Below, in pieces: positions 1 to 64,000 of a stretch of 64,000 nucleotides of DNA. The notes under the pieces were generated by a model. The model saw nothing but the letters and a program-made list of their open reading frames with translations, was not told the origin of the DNA and did not search any database. Source of the stretch: Mariniflexile litorale (GTDB lineage Bacteria; Bacteroidota; Bacteroidia; Flavobacteriales; Flavobacteriaceae); contig NZ_CP155618.1 in NCBI RefSeq assembly GCF_031128465.2, forward strand, positions 2,594,501-2,658,500, in the 5' to 3' direction. The position numbers and the translations under genes are program-made. How positions within the stretch are numbered: the first letter of the stretch is position 1; each line of letters starts with the position of its first letter.

Positions 1-2
1 TG

Positions 3-737
3 ATGGATGGAGAGGTGACTTTTTCTTTAAATGAGAATACATCTAAGGAGTTTAGTACGAGCAAAAACATGTATAACTTATTTTATATTCCAGCTTCAAG
101 ATACTTGTACAGGTATCTTAATCCCAAAAAGCAAGTCTTAAATATTTATTTTACTGAGTCTTTTTTAGAGTGTAAAATGGGGGAGTGTTTTATAAATCAC
201 TCAAAAAAATATCACCAAGCAAAAAAAGAGAATCAGATTTGCTCGTTTTTTAATAGAGGTTTGGTGTTAAATAGAAAACTAAGAAATATTGTAAATGAAT
301 TTCTAAATTGTTCTTTTGACGGATTATCAAAACAATCTTATTTAGAGTCTAAGTTAACGGAATTGATTTTAATGGCTTTATCTTCAGGTGATTCAGAAAC
401 TGTGATTAACGAAATAAGGAAAGAGGATAGAGAGAATTTGATAAGAATAGAAAATTATATTCGAACTCATTTAAAAGAAGAATTAAATATTGAAAAACTG
501 TCTTTATTAGCTGGTTTTAATACATCTAAATTTAAGATTGTTTTTAAGCAAGTTTATGGGATGCCTGTATTTAAATACATAACTTCTTTAAGGATTGAAA
601 AAGCAATCGAGTTGATTTCAAAACACAACTATAATATTTCTCAAGCTTCATACGAAGTAGGCTATAAAAACCCCCAACATTTTACGGTTGCTTTTAAAAA
701 GAAATTAGGGTATTTGCCCAGCCAGTTAATTAACTAA
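3..737 (+). CDS. AraC-family transcriptional regulator, probably truncated by the window start
   Basis: The C-terminal ~100 residues form an AraC-type DNA-binding domain with two helix-turn-helix units, at about residues 163-185 (IEKLSLLAGF then FKIVFKQVYG) and 212-233 (ISQASYEVGY then FTVAFKKKLG). The last part, KKLGYLPSQ, is the usual family ending. The N-terminal ~130 residues are not a sensor domain I can name. The reading frame is open to the window edge and 244 residues is short for the PchR-like regulators of this phylum, so the true start probably lies upstream. No target gene is identifiable; the next gene is convergent. Confidence 0.85.
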   Translation: MDGEVTFSLNENTSKEFSTSKNMYNLFYIPASRYLYRYLNPKKQVLNIYFTESFLECKMGECFINHSKKYHQAKKENQICSFFNRGLVLNRKLRNIVNEFLNCSFDGLSKQSYLESKLTELILMALSSGDSETVINEIRKEDRENLIRIENYIRTHLKEELNIEKLSLLAGFNTSKFKIVFKQVYGMPVFKYITSLRIEKAIELISKHNYNISQASYEVGYKNPQHFTVAFKKKLGYLPSQLIN

Positions 738-1075
738 TGAATATTTATTTGGGGAGGGTGGGTACTATAGAAGTACTTATAACAAGATGTGTTAAATTTG
801 ATTTCAGCCCAGTAGAATCAATGTTTCGTGGTAACGATTCAATAAATTATGGATGATTTTAATGCCATTTGCTTAATGAAGAAAACCGTTGATAAGTTTA
901 ATAAATATTCTAAAAAATAAGTACAAGTTATTCTGAAATTTTGGATTTTATGATTGCTTTTTATGCTGAAAATTCTGCAAATGAATGCAGGTTGTATTTT
1001 CTGTTGAACTTATTGGTATGGTCAAGTCTTTTTCTCTTGTTACTTTCATTGTAGAAAGTATAATTTCATTATAAG
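738..1075. other. intergenic region, 338 bp, no feature recognised
   Basis: The stretch lies between the convergent AraC-type gene and the dienelactone-hydrolase-like gene. All frames are interrupted. The longest start-to-stop frame, beginning at 737, is about 39 codons and resembles nothing I know. I see no clear terminator hairpin or promoter box. It could be decayed coding sequence, but I cannot support that. Confidence 0.5.
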
Positions 1076-1963
1076 CTATTCAAGTTTTTCTTTAAAAAAG
1101 GCAATGGTTCTATCCCAAGCCAAGGTTGCTGCTACTTTATCATAGCGGGGTGTCGTATTATTATGAAATCCGTGGTTAACATTGGGGTAAAAATGTACTG
1201 TATATTCTACATGGTTTTCTTTTAAAACAGTTTCGTAAGTGGGCCAGCCTTCGTTAACTCGGGTATCTAATCCAGCATATTGCAAGAGCAAAGGTGTTTT
1301 TATTTGAGCCGCTTCTTCAGTTGTTGGTTGTCCACCATAAAAAGGTACTGCCGCTAGTAAATCAGGTAGTTTAACCGCCATCATATTGGAAATCCAGCCA
1401 CCAAAGCAAAAGCCTACGACACCTATTTTTCCGTTACATTTTTTGTGGTTACTTAAATAGTGAAAAGCTGCTATAAAATCTTCAAGTATCTCGTTACGGT
1501 CACGCTTACGCTGCATGTCGCGTCCATCATCATCATTACCAGGGTAGCCGCCTAATGGAGATAAGGCATCGGGTGCTAAAGATATAAAACCATCAAGAGC
1601 AGTTCGTCTCCCTACATCTTCAATATAAGGATTCAAACCTCGGTTTTCATGTACTACAATAATGCCAGGTAATTTGCCATATGCATCATCTGGTATAGAT
1701 AATAAACCTTTTATAGTGCCACCACCTTTAAGTGATTGGTAAGTGATGTATTCAGATTTTAAGCGTTCGTCATCTGGTTTTACCAAAAAATGGTCTATAT
1801 AATTAGGTGTTATAAAACTCAATAACGCGGATACGGTTAAGCCTCCAATGGCATAAAGCGATAATTTTTCAACAAACTGGCGTCTACCAATTTTATTATG
1901 GGCATAATCATCATATAAATCAAAAACCTCTTGATTAATATCTTCTTTTGTGAGCTTTTTCAT
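1076..1963 (-). CDS. dienelactone hydrolase family protein with Tat-like signal
   Basis: An alpha/beta hydrolase of the dienelactone hydrolase family, 295 residues. The expected Cys-Asp-His triad is visible: Cys186 in GFCFGGW, Asp233 in GLDTRV and His264 in NHGFH. A twin-arginine-like segment (GRRQFVEKLS, residues 26-35) followed by a hydrophobic stretch near 38-51 suggests Tat export or membrane anchoring after an unusually long N-terminal tail. The same arrangement occurs in other exported carboxymethylenebutenolidase-like proteins. The substrate is unknown; the family name does not prove dienelactone degradation here. It lies 24 bp downstream of an esterase-like gene on the same strand and is probably co-transcribed with it. 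Confidence 0.88.
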   Translation of the reverse strand: MKKLTKEDINQEVFDLYDDYAHNKIGRRQFVEKLSLYAIGGLTVSALLSFITPNYIDHFLVKPDDERLKSEYITYQSLKGGGTIKGLLSIPDDAYGKLPGIIVVHENRGLNPYIEDVGRRTALDGFISLAPDALSPLGGYPGNDDDGRDMQRKRDRNEILEDFIAAFHYLSNHKKCNGKIGVVGFCFGGWISNMMAVKLPDLLAAVPFYGGQPTTEEAAQIKTPLLLQYAGLDTRVNEGWPTYETVLKENHVEYTVHFYPNVNHGFHNNTTPRYDKVAATLAWDRTIAFFKEKLE

Positions 1964-1987
1964 GAGCTTAAGTATTGGTTTAAAGTA

Positions 1988-2854
1988 TTATAACCCTAAT
2001 TTATTTAAAAATCTCCAAATACTCTTACTTAATTGTATGTTTTGTTTTGTGGTGAAGTTTCCGTGTTTGCCCTTTTTAATGGTTAAAAATTCAGTTTTAA
2101 CCCGATAAAATTTTAATTTTTTATAGAGAATTACCGATTGCTGGTAGGGTACTATAGGGTCTGCATTTCCATGTGCTATAAAAATGGGAGGACTGTGTCT
2201 CGATATATAATTTATAGGAGAAACAGATTCAACAAAAGCGCTGTCTGTATTATTAAAAGACAGCCAGTTGTTCGCTGATTTCCAATAGGCTAGCGGAGTT
2301 AAATCGGTTACGCCATATTTGTCTATAATTGCAGCTACTTTAATGTGTTCTGTATTCGGACAATTGGTATCGAAACTTTTGTTATTTCCTAATAAACCAG
2401 CCATTAAAGCCAAATGTCCACCAGCAGAACCACCCATGATTACGATTTTAGACGTATCAATATTTAATACCTTGGCATTTTTGTAAATATAAATTAAAGC
2501 ACAACGTACATCTTCAATAGCCGCAGGGGCAGGAGCCACATCTACTAACCGGTATGCTATATTTGCAATGGCATATCCGTGCTTAAAAAAGGTGCCCAAT
2601 CCAGTTTGAGATTCTTTGTTACCAGTTCGCCATCCACCTCCATGTATATTAATAACTACAGGTGTTGGTTTTGTTTCATTTGGTTTTGTATATAAATCCA
2701 TGTGGCCCACCCAATCGTTCACCTGAGTGTAAACAACATCAATTTGGGCAGTATAATCTTCTGGATAAATAACAGAGGTATATTCCTTTTCTTGAGAAGA
2801 TACCAAGTGTATATAGCTAAGAAATACGAGGGTAAAAACGATAAAACGCTTCAT
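1988..2854 (-). CDS. secreted alpha/beta hydrolase (esterase/lipase-like)
   Basis: A 288-residue serine hydrolase of the hormone-sensitive-lipase/BD-FAE-like group. An N-terminal signal peptide (about residues 1-20, ending SSQ) predicts export. The oxyanion-hole motif HGGGW is at 71-75, the nucleophile elbow GGSAGG has Ser143, and the remaining triad residues are likely Asp232 (HGNADPIVP) and His264 (GKHGNF). It probably cleaves an ester on a small or acetylated substrate, but nothing in the context fixes which. It heads a two-gene unit with the dienelactone-hydrolase-like gene and follows the PaiB-like gene by 18 bp on the same strand. Confidence 0.85.
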   Translation of the reverse strand: MKRFIVFTLVFLSYIHLVSSQEKEYTSVIYPEDYTAQIDVVYTQVNDWVGHMDLYTKPNETKPTPVVINIHGGGWRTGNKESQTGLGTFFKHGYAIANIAYRLVDVAPAPAAIEDVRCALIYIYKNAKVLNIDTSKIVIMGGSAGGHLALMAGLLGNNKSFDTNCPNTEHIKVAAIIDKYGVTDLTPLAYWKSANNWLSFNNTDSAFVESVSPINYISRHSPPIFIAHGNADPIVPYQQSVILYKKLKFYRVKTEFLTIKKGKHGNFTTKQNIQLSKSIWRFLNKLGL

Positions 2855-2872
2855 TGTTTAATAGATGTGGGA

Positions 2873-3466
2873 TTAAAATATGTTATTTAAAAAACGCTCA
2901 ATATTTTCATGGTTGGAACGTATCAATTCGGCTCGAGCATTTTTAATATCTTGTGGTTTTTTATCTTGCGACAGCTTAAATTTGCCTTCCCAAGAATTTA
3001 TGGTTATTTCAAACATTTCAATATAATCTAAAGCCCCTAGCATGCGTTGGTTATTGGGGTCTAAAATGTATTTATGCTTTGGTGCTTCCAAAAACTCAGT
3101 CATTTTAATAATAGACTCTTTTAAGGCTTCTTTACTTTCTATAGCATTAACCGTGCCTTTTAAATGTACTTTAATGTAATTCCAAGTGGGTAACTGTGTT
3201 GTAGTATAAATACTGGGTGATATGTAACATTGTGGTCCCGAAAATAAAATAGTTACAGGATACTCATTTTTTAATAAGGCTGCATGCGGATTTTGCTTAT
3301 CGATATGCCCAATCAATTTACCAAATTCGTTATAAACTAAAGGTAAATGAGTAATAAAAGGTATGTTGTCTTTAATTGAAATGACGGTGGCTAATGGGTA
3401 CGTTTTAATCACCTCAATGATATGATTAATGTCATTATCTTGATGTATTTTTGGAGGATAATTCAA
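2873..3466 (-). CDS. PaiB-like FMN-binding protein
   Basis: A 197-residue split-barrel flavin-binding protein of the PaiB family. Family signatures are THLPL (residues 39-43), a GPQCYISPS segment and LPTWNYIKVHLKG (92-104). In Bacillus, PaiB is known as a negative regulator of protease and sporulation genes; whether this homologue regulates transcription is not shown by the sequence. No ATG is available at the family-conserved N-terminus (NYPPKIHQ), so translation appears to begin at a TTG codon. It is divergent from radC, with a 64-bp shared upstream region. Confidence 0.82.
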   Translation of the reverse strand: MNYPPKIHQDNDINHIIEVIKTYPLATVISIKDNIPFITHLPLVYNEFGKLIGHIDKQNPHAALLKNEYPVTILFSGPQCYISPSIYTTTQLPTWNYIKVHLKGTVNAIESKEALKESIIKMTEFLEAPKHKYILDPNNQRMLGALDYIEMFEITINSWEGKFKLSQDKKPQDIKNARAELIRSNHENIERFLNNIF

Positions 3467-3495
3467 TAGTATGTGCTATTTTAAATTGACGGTTG

Positions 3496-3526
3496 TTGAT
3501 TTATAAAATTACAATATTTATCTTTA
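3496..3526 (+). promoter_or_regulatory. promoter of radC, predicted leaderless
   Basis: TTG at 3496-3498, a 20-base spacer, then TATCTTTA at 3519-3526, which matches the Bacteroidota -7 box TAnnTTTG except for the last base. The ATG of radC begins only 4 bases further on, so the transcript should start at or next to the start codon. Confidence 0.5.
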
Positions 3527-3530
3527 CGTT

Positions 3531-4229
3531 ATGCAAGAAAAACCAGCTTCATTTTCAATAAAAAATTGGAGTCAAGACGACCAACCGCGGGAGAAATTAC
3601 TCTATAAAGGTAAGGCAACTTTAAGCGATGCTGAATTAGTTGCTATTTTAATTGGTTCGGGTAACCGAGGTGAAAGTGCTGTAGATTTATGCAAGCGTAT
3701 TTTAGCTAGTGTAGATAATAATTTAAGCGAACTAGGGAAGCTATCCATTAAACAACTTATGGAATTTAAAGGTATTGGTGAAGCAAAAGCTATTACTATA
3801 GCTGCTGCTTTAGAGTTAGGTCGTAGACGACGTGGCGAAGAAGCTTTACAAAAGAAGAAAATAACCTCTAGCAAGTCGGTTTTTGAATTGATGCAACCTA
3901 TTATTGGAGAACTACAACACGAAGAATTCTGGATTATATATTTAAACAATTCTAATAAAGTTATTCTAAAAAATCAGTTAAGTAAAGGAGGTATTACTGG
4001 TACTTTGGTTGATGTGCGTTTGGTGCTAAAACAGGCCTTGGAAGTAGGTGCAACGGGACTTATTTTGGCGCATAACCATCCGTCGGGTACCCTAAAACCC
4101 AGTGAAGCAGATAAACAAATTACCAATAAGTTAAAAGTAGCAGCAGAAAGTTTAGATATAAAAGTTTTAGACCATTTAATTGTAACTGAAAAAGCATACT
4201 TTAGTTTTGCCGATGAAGGTCTTATATAA
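3531..4229 (+). CDS. radC: RadC/JAB-domain protein
   Basis: A 232-residue RadC-family protein. An N-terminal UPF0758-type region carries a helix-hairpin-helix-like segment (LMEFKGIGEAKA, about 76-87). The C-terminal JAB/MPN+ metalloprotease fold has the JAMM ligands His181 and His183 in HNHPSG and Asp194. The full-length protein with intact metal site is the chromosomal housekeeping form. Its historic link to DNA repair is disputed and its function is not established. It is a single-gene unit by spacing, divergent from the PaiB-like gene. Confidence 0.93.
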   Translation: MQEKPASFSIKNWSQDDQPREKLLYKGKATLSDAELVAILIGSGNRGESAVDLCKRILASVDNNLSELGKLSIKQLMEFKGIGEAKAITIAAALELGRRRRGEEALQKKKITSSKSVFELMQPIIGELQHEEFWIIYLNNSNKVILKNQLSKGGITGTLVDVRLVLKQALEVGATGLILAHNHPSGTLKPSEADKQITNKLKVAAESLDIKVLDHLIVTEKAYFSFADEGLI

Positions 4230-4278
4230 AATCAATATTCAATCACCGAATACCAATTTTAAATTTTAAAATTGAAAT

Positions 4279-4286
4279 TAACTTTA
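4279..4286 (+). promoter_or_regulatory. -7 box TAACTTTA, 4 bases before the start codon
   Basis: TAACTTTA lies four bases before the ATG at 4291. It matches TAnnTTT(A/G) at the leaderless spacing seen at radC. No -33 TTG is at the right distance, so the call is tentative. Confidence 0.35.
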
Positions 4287-4290
4287 GCCA

Positions 4291-5592
4291 ATGCTTTTAG
4301 TTTACACACATAATATCACACCACGTTTAAAGTATGTTTTTAAGCATGTTTGTACTCGAATTCTTGGTGTTGAGGTCTCTTTTACAACGAAGGTTGAAAC
4401 CTTTATTGCCCACGATAGTTTAAAAATATCCTATACAAAACAACAACTGGGAAATGAGTTTTTTATTAAAAGTCATGATCTTTTATTTGAACAAGGTTTG
4501 AATGATATTGAAATTCATGTTCAATCTTGGTGGCACACGAAATGCTTTTTTTTTAATGGTGAAAAGAGTGCTATACCTTTCGATATTTTTGCAGCATCAT
4601 TTTATTTGCTTTCAAGGTATGAAGAGTATTTACCTCACGTAAAAGATAATTACGGACGTTTTTTAGCAACCGAAAGCATTGCTTTTAAACATAGTTTTTT
4701 GCATCAACCTGTTGTAGATATCTGGGCTTTTAAATTTAAGGACGCATTGCAACTGCAATTTCCGGAATTTAAGTTCCCTCAAAGAAATTATAGTGTTAAA
4801 CCCATAATAGACGTGCCAAGTCCTTATCATTTTAAGTTGAAAGGCTTTATGAGAAGTTTTGGGGGCAGCTTAAAAGATTTACTTAAGTTTCAGTTGAAGA
4901 GTTTGTACGATAGATTTATGGTTGTTTTTGGCTTAAAACATGACCCGTACGACACTTTTAAGTACATTATCAATAAACAAAAACAAAGCAAATTTAAATT
5001 TTTGTTTTTCTTTTTAATTGGTGATTTTTCAACTTACGATAAAGGCATTAACCCTAACAATAAGAAATTTGTGTCGCTCATTAAACATGTTGCCGATTAT
5101 TGCGAAGTAGGTTTGAAAACATCATTTTTTGCTCTTGATGATTTTTCAATTTTGAAAAAGGAGAAGCTTAAAATGGAAGATATTTTAAATACTTCACTAA
5201 AAGCATCTCGACAATCGTTTTCAAAATTAAATCTGCCAGAATCTTATAGAAACCTTATTGAGCTTGAGGTATTGGAAGATTATACCATGGGTTATGTTAA
5301 TCACATTGGGTTTAGGGCAGGTTCTTGCACGCCGTTTTTGTTTTACGATTTAGATTATGAAATTCAAACACCTTTAAAAATACATTCCTATCATGTTATA
5401 GATTATGTGTTGTTGAAAGATCAGTCATTATTGGATAAAAAGAAAACACTAAGTAGCGTTTTAAAAGAAGTTAAGCAGGTAAACGGTGAGTTTATTCCTG
5501 TATATCATAATTATACGTTTAGCGAGGTAGAACGCTGGAAAGGATTTAAAGAATTGTTTAATATTATTTTAGAATCAGGAAATGAAGCGTAG
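4291..5592 (+). CDS. polysaccharide-deacetylase-fold protein with degenerate active site
   Basis: A 433-residue protein of the flavobacterial family annotated as polysaccharide deacetylase: an N-terminal domain of about 165 residues followed by a NodB-like barrel. The fold is supported by FFFLIGDFSTYD (239-250), EDYTMGYVNHIGFRAG (329-344) and VYHN (404-407). In relatives as I remember them, the metal site reads D-V-D near the first strand, then V-G-I/L-H and S-R-Q-H. Here these read D174-V-P176, VGLK276 and SRQS309, so one Asp and two His are replaced. It is probably not a metal-dependent deacetylase; it may be a binding or scaffolding relative in envelope glycan synthesis. Its last 11 bases overlap the next gene, so the two are translationally coupled. 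Confidence 0.75.
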   Translation: MLLVYTHNITPRLKYVFKHVCTRILGVEVSFTTKVETFIAHDSLKISYTKQQLGNEFFIKSHDLLFEQGLNDIEIHVQSWWHTKCFFFNGEKSAIPFDIFAASFYLLSRYEEYLPHVKDNYGRFLATESIAFKHSFLHQPVVDIWAFKFKDALQLQFPEFKFPQRNYSVKPIIDVPSPYHFKLKGFMRSFGGSLKDLLKFQLKSLYDRFMVVFGLKHDPYDTFKYIINKQKQSKFKFLFFFLIGDFSTYDKGINPNNKKFVSLIKHVADYCEVGLKTSFFALDDFSILKKEKLKMEDILNTSLKASRQSFSKLNLPESYRNLIELEVLEDYTMGYVNHIGFRAGSCTPFLFYDLDYEIQTPLKIHSYHVIDYVLLKDQSLLDKKKTLSSVLKEVKQVNGEFIPVYHNYTFSEVERWKGFKELFNIILESGNEA

Positions 5593-6271
5593 TGGTATTA
5601 CCGATGTGTTTTTCGATTTAGATCATACATTGTGGGATTTTGATAAAAATTCAGAATTAACATTTGATAAAATTTTTAAAATGAATGCGATAGATGTTGA
5701 TTTATATGAATTCTTATCACACTATCGCGACATCAATTTTCAGTATTGGAAACTTTACAGAGATGCGAAAATTGAGAAGGAAGTGTTACGCTTCGGCCGG
5801 TTGAGAGATACATTTGTTGCAGCCAATTTACATGTTGATGATGCTATGATTCGTAAACTATCAACCGATTATATCACCTATCTTACCGATAATAATTATT
5901 TGTTTGAGAATACTATCGAGATTCTTGATTATCTAAGTTTAAAGTACAACCTGCATATATTGTCCAACGGATTTGAAGAAGTACAATCTAAAAAACTTCT
6001 AAAATCGAACATTCATCATTATTTTAAAACCATTACGAATGGTGAAGATATAGGTGTTAAAAAGCCGCATCCTGAAATTTTTCATTATGCTATTAAAAAA
6101 GCCAACACAGAAATTAATAGAAGTATTATGATTGGAGATGGTTATGAGGCCGATATAGAAGGCGCTATAAATGTAGGGATGGATGTTATTTATTTTGATA
6201 CTAATAATATGAACATAGAAACAAACGTTAAACAAATTAATGGATTGATAGAATTAAAAAAATATTTATAA
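5582..6271 (+). CDS. yjjG: YjjG-family noncanonical pyrimidine nucleotidase (HAD)
   Basis: A 229-residue HAD-superfamily phosphatase of the YjjG type, which dephosphorylates nucleoside monophosphates including noncanonical pyrimidines. All HAD motifs are present: the Asp12/Asp14 nucleophile pair in FDLDHTLWDF, SNG at 128-130, Lys160/161 before PHPEIF, and GDGYEADIEGA with Asp186 and Asp191. It overlaps the deacetylase-like gene by 11 bp and is probably in its operon. The substrate is inferred from the family, not from the context. Confidence 0.88.
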   Translation: MKRSGITDVFFDLDHTLWDFDKNSELTFDKIFKMNAIDVDLYEFLSHYRDINFQYWKLYRDAKIEKEVLRFGRLRDTFVAANLHVDDAMIRKLSTDYITYLTDNNYLFENTIEILDYLSLKYNLHILSNGFEEVQSKKLLKSNIHHYFKTITNGEDIGVKKPHPEIFHYAIKKANTEINRSIMIGDGYEADIEGAINVGMDVIYFDTNNMNIETNVKQINGLIELKKYL

Positions 6272-6313
6272 AAGTGTATCTTTACATACTGTTTAACTAT
6301 TATATTGAATAAA

Positions 6314-7189
6314 ATGAAGATTAAATATATCGCAATACTTATTACATGTTTACTTTCTGCAAGTTTGTTTTCTCAAACTAATTTAAATAATTATAAGTAC
6401 GTTATTGTACCAAATAAATATGAATTCTTAAAAGAAGCCGACCAATATCAGTTAAATTCCTTAACAGAATTTTTATTTAATAAATGTGGTTTTGTCGCAT
6501 TAATGGAAGGATCCAATTATCCTGACGATGTTACTAAAAATAGATGTTTGGCATTGAAATCTAATTTAATTAAGGATTCGGGAATGTTTAAAACTAAATT
6601 ATCTGTAGAACTTAAAAATTGTAATGACCAAGTAGTATTTACTTCAGAAATGGGTGAAAGTAGAGAGAAAGAATATCAACGAGCGTATACTGGAGCGTTG
6701 AGAGAAGCTTTTAAATCTATTGAAGCACTTAATTATAAATATGTACCAAATGCTAATAATAGTGTTATAGCTTCACAAGAGGTAGAGACAAAAAGTGAGG
6801 TTTCTAAAGAAATACAACAATTAAGAGAAGAAATTCAGAATCTAAAAAAGGAGAAAGAAGCTGTAGTTGTTGAAAAAGTAGAACCTAAGGTTGAAGCTGT
6901 TAAAGAGGTTCCTGTAGAAGAGATGGTGGTTAAAGAAGTTTCAGGTACTAACACATTAATAGCAAAAGAACCTGTAAATGGTTTTTTATATGCACAAGCC
7001 ATAGACAATGGTTTCCAATTAGTAGACAGTACTCCCAAAGTAGTTTATAAAATTAAAAAAACAAGTATTCCAGATGTGTATATGGTAGAAGGTAAAAATG
7101 CTACTTTATATAAAAAGGATGGTAATTGGGTTTTAGAATATTATGAAAATAATGTTTTAAAGCAAGAAGAACTTAATATCAAGTTCTAA
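6314..7189 (+). CDS. secreted hypothetical protein with coiled-coil segment
   Basis: I do not recognise a named family. Translation from the ATG at 6314 gives 291 residues; an in-frame TTG three codons earlier is a less likely start. An N-terminal signal peptide ends near LFSQ (about residue 21). A compact domain of about 120 residues with Cys at KCGF, NRCL and KNCN follows. A Glu/Lys-rich, coiled-coil-like stretch (about 165-205) comes next, and then a C-terminal domain of about 80 residues with repeated Tyr-Lys strands. TATCTTTA at 6277-6284 may be its -7 box. It stands 42 bp after yjjG and converges on rarA. Confidence 0.75.
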   Translation: MKIKYIAILITCLLSASLFSQTNLNNYKYVIVPNKYEFLKEADQYQLNSLTEFLFNKCGFVALMEGSNYPDDVTKNRCLALKSNLIKDSGMFKTKLSVELKNCNDQVVFTSEMGESREKEYQRAYTGALREAFKSIEALNYKYVPNANNSVIASQEVETKSEVSKEIQQLREEIQNLKKEKEAVVVEKVEPKVEAVKEVPVEEMVVKEVSGTNTLIAKEPVNGFLYAQAIDNGFQLVDSTPKVVYKIKKTSIPDVYMVEGKNATLYKKDGNWVLEYYENNVLKQEELNIKF

Positions 7190-7209
7190 TACCTTCGTTT
7201 GCCTAAGGC

Positions 7210-8487
7210 CTAATACCCATACTTTTCTTTCCAACGTTGTTTTAAGAATTCTCGATGTGCGTTTTCACGTGCGTTATTTCCAGGTTCGTAAAGTTTGGTG
7301 TTTTTTACGGTATCAGGCAAAAACTCCTGGTTTGCAAAGTTGTTTTCATAGTTATGTGCGTATTGGTAATTTTCACCATAACCCAGTTCTTTCATGAGTT
7401 TTGTAGGCGCATTTCGAATGTCTATTGGCACCGATAAATCCCCTGTTTCTCTTACCAACTGTTGTGCTTTATTAATAGCCGTATAAGCGGTATTACTTTT
7501 AGGTGAACAGGCTAAATAAGTAGCACATTGGCTAAGCAGAATTCTAGATTCTGGGTATCCAATAGTTGTAACCGCTTGAAATGTATTGTTGGCAATAACC
7601 AAAGCAGTAGGATTGGCGTTTCCAATATCTTCGCTTGCTGAAATGAGTAACCTTCGGGCTATAAATTTTACGTCTTCACCACCTTCAATCATACGGGCTA
7701 ACCAATACACAGCGGCGTTAGGGTCGCTACCACGAATGGATTTTATAAATGCCGAAATAATATCGTAATGTTGCTCGCCTGTTTTGTCGTAACGAACCGT
7801 GTTGTTCTGAATTTTTTGAAGCACACTCTCGTCTGTAATTTCAATCGTATCGGCATTTTCTGAATTTACGATCAGTTCAAAAATGTTCAATAGTTTTCTG
7901 GCATCACCACCAGACAGTCTTAAAAGGGCATTCGTTTCCTGTAAGTTTATTTTCTTTTTAGATAAGGATTCATCATTTTCAATAGCACGTTTTAAAAGTG
8001 TTTCTAAATCGTTTTTATCAAAAGCATTTAAAATATAAACTTGGCAACGCGATAAAAGTGCAGGAATCACCTCAAAACTTGGATTTTCGGTAGTAGCTCC
8101 AATTAAAGTAATCCAACCTTTTTCAACGGCTTGTAATAATGAATCTTGTTGCGATTTGCTAAATCTATGTATTTCGTCAATAAACAAAATAGGATTTTTA
8201 GTAGTAAATAAACCACCGCTTTGCTTTGCCTTATCTATCACGTCTCTAATATCTTTAACGCCAGAATTTATAGCACTTAAGGTGTAAAACGGTCTACCAG
8301 ATTTGGTAGCAATAATATTTGCCAAGGTTGTTTTCCCTGTTCCAGGAGGTCCCCATAAAATCATCGACGGAATTAATCCCTGCTTTATATGTTGCGTTAA
8401 TACACCGTTTTTACCAACTAAATGTGTTTGGCTTACATAGTCGTCTAAGGTTTTTGGGCGTAATCGTTCTGCTAAAGGTTCATTCAT
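7210..8487 (-). CDS. rarA: replication-associated recombination protein A (AAA+ ATPase)
   Basis: RarA/MgsA, a clamp-loader-like AAA+ ATPase that acts at stalled replication forks. At 425 residues it has the usual length. Walker A is [10 protein letters not shown] (45-54), Walker B is [10 protein letters not shown] (100-109), and sensor GATTENPSF follows. The C-terminal part holds the family tetramerisation region ([24 protein letters not shown]). It is monocistronic and converges on the hypothetical gene at 6314-7189. Confidence 0.95.
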
Positions 8488-8491
8488 AATG

Positions 8492-8499
8492 TAAAATTA
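8492..8499 (-). promoter_or_regulatory. -7 box TAATTTTA, 4 bases before the rarA start
   Basis: Read on the minus strand, TAATTTTA is followed by CATT and then the rarA ATG. This is the leaderless arrangement seen at radC and rlmB. No -33 element is at the right spacing. Confidence 0.35.
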
Positions 8500-8548
8500 A
8501 AACAATTCTTTTTCAAAAAGGAATCTCTATGCTATTAAGTTTTTTTTT

Positions 8549-8633
8549 GGCGTGTCCCCGTAAAAACGGGGTCGGGTTTTACGCTATATCTTTTTTTCGT
8601 GCCTCAAAAAGGATGCCGCTTCAACCCCTCACG
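8549..8633. repeat. structured intergenic element, multi-helix, candidate dispersed repeat
   Basis: An 85-base element between divergent rarA and the rhomboid gene. Nested complementarity is visible. CGTG (8551-8554) pairs with CACG (8630-8633). CCCCGT (8556-8561) pairs with ACGGGG (8566-8571) around an AAAA loop. GGG (8574-8576) can pair with CCC (8625-8627). ATCTTTTT (8588-8595) pairs with AAAAAGGAT (8606-8614) with one bulge. It resembles GC-rich intergenic elements, with TTTACGCTATATC and GGATGCCGCTTC blocks, that I recall as dispersed in Bacteroidota genomes. No second copy is in this window. Confidence 0.65.
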
Positions 8634-8685
8634 TGGTGTACTTCTGCCATTTTAGCACAAACTTTAAACTTGGTTAACTATTTGC

Positions 8686-8693
8686 TATCTTTA
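8686..8693 (+). promoter_or_regulatory. -7 box TATCTTTA, 5 bases before the rhomboid start
   Basis: TATCTTTA is followed by ATTTC and the ATG at 8699. TTTA at 8663-8666 lies exactly 19 bases upstream and could be a weak -33 element. A leaderless transcript is predicted. Confidence 0.4.
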
Positions 8694-8698
8694 ATTTC

Positions 8699-9424
8699 AT
8701 GAATGACCAAGACCATTTTAAATTTTCAACAGGTGTTATAGCATACCCTATTTTTTTTGTGCTTACTATTTGGTTGGTATTTTGGGTGGAAGTTCGTTTT
8801 GGTTTCAACTTTAGTAAGTTAGGTATTTATCCACAAACCCTAAAAGGATTACGTGGTGTTTTATTGAGTCCTTTTATTCATGGGAGTGTACAGCATTTAT
8901 ATCATAACACCATTCCGTTGTTTGTATTGTCAATGGCTTTATTTTATTTTTATAGGCGAATAGCTTGGAAAGTTTTATTTTTCGGAATTTTAATTTCAGG
9001 TTTTTTAACTTGGTACATTGGCAGACCTTCCTACCACATAGGAGCCAGTGGATTAATATACGTTTTGGTAAGCTTTATATTTTTTAAAGGTGTTTTCGCA
9101 AAACATTATCGACTTATTGCCTTATCATTATTAGTAATTTTCATGTATGGAAGTATGATTTGGTATGTATTACCATTGGAAGAAGGCATTTCGTGGGAAG
9201 GTCACTTATCCGGGTTAGTTACAGGGTTACTGTTTGCATTAACTTTTAGAAAAGTTATAGAAAAACCTGAAAGATATGTTTGGGAGCAAACCGATTATAA
9301 CGAAGCGGAAGATCCGTTTTTAAAACATTTTGATGAAAATGGTAATTTTATTGAAAACCTAAATCAAGAAGTAGAGGAGGAGCAACCAATTGTTAATTAT
9401 ACTTTCAAAGAAAACAAGAAATAG
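8699..9424 (+). CDS. rhomboid family intramembrane serine protease
   Basis: A 241-residue polytopic membrane protein with about six transmembrane segments. The rhomboid catalytic dyad is present: Ser117 in GASG (115-118) and His169 in WEGHLSG. The conserved His/Asn loop is HLYHNTIP (66-73). Rhomboids cleave transmembrane substrates within the membrane; the substrate here is unknown. The C-terminal ~55 residues form a charged cytoplasmic tail. It is a single-gene unit converging on rlmB with a 9-bp gap. Confidence 0.93.
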   Translation: MNDQDHFKFSTGVIAYPIFFVLTIWLVFWVEVRFGFNFSKLGIYPQTLKGLRGVLLSPFIHGSVQHLYHNTIPLFVLSMALFYFYRRIAWKVLFFGILISGFLTWYIGRPSYHIGASGLIYVLVSFIFFKGVFAKHYRLIALSLLVIFMYGSMIWYVLPLEEGISWEGHLSGLVTGLLFALTFRKVIEKPERYVWEQTDYNEAEDPFLKHFDENGNFIENLNQEVEEEQPIVNYTFKENKK

Positions 9425-9433
9425 TTAAAAAAT

Positions 9434-10171
9434 TTAAGAAAGTCTTTGTCTTACCACTTCATATAAAAAAGCACCGCAAGCTACCGATACATTTAAAGAT
9501 TCAATTTCACCGAGTATAGGTAGTTTAGCTTTTGCATCAACTACTTTTAAAATGGACGGGTTAATACCTCTATCTTCCGATCCCATGATAATAGCACATG
9601 GTTCGGTAAAAGAAACATCATATAGCGTATCATCTGTTTTCTCGGTAGCAGCAATAACTTTGATGCCCGATGATTGCATATAGAAAACAGCATCTTTAAT
9701 ATGGTCAACCTTACAAATAGGTATTTTAAAAACAGCACCTGCACTTGTTTTAATAGTGTCTCCATTTACAGGAGCACCACCTTTTTTTTGGATGACTATA
9801 CCATTTACACCAGTACATTCTGCAGTACGGATAATAGCACCAAAATTTCGAACATCACTTAGCTGATCTAGCAATAAAAACAAAGGGGTTTTCCCAGACT
9901 CCATCACACTCATAACAAGTGTTTCTAAATCATGAAATTCTATAGGAGAAATTTGAGCAACAACACCTTGATGGTTTTTGTTAGTAAGCCTGTTTAATTT
10001 TTCAACAGGAACATAGGATATGTTTATAGAGTTTCTGTTAATTAGCGATTCTAATTCGCTAAAAAGCTCACCTTTTAACCCTTTTTGAAGAAATACTTTA
10101 TCAATAGTTTCACCTGCATTTATAGCTTCAATAGCGGCTCGTATTCCAAAAATTTGTGTCTGGTTTTCCAT
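9434..10171 (-). CDS. rlmB: 23S rRNA (guanosine-2'-O-)-methyltransferase RlmB
   Basis: A SPOUT-class TrmH/RlmB methyltransferase, 245 residues. An N-terminal L30e-like substrate-binding domain (IFGIRAAIEAI, EKLNRLTNKNHQGVVA) precedes the catalytic knot domain with motif 1 NFGAIIRTAECTG, motif 2 IMGSEDRGI and motif 3 SLNVSVACGAFLYEVVRQ. RlmB modifies G2251 in the peptidyl-transferase loop of 23S rRNA; that exact target is inferred from similarity. The start codon lies just downstream of the terminator of the SusC/SusD operon. Confidence 0.92.
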   Translation of the reverse strand: MENQTQIFGIRAAIEAINAGETIDKVFLQKGLKGELFSELESLINRNSINISYVPVEKLNRLTNKNHQGVVAQISPIEFHDLETLVMSVMESGKTPLFLLLDQLSDVRNFGAIIRTAECTGVNGIVIQKKGGAPVNGDTIKTSAGAVFKIPICKVDHIKDAVFYMQSSGIKVIAATEKTDDTLYDVSFTEPCAIIMGSEDRGINPSILKVVDAKAKLPILGEIESLNVSVACGAFLYEVVRQRLS

Positions 10172-10175
10172 GGGG

Positions 10176-10183
10176 TAAAGGTA
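10176..10183 (-). promoter_or_regulatory. -7 box TACCTTTA, 4 bases before the rlmB start
   Basis: On the minus strand TACCTTTA is followed by CCCC and the rlmB ATG. The box begins immediately after the T-tract of the preceding terminator, so one short region ends one transcript and starts the next. No -33 element is evident. Confidence 0.4.
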
Positions 10184-10219
10184 TAAAAAAAGACTGCCAA
10201 TTTTAATATTGACAGTCTT
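10184..10219 (-). terminator. intrinsic terminator of the downstream SusC/SusD operon
   Basis: On the minus strand AAGACTG pairs with CAGTCTT, extended by CAAT/ATTG inside, and is followed by a run of seven T. It lies 28 bases after the stop codon of the SusD gene. Confidence 0.88.
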
Positions 10220-10246
10220 GATTATTTTAATTTATAAAAAGTATAT

Positions 10247-11701
10247 TTATTTTTGATCCCACCAAACTTTGTCTGTTTCATGATCGATGTCTGGTACATT
10301 ATCTGTATTATTTAATAATGGATCAGTCGAATATGGAAACCTTTCTGGAATTTGATCGGCAAACGTAACAAGAGGTAAAGGAATTACAGGATATCCTGTA
10401 CGTCTATAGTCGTTGTAAGTTTCTATTTGTAAAAAATTAGCGATATACTTTTGTTCGATAATCATTTTTTGTGCATCTTCTAAATTTACGGGTAGTACTA
10501 GGGTGTTAGTAAAATCTGTAATTTCAGTTGGAGTTAAAATAATAGCCCCATTTGCAACAACTTTTTCTAAATTTGCTTTAACTGCATTTCTTAAGAACGT
10601 TTGAGCAGTTGGAAAGGCACTTTTAAATGCATGAGCTTCAGCAGCTATAAATAACAACTCACTATATGTCATCATATCAACTTTACTCGTATTTTTTATA
10701 AAATAACCAGCACCACTTAAAGTTCCTTCGGCTTTTACATTAGAAACTGAAGATTTAGAATTAACTTGTATTGTTACTCCATTTTCGGCACCCACTATTA
10801 AATCATCTTCTTGTGTAAGCGCATAAGCATCTAATCGTGGATCTGAATTGGAGTTAAGTAAATCTACCATAAACTTATTTATGTATACAATCTGCCATTT
10901 ATCTTCCCATTGAGCCCATGGGTTATTAGCATCTTCTTTATCTTCAAATGCAAATCCAGCATCATCACTATTAGAAGCAAAACCATCAGATAGGTATGAT
11001 AAAGCCAAATCCGCTTGTCCATTCCCTTTAGCATAAATAAGACGCAAAGCATATCTAGCTCTTAGACTATTAGCTAGCTTTTTCCATTTTGTTAAACTTC
11101 CATTATATAGCAAATCCTTCTTAACAATAAGTCCTGAATTTATAGCATTTGTTAAATGTGTATTGGCCTCGTTTAGAAGCTGATCAATAGCAGTATATAA
11201 TGCTTCCTGATTATCAAATTTAGGTTTTAAAATTGCTGGATTAAAAGCTTCAGACCATGGAGCTTCATCCCAAAAATCAGCTAGAATAGCAACAGTATAA
11301 GCTTGAACGACTTTGCCAATTCCAATATATTGTTCATTCTCATTTGCTTCAGCTTTGCTAACCATGTTTGCAGCATCTTTTAAAACGCCCGTATAAATGG
11401 TATATTGCCATGTATTATTTGTATCGGAATCATCAATATATAAAGTTGAAATGTCTCTTGTTATTCCAGAACTTGCAATTTGTTGCGTCCAAAGACTTGC
11501 TGCTCTTGCAGGGTATCCACCTGCTAATTCGTAAGAAAGTTGAGCCAAAATACCAGGTAAAATAACATCTTCGGTAATTTGAGAATCAGAAGGAGAATCT
11601 GGATCTGTATTTACATCTAAATAATCAGAGCAGCTATTTGTAGTAATGCTTAACAAAAGTATAATACTTAAGTTAAATATTTTTTTATTTATATTTTTCA
11701 T
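10247..11701 (-). CDS. SusD/RagB-family outer-membrane lipoprotein
   Basis: A surface nutrient-binding lipoprotein, 484 residues, of the SusD-like_2 group. A lipoprotein signal ends at Cys24 (TTNSCSDYLDVNTDP), and the sequence after the lipobox is typical of the family. The alpha-helical TPR-like core is seen in segments such as ALYTAIDQLLNEANTHL and KWKKLANSLRARYALRL. The C-terminal YNDYRRTGYP block is also typical. It is expected to form the lid on the SusC channel encoded 12 bp upstream. The ligand is not predictable: no glycoside hydrolase, peptidase or sigma/anti-sigma pair lies nearby. Confidence 0.93.
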   Translation of the reverse strand: MKNINKKIFNLSIILLLSITTNSCSDYLDVNTDPDSPSDSQITEDVILPGILAQLSYELAGGYPARAASLWTQQIASSGITRDISTLYIDDSDTNNTWQYTIYTGVLKDAANMVSKAEANENEQYIGIGKVVQAYTVAILADFWDEAPWSEAFNPAILKPKFDNQEALYTAIDQLLNEANTHLTNAINSGLIVKKDLLYNGSLTKWKKLANSLRARYALRLIYAKGNGQADLALSYLSDGFASNSDDAGFAFEDKEDANNPWAQWEDKWQIVYINKFMVDLLNSNSDPRLDAYALTQEDDLIVGAENGVTIQVNSKSSVSNVKAEGTLSGAGYFIKNTSKVDMMTYSELLFIAAEAHAFKSAFPTAQTFLRNAVKANLEKVVANGAIILTPTEITDFTNTLVLPVNLEDAQKMIIEQKYIANFLQIETYNDYRRTGYPVIPLPLVTFADQIPERFPYSTDPLLNNTDNVPDIDHETDKVWWDQK

Positions 11702-11713
11702 GACTGTAATTTG

Positions 11714-14700
11714 TTAAAATGTTAAGTTAAGTGTTAAACTATAACTTTTGTTTGATGGAATCTGAAAATTAGTAATTCCTTGACCATTTCCGCTTCCATA
11801 TAAACTTAATTCAGGATCAGATCCAGTAAATGAGTCGTGAGATTTAATCCATAAATTTCTACCTGACGCACTAATTGATACAGCTTTAAAACCTGTTTTT
11901 GAAATAAATGCTGTTGGAACAGTGTAAGAAAAAGTCACGTTTCTTAATTTAATATAGTCAGTTTTCTGTACAAATTCTTCATCGCCAGCATAACCAGACC
12001 AGTAAGTAAAATCTTTTTTAACTGGGATGGTATTTACCGCTCCAGTAGATTCTATCACCCCATTTATTATAACATCTTTCTCTCTATCGGCGGTTAAAAT
12101 TGATGTACCGTAGTAAGTTTTATAATATTCGTCAAGGTTATACATTTTACCTCCAACACGCATATCCATAACTGCTGATAATTTAAAAGCCTTGTATTCA
12201 AAACTTGTAGATAAACCTCCAGTCCAGTCTGGTGTAACAGTTCCTGCGTTTCCTATATTGTCGACTTGTACATAACCATCATCATCTAACAACAATTGGC
12301 CATCGTCATTTCTCTTGTATAAAGTAGTCCAAATTACGCCATAAGATTCTCCTTTTCTTATAAAGATACCAGGATTAGTAAAACCTGCAAGTCTTACAGA
12401 TTCAACACCATCTGCTAATTCTAAAACTTCACTCTCATTTTTAGAATAATTTAAATTCAAATCCCATTTAAAATCTTCAGTTTGAATAGGTGTTAAGTTT
12501 AAACTTAATTCAACTCCTTTGTTTTGTATTGCGCCGGCATTTTTATAGATAGAATTAAATCCAGTTGATGATGCTAAAGGAACCTCAAAGATTTGATCTT
12601 CACTTCTTCTGTCGTAATAACCAGCTTCAATACCTACTCTATTTTTAAATAGTTGTAAATCAAGACTTATTTCATATTCATTTGTAAATTCTGGTGTTAA
12701 TTCAGGGTTTCCTTTAATAGCACTTTGAACATAACTTCCAACTCCTTGAAATGGGAAATTAATATTTCCTCTCTGTCCATCACCAGGATTAGCTTTAATA
12801 TAGCTCGTTTGGGTTGCATATTCAGGAGCATCGTTTCCTACTCTAGAGTAAGAACCTCTAAGCATAGCACGATTTAAAACACCTTGAACTTGAAATACTT
12901 TTGCTAAATCAAGACCTAAACTCCCTGAGTAATAGAAAAATGAATTTTTATTTGAAGGTAATGAAGATGACCAGTCATTTCTACCAGTTAAAGTCAAGAA
13001 TAACAAATTATCATAGCCTAAATTAGCTTGTGCATAGAAAGAATAACTTCTTTTTTCTAAAGTAAGTTCATCAGTTTGTAAAGACGTAGCATTAGACAAA
13101 TCATAAAAACTAGGGATGATAAATGAAGTTCCTTCAGAATATAATGTAGAATTTTTTCTGTCGAAGAGATTGTAACCCACTAAATAGTCAGCAGTTATTT
13201 TCTCACTGAAATCTTTATCTATTGTTAATATAACGTCAGTATTGAAATCACGACTTTTTCTATTTGTCTCAAGTATTCTTCCACTACTGTAAGTGCCAAA
13301 AAGACCAGCGTTTTCATAAGATTTTGAATCATATAAATCAAAATCTAAACTTGAAATAGCCTTCAATTGTATCCAATCCTTAATTTTATAAGATAAGGCT
13401 AAAGAGGGTTGAAATCTATTTCCTGTGGTTAGAAAACCTGCATTTTTTAACAAATAGTATGAGTTATTTCTACTTGTTGTATGTGCTCTTTGGGCACCGT
13501 CCTCATCGGTTGCAGGAAGTGAATTGTAAGATATAGGTGTTGATGAAAGATTGTTCATTATAGATGTTCTTCCATTTCCTTCAAAAGGTCTGTCGTTTTC
13601 AGTATTAGTATAGCTAATTTTGCTATCTATACTAATTTTATTTGTAATTTGATGAGAAGAATTCAGAAGGAATGAATACCTGTCAAAAGAATTTGTGGGA
13701 ACCGTACCTTTTTGATTATAAATTCCAACAGAGGCATAATAAGATGATTTATCACTACCACCTTGTACACTTAAAGAATTATCAAATGTAGTACCTGTAT
13801 TAAAAAATTCATATGGATTATAAGTTTGTATGCCATTTTCAGAGGCTTTAGGACCCCAACTTAAAGATGTTTGATTACCAGGTTCTCCCGTATAAAATAC
13901 ACCGCCAATTCCTTGAGCATATTCCTTTTGATATTCAGGTTCTATGATAGTACTTAGTGTTGTAGTTGTTTTGAAATTAACTGTTGGAGTAGTGTTATTA
14001 CGACCTTTATGAGTCTCAATAACAATAACACCATTTGCAGCACGAGAACCATAAAGAGCAGATGCTGCAGCACCTTTAAGTATAGATATATTCTTGATTT
14101 GATCAGGAGCAATATTGATTGTGCCTCCAGGAGCACTACCATAGAATAATGCTTGGTCACTATCTCTCGCGTCAAATAAACTTTCACTATTCGAAACAGG
14201 TACACCGTCAATAACATATAATGGTGAATTGTCGAAATTTAAAGAAGATACGCCTCTAATTAAAATTCTAGAAGAACCACCTGCTAAAGCAGAAGAACTA
14301 TTAATTTGTATTCCTGTAGTTTTTCCAGCTAAAGCGTTGACAAAATCTGCTTCGTTAGATTTTATAACTTCTTCGGTGTCAACTTTTGAAACAGAATAAG
14401 CAAGTTTACTTGGGTCTTTACTAATACCCAAGGCAGTAATAACCACTTCTTCCAAGACAGCGGCATCTTCGCTCAACTGTACATTGATTGAGTTTGATGC
14501 ATCTACTTTTATCTCTTTAGTTGTATACCCAACAAAACTAAATACTAGAGTAGACTCTTGATTCGCTCTTATTAAATATTTTCCATCGAAATCGGTAGAA
14601 GTACCTGTAGAGGTGCCTTTTACTAAGACTGTGGCTCCAGGAAGCGGTAATCCAGAATCATCTGATACAGTACCTGAAATAGTCTTTTCTTGTGCAAACG

Positions 14701-14758
14701 TTAGTTGCACGACAAACGCTAGTAATAGCGTTAGAATTCCACTAAACTTTGTTTTCAT
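11714..14758 (-). CDS. SusC/RagA-family TonB-linked outer-membrane protein (first system)
   Basis: A TonB-dependent uptake channel, 1014 residues. I choose the ATG at 14758 over an in-frame ATG ten codons upstream for two reasons: the signal peptide (MKTKFSGILTLLLAFVVQ, cleaved near FAQ) begins there, and the upstream ATG would lie in the conserved promoter. An N-terminal carboxypeptidase-like domain (ISGTVSDDSGLPLPGATV) precedes the plug (ALAGKTTGIQI, YVIDGVP, ILKGAAASALYGSRAANGV) and a large beta-barrel ending in LTLNLTF. It is coupled to a SusD partner 12 bp downstream. Its first ~65 residues and control region are nearly identical to those of the second SusC. Confidence 0.95.
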   Translation of the reverse strand: MKTKFSGILTLLLAFVVQLTFAQEKTISGTVSDDSGLPLPGATVLVKGTSTGTSTDFDGKYLIRANQESTLVFSFVGYTTKEIKVDASNSINVQLSEDAAVLEEVVITALGISKDPSKLAYSVSKVDTEEVIKSNEADFVNALAGKTTGIQINSSSALAGGSSRILIRGVSSLNFDNSPLYVIDGVPVSNSESLFDARDSDQALFYGSAPGGTINIAPDQIKNISILKGAAASALYGSRAANGVIVIETHKGRNNTTPTVNFKTTTTLSTIIEPEYQKEYAQGIGGVFYTGEPGNQTSLSWGPKASENGIQTYNPYEFFNTGTTFDNSLSVQGGSDKSSYYASVGIYNQKGTVPTNSFDRYSFLLNSSHQITNKISIDSKISYTNTENDRPFEGNGRTSIMNNLSSTPISYNSLPATDEDGAQRAHTTSRNNSYYLLKNAGFLTTGNRFQPSLALSYKIKDWIQLKAISSLDFDLYDSKSYENAGLFGTYSSGRILETNRKSRDFNTDVILTIDKDFSEKITADYLVGYNLFDRKNSTLYSEGTSFIIPSFYDLSNATSLQTDELTLEKRSYSFYAQANLGYDNLLFLTLTGRNDWSSSLPSNKNSFFYYSGSLGLDLAKVFQVQGVLNRAMLRGSYSRVGNDAPEYATQTSYIKANPGDGQRGNINFPFQGVGSYVQSAIKGNPELTPEFTNEYEISLDLQLFKNRVGIEAGYYDRRSEDQIFEVPLASSTGFNSIYKNAGAIQNKGVELSLNLTPIQTEDFKWDLNLNYSKNESEVLELADGVESVRLAGFTNPGIFIRKGESYGVIWTTLYKRNDDGQLLLDDDGYVQVDNIGNAGTVTPDWTGGLSTSFEYKAFKLSAVMDMRVGGKMYNLDEYYKTYYGTSILTADREKDVIINGVIESTGAVNTIPVKKDFTYWSGYAGDEEFVQKTDYIKLRNVTFSYTVPTAFISKTGFKAVSISASGRNLWIKSHDSFTGSDPELSLYGSGNGQGITNFQIPSNKSYSLTLNLTF

Positions 14759-14785
14759 TTTATAATTATTTGAATTAGTCAATGG

Positions 14786-14816
14786 CAAAAATCACAATAA
14801 AAAGTTAATAAAACAA
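14786..14816 (-). promoter_or_regulatory. promoter of the first susC operon
   Basis: On the minus strand: TTG (14814-14816), a 20-base spacer, GATTTTTG (14786-14793; one mismatch to TAnnTTTG). It ends 27 bases before the ATG at 14758. Both boxes and the spacing are conserved in the second susC promoter. Confidence 0.55.
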
Positions 14817-15175
14817 TAAATAATGGTTAAAATGTGCTTTTTTGTTTTTTTTTAGCTAAATATAAATTTTCAGACCAATAATTGTAGTTATAGCGATATT
14901 TTTATTGTAATTTTTAATATCCTGCAGTGTCCTTAAGTATAAGGATGATCTTGATAATAAGACTTTAACAGGTTTAATGGTCATTTCTGGTAATAACAAA
15001 TAAAATAAATTAAGGGGTATGTTAAAACTGTTCTATGAGTGGTCTTTCTTGGTTTTGGAATAGTAATTATTGAATTTCAGTCAGGTTATAGTGTTGTGAT
15101 TATTAAAATATATCCAAAAAAAAGAGGCTGTCTTTGTAGCCAGCCTCTTTAAGAAATAATTTAAGGTATTTGATA
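14789..15175. other. 387-bp gap between the two SusC/SusD operons
   Basis: It holds the promoter of the first susC at its left end and the terminator of the preceding operon at 15113-15150. The AT-rich middle (about 14840-15110) shows no reading frame, hairpin or repeat that I can support. Confidence 0.6.
15113..15150 (-). terminator. intrinsic terminator of the second SusC/SusD operon
   Basis: A perfect 10-bp stem, AAAGAGGCTG with CAGCCTCTTT, encloses a 10-base loop. On the minus strand it is followed by a T-tract. It lies 26 bp beyond the stop codon of the lipoprotein gene. Confidence 0.9.
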
Positions 15176-16321
15176 TTATTTAACTTGAGCTTCGCCAAAT
15201 TCAATAGATATCTCTGTTAAGGTGGTTCCGCCATTAGTGGTAAGGACATCACCGATTTTAATCATACCGTACTCTATAACATCTACATCTCTGGTTATTT
15301 TATAAATATATAAATCACCCTTTGCGGTAGCGCTAACTTCTGTAACTTTAGTTCCTGCATCGTATAATCTTTTTGCTACTAGTAAATCTTTTTCAGAATA
15401 AAGTTTATCTACAGTATTATAGTAATCGCTTTCACCAGATAAATCTCCCACTTTTACAAAATCAATAGCAGTTGCACCTTCTTTTTCAAATCCAGTTGGA
15501 CTTTTAAATTTAATTTCAGCAGCATCCGTATTCAAGTCTGTATAAAAAGTAGCAGTATCTAAATTCAGTTTGTTTTTAGTAAGGTCTGAGCTTAATACTA
15601 CTTTATTGCTAGTTTCAAAAGTTTGGCTTATTATAGGCATGTATGTTTCAAGTGAATCTGTTAAAGTTCCACTTATAGCTATAAATCTATAGTAAAGGGT
15701 GTCTTTAACTTTTAAGTTATATCCATAAGAAGCATTTGTGAAATTAGTAAAGATAATCTCGTCACCATCTACATTTAAAGCCGATCCAAGTGGGGTGGTA
15801 GGAGCATATATACCTTCTTTACCCTTTTTCCATTCTAAAGAGATGTTATCTATTATTGCAGATTTTGTAGATGCTCCAAATATTAAAGTATCTGCTACTG
15901 CCGTATTGTAGATAATGGCATCTAAACCTTTTTCTAAAGAAAGTGCTTTAATTATTTTTACGTTAAAGTCTTTTGAATAAGGTTTACCATTAGAAAGCGT
16001 TGCAACAACATTAAAATCTATTCCGTCTTCTTCATTACCAATTAAAGTGCCTAAAAGTGAAGAGTTGAAGGTCGCTATGTCTCCAGTAATGATAGCGTCA
16101 ACAGTTGTTGCTCCTTGTGTTACCGTCATACCTGTTACAGTAACATCGTCTGCTGTAATGATTGATAATTCCATAGTATGGTTTTCATCTAGATTACTTA
16201 AGCTAGACGTGTTCAATACTATATTTGCACCTAAATTTGCGTAGTCAATTTCTCCCTCATCATTGGTGCAAGAAAGAATTACAGATAGGGATAATATAAA
16301 AAATATTTTGAGTTTTTTCAT
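15176..16321 (-). CDS. hypothetical surface lipoprotein, third gene of a SusC/SusD operon
   Basis: A 381-residue lipoprotein; the signal ends at Cys18 (VILSCTNDEGEIDY). The rest is rich in beta-strand-like Thr/Asp/Ile segments and looks like a string of Ig-like or SusE-like domains, though I recognise no named family. Its place 27 bp after a SusD gene and its lipid anchor suggest an accessory surface ligand-binding protein for the same transporter, by analogy with SusE/SusF-type proteins. The ligand is unknown. A strong terminator follows, so this is the last gene of the unit. Confidence 0.75.
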   Translation of the reverse strand: MKKLKIFFILSLSVILSCTNDEGEIDYANLGANIVLNTSSLSNLDENHTMELSIITADDVTVTGMTVTQGATTVDAIITGDIATFNSSLLGTLIGNEEDGIDFNVVATLSNGKPYSKDFNVKIIKALSLEKGLDAIIYNTAVADTLIFGASTKSAIIDNISLEWKKGKEGIYAPTTPLGSALNVDGDEIIFTNFTNASYGYNLKVKDTLYYRFIAISGTLTDSLETYMPIISQTFETSNKVVLSSDLTKNKLNLDTATFYTDLNTDAAEIKFKSPTGFEKEGATAIDFVKVGDLSGESDYYNTVDKLYSEKDLLVAKRLYDAGTKVTEVSATAKGDLYIYKITRDVDVIEYGMIKIGDVLTTNGGTTLTEISIEFGEAQVK

Positions 16322-16348
16322 AATTTGTATTTTTGTGCCTGTTCTTAA

Positions 16349-17776
16349 TTAAAGTTTATCAAAAAATAGTTTTGTTTCTAATTCGTCTCCGCCTATACTT
16401 GCGCTTGCAGCAGCTAAATTAGTTCCATTTAATGAAAGTTCAACCGTTGGATATGTAAATCTGTAAGGAGGCTGGTTGTTAGTTGTTTCTGCATCAGCTG
16501 GAGCTATTAATATTGGGAAGTCTAAACGTCTCCATTCAGTCCAAGATTCAAAACCTCTATTATATAGCGCTAACCATTTTTGAGTACCTATTTTTTGTTT
16601 ATAATTACCAGCTGCACTGCTATAACCTACGCTTCCTTGGCCTAGATAAGTACTAGCTTCAGCATCCGTTCCTCCCCAATATTTAATAGAAGCTGTAACA
16701 GCATTATTGTAATGTGTTCCTGCAGTTCCTGTAATAAAATTTCTTTCAACAGCTTCTGCTAATAAAAATTCAACTTCAAAATAAGTCATTAATGGAGCTT
16801 CTAATGTTGGGTCTTTTCCAATTTTATCAGACACGTGTGAGTATTGACTAAAAGAGTTTAGTTCTCCATAAACACCACCTTTGTAAACACCGTTATAGAG
16901 TGTGAAATAATCATCTCTACGCGGATCGTTTAATGTTGTCATCATATCTACAATAGTATTTGTAGGAACATAATCATCACGACCCGATAATACTAATGCG
17001 GCATAAATAGGATTTGTATATGGTGCAGCAGATTCAAAAGCTATTTTCATATCATCATCAGCAGAAGTGAAAACACCTGCAGTTACGGCCTCACTAACAA
17101 CTGTTTTTGCTTTAACAGCATCAGAATCGGCTATTAACATGCCCATTTGAAGTTTTAAAGAGTTCGCGAATTTTAACCATTTTTCAATATCTCCATTATA
17201 AACAATATCTTCTGATGTTGAAAAACCAACTTCATCAGTTATAAATTTAGAGATTACATTTTCATCTAATCTATCTAGTAAATCATTAAAAACCGTTTCT
17301 TGTTTATCAAAAACTGGATTTAAAATATCGATGTCTAATGCTTCTGTGTATGGAATATCTCCAAATGACGTTACTAAAACATAGTACGTATAAATCTCAT
17401 AAAGTTCTATAGTAGCTATTTTATTTGTTTGCACATCTGGAAGACCTGAAACTAAGCTTTTAGATTCTTTAAAGTTTTTTAGAACATCGCGGTATAAAGT
17501 TTCCCAATGAAATTCATCAATATTCCTTGTTTTTAAATCATAATTTGCCTCATCGGTATATGTGGTTTCTGTCCAGTTTTGAACAATGAGACGAAAAATA
17601 TTCTCATTTACACTGGTTTCTGTCATTTGATTAAACAACTTATACTGGGCGCTTGTAAAAAGAGATGCATCCGTTGTTACTGCGAAATCTTTTTTGTTTA
17701 CGTTAAGCTCTTCTAAATCTTTAGTACAAGAAAGTGAGACTAAAGCCAAAAGTGCTATTATTATATTTTTTTTCAT
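16349..17776 (-). CDS. SusD/RagB-family outer-membrane lipoprotein
   Basis: A 475-residue SusD-like_2 protein with lipobox Cys17 (LVSLSCTKDLEELNVNKK). Typical features are the helical repeats (WETLYRDVLKNFKESK, DIEKWLKFANSLKLQMGML) and the C-terminal GFESWTEWRRLDFP block, the counterpart of YNDYRRTGYP in the other SusD. It partners the SusC encoded 11 bp upstream and the lipoprotein encoded 27 bp downstream. It is only distantly similar to the SusD at 10247-11701, so the two systems probably take up different ligands. Confidence 0.93.
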   Translation of the reverse strand: MKKNIIIALLALVSLSCTKDLEELNVNKKDFAVTTDASLFTSAQYKLFNQMTETSVNENIFRLIVQNWTETTYTDEANYDLKTRNIDEFHWETLYRDVLKNFKESKSLVSGLPDVQTNKIATIELYEIYTYYVLVTSFGDIPYTEALDIDILNPVFDKQETVFNDLLDRLDENVISKFITDEVGFSTSEDIVYNGDIEKWLKFANSLKLQMGMLIADSDAVKAKTVVSEAVTAGVFTSADDDMKIAFESAAPYTNPIYAALVLSGRDDYVPTNTIVDMMTTLNDPRRDDYFTLYNGVYKGGVYGELNSFSQYSHVSDKIGKDPTLEAPLMTYFEVEFLLAEAVERNFITGTAGTHYNNAVTASIKYWGGTDAEASTYLGQGSVGYSSAAGNYKQKIGTQKWLALYNRGFESWTEWRRLDFPILIAPADAETTNNQPPYRFTYPTVELSLNGTNLAAASASIGGDELETKLFFDKL

Positions 17777-17787
17777 TTTTCTATGTA

Positions 17788-20700
17788 TTAAAATTGAAAT
17801 TTAACATTAAGTGCGTAATTCTTCGTAGTAGGTAGTGAACCAGAGGAAAGACCTTGGATGTTACCAGCACCAAATCCTGTTTCAGGATCTGCATCAGGTA
17901 TGTTTTTGTGGATAATCCATAAGTTGGAACCTACAAGTGTTATAGATAGATTATCTAATGATAATTTAGATGTAATATCTTTTGGGAAATTATAAGATAA
18001 ACTAGCTTCACGTAATTTAACAAAAGAAGCATCATAAACAAACTCACTTAAAGGAAGTGTTTGATAACCTGTGCTACCAAAACCACTAGCGTCTAACCTG
18101 GTTGTATTTGGAGTTCCATCTGCTAAAACACCTTCATAAATAAATCCACCACCATTAGCTAATGTATTTCTTACAGGATTTCCTAAGTCGTTAATAAAAT
18201 CTGAACTAGCTAAAACTCCTGTAGCTTGCCCGTAACGTTGATCTAAAGAAAACATATCTCCACCATGTCTAACGTCTATAAAGAAACTAAATGTTAAGTT
18301 TTTATAAGAAAGTGTATTTCTTATACCTCCTAACCAATCAGGATTACCATTACCTATAATTTGATCTGAAGCAGTAGCTACTGGCACACCATCTTCATCT
18401 ATTATTTTTTGACCGTTTTCATTATATGTATAATCGCTTCCTTTTAAAGCTCCGTAAGATTCACCTATTCTTGCAACAACTTGAGCGCTAAAAGAACCTA
18501 GTAATAATTCGTCTAATCCTTCAGCTAAAGACACAACAGTGTTTTCATTTTTAGACCAGTTTACGTTAACTTTCCATTTAAAATTGTCAGTAATATCAAA
18601 TTCAGTGAAAGCAGATAGTTCAATACCTTTATTTTCTAATTCCCCTGCATTTATAATCTTACTTAAGTATCCAGTAGTTTCACTTACAGAAACAGGTACA
18701 ATTTGATCTGTTGTATTTGTTTTATAATAAGCAATATCGAAACCAAGATTAGCTTTTTCTAAAAACTTCATTTCTAAACCAATTTCGTAAGATCTTGAAA
18801 TCTCTGGTTTTAAATCTGGGTTTTTCTTAGAGTTACTTACGGCAGCAGCAGCATTTCCTTGGAAAGATGTTAAACTTGTGTAAGTATCATTAATTTGATC
18901 GAAATCTGTTGCGTTTCCAATTTGTGCCCAATTAGCTCTTAACTTACCGAACTTGATAGCAGGAACATCTAGGTTTTGAGAAAATATGTAAGATCCTGAA
19001 ACTGCTGGGTAGTAGTATGAGTTATTTGCAGCAGGTAGAGTGGATGTTTTGTCTCTACGTAAAGTACCTTCTATAAATAAGAAGTTTTTATACCCAAGGG
19101 TTGCTCCAGCATAAAAACTTTGCACCTCTATAGTTTCATCTCTCTCTTTAGGGTTAGGTAATGCATCGGTTGAATTTTGAAGAGAATATACTCCTGGTAC
19201 TTTAAGGCCACCGTTTGTTGCAGCAGTTACCATGTTTAAAGTATTACTTCTAAGATTTCCACCTAAGAATGCACTAAAATCTAAATCATCGGTAATGTCT
19301 TTAGAATAGTTCAATATTGCATCTAAATTTGTTTCTCTAGAATTAATATTTCTTCTTAAGTATCCAGAAGTTTGGTCGTTTCTGTTATAACTACCGTCGC
19401 TTCCTTCATTTATACCAAAGGCAGTTGGTACAGATCCCACAGCTCTTCGTTCTTCTTGTATTTCACTATATTGATCTACAGAGGCTTTCCCTGTTATGCT
19501 CAGGTTTTCTACAATATCATATTTTAATTGCGCATATCCTGTAAACCTGTTTCTACCGTCATTTTGATAATTTTCGTAACGTGTCCAATATGGATTATCC
19601 CAATATATAGGCGTTAAGTCTGTTGGAGACTTTGGGTTCCATGTGATATTTTCACGGGTTAAAAAATATGCATCTTTTTGTTTTTGATAATCGACATTGT
19701 TTTGTCCCCATTGGCGCATAAAACCTACAATATTATCGCTGTATCCAGTCGAGTTTCTACCTACGGTTGCCGTGTTTATATAAGTGGCATAACCCGTTGC
19801 TTCTAATTTATCTGTTAACTGGGCTGTTGTAGATAAAGAGAATGTGTTCTTGTTTTGTGAGCTGTTAGGTAGTAAGCCAGTAGCATCGTAGTTAGAGTAT
19901 GACAATCTAAAAGACCCCCCGTCAAATCTTTTTGAAACAGAAACAGAGTTTGTGTAAGACGTTGGAGTTTCAAAGAAGGTTATAGGTCCGTTTTTAGTCG
20001 CTTCCCAAGGGCTAGCAACACCATAGGTATCTGTTAATTGTGGGTATAGTGCATCCCATTGGATTAAATTTAAATTAGAATCAAATTTAGGCCCGTAAGA
20101 AGCATCATCGTTTACGTTTGCGTAGTTGTCAATAATGCCGTCTCCATTAAAATCTGATGGTGTGAAATTAAAATCGTTTCCGCCATAACCAGCGCCGTAT
20201 CCTGTTTGGAATTCAGGAAAAGTACTTCTATCTATGCTTCCGGTGCTAACATTTGAAGATATAGTTACTGAGTAGTCTTTGGAACTAGACCCTTTACCTT
20301 TTTTAGTATTAATTACAATAACACCATTCGAAGCTCTAGAACCATATAAAGCTGTTGCAGCAGATCCTTTTAAAACATTCATCGATTCAATATCATCTGG
20401 GTTTAAATCCGAAACAGGATTTCCATAATCGTAACCGGTAGCTCCTTGAGCTTGAGTACCAGTATTTGTGTTTGTATTGGAAATTGGCACACCGTCAATA
20501 ACAAATAGCGCTTGGTTAGATCCTGTTAAAGAGGTTTGTCCTCTAATAACCACATTGGTAGATCCCCCAAGATTATTTGTTCTCTGAATTGAGAGTCCAG
20601 CAACTTTACCAGAAAGTTGATTAAGTACATTAGATTCTTTAACAGTAGAAATCTCTTCATTTCCAACTTCTTGTGTTGCGTATCCTAAAGATTTTTTACT

Positions 20701-21042
20701 TCTTTTAATACCCAACGCTGTTACAACAACTTCATCTAAAGTTGCAGCATCCTCTGCTAATGTAACATTAATTACTGTTTTTGTTCCAATAGTTGTTTCT
20801 TTAGTAGTATACCCAATAAAACTAATTACAAGAGTAGCCCCTTGGTTAGTTGTTATTGAATAGTTACCATCGAAATCTGTTGAAGTTCCAGAAGATGTAC
20901 CTTTCACTACGACTGTAGCTCCAGGGAGCGGTAAGCCAGAAGCGTCTGATACTGTCCCTGAAATTGTCTTTTCTTGTGCAAATGTTAGTTGCACAACAAA
21001 CGCTAATAAAAGCGTTAGCATTCCACTAAACTTTGTTTTCAT
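17788..21042 (-). CDS. SusC/RagA-family TonB-linked outer-membrane protein (second system)
   Basis: A TonB-dependent channel of 1084 residues. The ATG at 21042 is preferred to the one ten codons upstream because the signal peptide starts there and the upstream part lies in the shared promoter. Order: signal peptide ending FAQ; carboxypeptidase-like domain (ISGTVSDASGLPLPGATV); plug (NQLSGKVAGLSIQRTNN, FVIDGVP, MNVLKGSAATALYGSRASNGVI); barrel ending NVKFQF. It heads a three-gene operon with SusD and an accessory lipoprotein. After the shared N-terminus it diverges strongly from the first SusC. Confidence 0.95.
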   Translation of the reverse strand: MKTKFSGMLTLLLAFVVQLTFAQEKTISGTVSDASGLPLPGATVVVKGTSSGTSTDFDGNYSITTNQGATLVISFIGYTTKETTIGTKTVINVTLAEDAATLDEVVVTALGIKRSKKSLGYATQEVGNEEISTVKESNVLNQLSGKVAGLSIQRTNNLGGSTNVVIRGQTSLTGSNQALFVIDGVPISNTNTNTGTQAQGATGYDYGNPVSDLNPDDIESMNVLKGSAATALYGSRASNGVIVINTKKGKGSSSKDYSVTISSNVSTGSIDRSTFPEFQTGYGAGYGGNDFNFTPSDFNGDGIIDNYANVNDDASYGPKFDSNLNLIQWDALYPQLTDTYGVASPWEATKNGPITFFETPTSYTNSVSVSKRFDGGSFRLSYSNYDATGLLPNSSQNKNTFSLSTTAQLTDKLEATGYATYINTATVGRNSTGYSDNIVGFMRQWGQNNVDYQKQKDAYFLTRENITWNPKSPTDLTPIYWDNPYWTRYENYQNDGRNRFTGYAQLKYDIVENLSITGKASVDQYSEIQEERRAVGSVPTAFGINEGSDGSYNRNDQTSGYLRRNINSRETNLDAILNYSKDITDDLDFSAFLGGNLRSNTLNMVTAATNGGLKVPGVYSLQNSTDALPNPKERDETIEVQSFYAGATLGYKNFLFIEGTLRRDKTSTLPAANNSYYYPAVSGSYIFSQNLDVPAIKFGKLRANWAQIGNATDFDQINDTYTSLTSFQGNAAAAVSNSKKNPDLKPEISRSYEIGLEMKFLEKANLGFDIAYYKTNTTDQIVPVSVSETTGYLSKIINAGELENKGIELSAFTEFDITDNFKWKVNVNWSKNENTVVSLAEGLDELLLGSFSAQVVARIGESYGALKGSDYTYNENGQKIIDEDGVPVATASDQIIGNGNPDWLGGIRNTLSYKNLTFSFFIDVRHGGDMFSLDQRYGQATGVLASSDFINDLGNPVRNTLANGGGFIYEGVLADGTPNTTRLDASGFGSTGYQTLPLSEFVYDASFVKLREASLSYNFPKDITSKLSLDNLSITLVGSNLWIIHKNIPDADPETGFGAGNIQGLSSGSLPTTKNYALNVKFQF

Positions 21043-21069
21043 TTTATAATTATTTGAATTAGTCAACGT

Positions 21070-21100
21070 CAAAAATCCTAATAAAAAGTTAAGAAAACAA
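21070..21100 (-). promoter_or_regulatory. promoter of the second susC operon
   Basis: On the minus strand: TTG (21098-21100), a 20-base spacer, GATTTTTG (21070-21077). The distance to the ATG at 21042 is the same as in the first susC. The flanking sequence differs at only about 5 of 76 positions from that promoter, and none of the differences falls in the two boxes. Confidence 0.55.
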
Positions 21101-21159
21101 TAAATAATGGTTAAAATGTATGATTTAGAGTAAAAATTTGAGAAAATGATAATTTTAGG

Positions 21160-22854
21160 TTAGAAATTAGCACTCAAACTTAGGTGAATCTTAGAATTTG
21201 AAAGTTTAAATGGCGTATTCTCAGTTTTACCATTGGCGTAGTTAAATTTAAGAAGACCTGTCTTGGTTAATATCCCAAAACCGAAACCAATGCCTAAGAG
21301 TTTTTCATTAATATTTAAAATTTTATTTTCAAAATATGCCCAATCAGTGATGGTATGTATGTAGATAGAATTGTTTAGGAGGAATCTATATTCTGAATTT
21401 AATAACCCATATGAAGTAGCGAAAATACTGTTTTCTTCAAAACCTCTTATGGAATTGATACCCCCAAATAGGATAAGTTCATTTTCAAAATAAGTTTTTG
21501 AGTTAAGGGCAGCACCATTTATTCTAAAATAAAGACTGTTTTTAATGTCTAATTTCAAAATTTTAAATGCATCTATATTTAATAGCGATTGTTTCTCTTG
21601 TTGGCTTGATTCGGTTCTTCTGCCAAAATTACTTTCGAGATAAAACAGTGAGTTTACAGGGAAAAGTGAATTTAAATTTTGATTTTTTAAATATTGATAA
21701 GCAAATGTGAAATAGGATGTTTTGTAGTCATATATATTTGATGATGTGGATATATTTAATAAGTTGCTGGATTGTGTTGATGAAATTCCTGAATAAATTT
21801 TATGTTTAGTGTTTATTTGATAATGTATTTTAAAGCCTTGATTTACCGTAGTAAACGATGAATCTCTTTTGAAAATACGCAATGCAAAATCTAATCCAAT
21901 AGGAGATTTGAACAAATATGGCAGAGATAAATTAGTTTCGAACGTTTTTTGGTCGCTTTCATCACTTTTGTAAAGTAGTTTAAACGATTCGCCGTAATTT
22001 AAATTATTAGTAAGGTTTAAATTTAGATAACCATCAAACTGTAGTTTGTTGGTGTCTTCATTAGTGCCAAAACCTAAAAATCCGTCAAACGAATTGCTTT
22101 TTGTTTTTTGAAGGTATAAATATAAAGTTGTAGAGTCTTTTGAAAACAAAACTTCAGGTGATTTTATTTCACTTGCGAATTTTAAATTATTTAATTGCTC
22201 CGTTTTCGTTTTTATAACATTTAAATTAAATGTTTGATTGGGTTTTATTTTAAGGTAGTGTATTAAATACGAACTCGGAAACTTGTTATAACCTTTTATT
22301 ATAATATCGTTTATTACTCGTTTTTGGTTTGTTGTTTCTAAAATTAAGTTCGCTTTTAAATTAGATTTATTATCAATTTCAATATTAAACAAATGCAATT
22401 TTGAAAATGGAAATCCTTTTTCAGATATCTTGGAGTTTATATAATGTAAGGTTTTTTCAAGTTCAATAAAAGGTATGGTGAAATAAGTGTCAAATACGTT
22501 TTTTGATATGACATTTAATAGTTTCGGGTTGAAAAGTGATTTATCATAATATATAAATATACTAGTGTATTTTTTTTTCAGATGAATTTCAGTTAAAAAA
22601 ACAGAATCATTAACGCGATGAATATTTTTCAATTCATTTTCAATATAACCAATTTTATATAAAATTTTTTGAAGTGAATCTATTTCCCTTTTAATAGATA
22701 AATAGTTTTCATGGTTTTTAACATAATTTAAAGAATCAATAGAGGTTGTTTCAGCCAGGGTATGCCCTACGATTTTAAGCTGCAAGTTTTGGCAAAACAT
22801 TACAGAAGAAAACAATATAAATATGATAAGGTATAAAAAAGGTGTTTTTTGCAC
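21160..22854 (-). CDS. Omp85/BamA-TamA-like outer-membrane protein
   Basis: A 564-residue exported outer-membrane protein. The signal peptide covers about residues 1-21 (ending MFCQ). A periplasmic part with at least one POTRA-like segment (VINDIIIKGYNKFPSSYLIHYLKIKPNQTFN, given here only to show the beta-alpha pattern near residue 180-210) precedes a C-terminal barrel. GGINSIRGFEENS at 464-476 matches the lid-loop R-G-F/Y motif of Omp85 proteins, and the chain ends in Phe. It is shorter than BamA, so an accessory TamA- or FhaC-like role is more likely than core assembly. Translation appears to start at GTG; TAGATTTA at 22879-22886 may be the -7 box. Confidence 0.8.
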   Translation of the reverse strand: MQKTPFLYLIIFILFSSVMFCQNLQLKIVGHTLAETTSIDSLNYVKNHENYLSIKREIDSLQKILYKIGYIENELKNIHRVNDSVFLTEIHLKKKYTSIFIYYDKSLFNPKLLNVISKNVFDTYFTIPFIELEKTLHYINSKISEKGFPFSKLHLFNIEIDNKSNLKANLILETTNQKRVINDIIIKGYNKFPSSYLIHYLKIKPNQTFNLNVIKTKTEQLNNLKFASEIKSPEVLFSKDSTTLYLYLQKTKSNSFDGFLGFGTNEDTNKLQFDGYLNLNLTNNLNYGESFKLLYKSDESDQKTFETNLSLPYLFKSPIGLDFALRIFKRDSSFTTVNQGFKIHYQINTKHKIYSGISSTQSSNLLNISTSSNIYDYKTSYFTFAYQYLKNQNLNSLFPVNSLFYLESNFGRRTESSQQEKQSLLNIDAFKILKLDIKNSLYFRINGAALNSKTYFENELILFGGINSIRGFEENSIFATSYGLLNSEYRFLLNNSIYIHTITDWAYFENKILNINEKLLGIGFGFGILTKTGLLKFNYANGKTENTPFKLSNSKIHLSLSANF

Positions 22855-22958
22855 GGTTTTGATGGCTGTTTGGATATGTAAATCTAACGGAAAATTGATA
22901 CTATTAATATAATGAATAAAAAAATATTACAAATGATGTGAAAATTAATGAATTAGGG

Positions 22959-22989
22959 TTTGAATTTTACATTTTAATTTCTACCTTTG
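22959..22989 (+). promoter_or_regulatory. promoter of the str/S10/spc ribosomal cluster
   Basis: TTTG (22959-22962), a spacer of exactly 19 bases, then TACCTTTG (22982-22989): a full match to the Bacteroidota housekeeping promoter. The inferred start, about 4 bases on, puts a small hairpin (CCTCT/AGAGG around 22994-23008) at the extreme 5' end of the message, leaving a leader of about 40 bases before rpsL. Confidence 0.85.
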
Positions 22990-23032
22990 CAGCCCTCTTA
23001 AAAGAGGACTTTAAAATTTATATAGAATATAT

Positions 23033-23446
23033 ATGCCAACAATTTCACAATTAGTACGAATAGGAAGAACCAAAATAATCAAGAAGAGTAAATCGGTTGC
23101 TTTAGATTCGTGTCCACAACGTCGTGGGGTTTGTACGCGTGTTTACACTACTACACCAAAAAAACCTAACTCAGCAATGCGTAAAGTTGCTCGTGTTAGA
23201 TTAACAAATGGTAATGAAGTAAATGCATACATCCCAGGTGAGGGTCACAATCTACAAGAGCACTCGATAGTATTGGTTAGAGGTGGAAGAGTAAAAGATT
23301 TACCAGGAGTTAGATATCACATCGTTCGTGGTGCCTTAGACACAGCAGGTGTTGCAGGTAGAACACAACGTAGATCTAAGTATGGTGCGAAGCGTCCTAA
23401 ACCAGGACAAGCGGCAGCAGCTCCAGCAAAAGGTAAGAAAAAGTAA
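23033..23446 (+). CDS. rpsL: 30S ribosomal protein S12
   Basis: S12, 137 residues, part of the decoding centre of the small subunit. Both conserved loops are intact: [11 protein letters not shown] (41-51) and [13 protein letters not shown] (84-96). The lysines whose substitution gives streptomycin resistance are wild type, and the methylthiolation-site Asp (D89) is present. The C-terminus carries an Ala/Pro/Lys-rich extension (about 124-137) beyond the core. First gene of the supercluster, directly behind a consensus promoter; rpsG follows after 25 bp. Confidence 0.98.
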
Positions 23447-23471
23447 TTAAAACTTTTATTAAGAAGAAGAC

Positions 23472-23948
23472 ATGAGAAAAAGAGCAGCAAAAAAGAGACC
23501 GCTTTTACCAGATCCACGCTTTAACGACCAGTTAGTAACTCGTTTCGTTAATATGATGATGTGGGATGGAAAGAAGTCTGTGGCTTTTAAAGTATTTTAT
23601 GATGCGATTGACATTGTAGAATCAAAAAAAACAACAGAAGAAAAGACAGCTTTAGAAACTTGGAAAGATGCTTTGTCTAATGTGATGCCTCACGTAGAAG
23701 TACGTAGTCGTCGTGTTGGTGGTGCAACATTTCAAATTCCAATGCAAATTCGTCCAGACCGTAAAGTTTCTACAGCAATGAAATGGCTAATTAGCTATTC
23801 TCGTAAAAGAAATGAAAAATCTATGGCTCAACGTTTAGCTTCAGAAATTTTAGCAGCAGCTAAAGAAGAAGGAGCAGCGGTTAAGAAAAGAGTTGATACT
23901 CACAAAATGGCAGAAGCTAATAAAGCATTCTCTCACTTTAGATTTTAA
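23472..23948 (+). CDS. rpsG: 30S ribosomal protein S7
   Basis: S7, 158 residues, a primary 16S rRNA-binding protein that organises the 30S head and contacts the E-site tRNA. The N-terminal [17 protein letters not shown] and the segments [16 protein letters not shown] and [14 protein letters not shown] identify it and show it to be complete. It lies between rpsL and fusA (6 bp apart), as in the classic str operon. In enterobacteria S7 represses this operon; no matching leader structure is evident here. Confidence 0.98.
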
Positions 23949-23954
23949 TACGAC

Positions 23955-26081
23955 ATGGCAAGAGATTTAAGATTAACAAGAAATATAGGTATTGCTGCAC
24001 ATATTGATGCAGGAAAAACCACAACAACAGAGCGTATTCTTTATTATACAGGTGTTTCTCATAAAATAGGTGAAGTACATGATGGTGCTGCAACTATGGA
24101 CTGGATGGAGCAAGAGCAAGAGCGTGGTATTACTATCACTTCTGCAGCTACAACCTGTGAATGGGTGTTTCCAAAAGAAAATGGAGAGCCTACTGAAGAA
24201 GCTCAAGGTTATCATTTTAATATTATTGACACTCCAGGTCACGTTGATTTTACGGTTGAAGTAAATCGTTCATTACGTGTATTAGATGGTTTAGTATTCT
24301 TATTTAGTGCAGTTGATGGTGTTGAGCCACAATCTGAAACTAACTGGAGATTAGCTGATAACTATAAAGTGCCACGTATTGGTTTCGTAAATAAAATGGA
24401 CCGTCAAGGTGCTAATTTTATGGACGTGTGTCAACAAGTAAAAGATATGTTGAAATCTAACGCAGTGCCAATCGTTTTAAACATTGGTGATGAGATAGAT
24501 TTTAAAGGTATTGTTGATTTAGTAAAAAATAGAGCAATCGTTTGGCATGATGATACACAAGGGGCAACTTTTGATGTTATCGAAATACCAGAAGAATTAA
24601 AAGCTGAAGCAAAAATGCTTCGCGGTAAACTTATTGAAGAAGTTGCTGCGTATGATGAAAACTTGCTTGAGAAATATATGGAAGATGAAGATTCTATTAC
24701 TGAAGACGAAGTGCATGCTGCACTTAGAGCTGCTGTAATGGATATGTCAATCATTCCAATGATTTGTGGATCATCATTCAAAAATAAAGGGGTACAATTC
24801 TTATTAGATGCTGTATGTCGTTATTTACCTTCTCCAATGGATAAAGAAGGAATTATTGGAACACACCCTGATACTGGAGCTGAAATATTGCGTAAACCAT
24901 CTGTTTTAGAACCGTTTGCAGCATTAGCATTTAAAATTGCAACCGATCCTTATGTGGGACGTTTAGCTTTCTTCCGTGCTTATTCAGGTCGTTTAGATGC
25001 CGGTTCTTATGTTTTGAACAACCGTTCAGGAAATAAAGAACGTATTTCTAGAATCTATCAAATGCATGCTAATAAACAAAACGCTATCGATTATATTGAA
25101 GCAGGAGATATTGGTGCAGCAGTAGGTTTTAAGAGTATAAAAACTGGAGATACTTTATCAGATGAAAAACATCCAATAATTTTAGAAAGTATGAACTTCC
25201 CTGATCCCGTTATCGGTATCGCGGTAGAGCCTAAAACTAAAGCGGATGTTGATAAATTAGGAATGTCTTTAGCTAAATTAGCTGAGGAAGATCCAACATT
25301 TACTGTTAGAACAGATGAAGCTTCAGGACAAACTATTATTTCTGGAATGGGTGAGCTTCACTTAGATATTATTGTAGATCGTTTACGTCGTGAATTTAAA
25401 GTAGAAGTAAATCAAGGTGCACCACAAGTAGAATATAAAGAATCTATTACGCGTAAAGCTGAACATAGAGAAGTTTATAAAAAACAATCTGGTGGTCGTG
25501 GTAAATTTGCTGATATTGTATTCACACTTGAGCCAGCTGAAGAAGGTAAAATAGGATTAGAATTTATATCAGCTATTAAAGGTGGTAACGTTCCTAAAGA
25601 ATTTATCCCTTCAATTGAAAAAGGATTTAAAATGGCTATGGTTAATGGACCATTAGCAGGATACGAAGTTGATGCTATGAAAGTAACATTAACTGATGGT
25701 TCTTACCATGATGTGGATTCTGATGCATTATCATTTGAATTAGCTGCAAAATTAGGTTTTAAAGCTGCTGCTAAGGCTGCTAAAGCTGTAATAATGGAGC
25801 CAATTATGAAACTTGAGGTACTTACACCTGAAGAAAATATGGGTGATATTGTTGGTGATTTAAACAGAAGAAGAGGACAAATGAGTGATATGGGTGACCG
25901 TGCAGGAGCAAAAACTGTAAAAGCAACGGTGCCATTATCTGAAATGTTTGGTTATGTAACTACATTAAGAACATTATCATCGGGTCGTGCAACATCAACT
26001 ATGGAATTTTCACATTATGCTGAAACACCTTCAAATATATCTGAAACGGTTATTAAGGCAGCAAAAGGCGTTGAAGCTTAA
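23955..26081 (+). CDS. fusA: elongation factor G
   Basis: EF-G, 708 residues, the GTPase that drives ribosomal translocation. The G-domain motifs are [15 protein letters not shown] (15-29, P-loop), the RGITI switch, DTPGHVDF and NKMDRQGA. The domain IV-V signatures [10 protein letters not shown], the GSYHDVDSD loop near the decoding tip and [13 protein letters not shown] follow. Length and motifs are those of the canonical factor. It sits 6 bp after rpsG and 11 bp before rpsJ. No tuf gene follows, which is normal for this phylum. Confidence 0.98.
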
Positions 26082-26092
26082 AATTTAAGAAA

Positions 26093-26398
26093 ATGAGTCA
26101 AAAAATCAGAATAAAATTAAAGTCTTACGATCACAATTTGGTAGATAAATCTGCTGATAAGATTGTTAAAACAGTAAAAAGTACAGGTGCGGTGGTAACA
26201 GGACCAATTCCATTACCAACAAACAAGAAAATTTTCACTGTATTACGTTCTCCACACGTAAATAAAAAGGCTAGAGAACAATTTCAATTAAGCTCTTACA
26301 AGAGATTATTAGATATTTATTCTTCGTCTTCAAAAACAATTGATGCTTTAATGAAACTTGAATTACCAAGTGGGGTTGAAGTAGAGATTAAAGTGTAA
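26093..26398 (+). CDS. rpsJ: 30S ribosomal protein S10
   Basis: S10 (NusE), 101 residues, a head protein of the small subunit and a partner of NusB/NusG in antitermination. The signatures [12 protein letters not shown] at the N-terminus and [24 protein letters not shown] (middle loop) are clear. It is separated from the following rplC by 122 bp containing two hairpins, the second of which looks like an intrinsic terminator; all other junctions nearby are 0-25 bp. Confidence 0.98.
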
Positions 26399-26414
26399 GT
26401 AAAAGTAAACATGT

Positions 26415-26432
26415 CCTTAACGATGGTTAAGG
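26415..26432 (+). promoter_or_regulatory. hairpin in the rpsJ-rplC gap
   Basis: CCTTAAC and GTTAAGG form a perfect 7-bp stem around a GATG loop, followed by AAAAA. It precedes the terminator-like hairpin and may form with it a regulatory leader for rplC-rplD. Confidence 0.45.
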
Positions 26433-26449
26433 AAAAACGGTAAATACAA

Positions 26450-26486
26450 TTCAAGGTTGAAATGTATTTTCAGCCTTGAATTTTTT
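26450..26486 (+). terminator. terminator-like hairpin (possible attenuator) between rpsJ and rplC
   Basis: A 13-bp stem (arms 26450-26462 and 26468-26480, one G-T pair) with a 5-base TGTAT loop is followed by TTTTTT. It has all the marks of an intrinsic terminator, yet it lies inside the ribosomal operon, 34 bp before the rplC ATG, and I see no TAnnTTTG promoter after it. Regulated read-through is therefore plausible. Confidence 0.75.
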
Positions 26487-26520
26487 AATAACAAATAGTA
26501 ATAATTAATAAATAATAAAT

Positions 26521-27138
26521 ATGTCTGGGTTAATTGGAAAAAAAATCGGTATGACCAGCATCTTCGATGAAAATGGAAAAAACATTCCATGTACAGTAAT
26601 CGAAGCTGGACCATGTATCGTTACCCAAGTCAGAACTGAAGAGGTTGACGGCTACAAAGCTGTTCAACTTGGTTTCGATGACGCGACAGAAAAAAGTGCT
26701 ACTAAAGCGGACTTAGGTCACGCTAAAAAAGCAGGGACTTCTGTAAAACGCAAAATCGTTGAATTCAAAGGTTTTGATAAGGAGTACAAATTAGGTGATG
26801 CAATCACTGTTGAGCACTTCATTGAAGGTGAATTTGTTGATATATCTGGTATATCAAAAGGAAAAGGTTTCCAAGGTGTTGTAAAACGTCATGGATTTGG
26901 TGGAGTTGGTCAAGCAACTCACGGTCAACACAACCGTTTAAGAGCTCCTGGTTCTATTGGAGCTGCTTCATATCCTGCAAGAGTTTTTAAAGGAATGAAA
27001 ATGGCAGGAAGAATGGGTACCGACTCAGTAAATGTTGAAAATTTAAGAGTTTTAAAAGTGGTAGCAGATAAAAATCTACTAGTTGTTAAAGGTTGTGTAC
27101 CTGGGCATAAAAACTCTTATGTAATTATTAGAAAATAA
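26521..27138 (+). CDS. rplC: 50S ribosomal protein L3
   Basis: L3, 205 residues, an early-assembly 23S rRNA-binding protein near the peptidyl-transferase centre. The N-terminal [17 protein letters not shown] and the loop [20 protein letters not shown] are diagnostic; the latter contains the Gln that PrmB methylates in other bacteria. Its stop codon overlaps the rplD start by one base (TAATG). Its upstream gap holds a terminator-like hairpin. Confidence 0.98.
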
Positions 27139-27767
27139 TGAAAGTAGCAGTTTTAGATATAAACGGAAAAGATACAGGTAGAAAGGCAGACCTTTCTCAA
27201 GATGTATTTGCTATTGAGCCTAATAATCACGCAGTATATTTGGATGTTAAACAATACTTAGCAAACCAAAGACAAGGAACTCACAAAGCTAAAGAGCGTG
27301 CTGAGATTTCTGGAAGTACTCGTAAGATTAAAAAGCAAAAAGGTACTGGTACCGCAAGAGCTGGAAGTATTAAGTCTGGAGTTTTCAAAGGTGGTGGTCG
27401 TATGTTCGGTCCAAGACCAAGAAATTACAGCTTCAAACTTAACAAAAATGTGAAGCGTTTAGCTCGTAAATCAGCCTTGAGTATAAAAGCAGGAGAACAA
27501 TCAATTGTTGTGTTAGAAGATTTTAATTTTGATACAGTAAAAACTAAGAATTTTACTGCTATTTTAAAAGCACTAAACTTAGAAAACAAAAAATCTCTGT
27601 TTGTGTTGGGTGCGTCAAATAATAATGTATATTTGTCGTCACGCAATTTACAAGGCTCTGAAGTTGTAACTAGCTCAGAATTAAATACTTACAAGATTTT
27701 AAATGCAAATCAAGTTGTGCTTTTAGAAGGAGCTTTAGAAGGAATTGAAACAAATTTAAGTAAATAG
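27138..27767 (+). CDS. rplD: 50S ribosomal protein L4
   Basis: L4, 209 residues, lining the nascent-peptide exit tunnel. The long internal loop is recognisable by [18 protein letters not shown] and [19 protein letters not shown]-like sequence ([20 protein letters not shown]). In gammaproteobacteria L4 represses the S10 operon by inducing termination in its leader, which makes the terminator-like hairpin upstream of rplC of interest. It is coupled to rplC by a one-base overlap and followed by rplW after 5 bp. Confidence 0.98.
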
Positions 27768-27772
27768 AAACC

Positions 27773-28063
27773 ATGAGTATCTTAATTAAACCTATAATCA
27801 CAGAAAAAGCGACAGCAAATAGCGAGTTAAGAAACTGCTATACTTTCGCAGTGAAAACAAAGGCGAACAAGGTAGAAATCAAAAAAGCAGTGGAAGCTGC
27901 TTATGGTGTTTCTGTTGAAAAAGTTCGTACTATAAATGTCCGTCCAGATAGGAGTACCAAGTTTACAAAAACAGGTATCCAACATGGTAAAACAAATGCT
28001 GTTAAAAAAGCAATTGTACAACTGGCGGAAGGTGAAATGATTGATTTATACAGTAACATGTAA
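27773..28063 (+). CDS. rplW: 50S ribosomal protein L23
   Basis: L23, 96 residues, located at the tunnel exit and a docking site for trigger factor and SRP. Recognised by LIKPIITEKATANSE at the N-terminus, CYTFAVKTKANKVEIKKAVE and VEKVRTINVRPD. It is of normal bacterial length and lies in the invariant order rplD-rplW-rplB with 5- and 10-bp spacers. Confidence 0.97.
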   Translation: MSILIKPIITEKATANSELRNCYTFAVKTKANKVEIKKAVEAAYGVSVEKVRTINVRPDRSTKFTKTGIQHGKTNAVKKAIVQLAEGEMIDLYSNM

Positions 28064-28073
28064 TTAAAGACAG

Positions 28074-28898
28074 ATGTCAGTAAGAAAATTAAAACCAATC
28101 ACACCAGGACAGCGATTTAGAGTAGTAAATGGATTTGACGCCATTACTACTGATAAGCCGGAAAAGAGTTTACTCGTTCCGAATAAAAGGTCTGGTGGTA
28201 GAAACAGTCAAGGAAAAATGACCATGCGCTATATTGGTGGAGGTCATAAAAGAAAGTATCGTATTATCGATTTTAAACGTAATAAGGCAGGTATTCCAGC
28301 TGAAGTTAAGTCTATAGAATACGATCCAAACAGAACCGCTTTTATCGCATTATTGAATTATCAAGATGGCGAGAAAAGATACATCATTGCACAAAACGGT
28401 TTACAAGTAGGTCAAACTGTAGTTTCAGGAGAAAATGTTGCTCCAGAAATTGGAAATGCAATGCCACTTAGTCAAATTCCATTAGGAACTATTATTTCTT
28501 GTGTAGAATTACGTCCAGGACAAGGAGCTATAATGGCTCGTAGTGCTGGTGCTTTTGCTCAATTAATGGCAAGAGATGGTAAATTTGCTACTATTAAATT
28601 ACCGTCTGGTGAGACAAGATTAATTCTTGTTAATTGTTTAGCAACTATAGGTGTTGTGTCTAATTCAGATCATCAATTGTTAGTGTCTGGTAAAGCAGGT
28701 AGAACAAGATGGTTAGGAAGACGCCCACGTACTAGACCAGTAGTAATGAATCCTGTTGATCACCCTATGGGAGGTGGTGAAGGTAAATCTTCTGGAGGAC
28801 ATCCTCGTTCAAGAAACGGTATACCAGCTAAAGGATATAGAACTCGTTCTAAAAAGAATGCAAGTAATAAATATATTGTAGAACGTAGAAAGAAATAA
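28074..28898 (+). CDS. rplB: 50S ribosomal protein L2
   Basis: L2, 274 residues, one of the most conserved ribosomal proteins, needed for subunit association and peptidyl-transferase assembly. Signatures: [31 protein letters not shown] and the C-terminal [20 protein letters not shown], which includes the conserved His of the catalytic-centre loop. It is complete and lies 10 bp after rplW and 3 bp before rpsS. Confidence 0.98.
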
Positions 28899-28901
28899 GA
28901 C

Positions 28902-29180
28902 ATGGCAAGATCATTAAAAAAAGGACCTTACGTTCATTATAAATTAGAGAAAAAAGTGGCTGATAATGTTGAAGCTAATAAAAAAACGGTAATCAAAACG
29001 TGGTCTAGAGCCTCTATGATTACTCCGGATTTTGTTGGACAAACGATCGCAGTTCACAATGGCCGCCAATTTGTACCAGTATATGTTACTGAAAATATGG
29101 TAGGTCATAAATTAGGAGAATTTTCACCAACACGTTCATTCCGTGGACATGCAGGTGCTAAAAATAAAGGTAAAAAGTAG
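28902..29180 (+). CDS. rpsS: 30S ribosomal protein S19
   Basis: S19, 92 residues, on the head of the small subunit in contact with S13 and the A-site finger. [15 protein letters not shown] at the start, [22 protein letters not shown] in the middle and [14 protein letters not shown] near the end identify it. The spacing (3 bp before, 6 bp after) indicates tight co-translation with rplB and rplV. Confidence 0.98.
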
Positions 29181-29186
29181 TAAGCT

Positions 29187-29594
29187 ATGGGAAGTCGTAA
29201 AAAACAAATGGCAGACGCTATTAAGGAAGCAAAGAAGGAAATCGCTTTTGCAAAACTTAATAATTGTCCTACGTCACCGAGAAAAATGCGTTTAGTAGCC
29301 GATTTAGTAAGAGGTGAAAAAGTAGAAAAAGCTCTTAATATCTTAAAATTCAATCAAAAGGAAGCTTCAGGTAAGCTAGAGAAATTGCTTTTATCGGCAA
29401 TTGCTAACTGGCAGTCTAAAAATGAAGAAGCTAGCATTGAAGATGCTGAGTTGATTGTAAAAGAAATTAGAGTAGATGGAGGAGCAATGTTAAAAAGATT
29501 GCGTCCAGCACCACAAGGTCGTGCACACAGAATAAGAAAACGTTCAAACCACGTAACAATCGTAGTTGGAGCTAACAATAACACACAAAGCTAA
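29187..29594 (+). CDS. rplV: 50S ribosomal protein L22
   Basis: L22, 135 residues, with L4 forming the constriction of the exit tunnel. Recognised by [24 protein letters not shown] and the C-terminal [22 protein letters not shown], which is the tunnel loop region. The start at 29187 places about 20 lysine- and alanine-rich residues before the conserved core. Spacers of 6 and 8 bp connect it to rpsS and rpsC. Confidence 0.97.
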
Positions 29595-29602
29595 GATAGA
29601 CA

Positions 29603-30331
29603 ATGGGACAAAAAACAAATCCAATCGGAAATCGCTTAGGTATTATCAGAGGATGGGAATCTAACTGGTATGGAGGTAATGATTATGGAGATAAGCTTGC
29701 CGAAGACGATAAGATTAGAAAATACGTACATGTACGTTTAGCTAAAGCTAGTGTAAGTAGAGTAATTATTGAAAGAACTTTAAAACTTGTAACCGTTACT
29801 ATCACAACGGCTCGTCCAGGTATCATTATTGGTAAAGGCGGTCAAGAGGTAGACAAGTTAAAAGAAGAGCTTAAAAAAATTACTGGAAAAGAAGTTCAGA
29901 TTAATATTTTTGAAATTAAAAGACCTGAACTTGATGCATTTTTAGTAGGAACTAGCATTGCTCGTCAAATTGAAAATAGAATTTCATACCGTCGTGCTAT
30001 AAAAATGGCTATTGCTGCTACTATGCGTATGAATGCTGAAGGAATTAAAGTTCAAATTAGTGGTCGTTTGAATGGTGCTGAAATGGCACGTTCAGAACAC
30101 TACAAAGAAGGACGTATTCCTTTATCAACCTTTAGAGCCGATATTGATTATGCACTTGTTGAGGCACACACTACTTATGGTAGGTTAGGTGTGAAAGTGT
30201 GGATTATGAAAGGTGAAGTATATGGTAAAAGAGAACTTTCTCCGCTAGTTGGATTGTCCAAGAAGCAAGGAAAGGCAGGTGCAGGAGCACCACGTGGAGG
30301 AAATAATTCTAAACCACGTCGTAGAAAGTAA
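29603..30331 (+). CDS. rpsC: 30S ribosomal protein S3
   Basis: S3, 242 residues, at the mRNA entry channel. [20 protein letters not shown] at the N-terminus, the type II KH-domain loop [10 protein letters not shown] and the C-terminal domain [24 protein letters not shown] are diagnostic. The C-terminus ends in a basic Gly/Ala/Arg tail typical of the phylum. Followed by rplP after 21 bp. Confidence 0.98.
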
Positions 30332-30352
30332 TTTTTTATAAAGTAAAGAAAA

Positions 30353-30772
30353 ATGTTACAGCCTAAAAGAACAAAATTTCGTAAGCAACAAAAAGGACGT
30401 ATGAAAGGGATCTCGCAAAGAGGTCACCAACTTTCAAATGGAACTTTTGGTATAAAATCACTCGACTCTGAGTTTTTAACATCGCGTCAAATAGAAGCTG
30501 CACGTATTGCTGCTACACGTTACATGAAAAGAGAAGGGCAACTTTGGATTAAAATATTTCCAGACAAGCCAATTACAAAGAAACCTCTTGAAGTACGTAT
30601 GGGTAAAGGTAAAGGTGCTGTTGAGTATTGGGTAGCGGTTGTTAAACCAGGAAGAATGCTTTTTGAAGTAGGAGGAGTATCGTTAGACATCGCTAAAGAA
30701 GCGTTACGTTTAGCAGCTCAAAAACTACCAGTAAAAACTAAGTTTATCATTGCTCGCGATTACGAAGCATAA
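30353..30772 (+). CDS. rplP: 50S ribosomal protein L16
   Basis: L16, 139 residues, which positions the A-site tRNA acceptor arm. The N-terminal [19 protein letters not shown], the [25 protein letters not shown] block and [17 protein letters not shown] are diagnostic. Length is standard. It lies 21 bp after rpsC and 13 bp before rpmC, as expected in the S10 block. Confidence 0.98.
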
Positions 30773-30785
30773 TTTATTTGATATT

Positions 30786-30977
30786 ATGAAACAATCAGAA
30801 ATTAAAGAATTATCAGTAGCCGAGTTACAAGAGAAACTTGGTGAAACAAAAAAGAGTTATTCAGACCTAAAATTAGCTCATGCAATATCTCCTTTAGAAA
30901 ATCCAATCCAGTTACGTAACATAAGACGTTCGGTAGCTAGAATTGCGACAGAATTAACTAAAAGAGAATTACAATAA
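30786..30977 (+). CDS. rpmC: 50S ribosomal protein L29
   Basis: L29, 63 residues from the ATG at 30786. A longer frame reaching back into rplP lacks similarity and is not used. Features: MKQSEIKELSVAELQEKL and the C-terminal helix PLENPIQLRNIRRSVARIATEL, the usual two-helix bundle. L29 sits by L23 at the tunnel exit. It follows rplP by 13 bp and precedes rpsQ by 12 bp. Confidence 0.96.
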   Translation: MKQSEIKELSVAELQEKLGETKKSYSDLKLAHAISPLENPIQLRNIRRSVARIATELTKRELQ

Positions 30978-30989
30978 TTCGGCTACAAG

Positions 30990-31247
30990 ATGGAAACAAG
31001 AAATTTAAGAAAAGAACGTATAGGAGTTGTTACTAGTAACAAAATGCAAAAATCAATAGTTGTTGCAGAGGTTAAAAAAGTGAAACACCCTATGTATGGT
31101 AAGTTCGTGTTAAAAACAAAAAAATATGTTGCACACGACGAAACAAACGATTGTAATATTGGAGATACTGTAAGAATCATGGAAACACGACCTTTAAGTA
31201 AATCTAAATGTTGGAGATTAGTTGAAATCATAGAAAGAGCTAAATAA
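30990..31247 (+). CDS. rpsQ: 30S ribosomal protein S17
   Basis: S17, 85 residues, an OB-fold 16S rRNA-binding protein. Recognised by [22 protein letters not shown] and the [34 protein letters not shown] region, which contains the characteristic loop. Normal length; last gene of the classical S10 block. The rplN start follows two bases after its stop. Confidence 0.97.
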
Positions 31248-31249
31248 TT

Positions 31250-31618
31250 ATGGTACAGCAAGAATCAAGATTAAAAGTAGCAGATAACACTGGAGCAAAG
31301 GAAGTTTTAACTATCCGTGTTTTAGGTGGTACTAAAAGAAGATATGCATCTGTAGGAGACAAAATTGTTGTTTCTATAAAAGACGCAACACCTAATGGAA
31401 ACATTAAAAAAGGTGCTGTATCTACTGCAGTTGTTGTTCGTACTAGAAAAGAAGTAAGAAGACCAGACGGATCTTATATTAGATTTGATGATAATGCATG
31501 TGTGCTTTTAAATCCTCAAGGGGAGATGAGAGGAACACGCGTATTTGGTCCTGTTGCTAGAGAACTTCGTGATAAACAATTCATGAAAATTGTATCATTA
31601 GCACCAGAGGTGCTTTAA
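31250..31618 (+). CDS. rplN: 50S ribosomal protein L14
   Basis: L14, 122 residues, on the intersubunit face, contacting 16S rRNA and the binding partner of the silencing factor RsfS, whose gene is also in this window. [20 protein letters not shown] and [38 protein letters not shown]-like blocks (seen at about 60-105) identify it. It opens the spc block with a 2-bp gap after rpsQ. Confidence 0.98.
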
Positions 31619-31632
31619 TACATCAATTTAAG

Positions 31633-31944
31633 ATGACAAAGCTTAAAATAAAAACTGGAGATACTGTTAAAGTAATTGCTGGAGACCATAAAGGTTCTGA
31701 AGGTAAAGTACAAAAAGTATTAATAGACAAGAACAAAGCGATTGTTGAGGGTATTAACATGGTTAAGAAACATACTAAACCAAGTGCTAAAAACCCTCAA
31801 GGAGGAATCGTTGAAAAAGAAGCTCCTATGCATATTTCAAATTTATCGTTGTTAACTTCTAAAGGAGAAACAACAAGAATTGGATATAGAGTAGAAGGCG
31901 ATAAAAAAGTAAGATTTTCAACAAAATCTAATGAAGTAATATAG
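31633..31944 (+). CDS. rplX: 50S ribosomal protein L24
   Basis: L24, 103 residues, a KOW-domain protein that initiates large-subunit assembly. The KOW motif is [18 protein letters not shown] near residues 13-30, followed by [20 protein letters not shown] and a C-terminal [19 protein letters not shown]. Lies 14 bp after rplN and 2 bp before rplE. Confidence 0.97.
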
Positions 31945-31946
31945 TT

Positions 31947-32498
31947 ATGGCATATTCACCGAGACTTAAAGAAGAGTATAAAAGCAGAGTAATTGCAGCT
32001 CTTACAGACGAATTTGGATATAAAAATGTGATGCAAGTTCCTAAACTAAAAAAGATAGTAATATCTAAAGGTGTTGGAGCGGCAGTAGCAGACAAAAAGT
32101 TAATCGACTACGCAGTAGAAGAAGTAACTACTATATCTGGACAAAAAGCAATAGCTACAATATCTAAAAAAGATGTTGCATCTTTCAAATTACGTAAAGG
32201 GATGCCAATTGGTGTTAAAGTTACTTTACGAGGAGAAAGAATGTATGAATTTTTAGATCGTTTAGTTACTTCAGCCTTACCACGTGTAAGAGATTTTAAT
32301 GGAATTAAAGCTACAGGATTTGACGGACGTGGTAACTACAATTTAGGAGTTACTGAACAAATTATATTTCCAGAGATAAATATTGATAAAGTTAATAAAA
32401 TCTCAGGTATGGATATTACATTTGTAACATCTGCTGAAACTGATAAAGAAGCAAAATCGTTATTAACCGAATTAGGATTACCTTTTCAAAAGAACTAA
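31947..32498 (+). CDS. rplE: 50S ribosomal protein L5
   Basis: L5, 183 residues, binding 5S rRNA and the P-site tRNA elbow. Recognised by the N-terminal helix [22 protein letters not shown], the [27 protein letters not shown] region and [18 protein letters not shown]. It is complete and of standard length. Spacers are 2 bp before and 3 bp after. Confidence 0.98.
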
Positions 32499-32501
32499 GT
32501 T

Positions 32502-32771
32502 ATGGCTAAAGAATCAATGAAAGCCCGCGAGGTAAAAAGAGCTAAAACAGTAGCTAAATATGCTGAAAAACGTAAAGCTTTAAAAGAAGCTGGAGATTAT
32601 GAAGCATTACAAAAGTTACCCAAAAATGCTTCTCCTGTTCGTATGCATAATAGATGTAAATTAACAGGTAGACCTAGAGGATATATGAGAACATTTGGAG
32701 TGTCTCGTGTAACTTTTAGAGAAATGGCTAATAATGGTCTTATTCCAGGGGTAAGAAAAGCAAGTTGGTAA
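32502..32771 (+). CDS. rpsN: 30S ribosomal protein S14 (zinc-independent form)
   Basis: S14, 89 residues, a 30S head protein. The C-terminal block [20 protein letters not shown]...[13 protein letters not shown] identifies it. The CxxC pairs of the short zinc-binding form are absent and only one Cys remains, so this is the long C-minus form. L36 in this cluster is also zinc-free. It is followed by a 67-bp gap with a perfect palindrome before rpsH. Confidence 0.97.
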
Positions 32772-32797
32772 TATTATTTAAATAATCGGATTTAAGG

Positions 32798-32813
32798 TTC
32801 GGAATATTCCGAA
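32798..32813 (+). promoter_or_regulatory. perfect 16-bp palindrome before rpsH
   Basis: TTCGGAATATTCCGAA is a perfect inverted repeat 25 bp upstream of the rpsH ATG, within the longest gap of the spc block. GG and CC just outside could extend the hairpin in the RNA. There is no T-tract, so it is not a terminator. S8 is a known autoregulator of the spc operon in E. coli, so a translational operator is one possibility. Confidence 0.45.
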
Positions 32814-32838
32814 AACCAAGATCACAAATCAATTCATT

Positions 32839-33237
32839 ATGTACACAGATCCAATAGCGGATTATTTGACAAGAATTAGAAATGCAGTGCGTGCTAGCCA
32901 CAGAGTGGTTGAGATCCCAGCATCTAATCTTAAAAAAGACATTACTAAAATATTATTCGAACAAGGATATATTTTAAGTTACAAGTTTGATGACTCTTCA
33001 GTACAAGGTACTATTAAAATAGCACTTAAGTACAATAAAGACACTAAAGAGCCTGTAATAAAACAGATTCAAAGAATAAGTAAACCAGGTTTACGTAAAT
33101 ACGCAAGTTCAAAAGAACTTCCTAGAATTCTTAATGGTTTAGGTATTGCCATTGTCTCTACTTCTCATGGAGTAATGACAGGTAAACAAGCAAAAAGAGA
33201 TAATGTAGGTGGCGAAGTATTGTGTTACGTTTACTAA
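32839..33237 (+). CDS. rpsH: 30S ribosomal protein S8
   Basis: S8, 132 residues, a primary 16S rRNA-binding protein of the central domain. MYTDPIADYLTRIRNA at the start, the RISKPGLRKYASSKELPRILNGLGIAIVSTS region and the terminal GGEVLCYVY are diagnostic. The gene is preceded by a palindrome. In E. coli S8 represses its own operon; whether that holds here is not shown by sequence. Confidence 0.98.
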   Translation: MYTDPIADYLTRIRNAVRASHRVVEIPASNLKKDITKILFEQGYILSYKFDDSSVQGTIKIALKYNKDTKEPVIKQIQRISKPGLRKYASSKELPRILNGLGIAIVSTSHGVMTGKQAKRDNVGGEVLCYVY

Positions 33238-33248
33238 AAAGATAAGAT

Positions 33249-33791
33249 ATGTCAAGAATAGGTAATAACCCAGTAGTAATTCCAGAAGGCGTTACAGTTG
33301 ATATAAACGACGGAATAGTTACAGTAAAAGGAAAATTAGGAGAATTAACTCAAAATTTCGATTCTGTAAATATTAAAGTTGAAGATGGAAATGTTTTAGT
33401 AACACGTTCTTCGGATTCTAAAGATCAAAAAGCAAAACATGGTTTATATAGATCATTAATGCGTAACATGATTGAAGGCGTTTCTAAAGGATGGACTAAA
33501 GAATTAGAATTAGTAGGTGTAGGGTATAGAGCTAGTAACCAAGGTCAAAAATTGGAATTAGCTTTAGGATTTTCTCATGCTATCGTTATGAGTTTAGCTC
33601 CAGAAGTTAAATTAGAAACAGTAAGTGAAAAAGGAAAAAACCCTATTATAAAACTAACTTCACATGATAAACAACTTGTAGGTCAAGTAGCTGCAAAGAT
33701 TCGTGGTTTTAGACCACCAGAGCCTTATAAAGGTAAAGGGGTTAAGTTTGTTGGTGAGGTATTAAGAAGAAAAGCAGGTAAATCAGCTTAA
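33249..33791 (+). CDS. rplF: 50S ribosomal protein L6
   Basis: L6, 180 residues, near the sarcin-ricin loop and the factor-binding site. It begins MSRIGNNPVVIPEGVTVDI and carries the duplicated L6 fold, ending with the conserved IRGFRPPEPYKGKGVKFVGE followed by a basic tail. Length is standard. Spacers: 11 bp after rpsH, 10 bp before rplR. Confidence 0.98.
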   Translation: MSRIGNNPVVIPEGVTVDINDGIVTVKGKLGELTQNFDSVNIKVEDGNVLVTRSSDSKDQKAKHGLYRSLMRNMIEGVSKGWTKELELVGVGYRASNQGQKLELALGFSHAIVMSLAPEVKLETVSEKGKNPIIKLTSHDKQLVGQVAAKIRGFRPPEPYKGKGVKFVGEVLRRKAGKSA

Positions 33792-33801
33792 TAATTAAGT
33801 T

Positions 33802-34158
33802 ATGGCATTGACAAAATACGAAAGAAGAATAAGAATTAAAAGCAGAATACGTAAGATAGTTTCTGGTACAGAAGCTAGACCGAGATTAACTGTTTTTAGA
33901 AGTAATAAAGAAATTTATGCTCAAGTTGTAGATGATGTAACGGGTGTTACTCTTAGTGCAGCATCTTCAAGAGATAAAGATATTAGTTCTGCAAAAGCAA
34001 CTAAAATTGAAGTAGCTAAATTAGTAGGTAAGTCACTTGCTGAAAAAGCTTTAAAGGCAGGTATAGAGACTATCGCTTTTGATAGAGGTGGTTATTTATA
34101 CCATGGTAGAGTAAAATCATTAGCTGAAGGAGCTAGAGAAGCAGGACTTAAATTCTAA
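33802..34158 (+). CDS. rplR: 50S ribosomal protein L18
   Basis: L18, 118 residues, a 5S rRNA-binding protein of the central protuberance. The basic N-terminus ([16 protein letters not shown]), the [20 protein letters not shown] strand and the [25 protein letters not shown] ending are diagnostic. Spacers of 10 bp and 6 bp link it to rplF and rpsE. Confidence 0.97.
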
Positions 34159-34164
34159 GAAATT

Positions 34165-34689
34165 ATGTTTAAAAAATATAAAAGTGCAGAATTAGTAAAA
34201 CCAGGTGGATTAGATCTTAAAGATCGTTTAGTTGGTGTACAAAGAGTTACAAAAGTAACTAAAGGTGGTAGAGCATTTGGTTTCTCAGCAATTGTAGTAG
34301 TTGGTGACGAAGCGGGTGTTGTAGGACAAGGTTTAGGGAAATCTAAAGATGTAGCTAGTGCAATTGCAAAAGCTATTGAAGATGCTAAGAAAAACCTGGT
34401 TCGTATTCCTTTAAAAGGAAAAACATTACCACATGAACAAAAAGGTAAATATGGTGGAGCAAGAGTAAACATTATTCCTGCTGCTAAAGGTACAGGTGTA
34501 ATTGCTGGTGGCGCTGTAAGAACAGTACTTGAAGCAGTTGGTGTACACGATGTATTATCAAAATCTCAAGGATCTTCAAATCCTCACAACGTTGTAAAAG
34601 CAACTTTTGATGCTTTATTGCAATTAAGAGATGCCAATACAATTGCTCGAGACCGAGGTATTTCACTTGAACAAGTATTTAAAGCTTAA
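34165..34689 (+). CDS. rpsE: 30S ribosomal protein S5
   Basis: S5, 174 residues, at the mRNA channel entry and important for decoding fidelity. [29 protein letters not shown] carries the conserved loop, and [23 protein letters not shown] and the [15 protein letters not shown] region follow. The N-terminus is short, with about 10 residues before the conserved domain. Spacers of 6 and 11 bp. Confidence 0.98.
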
Positions 34690-34700
34690 TACAGACAGAG

Positions 34701-34883
34701 ATGGCAAAAATTAAAGTAACAAAAGTTAAAAGCGCAATCAATTGTCCGCTAAGACAAAAACGAGTATTAATATCTCTAGGTCTTAAAAAGATCGGTCAGG
34801 TAAAAGAGCACGAAGCTACATCAAGTATTCTTGGTATGGTAAGTAAAGTAAATCACTTAGTTTCTGTTGAAGAAATTAAATAA
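34701..34883 (+). CDS. rpmD: 50S ribosomal protein L30
   Basis: L30, 60 residues, a small large-subunit protein. AKIKVTKVKSAINCPLRQKRVLISLGLKKIGQ is the typical strand-helix start, with the conserved LGLKKIG motif, followed by LGMVSKVNHLVSVEE. Complete and of usual length. It lies 11 bp after rpsE and 14 bp before rplO. Confidence 0.96.
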   Translation: MAKIKVTKVKSAINCPLRQKRVLISLGLKKIGQVKEHEATSSILGMVSKVNHLVSVEEIK

Positions 34884-34897
34884 TAATATACTGAAAA

Positions 34898-35350
34898 ATG
34901 GATTTAAGTAATTTAAAACCTGCAGAAGGTTCAGTTAAAAATCAAGGAAAAAGAATAGGACGTGGACAAGGTTCTGGTAAAGGTGGTACGGCAACTCGTG
35001 GCCACAAAGGTGCTAAATCTCGTTCTGGTTATTCTAAGAAAGTAGGTTTTGAAGGAGGTCAAATGCCACTTCAAAGACGTGTTCCTAAATTTGGTTTTAC
35101 TAACATTAACCGCGTAGAATATCAAGGTATTAATTTAGATACTTTGCAACAATTAGCCGACGATAAAAAAATTGGTGATACCGTAGATTTTGAAACGCTA
35201 TTCACTAACGGTTTAATTGGAAAAAACGATCTAGTTAAAATATTAGGTAGAGGTGAGTTAAAAGCAAAATTAAAAGTATCAGCACATAAATTTACTGCTT
35301 CAGCAAAAGCTGCTATCGAAGCTGCTGGAGGAGAAGCTGTAACGTTATAA
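34898..35350 (+). CDS. rplO: 50S ribosomal protein L15
   Basis: L15, 150 residues, a late-assembly large-subunit protein. The Gly-rich N-terminal half (GKRIGRGQGSGKGGTATRGHKG, QMPLQRRVPKFGFTN) and the C-terminal domain with KILGRGELKAKLKVSAHKF identify it. The last ribosomal gene before secY, 15 bp apart, the standard spc order. Confidence 0.98.
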   Translation: MDLSNLKPAEGSVKNQGKRIGRGQGSGKGGTATRGHKGAKSRSGYSKKVGFEGGQMPLQRRVPKFGFTNINRVEYQGINLDTLQQLADDKKIGDTVDFETLFTNGLIGKNDLVKILGRGELKAKLKVSAHKFTASAKAAIEAAGGEAVTL

Positions 35351-35365
35351 GACCTTATTATAAGT

Positions 35366-36712
35366 ATGAAATTTATAGAATCGTTAAAGAATGTTTGGAA
35401 AATAGAAGAACTAAGAAACAGAATCATAGTTACACTTGGTTTATTATTGGTTTACCGTTTTGGTGCTCAAGTAGTTCTCCCAGGTATTGATGCTGCTCAA
35501 TTAGACGGTTTAGCAGATAGTACTGATAGTGGTTTGTTAGGGCTATTAAATGCCTTTACAGGTGGAGCTTTTGCAAATGCTTCGGTTTTTGCATTAGGTA
35601 TTATGCCTTACATTTCTGCTTCTATTGTTGTTCAGTTAATGGGAATAGCAATTCCATATTTACAGAAACTACAAAAAGAAGGCGCTAGTGGTCAAAAGAA
35701 AATCAATCAAATTACACGTTGGTTAACCATTGCTATCTGTTTGCTACAAGCTCCGGGTTATTTGGCTAGCTTACCACAATTAGGGATACCAGCAAGCGCA
35801 TTTTTATTGGGTACTGGACCATTATTTTATTTCTCTTCTGTAACTATTTTAGTAACAGGTTGTATCTTTGCGATGTGGTTAGGAGAAAAAATAACAGATA
35901 AAGGTATTGGTAATGGTATTTCCTTATTGATTATGGTTGGTATTATTGCAAGACTACCTGCATCATTTCTTCAAAATGCAGCAACAAGACTAGAGGGTAA
36001 TAATGTGATGCTTATTCTTTTTGAATTAGTATTATGGTTTGCTATCATTCTTGGTTGTATCATGCTTGTTATGGCTGTTAGAAAAATAGCAGTACAATAT
36101 GCAAGAAGAACAGCGACTGGCGATTATGAAAAAAGTGCTATGGCAGGTTCTAGACAGTACATTCCATTAAAATTAAATGCTTCAGGAGTAATGCCTATTA
36201 TATTTGCACAAGCAATCATGTTTGTACCAAGCTTAATTGGAGGGTCTTCTTTATTAAAGGAAACAGCAACAGGGGCATGGATGCAAACAAATTATTCTGA
36301 TATGTTTGGATTTTGGTATAGTGTAACTTTTGCTTTATTAATTATTGTATTTACATATTTTTATACAGCAATTACGGTACCAACAAACAAGATGGCAGAC
36401 GATTTAAAACGTAGTGGTGGTTTCATTCCTGGTATTCGTCCAGGTTCGGAAACTTCTGAATATTTAGATAAAATAATGTCTCAAATAACCTTACCAGGTT
36501 CTATATTTCTAGCATTTATTGCTGTGTTCCCAGCGTTAATAGTTAAAATTATGGGTGTTCAACAAGGCTGGGCATTATTTTTTGGTGGCACTTCATTAAT
36601 TATTTTAGTGGGTGTAGCTATAGATACTATGCAACAAGTAAATTCTTACTTGCTAAATAGACACTACGATGGCTTGATGAAAACAGGTAAAAATAGAAAG
36701 GCACTAGCTTAA
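35366..36712 (+). CDS. secY: preprotein translocase subunit SecY
   Basis: SecY, 448 residues, the channel subunit of the Sec translocon in the inner membrane. Ten hydrophobic segments can be traced. Family signatures are FGAQVVLPGID after the first segment, FALGIMPYISASIVVQL and the GIGNGISLLIMVGI block, and cytoplasmic loops such as RSGGFIPGIRPGSETSEYL before the last segments. Located between rplO and infA as in most bacteria, with 15- and 9-bp spacers; adk and map are not present here. Confidence 0.98.
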   Translation: MKFIESLKNVWKIEELRNRIIVTLGLLLVYRFGAQVVLPGIDAAQLDGLADSTDSGLLGLLNAFTGGAFANASVFALGIMPYISASIVVQLMGIAIPYLQKLQKEGASGQKKINQITRWLTIAICLLQAPGYLASLPQLGIPASAFLLGTGPLFYFSSVTILVTGCIFAMWLGEKITDKGIGNGISLLIMVGIIARLPASFLQNAATRLEGNNVMLILFELVLWFAIILGCIMLVMAVRKIAVQYARRTATGDYEKSAMAGSRQYIPLKLNASGVMPIIFAQAIMFVPSLIGGSSLLKETATGAWMQTNYSDMFGFWYSVTFALLIIVFTYFYTAITVPTNKMADDLKRSGGFIPGIRPGSETSEYLDKIMSQITLPGSIFLAFIAVFPALIVKIMGVQQGWALFFGGTSLIILVGVAIDTMQQVNSYLLNRHYDGLMKTGKNRKALA

Positions 36713-36721
36713 TATTATACT

Positions 36722-36937
36722 ATGGCAAAACAATCAGCAATAGAGCAAGACGGTACCATCATAGAAGCATTATCAAATGCGATGTTCCGTGTTGAGTTAG
36801 AGAATGGTCACATTGTGACAGCACATATTTCGGGTAAGATGCGTATGCATTACATTAAATTATTACCAGGAGATAAAGTGAAATTAGAAATGAGTCCTTA
36901 TGATTTATCTAAGGCAAGAATAACTTATAGATACTAA
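36722..36937 (+). CDS. infA: translation initiation factor IF-1
   Basis: IF-1, 71 residues, an S1/OB-fold factor that binds the ribosomal A site during initiation. [54 protein letters not shown] and the terminal KARITYRY are diagnostic. Standard length. Located 9 bp after secY and 5 bp before rpmJ. Confidence 0.98.
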
Positions 36938-36942
36938 CACAG

Positions 36943-37059
36943 ATGAAAGTAAGAGCATCAGTAAAAAAGAGAAGTGCAGATTGTATAATCGTACGTAGAA
37001 AAGGTAGACTTTACGTGATAAACAAAAAGAATCCTAGATTTAAACAAAGACAAGGGTAA
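36943..37059 (+). CDS. rpmJ: 50S ribosomal protein L36 (zinc-free form)
   Basis: A 38-codon gene between infA and rpsM, ATG at 36943 and TAA at 37057. It begins [14 protein letters not shown] and ends [10 protein letters not shown], the L36 pattern. Of the usual Cys-Cys-Cys-His zinc ligands only one Cys (Cys14) remains, so this is a C-minus form that should not bind zinc. Spacers of 5 bp and 2 bp place it firmly in the operon. Confidence 0.95.
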
Positions 37060-37061
37060 TT

Positions 37062-37436
37062 ATGGCAAGAATTGCAGGTGTAGACATACCAAAAAACAAA
37101 AGAGGAGTTATCGCTTTAACTTATATCTACGGGGTAGGTAGAAGTAGAGCCAAAGAAATATTAGCAGAAGCTAATGTTGATGAAAGTATAAAAGTTCAAG
37201 ATTGGAACGATGACCAGATTAGTGGTATTCGTGAAGCTGTTGGTACTTTTACTATCGAAGGTGAATTACGTTCTGAAATTCAATTGAACATTAAACGTTT
37301 AATGGATATTGGATGTTACAGAGGCATTCGTCACAGATCGGGGCTTCCGTTAAGAGGGCAACGTACAAAAAACAACTCTAGAACTAGAAAAGGTAGAAGA
37401 AAAACTGTTGCTAACAAGAAAAAAGCAACTAAATAA
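37062..37436 (+). CDS. rpsM: 30S ribosomal protein S13
   Basis: S13, 124 residues, at the top of the 30S head, contacting the P-site tRNA and the large subunit. [26 protein letters not shown] at the start, the [33 protein letters not shown] block and a basic tail identify it. It lies 2 bp after rpmJ and opens the alpha block. A 99-bp gap follows. Confidence 0.98.
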
Positions 37437-37535
37437 CAATTAGTCTTTAGTATTTAGACGTTGGAAGGAATCTGTTTGAAATTTAAAAGGTTTAGGATTC
37501 TAGCGACTATCAACTATAACTGAAAACTATAAACA
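37437..37535 (+). promoter_or_regulatory. structured gap between rpsM and rpsK
   Basis: GTCT (37443-37446) can pair with AGAC (37456-37459), and GAATC (37468-37472) with GATTC (37496-37500). No TAnnTTTG box and no T-tract are seen, so it is neither an obvious promoter nor a terminator. It could be a translational control region; the pairing is short and the call is weak. Confidence 0.25.
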
Positions 37536-37928
37536 ATGGCAAAAACAAATACAAAGAGTACTAAAAAACGTAAAGTTATAGTAGACTCTGTTGGAGAAGC
37601 ACATGTTACTGCTTCTTTCAATAACATCATTATTTCACTTACCAATAAAAAAGGAGACGTTATCTCATGGTCGTCTGCTGGTAAAATGGGATTTAGAGGT
37701 TCAAAGAAAAACACACCTTACGCTGCTCAATTAGCTGCTGAAGATGCTGCAGGAGTGGCTCAAGAAGCTGGTTTGAAAAAAGTAAAAGTTTACGTTAAAG
37801 GTCCGGGTAATGGTAGAGAATCTGCTATCCGTTCTATTCATAATGCAGGTATAGAGGTAACAGAGATTATTGATGTTACTCCATTACCTCATAATGGATG
37901 TCGTCCTCCAAAGCGTAGAAGAGTATAA
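37536..37928 (+). CDS. rpsK: 30S ribosomal protein S11
   Basis: S11, 130 residues, on the 30S platform near the mRNA exit. [45 protein letters not shown] and [17 protein letters not shown] are diagnostic segments, ending in the conserved [18 protein letters not shown]. Normal length. It is followed by a strong terminator, so it probably ends the first transcription unit of the supercluster. Confidence 0.98.
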
Positions 37929-37950
37929 AAATTTTATACATTATAATAAA

Positions 37951-37991
37951 AATTAATATCAGCTATTTTTAATAGTTGATATTAATTTTTT
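37951..37991 (+). terminator. intrinsic terminator after rpsK
   Basis: A 17-bp stem (37951-37967 with 37971-37987, one G-T pair) and a TTT loop are followed by an unbroken T-run. It is the longest hairpin in the ribosomal cluster and splits the alpha block between rpsK and rpsD. Confidence 0.85.
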
Positions 37992-38004
37992 ATGTGTAAA
38001 TTTG
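37976..38004 (+). promoter_or_regulatory. promoter of rpsD-rpoA-rplQ
   Basis: TTG (37976-37978), an 18-base spacer, TAAATTTG (37997-38004), a full match to the -7 consensus. The -33 box lies inside the downstream arm of the preceding terminator hairpin, so termination and initiation share DNA. The inferred start near 38008 gives a leader of about 100 bases. Confidence 0.7.
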
Positions 38005-38007
38005 CAA

Positions 38008-38109
38008 ACTGAAAAAATATTATTAACAAGTATCAAAAAGAGATCAACGATTATCGAAGGATAAGATTAAGACCTTAATTCATAATCACTCTTAAAAAAA
38101 CAATTTAAA
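38008..38109 (+). ncRNA. candidate structured 5' leader of rpsD (S4)
   Basis: The leader can fold into a three-way arrangement. AAGAG (38038-38042) closes with CTCTT (38089-38093). Inside, TTATC-GAAG-GATAA (38051-38064) forms a tight hairpin, and GATTA (38065-38069) pairs with TAATC (38083-38087). S4 is a known autoregulator of alpha-type operons, and S4-binding leaders have been reported in other bacteria. Assignment to such a leader is inference. Confidence 0.5.
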
Positions 38110-38715
38110 ATGGCAAGATATACTGGTCCTAAAACTAAAATAGCTCGAAAATTTGGTGAAGCTATATTTGGAGAAGATAAATCTTTTGAAAAAAGAAATT
38201 ACCCTCCAGGTCAACACGGTAACGCAAGACGTCGTGGAAAAAAATCTGAATACGCAATCCAATTAATGGAGAAACAAAAAGCAAAATACACTTATGGTAT
38301 TTTAGAGCGTCAATTTAGAGGTTTGTTTAAAAAAGCTAGAGCTGCACAAGGAATTACTGGTGAAGTTTTATTACAATTATGTGAGTCTAGATTAGATAAC
38401 GTAGTATTCAGAATGGGAATTTCTCCTTCTAGAAGCGGTGCTAGGCAATTAGTATCTCACAGACACATTACAGTAAATGGAGAGTTGGTAAATATACCTT
38501 CTTACCAATTAAAAGCAGGTGATGTTGTTGCTGTTAGAGAAAAATCTAAATCTCTTGAAGCTATCACAAATTCTTTAGCGAACTCAAGTCATGTTTATGA
38601 ATGGATTACTTGGAATGATGATACAAAACTAGGAACATATGTTTCTGTTCCTGCAAGAATTCAAATTCCAGAAAACATAAACGAACAATTCATCGTCGAA
38701 TTATATTCTAAATAA
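38110..38715 (+). CDS. rpsD: 30S ribosomal protein S4
   Basis: S4, 201 residues, a primary 16S rRNA-binding protein and, in other bacteria, the repressor of its own operon. [17 protein letters not shown] starts the protein; [22 protein letters not shown] is the conserved basic segment. The S4 RNA-binding fold is [35 protein letters not shown]. The zinc-binding Cys cluster of some S4 proteins is absent. It heads a unit of its own with rpoA and rplQ behind a consensus promoter and a folded leader. Confidence 0.98.
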
Positions 38716-38745
38716 TAAATTAATCATATTGGTATTTAGCCAAAG

Positions 38746-38777
38746 GGTTTATTTGTACTTCTTCAAACTTATAAACC
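38746..38777 (+). promoter_or_regulatory. hairpin between rpsD and rpoA
   Basis: GGTTTAT (38746-38752) pairs perfectly with ATAAACC (38771-38777); directly upstream TTGG and CCAA flank TATTTAG as a second small stem. No T-tract follows. It lies 34 bp before rpoA and may be a processing or translational signal. Confidence 0.35.
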
Positions 38778-38811
38778 GCGCAACTAAATAACAATTAAAA
38801 CGAAGAAAAAT

Positions 38812-39804
38812 ATGGCAGTATTTAATTTCCAAAAGCCCGACAAAGTAATCATGATTGATTCTACAGATTTTGAAGGGAAATTCGAATTTCGCCCTTTAGA
38901 ACCTGGTTATGGTTTAACAGTAGGTAACGCATTAAGAAGAGTTTTATTATCTTCTCTAGAAGGATTCGCCATTACATCAGTTAGAATTGAAGGTGTAGAT
39001 CACGAATTTTCTGCAATTGCTGGAGTAGTTGAAGATGTTACTGAAATTATTTTAAATTTAAAACAAGCACGTTTTAAAAGACAAATTGAAGATATCGATA
39101 ATGAGTCTATATCTATATCAATATCTGGTCAAGAACAAATTACAGCTGGAGATTTCCAAAAATTCATTTCAGGCTTCCAAGTATTAAATACAGAATTAGT
39201 AATCTGTAACTTAGATCCTAAAGTTAATTTCAATATGGAAATTACTATAGAAAAAGGTAGAGGTTATGTTCCTGCAGAAGAAAACAAAAAAGCTGCTGCA
39301 CCAGTTGGAACTATTTTTACAGATTCTATATACACACCTATAAAAAATGTTAAATATAGTATTGAAAATTATCGTGTTGAGCAAAAAACTGATTATGAAA
39401 AATTAGTTTTTGAAATCATTACTGATGGTTCTATTACACCTCAAGATGCATTAACAGAGGGTGCTAAAACATTAATTCACCACTTCATGTTATTCTCTGA
39501 TGAGCGTATCACTTTAGAAGCTGATGAAATAGCACAAACCGAAACTTATGATGAAGAATCACTTCACATGAGACAGTTGCTTAAAACGAAGTTAATCGAT
39601 ATGGATTTATCTGTACGTGCACTTAACTGTTTAAAAGCTGCAGAAGTTGATACTTTAGGTGACTTAGTATCTTTCAATAAAAATGACTTAATGAAATTCA
39701 GAAACTTTGGTAAAAAGTCTTTAACTGAGCTTGAAGAGCTTGTTAATGTTAAAGGGTTAAACTTCGGAATGGATTTAAGCAAATATAAATTAGATAAAGA
39801 TTAA
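38812..39804 (+). CDS. rpoA: DNA-directed RNA polymerase subunit alpha
   Basis: RpoA, 330 residues, the scaffold for RNA polymerase assembly. The N-terminal dimerisation domain carries [31 protein letters not shown] and [12 protein letters not shown]. The linker is at about 235-250, and the C-terminal DNA-binding domain ([12 protein letters not shown]-like [32 protein letters not shown]) ends [12 protein letters not shown]. Length is standard. It is in the rpsD-rpoA-rplQ unit, with structured gaps on both sides. Confidence 0.98.
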
Positions 39805-39815
39805 TTAATCATATT

Positions 39816-39845
39816 TTGCTCCTCGAATGTCGAGTTTGGTAGCAA
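39816..39845 (+). promoter_or_regulatory. hairpin between rpoA and rplQ
   Basis: Nested arms TTGCT (39816-39820)/AGCAA (39841-39845) and CTCGA (39822-39826)/TCGAG (39830-39834) close an ATG loop with one asymmetric bulge. It ends 18 bp before the rplQ ATG with no T-tract, which fits a translational or processing signal better than a terminator. Confidence 0.4.
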
Positions 39846-39863
39846 GATGATAACACAAATGTC

Positions 39864-40340
39864 ATGAGACACGGAAAAAAAATAAATCACTTAGGTAGAA
39901 AAACTGCCCACAGAAAATCAATGTTAGCTAATATGGCTTGTTCTTTAATAGAACATAAGCGTATTAATACAACTGTAGCTAAAGCAAAAGCTTTAAAGCA
40001 ATTTGTAGAGCCAATGATTACAAAGTCTAAAGAAGATACAACCCATAACAGACGTATCGTTATGGCTAACTTAAGACAAAAAGATGCTGTAGCAGAATTA
40101 TTTAGAGATGTTGCTGCTAAAGTAGCTAATCGTCCAGGAGGTTATACAAGAATTATTAAGCTTGGTAATCGTTTAGGTGATAATGCAGATATGGCAATGA
40201 TAGAGCTTGTAGATTATAATGAGCTTTACAATGCTGGTAAGCCAGAGAAGAAAACAACACGTAGAAGTAGAAGAGGAGGTTCTAAACCTGCTGATGCTCC
40301 AGTTGTAGAACCTAAGGCAACAAAAGAAGAGGAAGAATAA
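39864..40340 (+). CDS. rplQ: 50S ribosomal protein L17
   Basis: L17, 158 residues, near the tunnel exit. [37 protein letters not shown]-like N-terminus and the [26 protein letters not shown] core identify it. The C-terminal ~35 residues (Lys/Arg-rich then Glu-rich, ending KEEEE) extend beyond the minimal family core, common in this phylum. Last gene of the supercluster; a strong terminator follows 28 bp on. Confidence 0.97.
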
Positions 40341-40367
40341 ATGAATGTTAATAAGCATTTAAAATAT

Positions 40368-40402
40368 AAAGGATAAACTATTTTAGTTTATCCTTTTTTT
40401 TT
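40368..40402 (+). terminator. intrinsic terminator at the end of the ribosomal cluster
   Basis: A perfect 13-bp stem (AAAGGATAAACTA, 40368-40380, with 40384-40396) and a TTT loop, followed by a T-run of about ten. Confidence 0.92.
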
Positions 40403-40431
40403 AGCAATTTTGCAAAACCTTTTTAGTAAAC

Positions 40432-41538
40432 ATGAAATATCAAAAAAGAAAGAAAGCCATTATTCTTTTAGCAGATGGCACCATTTTCTACGGAAAAGCA
40501 GTAGGAAGTAAGCAAGGAACAGCATTTGGCGAAGTATGCTTCAATACAGGAATGACTGGTTATCAAGAAATTTTTACCGATCCGTCTTATTACGGCCAGT
40601 TAATGGTTACTACCAATGCACATATTGGTAATTATGGAGTTAGTAATGAAGAAATTGAATCAGATTCTATTAAAATTGCAGGTTTAATTTGTAAAAATTT
40701 CAGCTACGATTATTCACGTGAAGCAGCCGACGATTCTTTAGAAAATTTTTTAGAAAAGAATAATTTATTGGCTATTTCAGATGTAGATACGAGAGCCTTG
40801 GTAAGCTATATTAGAGACAATGGCGCTATGAATGCTGTTATTTCTACAGATGTAGATAATATTGAAGGGCTTAAAAAGCAACTAGCTGAAGTGCCAGATA
40901 TGAATGGTTTGGAATTGGCATCTCAAGTGTCGACTAAAGAACCTTATTATTTTGGTGACGAAAATGCAACCTATAAAGTGGCTGCTCTAGACATTGGTAT
41001 AAAAAAGAATATCCTTAGAAATCTGGCAAAAAGAGATACTTACATAAAAGTGTTTCCTTACAATTCTAAGTTTGAAGATTTAGAAGCATTTAAACCAGAT
41101 GGTTATTTCTTATCTAACGGACCTGGAGATCCTGAACCATTAGTAGAGGCACAGGCATTAGCAAAAGAAATTATTAAAAGGGATTTACCTTTATTCGGTA
41201 TTTGTCTAGGACACCAAGTAATAGCATTGGCAAATGGTGTTTCAACTTATAAAATGCATAATGGTCACCGCGGAATAAATCATCCCGTAAAAAATATAAA
41301 TACAGGTAAAGGCGAAATAACCTCTCAGAATCATGGATTTGCTGTGAATAGAGAAGAGGCAGAAGCGAACACAGACCTACAAATAACGCATGTACATTTA
41401 AATGATCATACGGTTGCAGGATTGGCTATGAAAAGCAAGAATTGTTTTTCAGTACAATACCATCCAGAAGCGAGTCCAGGTCCGCATGACTCATCGTATT
41501 TGTTTGATCAATTTATTGAAAATATAAAGAGAAATTAG
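40432..41538 (+). CDS. carA: carbamoyl-phosphate synthase small subunit
   Basis: CarA, 368 residues, the glutaminase subunit that passes ammonia to CarB for carbamoyl phosphate in pyrimidine and arginine synthesis. The N-terminal domain begins AIILLADGTIFYGKAVG and includes FNTGMTGYQEIFTDPSYYGQ. The class I glutamine amidotransferase domain has Cys258 in FGICLGHQ and His344/Glu346 in YHPEASPGPHDS. No carB lies in the window, so the subunits are encoded apart or carB is elsewhere. CAATTTTG at 40405-40412 may be its -7 box. Confidence 0.97.
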   Translation: MKYQKRKKAIILLADGTIFYGKAVGSKQGTAFGEVCFNTGMTGYQEIFTDPSYYGQLMVTTNAHIGNYGVSNEEIESDSIKIAGLICKNFSYDYSREAADDSLENFLEKNNLLAISDVDTRALVSYIRDNGAMNAVISTDVDNIEGLKKQLAEVPDMNGLELASQVSTKEPYYFGDENATYKVAALDIGIKKNILRNLAKRDTYIKVFPYNSKFEDLEAFKPDGYFLSNGPGDPEPLVEAQALAKEIIKRDLPLFGICLGHQVIALANGVSTYKMHNGHRGINHPVKNINTGKGEITSQNHGFAVNREEAEANTDLQITHVHLNDHTVAGLAMKSKNCFSVQYHPEASPGPHDSSYLFDQFIENIKRN

Positions 41539-41650
41539 TGATTTAAAACTCACGATTTTTTTATGTTTTAGAGAAAATGTTACTAAAACGTTATAGGTGC
41601 TTTTTTAGATAATTATTTAAGAACATCTCAAAAGAAAGCAGATTTAAACG

Positions 41651-41658
41651 TAAATTTG
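41651..41658 (+). promoter_or_regulatory. -7 box TAAATTTG of eno
   Basis: An exact TAnnTTTG match, 28 bases before the eno ATG. No TTG is found 18-20 bases upstream, so the promoter is supported by the -7 box only. Confidence 0.45.
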
Positions 41659-41680
41659 AATTATTAAAAGTTTAAAATAA

Positions 41681-42979
<1,299 letters not shown>

Positions 42980-42996
42980 GAAAATTAATTTTTTTT

Positions 42997-43032
42997 AAAA
43001 AGCGGTTATTATTTTAATAATCGCTTTTTTTT
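42997..43032 (+). terminator. intrinsic terminator of eno
   Basis: A 15-bp stem (42997-43011 with 43015-43029; one G-T pair) with a TTT loop and a T-run. Confidence 0.9.
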
Positions 43033-43153
43033 TTACATTAATTTCAAATAATTTGTTAATTGATTAAATCTTTACTTTCAACACTTATATTAATAATGAG
43101 ATATTTCGTAAATTAGCAATCCAATTTAAGAATTAAAAAAATCATTCACACTT

Positions 43154-44440
43154 ATGGCAAATACTGCGACCATTGAAGTCAACGGAAAAAAAATAGAACT
43201 TCCCGTAATAGAAGGAACAGAAAAGGAATTAGCTATTGATATTTCTAGTTTTAGAAGTGCATCAGGAGGTGTTATAACTATTGACCCTGGGTATAAAAAC
43301 ACGGGTTCTTGTGAAAGCGCTATTACATTTTTAGATGGTGAAAAAGGTATTTTAAGATATAGAGGCTACTCTATAGAAGAGTTAGCTGAAAAAGCCGATT
43401 TTTTAGAAGTTGCTTATTTGTTGATTTTTGGTGAATTACCAACCAAAGAACAAAATGATAAATTTCATGATGACATTAAGGCTCAATCTATTGTAGATGA
43501 AGATATTAAAAAAATAATAGAAGCGTTTCCTAAGTCTGCACATCCAATGGGGGTTATTTCTTCATTAACAAGTGCATTAACAGCATTTAATCCTTCTTCA
43601 GTAAATGTAGATTCTGAAGCAGATATGTATAAATCTGTTGTGAAAATAATGGGAAAATTTCCAGTATTGGTAGCTTGGACTTATCGTAGAAAACTAGGAT
43701 TGCCTTTAGATTATGGAGATGATTCGTTAGGATATGTTGAGAATATTTTGAAAATGATGTTTAGAAAACCGAATGGTGATTATACTCAAAATAAAATTTT
43801 AATAGATGCCTTAGACAAACTATTAATTTTGCATGCCGATCATGAGCAAAACTGTTCTACGTCTACGGTAAGAATAGTTGGTTCCTCTCATGCAGGTTTA
43901 TTTGCTTCATTATCTGCTGGTATTTCTGCACTATGGGGACCGCTTCATGGAGGGGCTAACCAAGCCGTTTTAGAAATGTTGGAAGCTATTAAAGAAGACG
44001 GCGGAGATACTAAAAAATATATGGCTAAAGCTAAAGACAAAGCAGATCCTTTCCGTTTAATGGGCTTTGGTCACCGTGTATACAAAAATTTCGATCCGCG
44101 TGCTAAAATCATCAAAAAAGCAGCAGATGAAGTATTAAGTAATTTAGGTGTTGAAGATCCAATTTTAGATATTGCAAAAGGACTTGAAAAAGAAGCTTTA
44201 GAAGATCAATACTTTGTAGATAGAAAATTATATCCTAATGTAGATTTCTATTCGGGTATCATTTACAGAGGTATGGGCATTCCTACCGATATGTTTACGG
44301 TGATGTTTGCTTTAGGACGTTTACCGGGATGGATAGCACAATGGCGTGAAATGCGTTTAAATAAAGAGCCTATTGGAAGACCAAGACAAGTTTATACTGG
44401 TGCTACCGAAAGATCTTTTGTGCCCATAGAAAAAAGATAA
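43154..44440 (+). CDS. gltA: citrate synthase
   Basis: Type II (hexameric-like) citrate synthase, 428 residues, condensing acetyl-CoA and oxaloacetate. Sequence marks include the N-terminal strand domain (IDPGYKNTGSCESAITFLDGEKGILRYRGYSIEELAE), the catalytic-His region HADHEQNCSTSTVR, SLSAGISALWGPLHGGANQAVLEML and MGFGHRVYKNFDPRAK, and then the catalytic-Asp region YPNVDFYSGIIYRGMGIP. Complete. It follows eno on the same strand but behind a terminator, so it is transcribed separately. Confidence 0.97.
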   Translation: MANTATIEVNGKKIELPVIEGTEKELAIDISSFRSASGGVITIDPGYKNTGSCESAITFLDGEKGILRYRGYSIEELAEKADFLEVAYLLIFGELPTKEQNDKFHDDIKAQSIVDEDIKKIIEAFPKSAHPMGVISSLTSALTAFNPSSVNVDSEADMYKSVVKIMGKFPVLVAWTYRRKLGLPLDYGDDSLGYVENILKMMFRKPNGDYTQNKILIDALDKLLILHADHEQNCSTSTVRIVGSSHAGLFASLSAGISALWGPLHGGANQAVLEMLEAIKEDGGDTKKYMAKAKDKADPFRLMGFGHRVYKNFDPRAKIIKKAADEVLSNLGVEDPILDIAKGLEKEALEDQYFVDRKLYPNVDFYSGIIYRGMGIPTDMFTVMFALGRLPGWIAQWREMRLNKEPIGRPRQVYTGATERSFVPIEKR

Positions 44441-44464
44441 AAATTCTTAAGTCTAAAATAAACC

Positions 44465-44497
44465 AAGCTTCATAACTAAACATTATGAAGCTTTTTT
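44465..44497 (+). terminator. intrinsic terminator of gltA
   Basis: AAGCTTCATAA (44465-44475) pairs perfectly with TTATGAAGCTT (44483-44493) around a 7-base loop, then a T-run. Confidence 0.9.
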
Positions 44498-44504
44498 ATA
44501 TTTA
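44497..44504 (+). promoter_or_regulatory. -7 box TATATTTA, 4 bases before the next start
   Basis: TATATTTA abuts the gltA terminator T-run and is followed by CAGC and the ATG at 44509, again the leaderless spacing. No -33 element is found. Confidence 0.35.
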
Positions 44505-44508
44505 CAGC

Positions 44509-45423
44509 ATGTTACAATTAAATATAAAAGACGAAACCTCTCGATTAAGAGCCGTTATTTTAGGAACTGCTGAAAGTAATGGCCCAACACCTAGCGTGGA
44601 AGATTGTTACGACCCCAAAAGTATCGAACATGTACTGGCAGGAACTTATCCTAAAGAAGCTGATATGGTTCTTGAAATAGATGCTGTGGCTAAGGTTTTT
44701 GAAAAATATGACGTTCAAGTTTTTAGACCTCAGGTTATTAATAGTTGTAACCAAATATTTTCTCGAGATATTTCCTTTGTGATTGAAGATAAGATAATTA
44801 GAGCTAATATTTTACCGAACAGAGAAGCTGAAATTGAAGCCATTCGGTATGTTTGGAATCAAATTGATAGAAAAAATAGAATTATTCTACCACCGGAATG
44901 TCATGTAGAAGGGGGTGATGTAATCCCTTGGAATGATTATATTTTCATAGGAACCTATTCAGGCGAGGATTATCCAGAATTAATTACAGCCCGCACCAAT
45001 ATGGATGCGGTTATTGCAATACAGGAACTTTTCCCTCATAAAACAGTAAAGTCGTTCGAACTTCGAAAATCGAATACCAATGCCAAAGAAAATGCTTTGC
45101 ATTTGGACTGCTGTTTTCAGCCCATAGGAAAAGGAAAAGCCATTATTCATAAAAATGGATTTCTTATTGAACGCGAATACGAATGGTTGGTAAATTTCTT
45201 TGGAAAATCCAATGTTTTTGAAATTACCAAAGACGAAATGTATAATATGTATAGTAATATTTTTTCTATTTCTGAAGAGGTTATTATTTCTGAAAAAAGC
45301 TTTATACGTTTAAATACTTGGTTACGCCAAGAAGGATTCATTGTTGAAGAAGTGCCTTATTCAGAAATTTCAAAACAAGAAGGTTTGTTGCGTTGTAGTA
45401 CAATGCCTTTAATTCGGGAATGA
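44509..45423 (+). CDS. dimethylarginine dimethylaminohydrolase/amidinotransferase-family protein
   Basis: A 304-residue member of the guanidino-group-modifying superfamily. I start it at the ATG at 44509; an in-frame ATG at 44485 lies inside the gltA terminator. Visible active-site candidates are the SRDISF segment near residue 82, ECHVEGGDVIPW, LHLDCCF with a catalytic-type His, and the nucleophile Cys296 in LLRCSTMPL near the C-terminus. Relatives hydrolyse or transfer amidino groups of arginine derivatives; the substrate is not determined. A second superfamily member, ctlX, follows 103 bp downstream on the same strand, which suggests a shared role in arginine or citrulline use. Confidence 0.82.
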   Translation: MLQLNIKDETSRLRAVILGTAESNGPTPSVEDCYDPKSIEHVLAGTYPKEADMVLEIDAVAKVFEKYDVQVFRPQVINSCNQIFSRDISFVIEDKIIRANILPNREAEIEAIRYVWNQIDRKNRIILPPECHVEGGDVIPWNDYIFIGTYSGEDYPELITARTNMDAVIAIQELFPHKTVKSFELRKSNTNAKENALHLDCCFQPIGKGKAIIHKNGFLIEREYEWLVNFFGKSNVFEITKDEMYNMYSNIFSISEEVIISEKSFIRLNTWLRQEGFIVEEVPYSEISKQEGLLRCSTMPLIRE

Positions 45424-45497
45424 TTTTAAGAAAGTGCGATGTATGTTACTATAAACTTTTCAATGTTTATAATCCATTTTTATACCATAAATAATTT

Positions 45498-45505
45498 TAC
45501 TTTTG
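45498..45505 (+). promoter_or_regulatory. -7 box TACTTTTG of ctlX
   Basis: An exact TAnnTTTG match 21 bases before the ctlX ATG; a -33 TTG is not visible at 18-20 bases. Confidence 0.4.
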
Positions 45506-45526
45506 TAAAGTAATTTTTATAAAAAA

Positions 45527-46462
45527 ATGGAACAAACCACAAATACAATTTTAATGATTCGTCCTATAAATTTTCGGATGAACGAGCAAACGGCTGTTAA
45601 TAATTATTACCAAAAAGTAATAGATAATGTATTGCCGCAAACTGTTAATGCCAAAGCACAGCAAGAGTTTGATATGCATGTTGAAAAGCTTAGAAGTATT
45701 GGAGTAAATGTAATTGTTGTGAACGATACCAGTGAGTTTGATACACCAGATTCTGTTTTTCCAAATAACTGGGTGTCCTTTCATGAAAATGGTGATGTGG
45801 GGTTGTATCCAATGTTTGCAGAAAACAGGCGCTTAGAGCGTAGTGAAGACGTTTTGGAGGCTGTTGAACAAGCCGGTTTTGTTATTAATAATATTGTTGA
45901 TTATACAGATGCCGAAGAAGAAAGTGTTTTTCTTGAAGGTACAGGAAGCGTGTTATTAGATCGTACCAATCATAAAGCCTATTGCGCTTTATCACCTAGA
46001 GCCGATGAAGATTTATTTATTGAGTTTTGTGAAGACTTTGAATATACCCCTGTTGTTTTTACGGCGAACCAAACTATGAACGGCGAACGTAAAGCTATTT
46101 ATCACACAAATGTTATGATGTGTATAGGAGAGACCTTTGCTGTTATTTGCCTAAGCAGTATTGACGATAAAAAAGAACGTAAAAGCGTGATTAGTCATTT
46201 AAAAGAAGATGGTAAAGAGATTATAGAGATTACTGAAGCACAAGTAAATAATTTTGCAGGGAACATGCTGCAAGTTAAGGGGGCTAATGATGAACGGTAT
46301 TTGGTAATGAGTCAAGTAGCTTATGATTCTTTAACAGCAAATCAAATAGAAAGGTTAAAAAAACACAGCCACATACTTTCTAGTTCTTTAGATACAATAG
46401 AGGCTTGTGGAGGTGGTAGTGCACGATGTATGATGGCAGAAGTGTTTTTGCCAAAAGCTTAA
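45527..46462 (+). CDS. ctlX: citrulline utilization hydrolase CtlX-type protein
   Basis: A 311-residue protein of the same superfamily, with the N-terminus typical of CtlX (TNTILMIRPINFRMNEQTAVNNYYQ). Further marks are FPNNWVSFHENGDVGLYPM, the Glu-Gly motif LEGTGSVLLDR, the His segment YHTNVMMCIGE and the nucleophile Cys301 in GGGSARCMMAEVFLP. CtlX members are linked to citrulline utilisation; the exact reaction has not, to my knowledge, been settled for flavobacteria. It has its own -7 box although it lies 103 bp behind another superfamily member. Converges on the histidine kinase with no gap. Confidence 0.85.
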   Translation: MEQTTNTILMIRPINFRMNEQTAVNNYYQKVIDNVLPQTVNAKAQQEFDMHVEKLRSIGVNVIVVNDTSEFDTPDSVFPNNWVSFHENGDVGLYPMFAENRRLERSEDVLEAVEQAGFVINNIVDYTDAEEESVFLEGTGSVLLDRTNHKAYCALSPRADEDLFIEFCEDFEYTPVVFTANQTMNGERKAIYHTNVMMCIGETFAVICLSSIDDKKERKSVISHLKEDGKEIIEITEAQVNNFAGNMLQVKGANDERYLVMSQVAYDSLTANQIERLKKHSHILSSSLDTIEACGGGSARCMMAEVFLPKA

Positions 46463-48520
46463 TTATGATGATGGTCTAGATTTTGGTAATTGTACATAAA
46501 ATGTGCTACCAACATTTATAGTGCTTTCTACCCAAATTTTACCATTGTTTAGTTCAACCAATTCTTTACAGATTGATAAGCCCAAACCAGTACCTTTTTC
46601 GTTATTAGTACCTACGGTTGTAAATGAACTATTTTTAAATAGTTTTTCTATATTTTGTTTAGAAATACCAATTCCAGTATCAGCAATACTAATAATACAA
46701 CTACCATTACTTATATGATTTGAAATGGTAATGGTATCTCCGCTTTTACAGAATTTTAAAGCGTTAGCAAGTAGGTTTTGAACGACTATTTCAAACATGC
46801 TTTTATCGGCATAGGCAAAATCACGTAAAGAATGGTCAATTAATTCAATGCCTTTATTTTCGATACGTTGTTCAATCAATCTAATCTTATCTTCAAAAAC
46901 TTCTTGTATATCAAATAAGGTTGGTTTTGGTTCTAAAGATTGCATTTGAGATTTAGACCAGTTAAGTAAGTTGAATAAAAGCAATGAAGCATTATTCGCA
47001 TTTTCGCTTAATTCAGGAATTAAATTATCAAACTCTTCTCTAGATAATGAACCGTCTTTTAATAAATCAATAAACCCGTTTATTGAAGAGAGTGAATCTT
47101 TTAAATCGTGAGAAACAATTGAAAATAGTTTGTCTTTTACATTATTAACGTTTTCTAGGTGTTTTGTTTGCTCTGAAAAAGCTTCATTTTGCAATTCAAT
47201 TTTAAGGTTTTTTTCTTCTAATTCTTGAGTATATTTTATATTGCTACTTCGTTTTAAATAAATTAAGATTAAAAAGGTTGAAACAATAGCGAGGGCGGCT
47301 AAAAGACCGTAAAAAATTAACTGAAACTTATTAAATTCTTCTTTAGATTCATAAAAACTGCCATTAATAGTTTTTGTAGGACTATTATTTGCTAAATCTT
47401 TTTCAAAATTAGGATTATAATCTAATTGAACAGAATCTGAATCCTTTATATTATTAGTGTTATTAAGACTTCTTTTCAAATTGTAATACTCTCGTTGCCA
47501 AATAAATGCGCTATTAAATTTGTTTTTGGTAGAATCCAAAACCATCATCAACTTGTAATATTTAAGAAGTTCTGATTTGTTATTATTGTTTTTAGCAATT
47601 ACACCTGCTTCATAAAGTTGTTGCTCAGCTAGAACTAACCGGTTGGTTTTTAAATTTAATTCTCCAAGGCTGTTCAAAGTAAATAAAATACCATCTTGAT
47701 TATTAGATTTTCTATTAATATCTAAACCCTGAATTAGGTATTGGGTAGCTTTCTCATAATCGTTAAATTTTAAATATTCGGCACCTAGTTTTGGATAAAT
47801 AATGCCCTGTAACGAATCGATGTTAGTATTTTTGCTATTTAAAACTTTTTGGTAATATTCAATGGCTTTTCGATTCTCATTTTTATTTGAGTATAATTCG
47901 GCCAATTGTTTGTAAGATTGTATGAGTTCTCTATTGATATTTAATTGTATTTGGATTTCAACCGCTTTTAAGTTAAACTCAATGGCCCTATCAACGGCAT
48001 TTATACCCTGGTACGCTTTAGCTAAATTGCTATAAGCTAAACTAAGGTCTTTTTTAATATTTTGTTTTTCTAGTTCTTGAATAGCTGCTAACGAAAATTG
48101 CAAACCTTTAGAGTAATTACCTCGTTTAATTTCTATTAAACCTATACTATTATTAACTTTTGCTACCCAAAGTGTATTCTTTAAATGTTTAAATAATGCT
48201 TTAGATTTTTCATACCCGCTTATCGCATTTATATAATCGCCCTTTTGTGCGTATATAAGAGATTTATAGTAGGTTGTTTCGGCAATACCTTTTGTGTAAT
48301 TTAAATTATTTGAAAGTTTTTCACTTTCAATAACATATTTCAAAGCTCTGTCATAATCGTTAATTTCATAAAGCGATTTAATAAGCTTTAAAGAGGTTTT
48401 GACTTTTAAAGAATCTTGAGTTTCGAAAGCTAGTTGTATGGAAAGACTATCTAACTCTTTGGTTTGAGAGAAACCCAAGAATACAGATAAAAGAATAATC
48501 GAAATAATTATTTTCCTCAT
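46463..48520 (-). CDS. sensor histidine kinase with periplasmic TPR domain
   Basis: A 685-residue membrane kinase. Order: signal peptide (1-18, ending GFSQ); about nine tetratricopeptide-type repeats (roughly 20-350), predicted periplasmic; a transmembrane helix near 402-423 (LIFYGLLAALAIVSTFLILIYL region); a short coiled coil; a HisKA domain with the phospho-acceptor His471 in FSIVSHDLKDS; and a HATPase domain with NALKFC, DTGIGI and GTGLGLSI. No response regulator is adjacent. The TPR domain probably senses a protein or peptide partner; the signal is unknown. TATATTTA lies 2 bases before its ATG. Confidence 0.92.
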   Translation of the reverse strand: MRKIIISIILLSVFLGFSQTKELDSLSIQLAFETQDSLKVKTSLKLIKSLYEINDYDRALKYVIESEKLSNNLNYTKGIAETTYYKSLIYAQKGDYINAISGYEKSKALFKHLKNTLWVAKVNNSIGLIEIKRGNYSKGLQFSLAAIQELEKQNIKKDLSLAYSNLAKAYQGINAVDRAIEFNLKAVEIQIQLNINRELIQSYKQLAELYSNKNENRKAIEYYQKVLNSKNTNIDSLQGIIYPKLGAEYLKFNDYEKATQYLIQGLDINRKSNNQDGILFTLNSLGELNLKTNRLVLAEQQLYEAGVIAKNNNNKSELLKYYKLMMVLDSTKNKFNSAFIWQREYYNLKRSLNNTNNIKDSDSVQLDYNPNFEKDLANNSPTKTINGSFYESKEEFNKFQLIFYGLLAALAIVSTFLILIYLKRSSNIKYTQELEEKNLKIELQNEAFSEQTKHLENVNNVKDKLFSIVSHDLKDSLSSINGFIDLLKDGSLSREEFDNLIPELSENANNASLLLFNLLNWSKSQMQSLEPKPTLFDIQEVFEDKIRLIEQRIENKGIELIDHSLRDFAYADKSMFEIVVQNLLANALKFCKSGDTITISNHISNGSCIISIADTGIGISKQNIEKLFKNSSFTTVGTNNEKGTGLGLSICKELVELNNGKIWVESTINVGSTFYVQLPKSRPSS

Positions 48521-48982
48521 ACTAAATATATTACAACGGTAATAAAACCATAATTAAGCATGTCTTATTTGAGGGAAATAAGTATTACCTATTTGTTGTA
48601 ATCTTTTTGTTGGTTAAAAAAAATCCATAAGCGGATATTAATAGCTTTACAAGACAAAAGTTAGAAAAAGCATCATTAAAATCTAATTTTTGCGTTTTTC
48701 TACCAATAAATTAGATAAAAGGATAATGCTAAAATGACAAAAATCCGATGAATAGATTAACGGCAAAAATCATAGAAAAGGAACACTTTTATTTGTAAAA
48801 CACACACATGTTTTTAATAGGTTTTTTTTTTAATGCTTTGTAAATAAGTGTTTTTACTTAATATAAAAAAAGTATGTTAAATAAGTATTATAACGTATTT
48901 ATCTCTGTTTTTATTAAATCAAATTTAATAAAAATCCTTTAATAAAAGTTTTATCTTTGTTTTCTTAAAATAAGCACTATTA
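48521..48982. other. 462-bp AT-rich region between divergent kinase and argS
   Basis: The region must hold both promoters. On the plus strand TATCTTTG at 48952-48959 is a full -7 box for argS; on the minus strand TATATTTA at 48523-48530 may serve the kinase. The remaining ~400 bp are AT-rich, with stops in all frames and no convincing hairpin, repeat or RNA gene. Confidence 0.5.
48952..48959 (+). promoter_or_regulatory. -7 box TATCTTTG of argS
   Basis: An exact TAnnTTTG match 23 bases before the argS ATG. The -33 region has no TTG at the expected spacing. Confidence 0.45.
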
Positions 48983-50761
48983 ATGAGCCTTCAAGAGACT
49001 TTATCAAACCAAGTAAAACAAGCCGTTTTGGCATCTTTTAATATCCAACTAGAATCGGTAGAATTTCAAGCTACAAGAAAAGAATTTGCTGGTGATGTGA
49101 CTATAGTTATATTCCCAATGTTACGTTTTATTAAAGGAGACCCTGTTCAAATAGGTGAAACCATTGGTAATTATTTAGTAGATACTATTGAAGTAGTAAA
49201 AGCATATAATGTTGTAAAAGGCTTTTTAAATATTGAAATAAATGACACCTACTATTTAAACTTTTTTAATAGTATAAAAGATGATGAAAATTATGGGTTT
49301 GTAGATCCAGCATTGGATGATAAAGCTGTTATGGTAGAATATTCATCGCCAAACACTAACAAACCTTTGCACTTAGGGCATATTCGAAACAACCTTTTAG
49401 GTTATAGCGTTGCCGAAATTTTAAAAGCTTCTGGTAAAAAAGTTTACAAAACGCAAATTATAAACGACCGAGGTATACATATTTGTAAAAGTATGTTGGC
49501 TTGGAAACGCTTTGGTAGTGGAGAAACACCAGAAAGTACTGGTTTAAAAGGTGATAAATTGGTTGGTAATTATTATGTGAAATTCGACCAAGAGTACAAA
49601 AAACAAATTGACGCACTAATAGCTTTAGGCCATACAGAAGATGAGGCCAAAAAAAATGCACCACTTTTATTGGAAGCTCAAACCATACTTCAAAAATGGG
49701 AAGCAGGTGATGAAGAAGTTGTTTCACTTTGGAAAAAGATGAATGGTTGGGTGTATGAAGGTTTTTCTGAAACCTATAAAAATTTAGGAGTCGATTTTGA
49801 TAGTTTATATTACGAAAGCAACACGTATTTGCTAGGAAAGGAATTGGTTGTTGAAGGGCTAAAATCAGGAGTATTTATTAAAGAAGCAGACGGTTCTGTT
49901 TGGTGCGATTTAACCGAAGACGGACTAGATAAAAAAATAGTACAACGTTCGGATGGTACGGCGGTTTATATGACGCAAGATATTGGTACAGCCATACAAC
50001 GTATCAAAGACTTTCCAGATGTTGATGGTATGGTTTATACCGTTGGTAACGAGCAAGATTATCATTTTCAAGTACTCTTTTTAATTTTGAAAAAACTAGG
50101 ATTTGAATGGGCTAAAAATTTATATCATTTAAGTTATGGTATGGTTGATTTACCTAGCGGAAAAATGAAGAGTAGAGAAGGAACTGTGGTTGATGCCGAT
50201 GACTTAATTGATGAAATGGCATCAACAGCGGGAGAAATTTCAGAAGAATTAGGGAAATTGGATGGTTATACTGAAGAAGAGAAACAAGCACTTTATAAAA
50301 CGATTGGTTTAGGAGCTTTGAAATATTACATTTTAAAAGTAGACCCTAAAAAGCGTATTTTATTCGACCCTAAAGAATCAATAGATTTTCAAGGTAACAC
50401 AGGACCTTTTATTCAATATACGTATGCGCGAATTCAAGCTATTTTAAGAAAAGCAGATATGGATTTGTCTGTTAGTATAGATATTATACCACTTCATACA
50501 AAAGAAAAGGAATTAATAAAGCAATTAGAGTTATTTCCAGAGGTTATTCAAAATGCAGCATCACAACATAGCCCAGCATTAATAGCAAATTATACTTACG
50601 ATTTGGTAAAAGAATTTAATTCATTCTATCAAAATGTATCCATCTTAGGCGCAAATAATGAAAATGAAAAAATATTCAGAGTACAACTTTCTGAAAAAGT
50701 GGCATCAACAATTAAAAAGGCATTTCGTATTTTAGGTATACAAGTACCCGAACGGATGTAA
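48983..50761 (+). CDS. argS: arginyl-tRNA synthetase
   Basis: ArgRS, 592 residues, a class I synthetase charging tRNA-Arg. An N-terminal Add-1-like domain precedes the Rossmann core with the HIGH motif in SSPNTNKPLHLGHIRNNLLG (here HLGH). The KMSK-like loop is GKMKSREG, a usual variation in this family. The C-terminal anticodon-binding domain ends in IKKAFRILGIQVPERM. It is complete, a single-gene unit, and converges on the acyl-CoA-binding-protein gene. The C-terminal Met instead of an extended tail is normal. Confidence 0.97.
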   Translation: MSLQETLSNQVKQAVLASFNIQLESVEFQATRKEFAGDVTIVIFPMLRFIKGDPVQIGETIGNYLVDTIEVVKAYNVVKGFLNIEINDTYYLNFFNSIKDDENYGFVDPALDDKAVMVEYSSPNTNKPLHLGHIRNNLLGYSVAEILKASGKKVYKTQIINDRGIHICKSMLAWKRFGSGETPESTGLKGDKLVGNYYVKFDQEYKKQIDALIALGHTEDEAKKNAPLLLEAQTILQKWEAGDEEVVSLWKKMNGWVYEGFSETYKNLGVDFDSLYYESNTYLLGKELVVEGLKSGVFIKEADGSVWCDLTEDGLDKKIVQRSDGTAVYMTQDIGTAIQRIKDFPDVDGMVYTVGNEQDYHFQVLFLILKKLGFEWAKNLYHLSYGMVDLPSGKMKSREGTVVDADDLIDEMASTAGEISEELGKLDGYTEEEKQALYKTIGLGALKYYILKVDPKKRILFDPKESIDFQGNTGPFIQYTYARIQAILRKADMDLSVSIDIIPLHTKEKELIKQLELFPEVIQNAASQHSPALIANYTYDLVKEFNSFYQNVSILGANNENEKIFRVQLSEKVASTIKKAFRILGIQVPERM

Positions 50762-50784
50762 TATTATTAGAGAAAATAAATTTA

Positions 50785-51051
50785 TTATTTCCCGTATAAA
50801 AAGTATTTGTTAACTAAATCAATATACAAACGTTTTGCTTCGTTTGAAGAGATGTCTTTTGTTTGAAATAAAGCATTCGTTTTAAAAGCATTTATAATGG
50901 CCTTTTTGCTGCTTGGCCTACTGTAATTGTTCGTAGCTTTTTTGTAGTATGCGTAGAGACTTAAAAGTACATCGGCAGGAAAAGGTTCCGTAAAGGCATT
51001 TACGCATTCTACCGCATCTTGAAATTCTATTTCTAATTCTTCATCAGTCAT
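50785..51051 (-). CDS. acyl-CoA-binding protein
   Basis: An 88-residue acyl-CoA-binding protein from the ATG at 51051 (MTDEELEIEFQDAVECV). Longer frames beginning up to 51081 would overlap psd more deeply and lack family similarity. The four-helix ACBP pattern is seen in LSLYAYYKKAT and SSKKAIINAFKT. The usual Trp after the Lys-rich helix (K-W-x-A-W) is replaced here by AIINAFKT, so ligand contacts may differ. Its start overlaps the psd stop by 8 bp, indicating translational coupling to phospholipid synthesis. Confidence 0.8.
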   Translation of the reverse strand: MTDEELEIEFQDAVECVNAFTEPFPADVLLSLYAYYKKATNNYSRPSSKKAIINAFKTNALFQTKDISSNEAKRLYIDLVNKYFLYGK

Positions 51052-51700
51052 TGGCATCTGCAATAATACTTTCACCTCCACGAACTTTTTGGTTAAGCTG
51101 CACTTTTATTTTTGTGTCTAATGGTAAAAATAAATCAACTCGTGAACCAAATTTTATAAAACCAGACTCTTCACCTTGGACAGCTTTATCGTTTATTTTA
51201 GCATAGTTTACAATACGTTTAGCTAAGGCTCCGGCTATTTGACGGTAAAGTACTTTACCGTAGGTTTCGTTTTCAACAACAACTGTAGTACGTTCGTTTT
51301 CTTCACTTGCTTTAGGATGCCATGCTACTAAATATTTGCCTGGGTGATACTTACTAAATATAACATTGCCACTAATAGGATAACGTGTAATATGAACATT
51401 TATGGGAGACATGAAAACACTTACCTGTAAACGTTTGTCATTAAAATATTCTTTTTCAAATACTTCTTCAATAACAACTATTTTGCCATCAACTGGAGAA
51501 ACAATATGGTTATTATTTAAAATAGTACGACGTTTTGGGTTTCTAAAAAATTGAAGAATGAGTATTAAAAATGCTAATAATAAAATTAAAACGATAGTTC
51601 TTAACCATCCAATTGGAATAAAATTATCGGCTAGCATAGAACACCCAACAACAAATACAAATGTTAGAAATATGATTTTATGACCTTCTTTATGAAACAT
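51044..51700 (-). CDS. psd: phosphatidylserine decarboxylase (short form)
   Basis: A 218-residue phosphatidylserine decarboxylase proenzyme of the short, archaeal-type group, making phosphatidylethanolamine. Two N-terminal membrane helices (about 8-24 and 30-48) are followed by VSPVDGKIVVIEEV and the SPINVHITRYPISG block. The autocatalytic cleavage site giving the pyruvoyl group is in FIKFGSRVDLFLP (Gly-Ser). The gene overlaps cdsA by 11 bp upstream and the acyl-CoA-binding protein by 8 bp downstream, so the three form one translational unit. Confidence 0.93.
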   Translation of the reverse strand: MFHKEGHKIIFLTFVFVVGCSMLADNFIPIGWLRTIVLILLLAFLILILQFFRNPKRRTILNNNHIVSPVDGKIVVIEEVFEKEYFNDKRLQVSVFMSPINVHITRYPISGNVIFSKYHPGKYLVAWHPKASEENERTTVVVENETYGKVLYRQIAGALAKRIVNYAKINDKAVQGEESGFIKFGSRVDLFLPLDTKIKVQLNQKVRGGESIIADAND

Positions 51701-52511
51701 AGTGTAAAATTCTTAAAAATAAATATATAAAAGGTGCAGCAAAAATAATGCTATCTAATCGATCTAACAAGCCTCCATGACCAGGCATAATAGTGCCACT
51801 GTCTTTTACGTTTGCTTGTCTTTTAAACTTAGATTCTATTAGGTCGCCCAAAGTGCCAAATACAGATATTACAATACTTAAAATAAGCCAACTTGTAAAG
51901 TCTAATGTTTGTGTAAAGGTAGCAATAAAATAGCTTGCTATGCACGAAAAAAACAAACCACCTAGAAAACCTTCTACTGTTTTTTTAGGTGAAATTTTTT
52001 CAAAAAGTTTTTGTTTGCCAAAGTTTTTACCTACCAAATAAGCGAAAGAATCGTTAACCCATACTAGAATAAATGCTCCCAATAGAATGTTAGGGTTATA
52101 ATTTTCATAATAATTGGCTATTAAAATTAAAAAAATAAAGGAACTAGATATATAAAAGGTGGTTAATATAAATCGTTTAGAACTAAATAGAGGTGTCGTT
52201 TTTACTGAAAACAAATCTTTAATTAAAAACAATTCAATAAATATGGTTAATACCAGAAGTATTTGAATGAATTCGTCTATACCCTTATACGTGGTAAAAA
52301 ATAGCTGGAAATAAATAAAAAAGGCATACAGAATGCCAAATATGAAATAAGGAATAATGCTTTTTAATAGAATAAGCTTTTTGAATTCGGCAAGACAAAT
52401 AATGCCAAACACAAAAAACAAGGCCATTAATAATTGTTGGTACTTTAAACACAAAATTAAAAGCACGACATAGAGTAGGCCAGAACACGATCGAACAATA
52501 ATTTCTTTCAT
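51690..52511 (-). CDS. cdsA: phosphatidate cytidylyltransferase
   Basis: CdsA, 273 residues, producing CDP-diacylglycerol from phosphatidic acid and CTP at the inner membrane. Seven to eight hydrophobic segments are visible. The family signature near the C-terminus is present: SVFGTLGDLIESKFKRQANVKDSG followed by PGHGGLLDRLDS, with the metal-binding Asp residues. It precedes psd, the second enzyme downstream of CDP-diacylglycerol in phosphatidylethanolamine synthesis (pssA is not here). Confidence 0.95.
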   Translation of the reverse strand: MKEIIVRSCSGLLYVVLLILCLKYQQLLMALFFVFGIICLAEFKKLILLKSIIPYFIFGILYAFFIYFQLFFTTYKGIDEFIQILLVLTIFIELFLIKDLFSVKTTPLFSSKRFILTTFYISSSFIFLILIANYYENYNPNILLGAFILVWVNDSFAYLVGKNFGKQKLFEKISPKKTVEGFLGGLFFSCIASYFIATFTQTLDFTSWLILSIVISVFGTLGDLIESKFKRQANVKDSGTIMPGHGGLLDRLDSIIFAAPFIYLFLRILHYVS

Positions 52512-52512
52512 C

Positions 52513-53121
52513 TTATAAGTCTTCTAAAAGAAGTAGGTATAAGTTTTTAGCACTACTACCATAGCTTAAAAAATCTTTTTCATCGTTAGATTTAAAATGT
52601 TTTATGGTTGTAATGTTTGTTGGAATTTTTTGTTTGTTTTTAGACTTAATACCTCTTAAACCCTCTCCAATATTTTCAACAATTTGACTTGTCCTAGCAA
52701 AAACAACAAAGTTTGTTGGTAATTCTGGTAATCTTTTTTCAAAAATTTGTTTTGAAGAAATAAGTAACGACCCGTCGTTTGCTATTAAATTTTCGCAAGT
52801 GGTTAAGAAAATAGAGGAATCGCTAATTTTAGTGGTCGTATTTAAATTGGAATTTTTAAATTTTTCTTTTATTTTTTCGTCTAATACAAGTGTTTTGGTG
52901 TCGTTCCAATTATTTTCCTCAATAATACTTTGTAAATTTTGAAATATTTCATTTAGATTTTCGCAATATAAAAACTTTCCGCCGTTGCCTTTAAAGTTTA
53001 TGGTAAACTTTTCGTCAATTGGGAGTTTTATTTCAGGCATATATTTGCCTCTTTCACTGGACTTTACTTCTTCTTCTGAATGATCTGGTTTCAGTCCGAA
53101 AATTTTTCTAAAAAGGCTCAT
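52513..53121 (-). CDS. LUD-domain protein (LutC-like)
   Basis: A 202-residue protein of the LUD (LutB/LutC) domain family, with the core pattern SIFLTTCENLIANDGSLLIS, FVVFARTSQIVENIGEGLRGI and a C-terminal SSAKNLYLLLLEDL. LutC-type proteins take part in lactate oxidation with LutA and LutB in other bacteria, but neither is nearby. This single-domain copy between ftsH and cdsA is a conserved flavobacterial arrangement, as far as I recall, and its function is unknown. It starts 47 bp beyond the ftsH-side terminator. Confidence 0.8.
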   Translation of the reverse strand: MSLFRKIFGLKPDHSEEEVKSSERGKYMPEIKLPIDEKFTINFKGNGGKFLYCENLNEIFQNLQSIIEENNWNDTKTLVLDEKIKEKFKNSNLNTTTKISDSSIFLTTCENLIANDGSLLISSKQIFEKRLPELPTNFVVFARTSQIVENIGEGLRGIKSKNKQKIPTNITTIKHFKSNDEKDFLSYGSSAKNLYLLLLEDL

Positions 53122-53167
53122 TTAGTTAAGCTGCTATTAATATAATTCTTTTGAGGTTCTCAAATAT

Positions 53168-53208
53168 AAAAAATCTTAAATTAAACACGTGTCTAATTTA
53201 AGATTTTT
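53168..53208. terminator. hairpin terminator between ftsH and the LUD gene
   Basis: A long stem (53168-53183 with 53194-53208) with A-runs and T-runs on both flanks could terminate in either direction. It ends the rsfS-ftsH transcript 43 bp after the ftsH stop, but the LUD-cdsA-psd genes follow in the same direction only ~50 bp later, so it may be partly read through. Confidence 0.8.
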
Positions 53209-53250
53209 ACTGCTTATCTAAGTAATATAGCTAAAAACTTGTTTTTTGTA

Positions 53251-55185
53251 TTATTTTTCAACGTCTTCTTTTTCAAAAGCTCGTTTTCCAAATATTTTCT
53301 CTAAGTTGTCTTTAAAAATAACCTCTTTTTCAAGAAGAACTTCAGCAAGTTCAGTAAGTTTATCTCTATTATTTTCAAGTAATTCAATAGCTCTTTGATA
53401 TTGTTTTTCAATAATATCAGAAATCTCCTTATCAATTAATTCGGCTGTTTGTTCGCTATACGGTTTTGTAAAACCATATTCATTTTGCCCAGATGAGTCG
53501 TAGTAAGTTAAGTTACCAATTTTTTCGCTTAGTCCGTAAATGGTAACCATAGCTCTTGCCTGCTTGGTTACTTTCTCTAAATCACTTAATGCTCCTGTAG
53601 ATATTTTATTGAAAATAACTTTTTCTGCAGCGCGACCACCTAAAGCAGCGCACATTTCATCCAGCATTTGTTCTGGGTGAACAATTAAGCGTTCTTCTGG
53701 TAAATACCACGCAGCACCTAATGAACGACCACGCGGAACAATAGTTACTTTAACCAAAGGAGCAGCATGCTCTAACATCCAACTTACAACAGCATGTCCA
53801 GCTTCATGAAATGCCACAGCTCTTTTTTCACTTGGTGTAATAATTTTATTTTTCTTTTCTAAACCACCAATAATTCTATCTACGGCGTCTAAAAAATCTT
53901 GTTTGTCAACTGATTTTTTACCATTTCTAGCAGCTATTAAAGCAGCTTCATTACAAACATTTGCTATATCTGCACCAGAGAACCCTGGAGTTTGTTTAGA
54001 TAAGAAATCTAGGTCTAAATTATCATCTTTTTTAAGTGGTCTTAAATGCACTTCAAAAATTTCTTTACGCTCGCGAACATCTGGTAAATCGACATAAATT
54101 TGTCTGTCAAAACGACCAGCACGCATTAAAGCAGTATCTAAAATATCGGCTCTATTGGTTGCTGCAAGTACAATAACATTGGTATTTGTACCAAAACCAT
54201 CCATTTCTGTTAGTAATTGATTTAATGTGTTTTCACGTTCATCATTACTCCCAGACATGGCGTTTTTGCCTCTAGCTCGTCCAATAGCATCAATTTCATC
54301 AATAAATATGATTGAAGGTGATTTTTCTTTAGCTTGTTTAAATAAATCTCGAACACGAGAAGCACCAACACCTACAAACATCTCAACAAAATCGGAACCA
54401 GATAAAGAAAAGAAAGGCACTTTAGCTTCACCAGCAACGGCTCTAGCTAATAAGGTTTTTCCTGTTCCAGGAGGGCCTACAAGTAGTGCTCCTTTTGGTA
54501 TTTTACCCCCTAAAGAGGTATACTTTTCTGGAAATTTAAGAAAATCAACTATTTCTTGAACTTCTTCTTTGGCACCTTCTAAACCAGCAACATCCTTAAA
54601 AGTTGTTTTAACTTCTGTATTTTGATCGAAAAGTTTAGCTTTAGATTTTCCTATATTGAAAATTTGTCCACCAGCACCTCCACCAGCACCACCCGACATA
54701 CGTCGCATAATGAAAATCCACACACCAATAAGTAAAATAAAAGGCAGAATACTCATTAAAAGATTGCCCCAATTATCAGTTTCGGTATCAAATTTTATAA
54801 TAGGCTTGCTAGGTAAGTCTTTAGCAACTTCATTTAATTGGTTTTCAAAATTTTGAAGATCACCAAATTCAAACCTATAGTTTGGTAATTTAGTTGCCGA
54901 TGGTAAAAAAGACGTAGGCTTCGATTTTTTATGCATCTCCTTAGCCTCTGCTTCGGAAGTTAAATAAACTTTAGCTACACGTGTGTTTTTTATAATATCA
55001 ACTTGAGCAATATCTCCAGCTTCTAAAAATTTAAAAAATTCAGAAGGTGTTGTCGCACTTCCATCTTGGTATGAGTTGTTGCTAAATAATTGAAACCCTA
55101 AAAAAAGGGCTATTAAAATACCATAAATCCAGTATGGACTGAATTTGGGTTTGTTCTCTTTTATATTTTTTTTATCGTTTGCCAT
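53251..55185 (-). CDS. ftsH: ATP-dependent zinc metalloprotease FtsH
   Basis: FtsH, 644 residues, a membrane-anchored AAA+ protease degrading membrane and short-lived cytosolic proteins. Two transmembrane helices (about 18-35 and 142-161) enclose a periplasmic domain. The AAA module has Walker A GPPGTGKT (237-244), Walker [13 protein letters not shown] (292-303) and the SRH region with MRAGRFDRQ. The zinc protease motif is HEAGH (460-464). Complete. It lies 9 bp downstream of rsfS and is probably co-transcribed with it. Confidence 0.98.
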
Positions 55186-55194
55186 CCTTATTTT

Positions 55195-55566
55195 TTAGTA
55201 ACTAGTTTGTATAACTGTTGTTTTTGCATCACCCCAAAGACTTTCAATGTCGTAATACTGTCTTATTTGTTTTTGAAACACATGTACCACCACATTCACA
55301 TAATCCATAAGTACCCATTCGGCATTATCCATACCTTCAATGTGCCAAGGATGATCTTTAAGTTCTTTACTTACTTTTTTCTGAACAGAATTAACTATAG
55401 CGTTAACTTGCGTATTAGAAGTTCCTTCGCAAATTATAAAATAATCGCAAACAGTATTTTCGATTTCTCTTAAATCAAGAATATTTATTTCTTTTCCTTT
55501 AACGTCTTCAATGCCACTAACTATAACTGATATTAATTGGTCTGCACTTATATTTTCTTTCGCCAT
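55195..55566 (-). CDS. rsfS: ribosomal silencing factor RsfS
   Basis: RsfS (Iojap/YbeB family), 123 residues. It binds L14 and blocks subunit joining under nutrient limitation. The conserved block is DYFIICEGTSNTQVNAIVNSV, followed by PWHIEGMDNAEWVLMDYVNVVVHVF, the L14-binding face. It precedes ftsH by 9 bp, a placement seen in other Bacteroidota. Divergent from birA across a 94-bp gap. Confidence 0.95.
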   Translation of the reverse strand: MAKENISADQLISVIVSGIEDVKGKEINILDLREIENTVCDYFIICEGTSNTQVNAIVNSVQKKVSKELKDHPWHIEGMDNAEWVLMDYVNVVVHVFQKQIRQYYDIESLWGDAKTTVIQTSY

Positions 55567-55586
55567 TAAAATTTTTTAAATTTTTG

Positions 55587-55594
55587 CAAAGTTA
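55587..55594 (-). promoter_or_regulatory. -7 box TAACTTTG of rsfS-ftsH
   Basis: On the minus strand TAACTTTG is an exact TAnnTTTG match 20 bases before the rsfS ATG. No TTG is seen at the -33 spacing. Confidence 0.4.
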
Positions 55595-55660
55595 TTATTT
55601 TTTTAGTTCTTTATGGTTTAAAATTATCATAAGATTTCTGACACTAATAATAACTATTTG

Positions 55661-56392
55661 ATGCATATAATCAAACTTAATGCCACCGATTCCACAAATA
55701 GTTATTTAAAAAGACTTTTTGTAAATGAAGACGTTCCCGATTACACCGCCGTGGTTACTAAGTTGCAAACAGACGGAAGAGGGCAAATGGGCACTGTTTG
55801 GGATGCTGAGGCGTCTAAAAACCTTACATTCAGTGTGTATAAGGATATTTCAGGGTATGATTTAGAGAATCCGTTTTATATAAGTATGGTAACTTCTTTG
55901 GCTTTAATAAAGACCTTAAGATTTTTTTCTATTACTAAATTAAGTGTAAAATGGCCTAACGACATTTTGGCAGAAAACAAGAAAATTTGTGGTATTTTAA
56001 TAGAAAACGTGGTTAAACAAAATAAATTTACGAGTTCTATTATTGGGATAGGGTTAAATTTGAATCAAGTTGAATTTAATAATTTGCCTAAAGCATCTTC
56101 CTTAAAAATGATTACTGGACGTATTTTTGATCTAGACGAAGTTGCTAATGTTATTATTAACAATTTAAAGTATTATTTTAATATTTTAAAGAAAGGACAA
56201 ACGGATGTTTTGAAAACAAAATATGAATCATTTCTTTTTAGAAAAAATAAACCTTCAACATTTAAAAGTGACGAAGGTTTAGTGTTTTCTGGTTTTATAA
56301 AAGGGGTTTCCAACTCTGGAAATCTTCAAATATTGCTTGAAGATGAGATTGTAAAAGAATTTGATTTAAAAACGATTACTCTTTTGTATTAA
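55661..56392 (+). CDS. birA: biotin--[acetyl-CoA-carboxylase] ligase
   Basis: BirA, 243 residues from the ATG at 55661; a TTG codon just before it is not needed. It attaches biotin to the carrier protein of acetyl-CoA carboxylase. The biotin/AMP site is seen in DGRGQMGTVWDAEASKNLTFSV, with KWPNDI and GILIEN following, and a C-terminal SH3-like domain. There is no N-terminal helix-turn-helix, so it is the monofunctional type and does not repress biotin genes. Convergent with the SRPBCC gene; their stop codons overlap. Confidence 0.94.
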   Translation: MHIIKLNATDSTNSYLKRLFVNEDVPDYTAVVTKLQTDGRGQMGTVWDAEASKNLTFSVYKDISGYDLENPFYISMVTSLALIKTLRFFSITKLSVKWPNDILAENKKICGILIENVVKQNKFTSSIIGIGLNLNQVEFNNLPKASSLKMITGRIFDLDEVANVIINNLKYYFNILKKGQTDVLKTKYESFLFRKNKPSTFKSDEGLVFSGFIKGVSNSGNLQILLEDEIVKEFDLKTITLLY

Positions 56393-56784
56393 ATAGATTT
56401 AGGAATACTTGTAGCAAGTGTTTCTATAAATTTGCTAATGGGGCCTTTAATCATCATGGCCATCATTGGGTTGAAGTCGCCCGAAAACTCTAGTTGTACT
56501 TCGCTCGAAGCATCGTTTGTTTTTAGAATATTGGCAATAAGCGAAAAGTCTAGTTTTCCTCCAGCGGCACCTAAAATTATTTTATTAGGTGGTAATGCTT
56601 CTTTCTTTTTTAAAATTATTTCAGGCATCCCTTTTAATGCAAATAAAAAAGTATCTTCACTTAAAACTTCAAATTTGCTAATATTTTCAGGCATTAACGA
56701 TTCGAAATTTTTAATATCAGCTAAAAAATCAAAAACATCTTCAGGTGATTTGTTAACGCTTATTCGTTGTGATTCTAATTTCAT
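56389..56784 (-). CDS. SRPBCC-family protein
   Basis: A 131-residue START/SRPBCC-fold protein related to polyketide cyclase/CoxG-like carriers. The pattern ISVNKSPEDVFDFLADIKNFESLMPE at the start, alternating strands, and the long C-terminal helix KGPISKFIETLATSI support the fold. It has a hydrophobic ligand pocket by homology; the ligand is unknown. It lies 90 bp after pyrE on the same strand. The stop codon overlaps that of birA by three bases. Confidence 0.8.
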   Translation of the reverse strand: MKLESQRISVNKSPEDVFDFLADIKNFESLMPENISKFEVLSEDTFLFALKGMPEIILKKKEALPPNKIILGAAGGKLDFSLIANILKTNDASSEVQLEFSGDFNPMMAMMIKGPISKFIETLATSIPKSI

Positions 56785-56874
56785 TTTATAGTTATTTATT
56801 TTTTTGTTGTGTCGTTTAAGTCGTAAAAATGGTATTCAATTAAATGGCTCAGAACTAAACAACTTCTCTATATA

Positions 56875-57519
56875 TCAATTGGCATTCCATTCACTGGGAC
56901 GGGTATTCCAATCTGATAAAGTTTTTAATTCTTTTTCAGAAATATAACTTGTTTTAAGTGCTTGCTCAAGTAAGCTATTATAATCGCTTAAGGTTTGTAG
57001 TTCAATATTTTCATTTTTAAAATTGTTAACCGATACGTCAAAACCATAAGTAAAAATAGCAATCATGCCTTTTACATTTACGTGAGCTTCTTTTAATGCT
57101 TTTACAGCGTTTAAACTGCTACCTCCCGTACTTATTAAATCTTCAACAACCACTACATTTTGTCCATGTTCGATAAATCCTTCAATTTGATTTTTACGTC
57201 CATGTCCTTTAGCGTCGGGTCTCACATAAATAAAAGGTAATCCCATATATTCGGCCACTAACATACCAATCCCAATAGCTCCAGTGGCTACGCCTGCTAT
57301 AACATCAGGTTTGCCATAATGTTTTTCAATTTGTTTAGCCATGGTTTCACGAATGTAATTTCGTATAGGTGGAAATGATAAAACAATACGATTATCGCAA
57401 TAAATGGGCGATTTCCATCCAGAAGCCCAAGTAAAAGGCTCCTTAGGGCTAAGTTTTATAGCATTAACTTGTAATAAAACTTCAGCAGTTTTTCTAGCGA
57501 TATCTTTATTAAAAATCAT
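56875..57519 (-). CDS. pyrE: orotate phosphoribosyltransferase
   Basis: PyrE, 214 residues from the ATG at 57519, converting orotate and PRPP to orotidine 5'-phosphate. An in-frame ATG six codons earlier is less likely because a -7 box lies right before 57519. Marks: LSPKEPFTWASGWKSPIYCDNR, the loop VRPDAKGHGRKNQIEG and the PRPP-binding motif VVVVEDLISTGGSS. Complete. It is divergent from the Nudix gene. Confidence 0.95.
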   Translation of the reverse strand: MIFNKDIARKTAEVLLQVNAIKLSPKEPFTWASGWKSPIYCDNRIVLSFPPIRNYIRETMAKQIEKHYGKPDVIAGVATGAIGIGMLVAEYMGLPFIYVRPDAKGHGRKNQIEGFIEHGQNVVVVEDLISTGGSSLNAVKALKEAHVNVKGMIAIFTYGFDVSVNNFKNENIELQTLSDYNSLLEQALKTSYISEKELKTLSDWNTRPSEWNAN

Positions 57520-57524
57520 AAGAG

Positions 57525-57532
57525 CAAAAATA
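57525..57532 (-). promoter_or_regulatory. -7 box TATTTTTG, 5 bases before the pyrE start
   Basis: On the minus strand TATTTTTG is followed by CTCTT and the ATG at 57519: a full -7 match at leaderless spacing, which supports that start over the upstream ATG. Confidence 0.4.
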
Positions 57533-57650
57533 AACATAAATTTAGTTTTACATGGTGGTCATGCATTGAATAAAAAATATTTTTTTCAACAATGTCTAAT
57601 TTGTAAGTAAAAATGATATTTTTACCAAAATGTAATTATTAAAATAAAGC

Positions 57651-58232
57651 ATGTACAAAGTTTTTGTTGGCGATAAACCTATAATTTTGACAACAGTTGT
57701 TGAGCAGGAAACTAATTTTAAAAATTATTTACTAGATACAGTAAATATTGAAAAAGTTATAAAAGAGCTTAATACAACCAAATTAGCAGAAGTACGTCTT
57801 ATTCATAAGAATGCTGAAAAGCTCCTGAAAAAGTTTTTAAAAAAATTGCCAAATGTTATTGCTGGTGGTGGTAAAGTTTACAATGATAAAAAGGATATTT
57901 TATTTATATACCGAAATGATAAATGGGATTTACCTAAAGGTAAAGTTGAAGGAAACGAATCTATTGAAAAAACAGCGATTCGCGAAGTTGTGGAAGAAAC
58001 TGGTGTTGCTGGATTACAAATAACAAAACCTTTAGAAACCACATATCATATTTTTAAACGCAACGGAAACCATAAAATAAAAGTTACCTATTGGTTTGAG
58101 ATGAAAACAAGTTTTACAGGTGTTTTATTTGCCCAAGAAGAAGAAGGTATCACCAAAGTAGAATGGTTAGATCAAGAGCAAGTATCTAAAGCTCTTGAGA
58201 ATTCTTATGCGAATATTAAAATTTTAATTTAG
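57651..58232 (+). CDS. Nudix hydrolase
   Basis: A 193-residue protein with a full Nudix box: Gly97, Glu103, then R111-E112-V-V-E115-E116-T-G118 fits G-x5-E-x7-REUxEExGU. It should hydrolyse a nucleoside-diphosphate-linked compound. About 75 residues before the Nudix domain form an extra N-terminal region of unknown function (with KLLKKFLKKLPNVIAGGGKVY at its end). It is divergent from pyrE. TATTTTTA at 57617-57624 may be its -7 box. The substrate cannot be named from context. Confidence 0.9.
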   Translation: MYKVFVGDKPIILTTVVEQETNFKNYLLDTVNIEKVIKELNTTKLAEVRLIHKNAEKLLKKFLKKLPNVIAGGGKVYNDKKDILFIYRNDKWDLPKGKVEGNESIEKTAIREVVEETGVAGLQITKPLETTYHIFKRNGNHKIKVTYWFEMKTSFTGVLFAQEEEGITKVEWLDQEQVSKALENSYANIKILI

Positions 58233-58340
58233 TTCTTTAGAAATAAACCAATTGCGTTTTGTTGTAATTTATCTTTTTTTTTTAATAAGATGTTATTCTT
58301 ATATTACTTATAATTTAACATGGTATAGGTTTAAAAGTGA

Positions 58341-58604
58341 TGTGAAAAGTTTTATACTTTCATTAAAAACCGAAAAGCGATTATTTATTTTGGTAATAAA
58401 AACGCTTATAGCTGTGACTTTAAAGCTTTAATAAAAATTGGAGGAGTTGAAAAAATTAGAGATGTAACTTTTTTAATTCATACAACAGCAGGTTTAATAA
58501 CTTCAGAAACTTTAATAAATATTATTAAACGAGATTTTGAAGTAAAATTGTTTAATAAAAGAGTAGAAGCTATTAATTGGTTAAATTCATTTATCAAACT
58601 TTAG
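58341..58604 (+). pseudogene. small reading frame without ATG, possible gene remnant
   Basis: An open frame of 87 sense codons with protein-like composition: NRKAIIYFGNKNAYSCDF, then ALIKIGGVEKIRDVTFLIHTT, then SETLINIIKRDFEVKLFNKR and EAINWLNSFIKL, ending with a stop at 58602. It looks like alternating beta strands and helices, with an E-A-x-x-W-L ending like some SpoIIAA/STAS-like proteins. The frame begins directly after a TGA and has no ATG, GTG or TTG in the first 40 codons. An ATG at 58340 in another frame meets a stop at once, so the start may have been lost by a small deletion. Translation from a rare start cannot be excluded. Confidence 0.4.
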
Positions 58605-58659
58605 AATACAAGTTTTCAAACGTTATAGTTTGATTGTGGTTCGAAATCTACATCCAATC

Positions 58660-58689
58660 TTGTTTCTACGCATTTTAAATGTAAATTTG
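58660..58689 (+). promoter_or_regulatory. promoter of the SulP transporter gene
   Basis: TTG (58660-58662), a 19-base spacer, TAAATTTG (58682-58689): both Bacteroidota elements at consensus spacing, 19 bases before the ATG. Confidence 0.75.
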
Positions 58690-58708
58690 CACCTTCAAAA
58701 AAGAAATC

Positions 58709-60373
58709 ATGACAGAATTTGTAAGGAAGATAACACCAAACATCAAAGATGATGTTTTGGCAGGTATAACAGTTTCTTTGGCTATGATTCCAGAAGTTGT
58801 AGCTTTTGCCTTTGTGGCTCAAATAGATCCTTTAGTGGCACTTTCTGGTGCATTTATTGTTGGGTTAATTACGGCTATTTTTGGAGGTAGACCAGGTTTA
58901 ATATCTGGAGCTGCAGGAGCCGTTGCTGTTATTTTTGTGCATTTAATTTCAGAAGGTCATGCTAAGGGAATGTTATTCGATGTGCCCGTTGAAAATATGG
59001 GGTATTTCTATTTGTTAGCAGCCGTTATATTAATGGGTGTGTTTCAAATAGGCGCCGGTGTATTCAAATTGGGTAGGTTTGTACGTTTAATTCCTCATTC
59101 GGTTATGTTGGGGTTTGTAAATGGATTAGCTATTGTTATTTTTTTAGCTCAAGTACGCATGTTTTCTCATAAGGAAATGCAAATTACAGTTCAAGGTGTT
59201 AAAGAATACATCAACATACCCATGCAAGGCAGCGAATTATATGTCATGCTTGGTTTGGTATTACTTACTATGGGAGTTATGTGGTTTTTACCTAAAATAA
59301 CGACCAAGATTCCAGCGGCTTTAACTGCTATTCTTATTACTACAGGGATTGTAGTGTTTGGAGGTTTAGATGTAAGTACAGTGGGGTCTTATATCATTGA
59401 AGGAGGAGGAAATGGATTAAAAGGTAAATTTCCAACGCCAAATATAGGATTGTGGGAAAATTTACCATTTAATTTAGATACGCTTAAATTCATATTACCT
59501 TATGCGTTTTTAGCCGCATCGGTAGGACTAATTGAATCGTTAATGACTATGAATTTAGTTGACGAATTAACCGAAACACGTGGGAATGGAAACCGAGAAT
59601 GTGTTGCCCAGGGCGCAGGAAATATGATAAGTGGTTTGTTTGGTGGTACTGGTGGTTGCGGTATGATTGGTCAAACAGTTATTAATATAAATGCTGGTGG
59701 TCGTGGTAGGTTGTCTGGAATTATGATGGCATTAACCTTATTAACCTTTATTTTATTTACCGATAAATATATAGAACAAGTTCCTATTGCGGCATTAATA
59801 GGAGTTATGTTTATGATGGTAATAGAAACCTTTGCATGGTCTAGTTTTAGAATTATTAGAAAAATACCAAAATCGGATGCTTTTGTACTGATAGTTGTAT
59901 CTGCTGTAACTGTTATTTACGATTTGGCTATAGCTGTATTTGTTGGTGTTATTATTTCTGCATTAGTTTTTGCTTGGGAAAATGCTAAAAAAATTAGAGC
60001 AAGAAAGCGTTTTTCTGAAGATGGAAAAACGAAAACCTATGAAATTTGGGGGCCTTTGTTTTTTGGTTCTATACAAGCTTTTAATAAAAAGTTCGATGTA
60101 AAGAATGATCCAGACCATGTTGAAATAGACTTCGTTGAATCTCGTATAAGCGATCATTCTGCATTAGAAGCTATTTTTAATTTAGTGAATAAATACGAAG
60201 CAGAAGGCAAGACAATAAAATTAAAACATTTAAGTAAAGATTGTAAAATATTATTATACAAAGCAAGTCCTAAATTTAGAGAAGTTATTGTTGAGGCTAT
60301 TGATGATCCTCGCTATCATTTAGCCGAAAACCCAGAAAAATTTCCAAAATCATTATCAGAATACAAGTTTTAG
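58709..60373 (+). CDS. SulP-family inorganic anion transporter
   Basis: A 554-residue inner-membrane carrier of the SLC26/SulP family, with the N-terminal signature DVLAGITVSLAMIPEVVAFAFVAQIDPLVAL and about 12-14 membrane segments. Other marks are GGRPGLISGAAGAVAVIF, GNMISGLFGGTGGCGMIGQTVININAGGRGRLSG-like sequence near 300-335, and a cytoplasmic C-terminal STAS domain (about 440-540) with VEIDFVESRISDHSALEAI. The anion (sulfate, bicarbonate or other) cannot be read from the sequence; no carbonic anhydrase or sulfate-assimilation gene is adjacent. Confidence 0.93.
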   Translation: MTEFVRKITPNIKDDVLAGITVSLAMIPEVVAFAFVAQIDPLVALSGAFIVGLITAIFGGRPGLISGAAGAVAVIFVHLISEGHAKGMLFDVPVENMGYFYLLAAVILMGVFQIGAGVFKLGRFVRLIPHSVMLGFVNGLAIVIFLAQVRMFSHKEMQITVQGVKEYINIPMQGSELYVMLGLVLLTMGVMWFLPKITTKIPAALTAILITTGIVVFGGLDVSTVGSYIIEGGGNGLKGKFPTPNIGLWENLPFNLDTLKFILPYAFLAASVGLIESLMTMNLVDELTETRGNGNRECVAQGAGNMISGLFGGTGGCGMIGQTVININAGGRGRLSGIMMALTLLTFILFTDKYIEQVPIAALIGVMFMMVIETFAWSSFRIIRKIPKSDAFVLIVVSAVTVIYDLAIAVFVGVIISALVFAWENAKKIRARKRFSEDGKTKTYEIWGPLFFGSIQAFNKKFDVKNDPDHVEIDFVESRISDHSALEAIFNLVNKYEAEGKTIKLKHLSKDCKILLYKASPKFREVIVEAIDDPRYHLAENPEKFPKSLSEYKF

Positions 60374-60418
60374 GGTTATTTATAATTAAAGCCTTTTTGT
60401 TGATGCTAGAACCTGGAC

Positions 60419-60874
60419 CTATTTAACCCGTACACTATTAGGTACAAATTTGGTGTAATCTCCATGGTTTTTAATTACATCTCGCACTATTGAGGATGAT
60501 ATAAATGAAGTTTTAGCAGAAGTCAGTAAAAAGACTGTTTCTATGGTAGCTAAGCTTCTGTTAGCATGTGCAATGGCTTTTTCAAATTCAAAATCGGCAG
60601 GATTGCGTAACCCTCGCAAAATAAATTCAACATCAATTTCTTTGCAAAAATCAACTGTTAATCCTTTATAAGTTAATACTTTTACTTGAGGTTCGTCTGC
60701 AAATGCTTTTTCTATAAATGCTTTTCGTTCATCAAGTGTGAACATGTATTTTTTATCGGAGTTGACCCCAATAGCCACAATTACTTCATCAAAAAGGGTG
60801 ATGCCACGTTTTATAATATCGTAGTGTCCTAAAGTTAGGGGGTCAAAAGATCCTGGAAATATGGCTCGTTTCAT
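60419..60874 (-). CDS. coaD: pantetheine-phosphate adenylyltransferase
   Basis: CoaD, 151 residues, the penultimate step of coenzyme A synthesis. The nucleotidyltransferase motif GSFDPLTLGHYDII (8-21) contains the T/HxGH site, and RGLRNPADFEFE and the C-terminal SAKTSFISSSIVRDVIKNHGD are diagnostic. Complete. It lies 103 bp after ddl on the same strand with an inverted-repeat element in the gap. Confidence 0.96.
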   Translation of the reverse strand: MKRAIFPGSFDPLTLGHYDIIKRGITLFDEVIVAIGVNSDKKYMFTLDERKAFIEKAFADEPQVKVLTYKGLTVDFCKEIDVEFILRGLRNPADFEFEKAIAHANRSLATIETVFLLTSAKTSFISSSIVRDVIKNHGDYTKFVPNSVRVK

Positions 60875-60885
60875 TTTATTATTTT

Positions 60886-60949
60886 GTCATTTCCGTCTTT
60901 CATCTTCGCTTAAGGTAAACTTCAGAGGGAACCTCATTTTTTGAATGAC
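60886..60949. repeat. 64-bp imperfect inverted repeat, candidate dispersed element
   Basis: The element has terminal GTCATT (60886-60891) and AATGAC (60944-60949), with a further partially complementary centre. It lies in the ddl-coaD gap and would form a long hairpin in the operon transcript. The GTCATT end resembles short intergenic repeats I recall from flavobacterial genomes, but no second copy is in the window. Confidence 0.4.
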
Positions 60950-60977
60950 TAATATCAAATATAGTCAATAATTATTA

Positions 60978-61955
60978 TTAATTTTTCAAAGCTTCTTCTA
61001 TGGCGTTATCAAATAATTCAACTAAGGTTATACCTGCTGCAGCTGCTTGTTGAGGCAAGATACTGGCTAAGGTTAATCCAGGTACGGTGTTTACTTCTAA
61101 TAAATGAGGTTCACCATTTTTAAAAATATATTCGCTACGGCTAAAACCCTTCATTTTTAAAACTTCATAAACTTTTTTAGCAATAGCAGTTACTTTAGTT
61201 TCTTCGTCGTTGGTTAATCGAGCAGGTGTTATTTCTTGTGATTTCCCTAAGTACTTAGCTTCATAATCAAAAAAATCGTTCTCACTTACAATTTCGGTAA
61301 TTGGTAAGACTTTGGTTTCTCCTTTAAATTTTATCACGCCTACAGATACTTCGGTGCCATCTAAAAACGATTCAATTATAATTTCATTATCTTCTTTAAA
61401 TGCCACTTCAATAGCGTTTTTTATATCTTCCTTTTTATGCACTTTAGTAACACCAAAACTGCTACCGGCTTTATTGGCTTTAACAAAACAAGGTAAACCT
61501 ACTTTGGCTATAATGGTATCTTCATTTATAGTATCGCCCAAATTTATGTAAAATGACTCAGCGGTTTTAATCCCATACGGTTTTAAAACACTTAAACAAT
61601 CACGCTTATTAAAGGTTAGTGCGGCTTGATACATGTCGCAACTTGTTTGTGGAATATTGAGTAATTTATAATACGCTTGCATAAATCCGTCTTCTCCTGG
61701 CGCCCCATGAATGGCGTTGAACACACAGTCAAAGGTGATTTTGGAGTTGTTTATAGTAACCGAAAAATCATTTTTGTCAATAGGGAACTCGGTATTATTA
61801 CTATCAACATATACCCATTTTTCTTTGAATACATGAATTCTGTAAGCGTTGTATTTTGAAGCATCAAGTGTTTCAAAAACTACTTGTCCGCTTTTTAATG
61901 AGATTTTGTATTCACTAGAATAACCTCCCATAATGATAGCAATATTTTTTTTCAT
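60978..61955 (-). CDS. ddl: D-alanine--D-alanine ligase
   Basis: Ddl, 325 residues, an ATP-grasp ligase that makes the D-Ala-D-Ala dipeptide of peptidoglycan. MKKNIAIIMGGYSSEYKISLKSG is the N-terminal motif, FNAIHGAPGEDGFMQAYY the second. LPCFVKANKAGSSFGVTKV is the ATP-grasp loop, and the end motif is PHLLEVNTVPGLT. Family members usually have HG-x-x-GEDG, matched here. It precedes coaD in an operon and is divergent from the PASTA-domain gene. Confidence 0.96.
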   Translation of the reverse strand: MKKNIAIIMGGYSSEYKISLKSGQVVFETLDASKYNAYRIHVFKEKWVYVDSNNTEFPIDKNDFSVTINNSKITFDCVFNAIHGAPGEDGFMQAYYKLLNIPQTSCDMYQAALTFNKRDCLSVLKPYGIKTAESFYINLGDTINEDTIIAKVGLPCFVKANKAGSSFGVTKVHKKEDIKNAIEVAFKEDNEIIIESFLDGTEVSVGVIKFKGETKVLPITEIVSENDFFDYEAKYLGKSQEITPARLTNDEETKVTAIAKKVYEVLKMKGFSRSEYIFKNGEPHLLEVNTVPGLTLASILPQQAAAAGITLVELFDNAIEEALKN

Positions 61956-62137
61956 AAATTATATTTTGTTCTATGTTTGTAGAAGATACTCTTTTTCATC
62001 TTCTTTATTTCTGATAACTATAAAGAAATCTTCTTAATTAATCTTTAATTGGTCTAAAAAGTACAATAAAACGTATCTATTATTAGTTAAGCTAAAATAT
62101 CACTTAAATTGCAAAAGAAAAAACAGTTCTGTTTTTA

Positions 62138-62145
62138 TATATTTG
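62138..62145 (+). promoter_or_regulatory. -7 box TATATTTG of the PASTA-rluD unit
   Basis: An exact TAnnTTTG match 20 bases before the ATG at 62166; no TTG at the -33 spacing. Confidence 0.4.
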
Positions 62146-62165
62146 CCTAATTGAAAATTTTATAC

Positions 62166-62795
62166 ATGAGCGTTATTAAATTTCTAACCAGTAAAGTGTT
62201 TTTTAAACAATTATTATTAGCAATCGGGGCCGTAGTGGTTCTAAGCTTTATTGTCTTGAGGTGGTTAAGCTATACAACAAACCATGGCGAATTTGAAACG
62301 GTGCCCAATTTAACAGGGAAATCTTTAAGCGTTGCGTCCATAGAATTGAACGAAAATAAATTAGAAATGCAAGTTCAAGATTCGGCCAATTACAATCCCG
62401 ATTACCCGAAGTTTTCGGTTATAGACCAATCACCAGCTGCTGGTGCCAAAGTAAAAGAAGACCGTAAAATATATATTACTGTAAACCCTTCTGGATACCG
62501 AAAAATCACTGTTCCAGATTTAAAAGAACGTACTTTTAGACAAGCAAAACCAACCTTAGAAGCAGTCGGTTTTAAAGTAGGTAAGCTTACCTATGTTAAT
62601 AATATTGCGAAAGATTTGGTTTTAGAAATGACCTATAAAGGTAAAAATATAAAAACAGGTGATAAGTTACCAAAAACAACTGCTATAGATTTAGTACTTG
62701 GAAATGGAAACAGACCTTCTTCGGGAGTGTCTGATAATGTGGGGGTGACTTCGAATGAATCTGATGATAGTAATTTATCTGAAGATTTAAACTAA
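62166..62795 (+). CDS. PASTA-domain membrane protein
   Basis: A 209-residue protein from the ATG at 62166; an upstream in-frame TTG is not used. A short cytoplasmic N-terminus and one transmembrane helix (about 17-36) are followed by two to three PASTA-type repeats (FETVPNLTGKSLSVASIEL, then KITVPDLKERTFRQAKPTLEAVGFKVG) and an acidic Ser-rich tail. PASTA domains bind peptidoglycan or its precursors, here without a kinase domain. Divergent from ddl and followed 47 bp later by rluD, a placement consistent with a cell-envelope role. Confidence 0.85.
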   Translation: MSVIKFLTSKVFFKQLLLAIGAVVVLSFIVLRWLSYTTNHGEFETVPNLTGKSLSVASIELNENKLEMQVQDSANYNPDYPKFSVIDQSPAAGAKVKEDRKIYITVNPSGYRKITVPDLKERTFRQAKPTLEAVGFKVGKLTYVNNIAKDLVLEMTYKGKNIKTGDKLPKTTAIDLVLGNGNRPSSGVSDNVGVTSNESDDSNLSEDLN

Positions 62796-62842
62796 ATACT
62801 TAAAAGAAAAATTGCTGTGGTGTATCGCAGTTAACATATAAC

Positions 62843-63886
62843 ATGGAAAATACTACCCCAGAGTTTTTTGAAGATGAAAGTGACCTTTATGAACATCATG
62901 CTTTTGATGTAGATAAAGGACAGAGTCCACTTCGAATTGATAAATATTTAATGAATTTTGTTGAAAATGCGACACGTAACAAAATTCAATCTGCTGCTAA
63001 AAATGGGAGTATTTTTGTAAACGGAGTCCCTGTAAAATCAAACTATAAAGTAAAACCCTTTGATAAAATTAGGGTGCTATTTACACATCCGCCACACGAA
63101 AATTTGTTGGTAGGAGAAAATATACCGCTTGATATTGTTTATGAAGACGACACATTATTGGTTGTAAACAAACCAGCGGGGATGGTCGTGCATCCTGGAC
63201 ATGGAAATTACTCTGGTACGCTTATAAATGCATTGATTTATAGGTTTGATAACTTGCCAAATAATTCTAGTGAACGCCCTGGTTTAGTGCATAGAATAGA
63301 TAAGGATACTAGCGGGCTTTTAGTTATTGCAAAAACGGAACAAGCTATGGCACATTTGTCTTTACAATTTGCCGAAAAAACCAGTGAACGTGAATATGTA
63401 GCCATTGTTTGGGGAAATATAGAAGAAGAAGAGGGGACTGTTGAAGGTAGTATTGGGCGTCATCCTAAAAACCGATTACAAAACACAGTGTTTCTTGGAG
63501 ATGAAGCAGATAAAGGAAAACCCGCAGTAACACACTATAAAGTTTTAGAGCGTTTGGGCTATGTCACTTTGGTATCTTGTAAGCTCGAAACAGGTCGTAC
63601 ACATCAAATTCGTGTTCATATGAAACATATTGGACATACCTTGTTTAATGATGAACGCTATGGTGGGGAAAAAGTATTAAAAGGAACAACGTTTACTAAG
63701 TACAAACAGTTTGTTGATAATTGTTTTAAAGTATTACCCAGACAAGCATTACATGCAAAAACATTGGGGTTTGTACATCCAAAGACTGATAAGTTTATGA
63801 GTTTTGATACGCCAATTCCAAATGATATGGAACAATGTATTGAAAAATGGCGTGCCTATTCCAAACATCAAGGCGCAGAAGAATAA
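62843..63886 (+). CDS. rluD: RluA/RluD-family 23S rRNA pseudouridine synthase
   Basis: A 347-residue pseudouridine synthase with an N-terminal S4 RNA-binding domain (LRIDKYLMNFVENATRNKIQSAAKNGSIFVNG) and a catalytic domain. The catalytic Asp lies in HRIDKDTSGLLVIAKT, and GRTHQIRVHMKHIGHTLFNDERYGG is the usual C-terminal motif. The S4 domain and the length suggest RluD, which modifies helix 69 of 23S rRNA, rather than RluA or RluC, but I cannot separate them with certainty. It lies 47 bp behind the PASTA gene. Confidence 0.88.
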   Translation: MENTTPEFFEDESDLYEHHAFDVDKGQSPLRIDKYLMNFVENATRNKIQSAAKNGSIFVNGVPVKSNYKVKPFDKIRVLFTHPPHENLLVGENIPLDIVYEDDTLLVVNKPAGMVVHPGHGNYSGTLINALIYRFDNLPNNSSERPGLVHRIDKDTSGLLVIAKTEQAMAHLSLQFAEKTSEREYVAIVWGNIEEEEGTVEGSIGRHPKNRLQNTVFLGDEADKGKPAVTHYKVLERLGYVTLVSCKLETGRTHQIRVHMKHIGHTLFNDERYGGEKVLKGTTFTKYKQFVDNCFKVLPRQALHAKTLGFVHPKTDKFMSFDTPIPNDMEQCIEKWRAYSKHQGAEE

Positions 63887-63949
63887 AAATTTTCTTCTTA
63901 TAGTCGTAATTAGTTTATTCTATAGTTTTTAGAAAGTAATAAATTATAA

Positions 63950-64000
63950 ATATGAGGCTGTCTGTAAAGTGTATTTTATTTACTTTGTCAGGCTGAGCTT
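63950..64000. repeat. probable start of a dispersed repeat, cut by the window end
   Basis: The terminal bases include GAGGCTGTCT (63954-63963) and, at the very end, TTTGTCAGGCTGAGCTT (63984-64000). The latter matches the beginning of a short intergenic repeat that I recall as common in flavobacteria, continuing GTCGAAGCC. GAGGCTG also occurs as the arm of the terminator at 15121-15130. Only the first part is visible. Confidence 0.5.

Follow-up and report, generated by a model that had tools for sequence, protein, structure and literature searches.

What is an 85-base, apparently multi-helical sequence doing between two divergent genes at 8549-8633 of the window, the whole 64,000-nucleotide stretch of the Mariniflexile litorale chromosome analysed here? 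The preliminary description had proposed a structured repeat widespread in Bacteroidota and without known function, and had suggested a REP-like element, a transposase-mobilised unit or an RNA. The analysis leads to the reading, held with moderate confidence, that this sequence is one member of a repeat dispersed over the chromosome and homologous to the Rfam family Flavo-1, which probably acts as folded DNA and not as RNA. The flanking genes are indeed divergent, with Pfam assigning MgsA_C (2.2e-69; RarA) to the minus-strand frame and Rhomboid (1.1e-15) to the plus-strand frame. The element itself runs from about 8549 to 8634, one base longer than originally described; it has 86 bases with approximate limits, and the minus strand is taken as folded, from 8634 to 8549. 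The features are as follows.

7210..8487, minus strand: neighbouring gene rarA/mgsA, outside the element, marking the site (Pfam MgsA_C / AAA)
8699..9424, plus strand: neighbouring gene for a rhomboid-family protease, outside the element, marking the site (Pfam Rhomboid)
8549..8634, minus strand: whole element, a Flavo-1-like three-way-junction repeat with tip type T1 (R1 and RF01705 matches)
8629..8634, minus strand: 5' arm of P1, ACGTGA on the minus strand; this copy has mismatches at the first and at the last pair (alignment A1, pair counts)
8550..8555, minus strand: 3' arm of P1, ACACGC on the minus strand (alignment A1, pair counts)
8556..8571, minus strand: P2 hairpin, CCCCG TTTTTA CGGGG on the minus strand
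8626..8628, minus strand: 5' side of the P3 base, GGG, partner of 8574-8576
8574..8576, minus strand: 3' side of the P3 base, CCC
8577..8625, minus strand: middle and tip of P3, with two 3x3 internal loops bearing invariant G.A / A.G opposites, then a putatively exchangeable tip
8597..8605, minus strand: terminal loop, GAGGCACGA

The family is already in Rfam as Flavo-1, a point absent from the preliminary description. When the whole window was scanned at the curated Rfam cut-offs, the element did not appear in the output. A permissive scan of 8400-8800 with RF01705 matched minus-strand positions 8643-8566 over all 76 model positions with 38.6 bits (E 7.1e-7), which falls short of the gathering cut-off of 42 bits; the orthologous copy in genome G005 exceeds it with 56.1 bits. 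The R1 model scores the copy at 70.4 bits (E 1.5e-14), a value that includes the copy as one of the 37 training rows. The Flavo-1 hallmarks found at 8549-8634 are a consensus stem with internal loops and covarying pairs. On these alignments the element is clearly to be read as a divergent homologue of Flavo-1, with no claim to formal Rfam membership.

The full element exceeds the Rfam model, forming a three-way junction of a closing stem (P1), a hairpin (P2) and a long stem (P3). The complementary blocks noticed earlier are all present: CGTG (8551-8554) and CACG (8630-8633) close the structure, CCCCG and CGGGG (8556-8560 and 8567-8571) form an inner helix beside a long imperfect stem, and the two conserved-looking motifs, ACGCTATATC (8581-8590) and GGATGCCGC (8611-8619), sit in that long stem. 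Its tip is of type T1, ATCC-TTTTT / AAAAA-GATA, and the loop GAGGCACGA recurs in T2 and T4 tips, in some P2 hairpins and in an unrelated repeat family. Other copies vary in their letters: the P3 base can be GCG/CGC, the letters of P2 turn over between species while its stem is retained in most, and P1 occurs in many forms, among them GCGTTA, GCATTA, GCGCAA, GTGTTA and GGGTTA, with a matching opposite arm, except for the innermost pair (P1_6), which often fails and forms in 102 of 180 copies.

The folding energy of this copy gives a modest signal, with z values of -1.9 and -2.1 for the two strands as RNA and -2.1 and -2.0 as DNA, and in L047, a typical other copy, the DNA fold is no better than chance (z -0.9); comparison between copies lifts the signal far above chance. 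In alignment A1, which holds 37 full copies with the minus-strand consensus P1 GCGTTA/TAACGC, P3 starting from GGG/CCC and P2 from CC/GG, 97.9% of 666 cells are paired, a share partly built in by drawing the structure from the same 37 sequences. Double changes are the stronger structural evidence. Eleven of the 18 pairs have changed on both sides, and double-change cells number 82 as against 23.7 in shuffles (sd 3.7); sliding the partners by 1-3 columns leaves 0 to 8. Further pair types in A1 number 14, not above the shuffles (14.0). The compensatory changes that the preliminary description had asked for are thus present. Beyond the canonical pairs, the opposite purines at columns 13/83, 15/81 and 18/78 are G.A, A.G and G.A in 37 of 37 rows, and the non-canonical pair 10/86 covaries from A.G to G.A (166 and 11 of 180 parsed copies). 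Because these internal-loop purines would be C and T on the other strand, the minus strand is taken to be the one that folds.

The element is not unique in its genome, as blastn returns 33 matches at E<=10, itself included, while the Flavo-1 model yields 43 at E<=10, of which 38 have E<0.02 and 21 exceed the cut-off. With the limit of E<=10, 10 of 14 control genomes also show matches to this model, all of them below the cut-off, and at E<=1e-4 it finds none in these 14. The kin group, taken as 60 genomes with the own one among them, has 30 carriers of Flavo-1 at E<=1e-4 under strict filters, with 0 to 33 matches per genome. Across the phylum, R1 is positive in 45 of 296 genomes, own included (strict filters, 15 candidates scored per genome), and 24 of these 45 belong to the own family. 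An exact 21-position pattern was met in at least 117 stretches of named genomes. Most names among the 80 stretches examined are Flavobacteriia; the seven others are Sphingobacterium, Parapedobacter, Algoriphagus, Saccharicrinis, a Chitinophagaceae and two vaguer ones. The R1 search of pattern-found stretches covered these 80 of at least 117 and a viral contig, L328, which one exact pattern had matched. With one T1 copy as query, blastn gave no match in 72,556 plasmids and 50,697 phages. Together with the covarying stems, the matches in the own and kin genomes bear out the proposal of a widespread structured repeat in Bacteroidota that has no known function. The listed copies measure 77 to 175 bases with two hairpins, and near-identical ones stand at unrelated sites within one genome (e.g., L042 and L047). 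Two copies, L106 and L296, look chimaeric by eye, with the P1 5' arm swapped for another, GAATTCrTGAAT-like repeat. At 46452-46480 and 41544-41577 of the window, related species have a Flavo-1 copy where the own genome has none.

Individual copies may also stay in place for long periods. At the rarA-rhomboid site the element is present in five of six Mariniflexile genomes; the sixth, G001 (L102), has several hundred bases of degenerate AACCCAGAACCC-like repeats instead. Beyond Mariniflexile, R1 matches at E<=1 in 23 of 27 loci, these 23 coming from 15 other genera; the share is biased upward since the loci were ranked by similarity to an element-containing query. The match in L413 is weak (E 0.24), and L408, L410, L414 and L415 have no R1 match at this site; by eye, an apparent remnant is all that is left in L414 and L415. 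At a second site, lying downstream of a gene for an M20 peptidase, the element occurs in 8 of 30 loci, just past the stop codon and in the same orientation, a count that includes the own genome and is free of the ranking bias, as the query matches ended before the element. Its closing pairs are GTGTT/AACAC in L343, L344, L338, L357 and L340, the same with one change in L347, GCGTT/AACGC in L350 and degenerate in L337. Three loci with no element there, L334, L345 and L358, show apparent end remnants by eye. A third site is shared by L031, L068, L069, L071 and L074, found among loci picked for carrying the family; it lies upstream of a gene that we take to be sufS from its first residues. Judged by the rarA-site comparison, the copy at 8549-8634 is an old one that appears to have held a single site over genera.

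Whether the fold works as RNA or as DNA is the point at which the existing annotation has to be weighed. Under an RNA reading, the minus strand would be transcribed as a small or cis-acting RNA and its fold would act as such. Rfam types RF01705 as 'Gene; sRNA', Table 1 of Weinberg 2010 rates Flavo-1 'y' as RNA, and a review (PMC9029176) places it in its section on the most abundant bacterial small RNAs. The strong covariation is in keeping with an RNA as well, as is a sigma-70-like match on the minus strand (8677-8649) that points into the element, one of two in 8450-8750 where 0.7 are expected; the same interval holds no intrinsic terminator (G+C hairpin followed by a T run), which counts against a transcript. 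The available text of a transcriptome study (PMC9723704) cuts both ways, reporting several Flavo-1 hits in 5' transcribed regions but also hits on either strand of transcribed regions and many outside them.

The pairing itself speaks against RNA. In 180 parsed copies (of 208 distinct ones, the rest misfitting the pattern; a smaller earlier parse took 88 of 102), 11 pair positions give 1910 Watson-Crick cells, 286 of them unlike the commonest pair, and 23 G-T, 11 A-C and 36 other cells. G-T thus makes up 23 of 1,933 standard cells, roughly a tenth of the share of G-U in a 6S-Flavo RNA control from 18 relatives (34 of 285 standard cells), where the control took 18 of 30 loci, 30 of its 34 G-U cells fall at two positions at which U-G is usual, and part of the gap may stem from gathering the Flavo-1 copies with pair-aware models that disfavour G-T. 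Strand preference is not seen either: in 49 tandem contexts, the orientation of the folded strand agrees with that of the genes in 20 and opposes it in 29 (p 0.25). As to a replication-strand bias, the Flavo-1 matches of the own genome look mixed in orientation, by eye, in both halves of the contig. The gene contexts come from 81 of 91 matches, 14 of which have no gene on one side and 3 of the rest of which lie inside an open frame, with simple open reading frames as gene calls. The 67 copies with genes on both sides comprise 49 tandem, 11 convergent and 7 divergent cases, set against 135, 25 and 42 gaps of 120-1200 bases in the same loci. The tandem copies lie a median of 63 bases from the upstream stop and 122 from the downstream start, with the stop closer in 34 of 49. 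On balance, the pairing, strand and transcriptome evidence favours DNA-level pairing, short of proof; the RNA guess of the preliminary description loses ground, and we consider a functional RNA distinctly improbable. If Flavo-1 is a DNA element, its RNA annotation misleads in many flavobacterial genomes, and a search for RNA targets would be the wrong experiment.

A further observation concerns the distal part of P3, whose tip differs as a block at orthologous sites. At the rarA site, the base is steady, with P1 CGTG/CACG in most loci and a P2 hairpin with changing letters in most, and the distal P3 falls into six types, T1 to T6, which were told apart by eye and with simple patterns. When the types are placed on a tree built from the two flanking genes (33 rows, 29 of them labelled), 14 changes are the minimum, although 11 of 30 inner branches are open and a hand count within starred clades gives 6 changes; the rows without a label are L410, L414, L415 and L102, and the R1-negative L408 received its T1 label by eye. 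The 100 Mariniflexile copies include 23 groups found in at least two species, where resemblance in one flank, whichever the side, sufficed for grouping. The tip type differs in seven of these groups: the rarA site, L050/L172/L140, L175/L148/L128, L113/L199, L035/L181, L036/L147/L135 and L144/L138. In this count, the L049 group, split by script, was taken as one tip type. Of the four copies with no assigned tip, L193 was judged by eye to match its group, and L147, L135 and L138 were counted as different from their T1 partners. The pair L035/L181 may represent two insertions, as P1 differs too. In the L175/L128 group, the scaffold is inherited and the tip is not, since G001 and G004 share the rare G-C at 12/84 but have tips of types T2 and T4.

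Similar hairpins turn up in different places. A TCCTGAA/TTCAGGA-like hairpin occupies P2 in L109, L176, L180 and L182, and a GCAATGACG-like repeat lies within the P3 loop of L054, L208 and L209. A near-identical core with unrelated loops is found in L045 together with L163-L166. The loop GAGGYACGA occurs seven times in 223.5 kb of the own genome, compared with 0-1 in five resamples, at four T1 tips, one P2 and two GTCATTGC repeats (one without a clean stem). It occurs three times in stretches of G004 (resamples 0-1) and eight times in those of G005 (1-3), in such hairpins or close kin of the repeats; the two occurrences in G003 (resamples 0-1) lie in neither. Loops common to unrelated hairpins would fit exchange, and a shared sequence preference could also yield them. 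A GTCATTGCGAGG / GCAATCTG-like repeat stands in the P3 loop of L054, L208, L209, L238 and L280, from several species and apparently in one orientation.

A wider proposal, put forward tentatively and more apt to fail than to hold, is that Flavo-1 is a folded-DNA scaffold and no RNA family, with a base fixed at sites over genera and tips that can be exchanged, whether among copies of the scaffold, from one hairpin of a scaffold to the other, or with unrelated palindromic repeats in either direction. On the main reading itself, which is held with more confidence, opening of the duplex, for example at a replication fork, would let the minus strand fold in the cell into the three-way junction. The covariation shows this structure, in which P1 closes the junction, P2 is a side hairpin and P3 a long stem with two purine internal loops. 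Copies lie between genes without strand preference and can persist long at one site, where selection or hairpin-templated correction might keep the arms complementary. The distal P3, and sometimes P2, would give way in one block to a tip taken from another hairpin, most likely by ectopic gene conversion or by a switch of template from hairpin to hairpin at the fork; none of the swapped tips was traced to a donor copy. From time to time new copies arise, possibly spread in trans by some enzyme. A benefit to the cell may be supposed. Speaking against this reading, a local role in cis could likewise explain why the element is conserved for so long at one site. If tips do pass between hairpins at fixed sites, they would form a natural record of hairpin recombination at replication forks, offering many orthologous sites at which to measure it. 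Such an exchange would be a form absent from the literature searched, in which no title or abstract on Flavo-1/RF01705, palindromes, REP or MITE (with few subscription journals covered) treats Flavo-1 as DNA or describes tip exchange.

Three other accounts at the DNA level compete with the main reading. The repeat may be a non-autonomous mobile element, of the MITE or REP type, which a transposase acting in trans mobilises with the fold as its substrate, the shared sites being old insertions or hot spots; this is quite possible, if short of an even prospect. It draws on the near-identical copies at unrelated sites, the sites occupied in relatives and empty in the own genome, and the patchy copy number from 0 to 33. 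Moreover, a Y1 transposase is more frequent in carriers, at 17 of 30, than in non-carriers, at 5 of 30 (p 0.003, over 60 genomes with the own included and ignoring kinship and genome size). The evidence on the transposase-mobilised unit of the preliminary description is divided, as no partner enzyme emerged: 13 of the 30 carriers have no Y1 match at E<=1e-4, among them G005 with 25 copies and G022 with 19, and no autonomous copy, with left and right halves 250-5000 bases apart, was recognised in 2.41 Mb (overlaps included). The single pair of halves from that pattern search, 4441 bases apart, lies in L282, a locus with three R1 matches. Target-site duplications could not be read at four sites, where the empty sites are too diverged, and gain and loss are inseparable at S2-S4 because the flanks differ there too. 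The plasmids and phages that give no match to the T1 query weigh against mobility, with one viral contig reached by exact pattern.

Alternatively, copies might be binding sites for a chromosome-structuring or replication protein that recognises hairpins, each selected at its own site with the tips free to vary. This would account for a base that stays conserved across genera at two sites despite the turnover of loops and of the letters of P2, and for groups such as L045 with L163-L166; it sits poorly with the half of the kin genomes that lack the family under the strict filters and with L414 and L415, where by eye an apparent remnant alone is retained, and we regard it as rather unlikely. A functionless quasi-palindrome, kept perfect by template switching at hairpins, would explain why the double changes exceed the G-T, A-C and other mismatched cells (286 vs 70). 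Palindrome correction alone would not be expected to produce unpaired purines that are invariant in 37 of 37 rows at columns 13, 15, 18, 78, 81 and 83, and such a neutral origin seems a poor prospect.

Comparison with known systems helps to place the element. Relative to RF01705, it has the same core, and the alignment of its minus strand spans the 76-position model from one end to the other; Rfam, however, models P3 and flanks as RNA, whereas here P1 and P2 are added and the pairing looks DNA-like. Like REP and REPIN sequences, it is dispersed between genes, palindromic and nearer to the upstream stop than to the downstream start. A REP is a 20-40 base palindrome as defined in the available text of PMC3733652, a size well below the 77-175 bases of Flavo-1 copies, and these form a three-way junction. 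Nor do Flavo-1 copies flank a cognate RAYT gene at the own-genome loci L064-L067: among these four inspected loci, out of seven with Y1, a single one contains Flavo-1 within 1.5 kb flanks, at a distance of 1.2 kb from the gene. A strict REP is accordingly disfavoured, with the two inspected RAYT-like genes carrying another palindrome by eye. The MITE hallmark of ends shared with an autonomous copy was likewise not found in the 2.41 Mb. The attC sites of integrons resemble the element in having a folded single strand, unpaired bases and a variable tip, with structure outweighing letters; the element differs in ending GTT...AAC and in having scattered copies, not arrays. The ends of attC run AAC...GTT (R'' and R' boxes). 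Since the end motifs stand in reverse order by eye, integron attC was rejected.

The Y1 genes of the own genome have palindromes of their own. RAYT/IS200 enzymes were set aside as partners, as L065-L067 carry palindromes other than Flavo-1 (by eye) and Y1 is missing from 13 carriers. At L065 and L066 (own genome 998111 and 1902833), RAYT-like Y1 genes of 195 aa are flanked by CTAGT/ACTAG palindromes, which probably constitute their own REP family. A third, diverged Y1 gene at L067 (2419324) lies by eye amid GACCTCACAGG and GACCTCACAGGTTTT...AAAACCTGTGAGGTC-like palindromes, and an L067-like palindrome stands just before the Flavo-1 copies L037, L056, L179, L186 and L192. According to the part of PMC6006769 available, the Bacteroidetes RAYT subclass 2.6 has 'atypical secondary structures' at its flanks, further copies of which lie elsewhere in the genome. 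Three further Y1 (IS200-like) genes, at 2452973, 2905870 and 2953385 of the own genome, have equal score and length and are probably identical recent copies. Elsewhere in the window, 38049-38087 matches the S4-Flavobacteria ribosomal protein leader with 51.5 bits.
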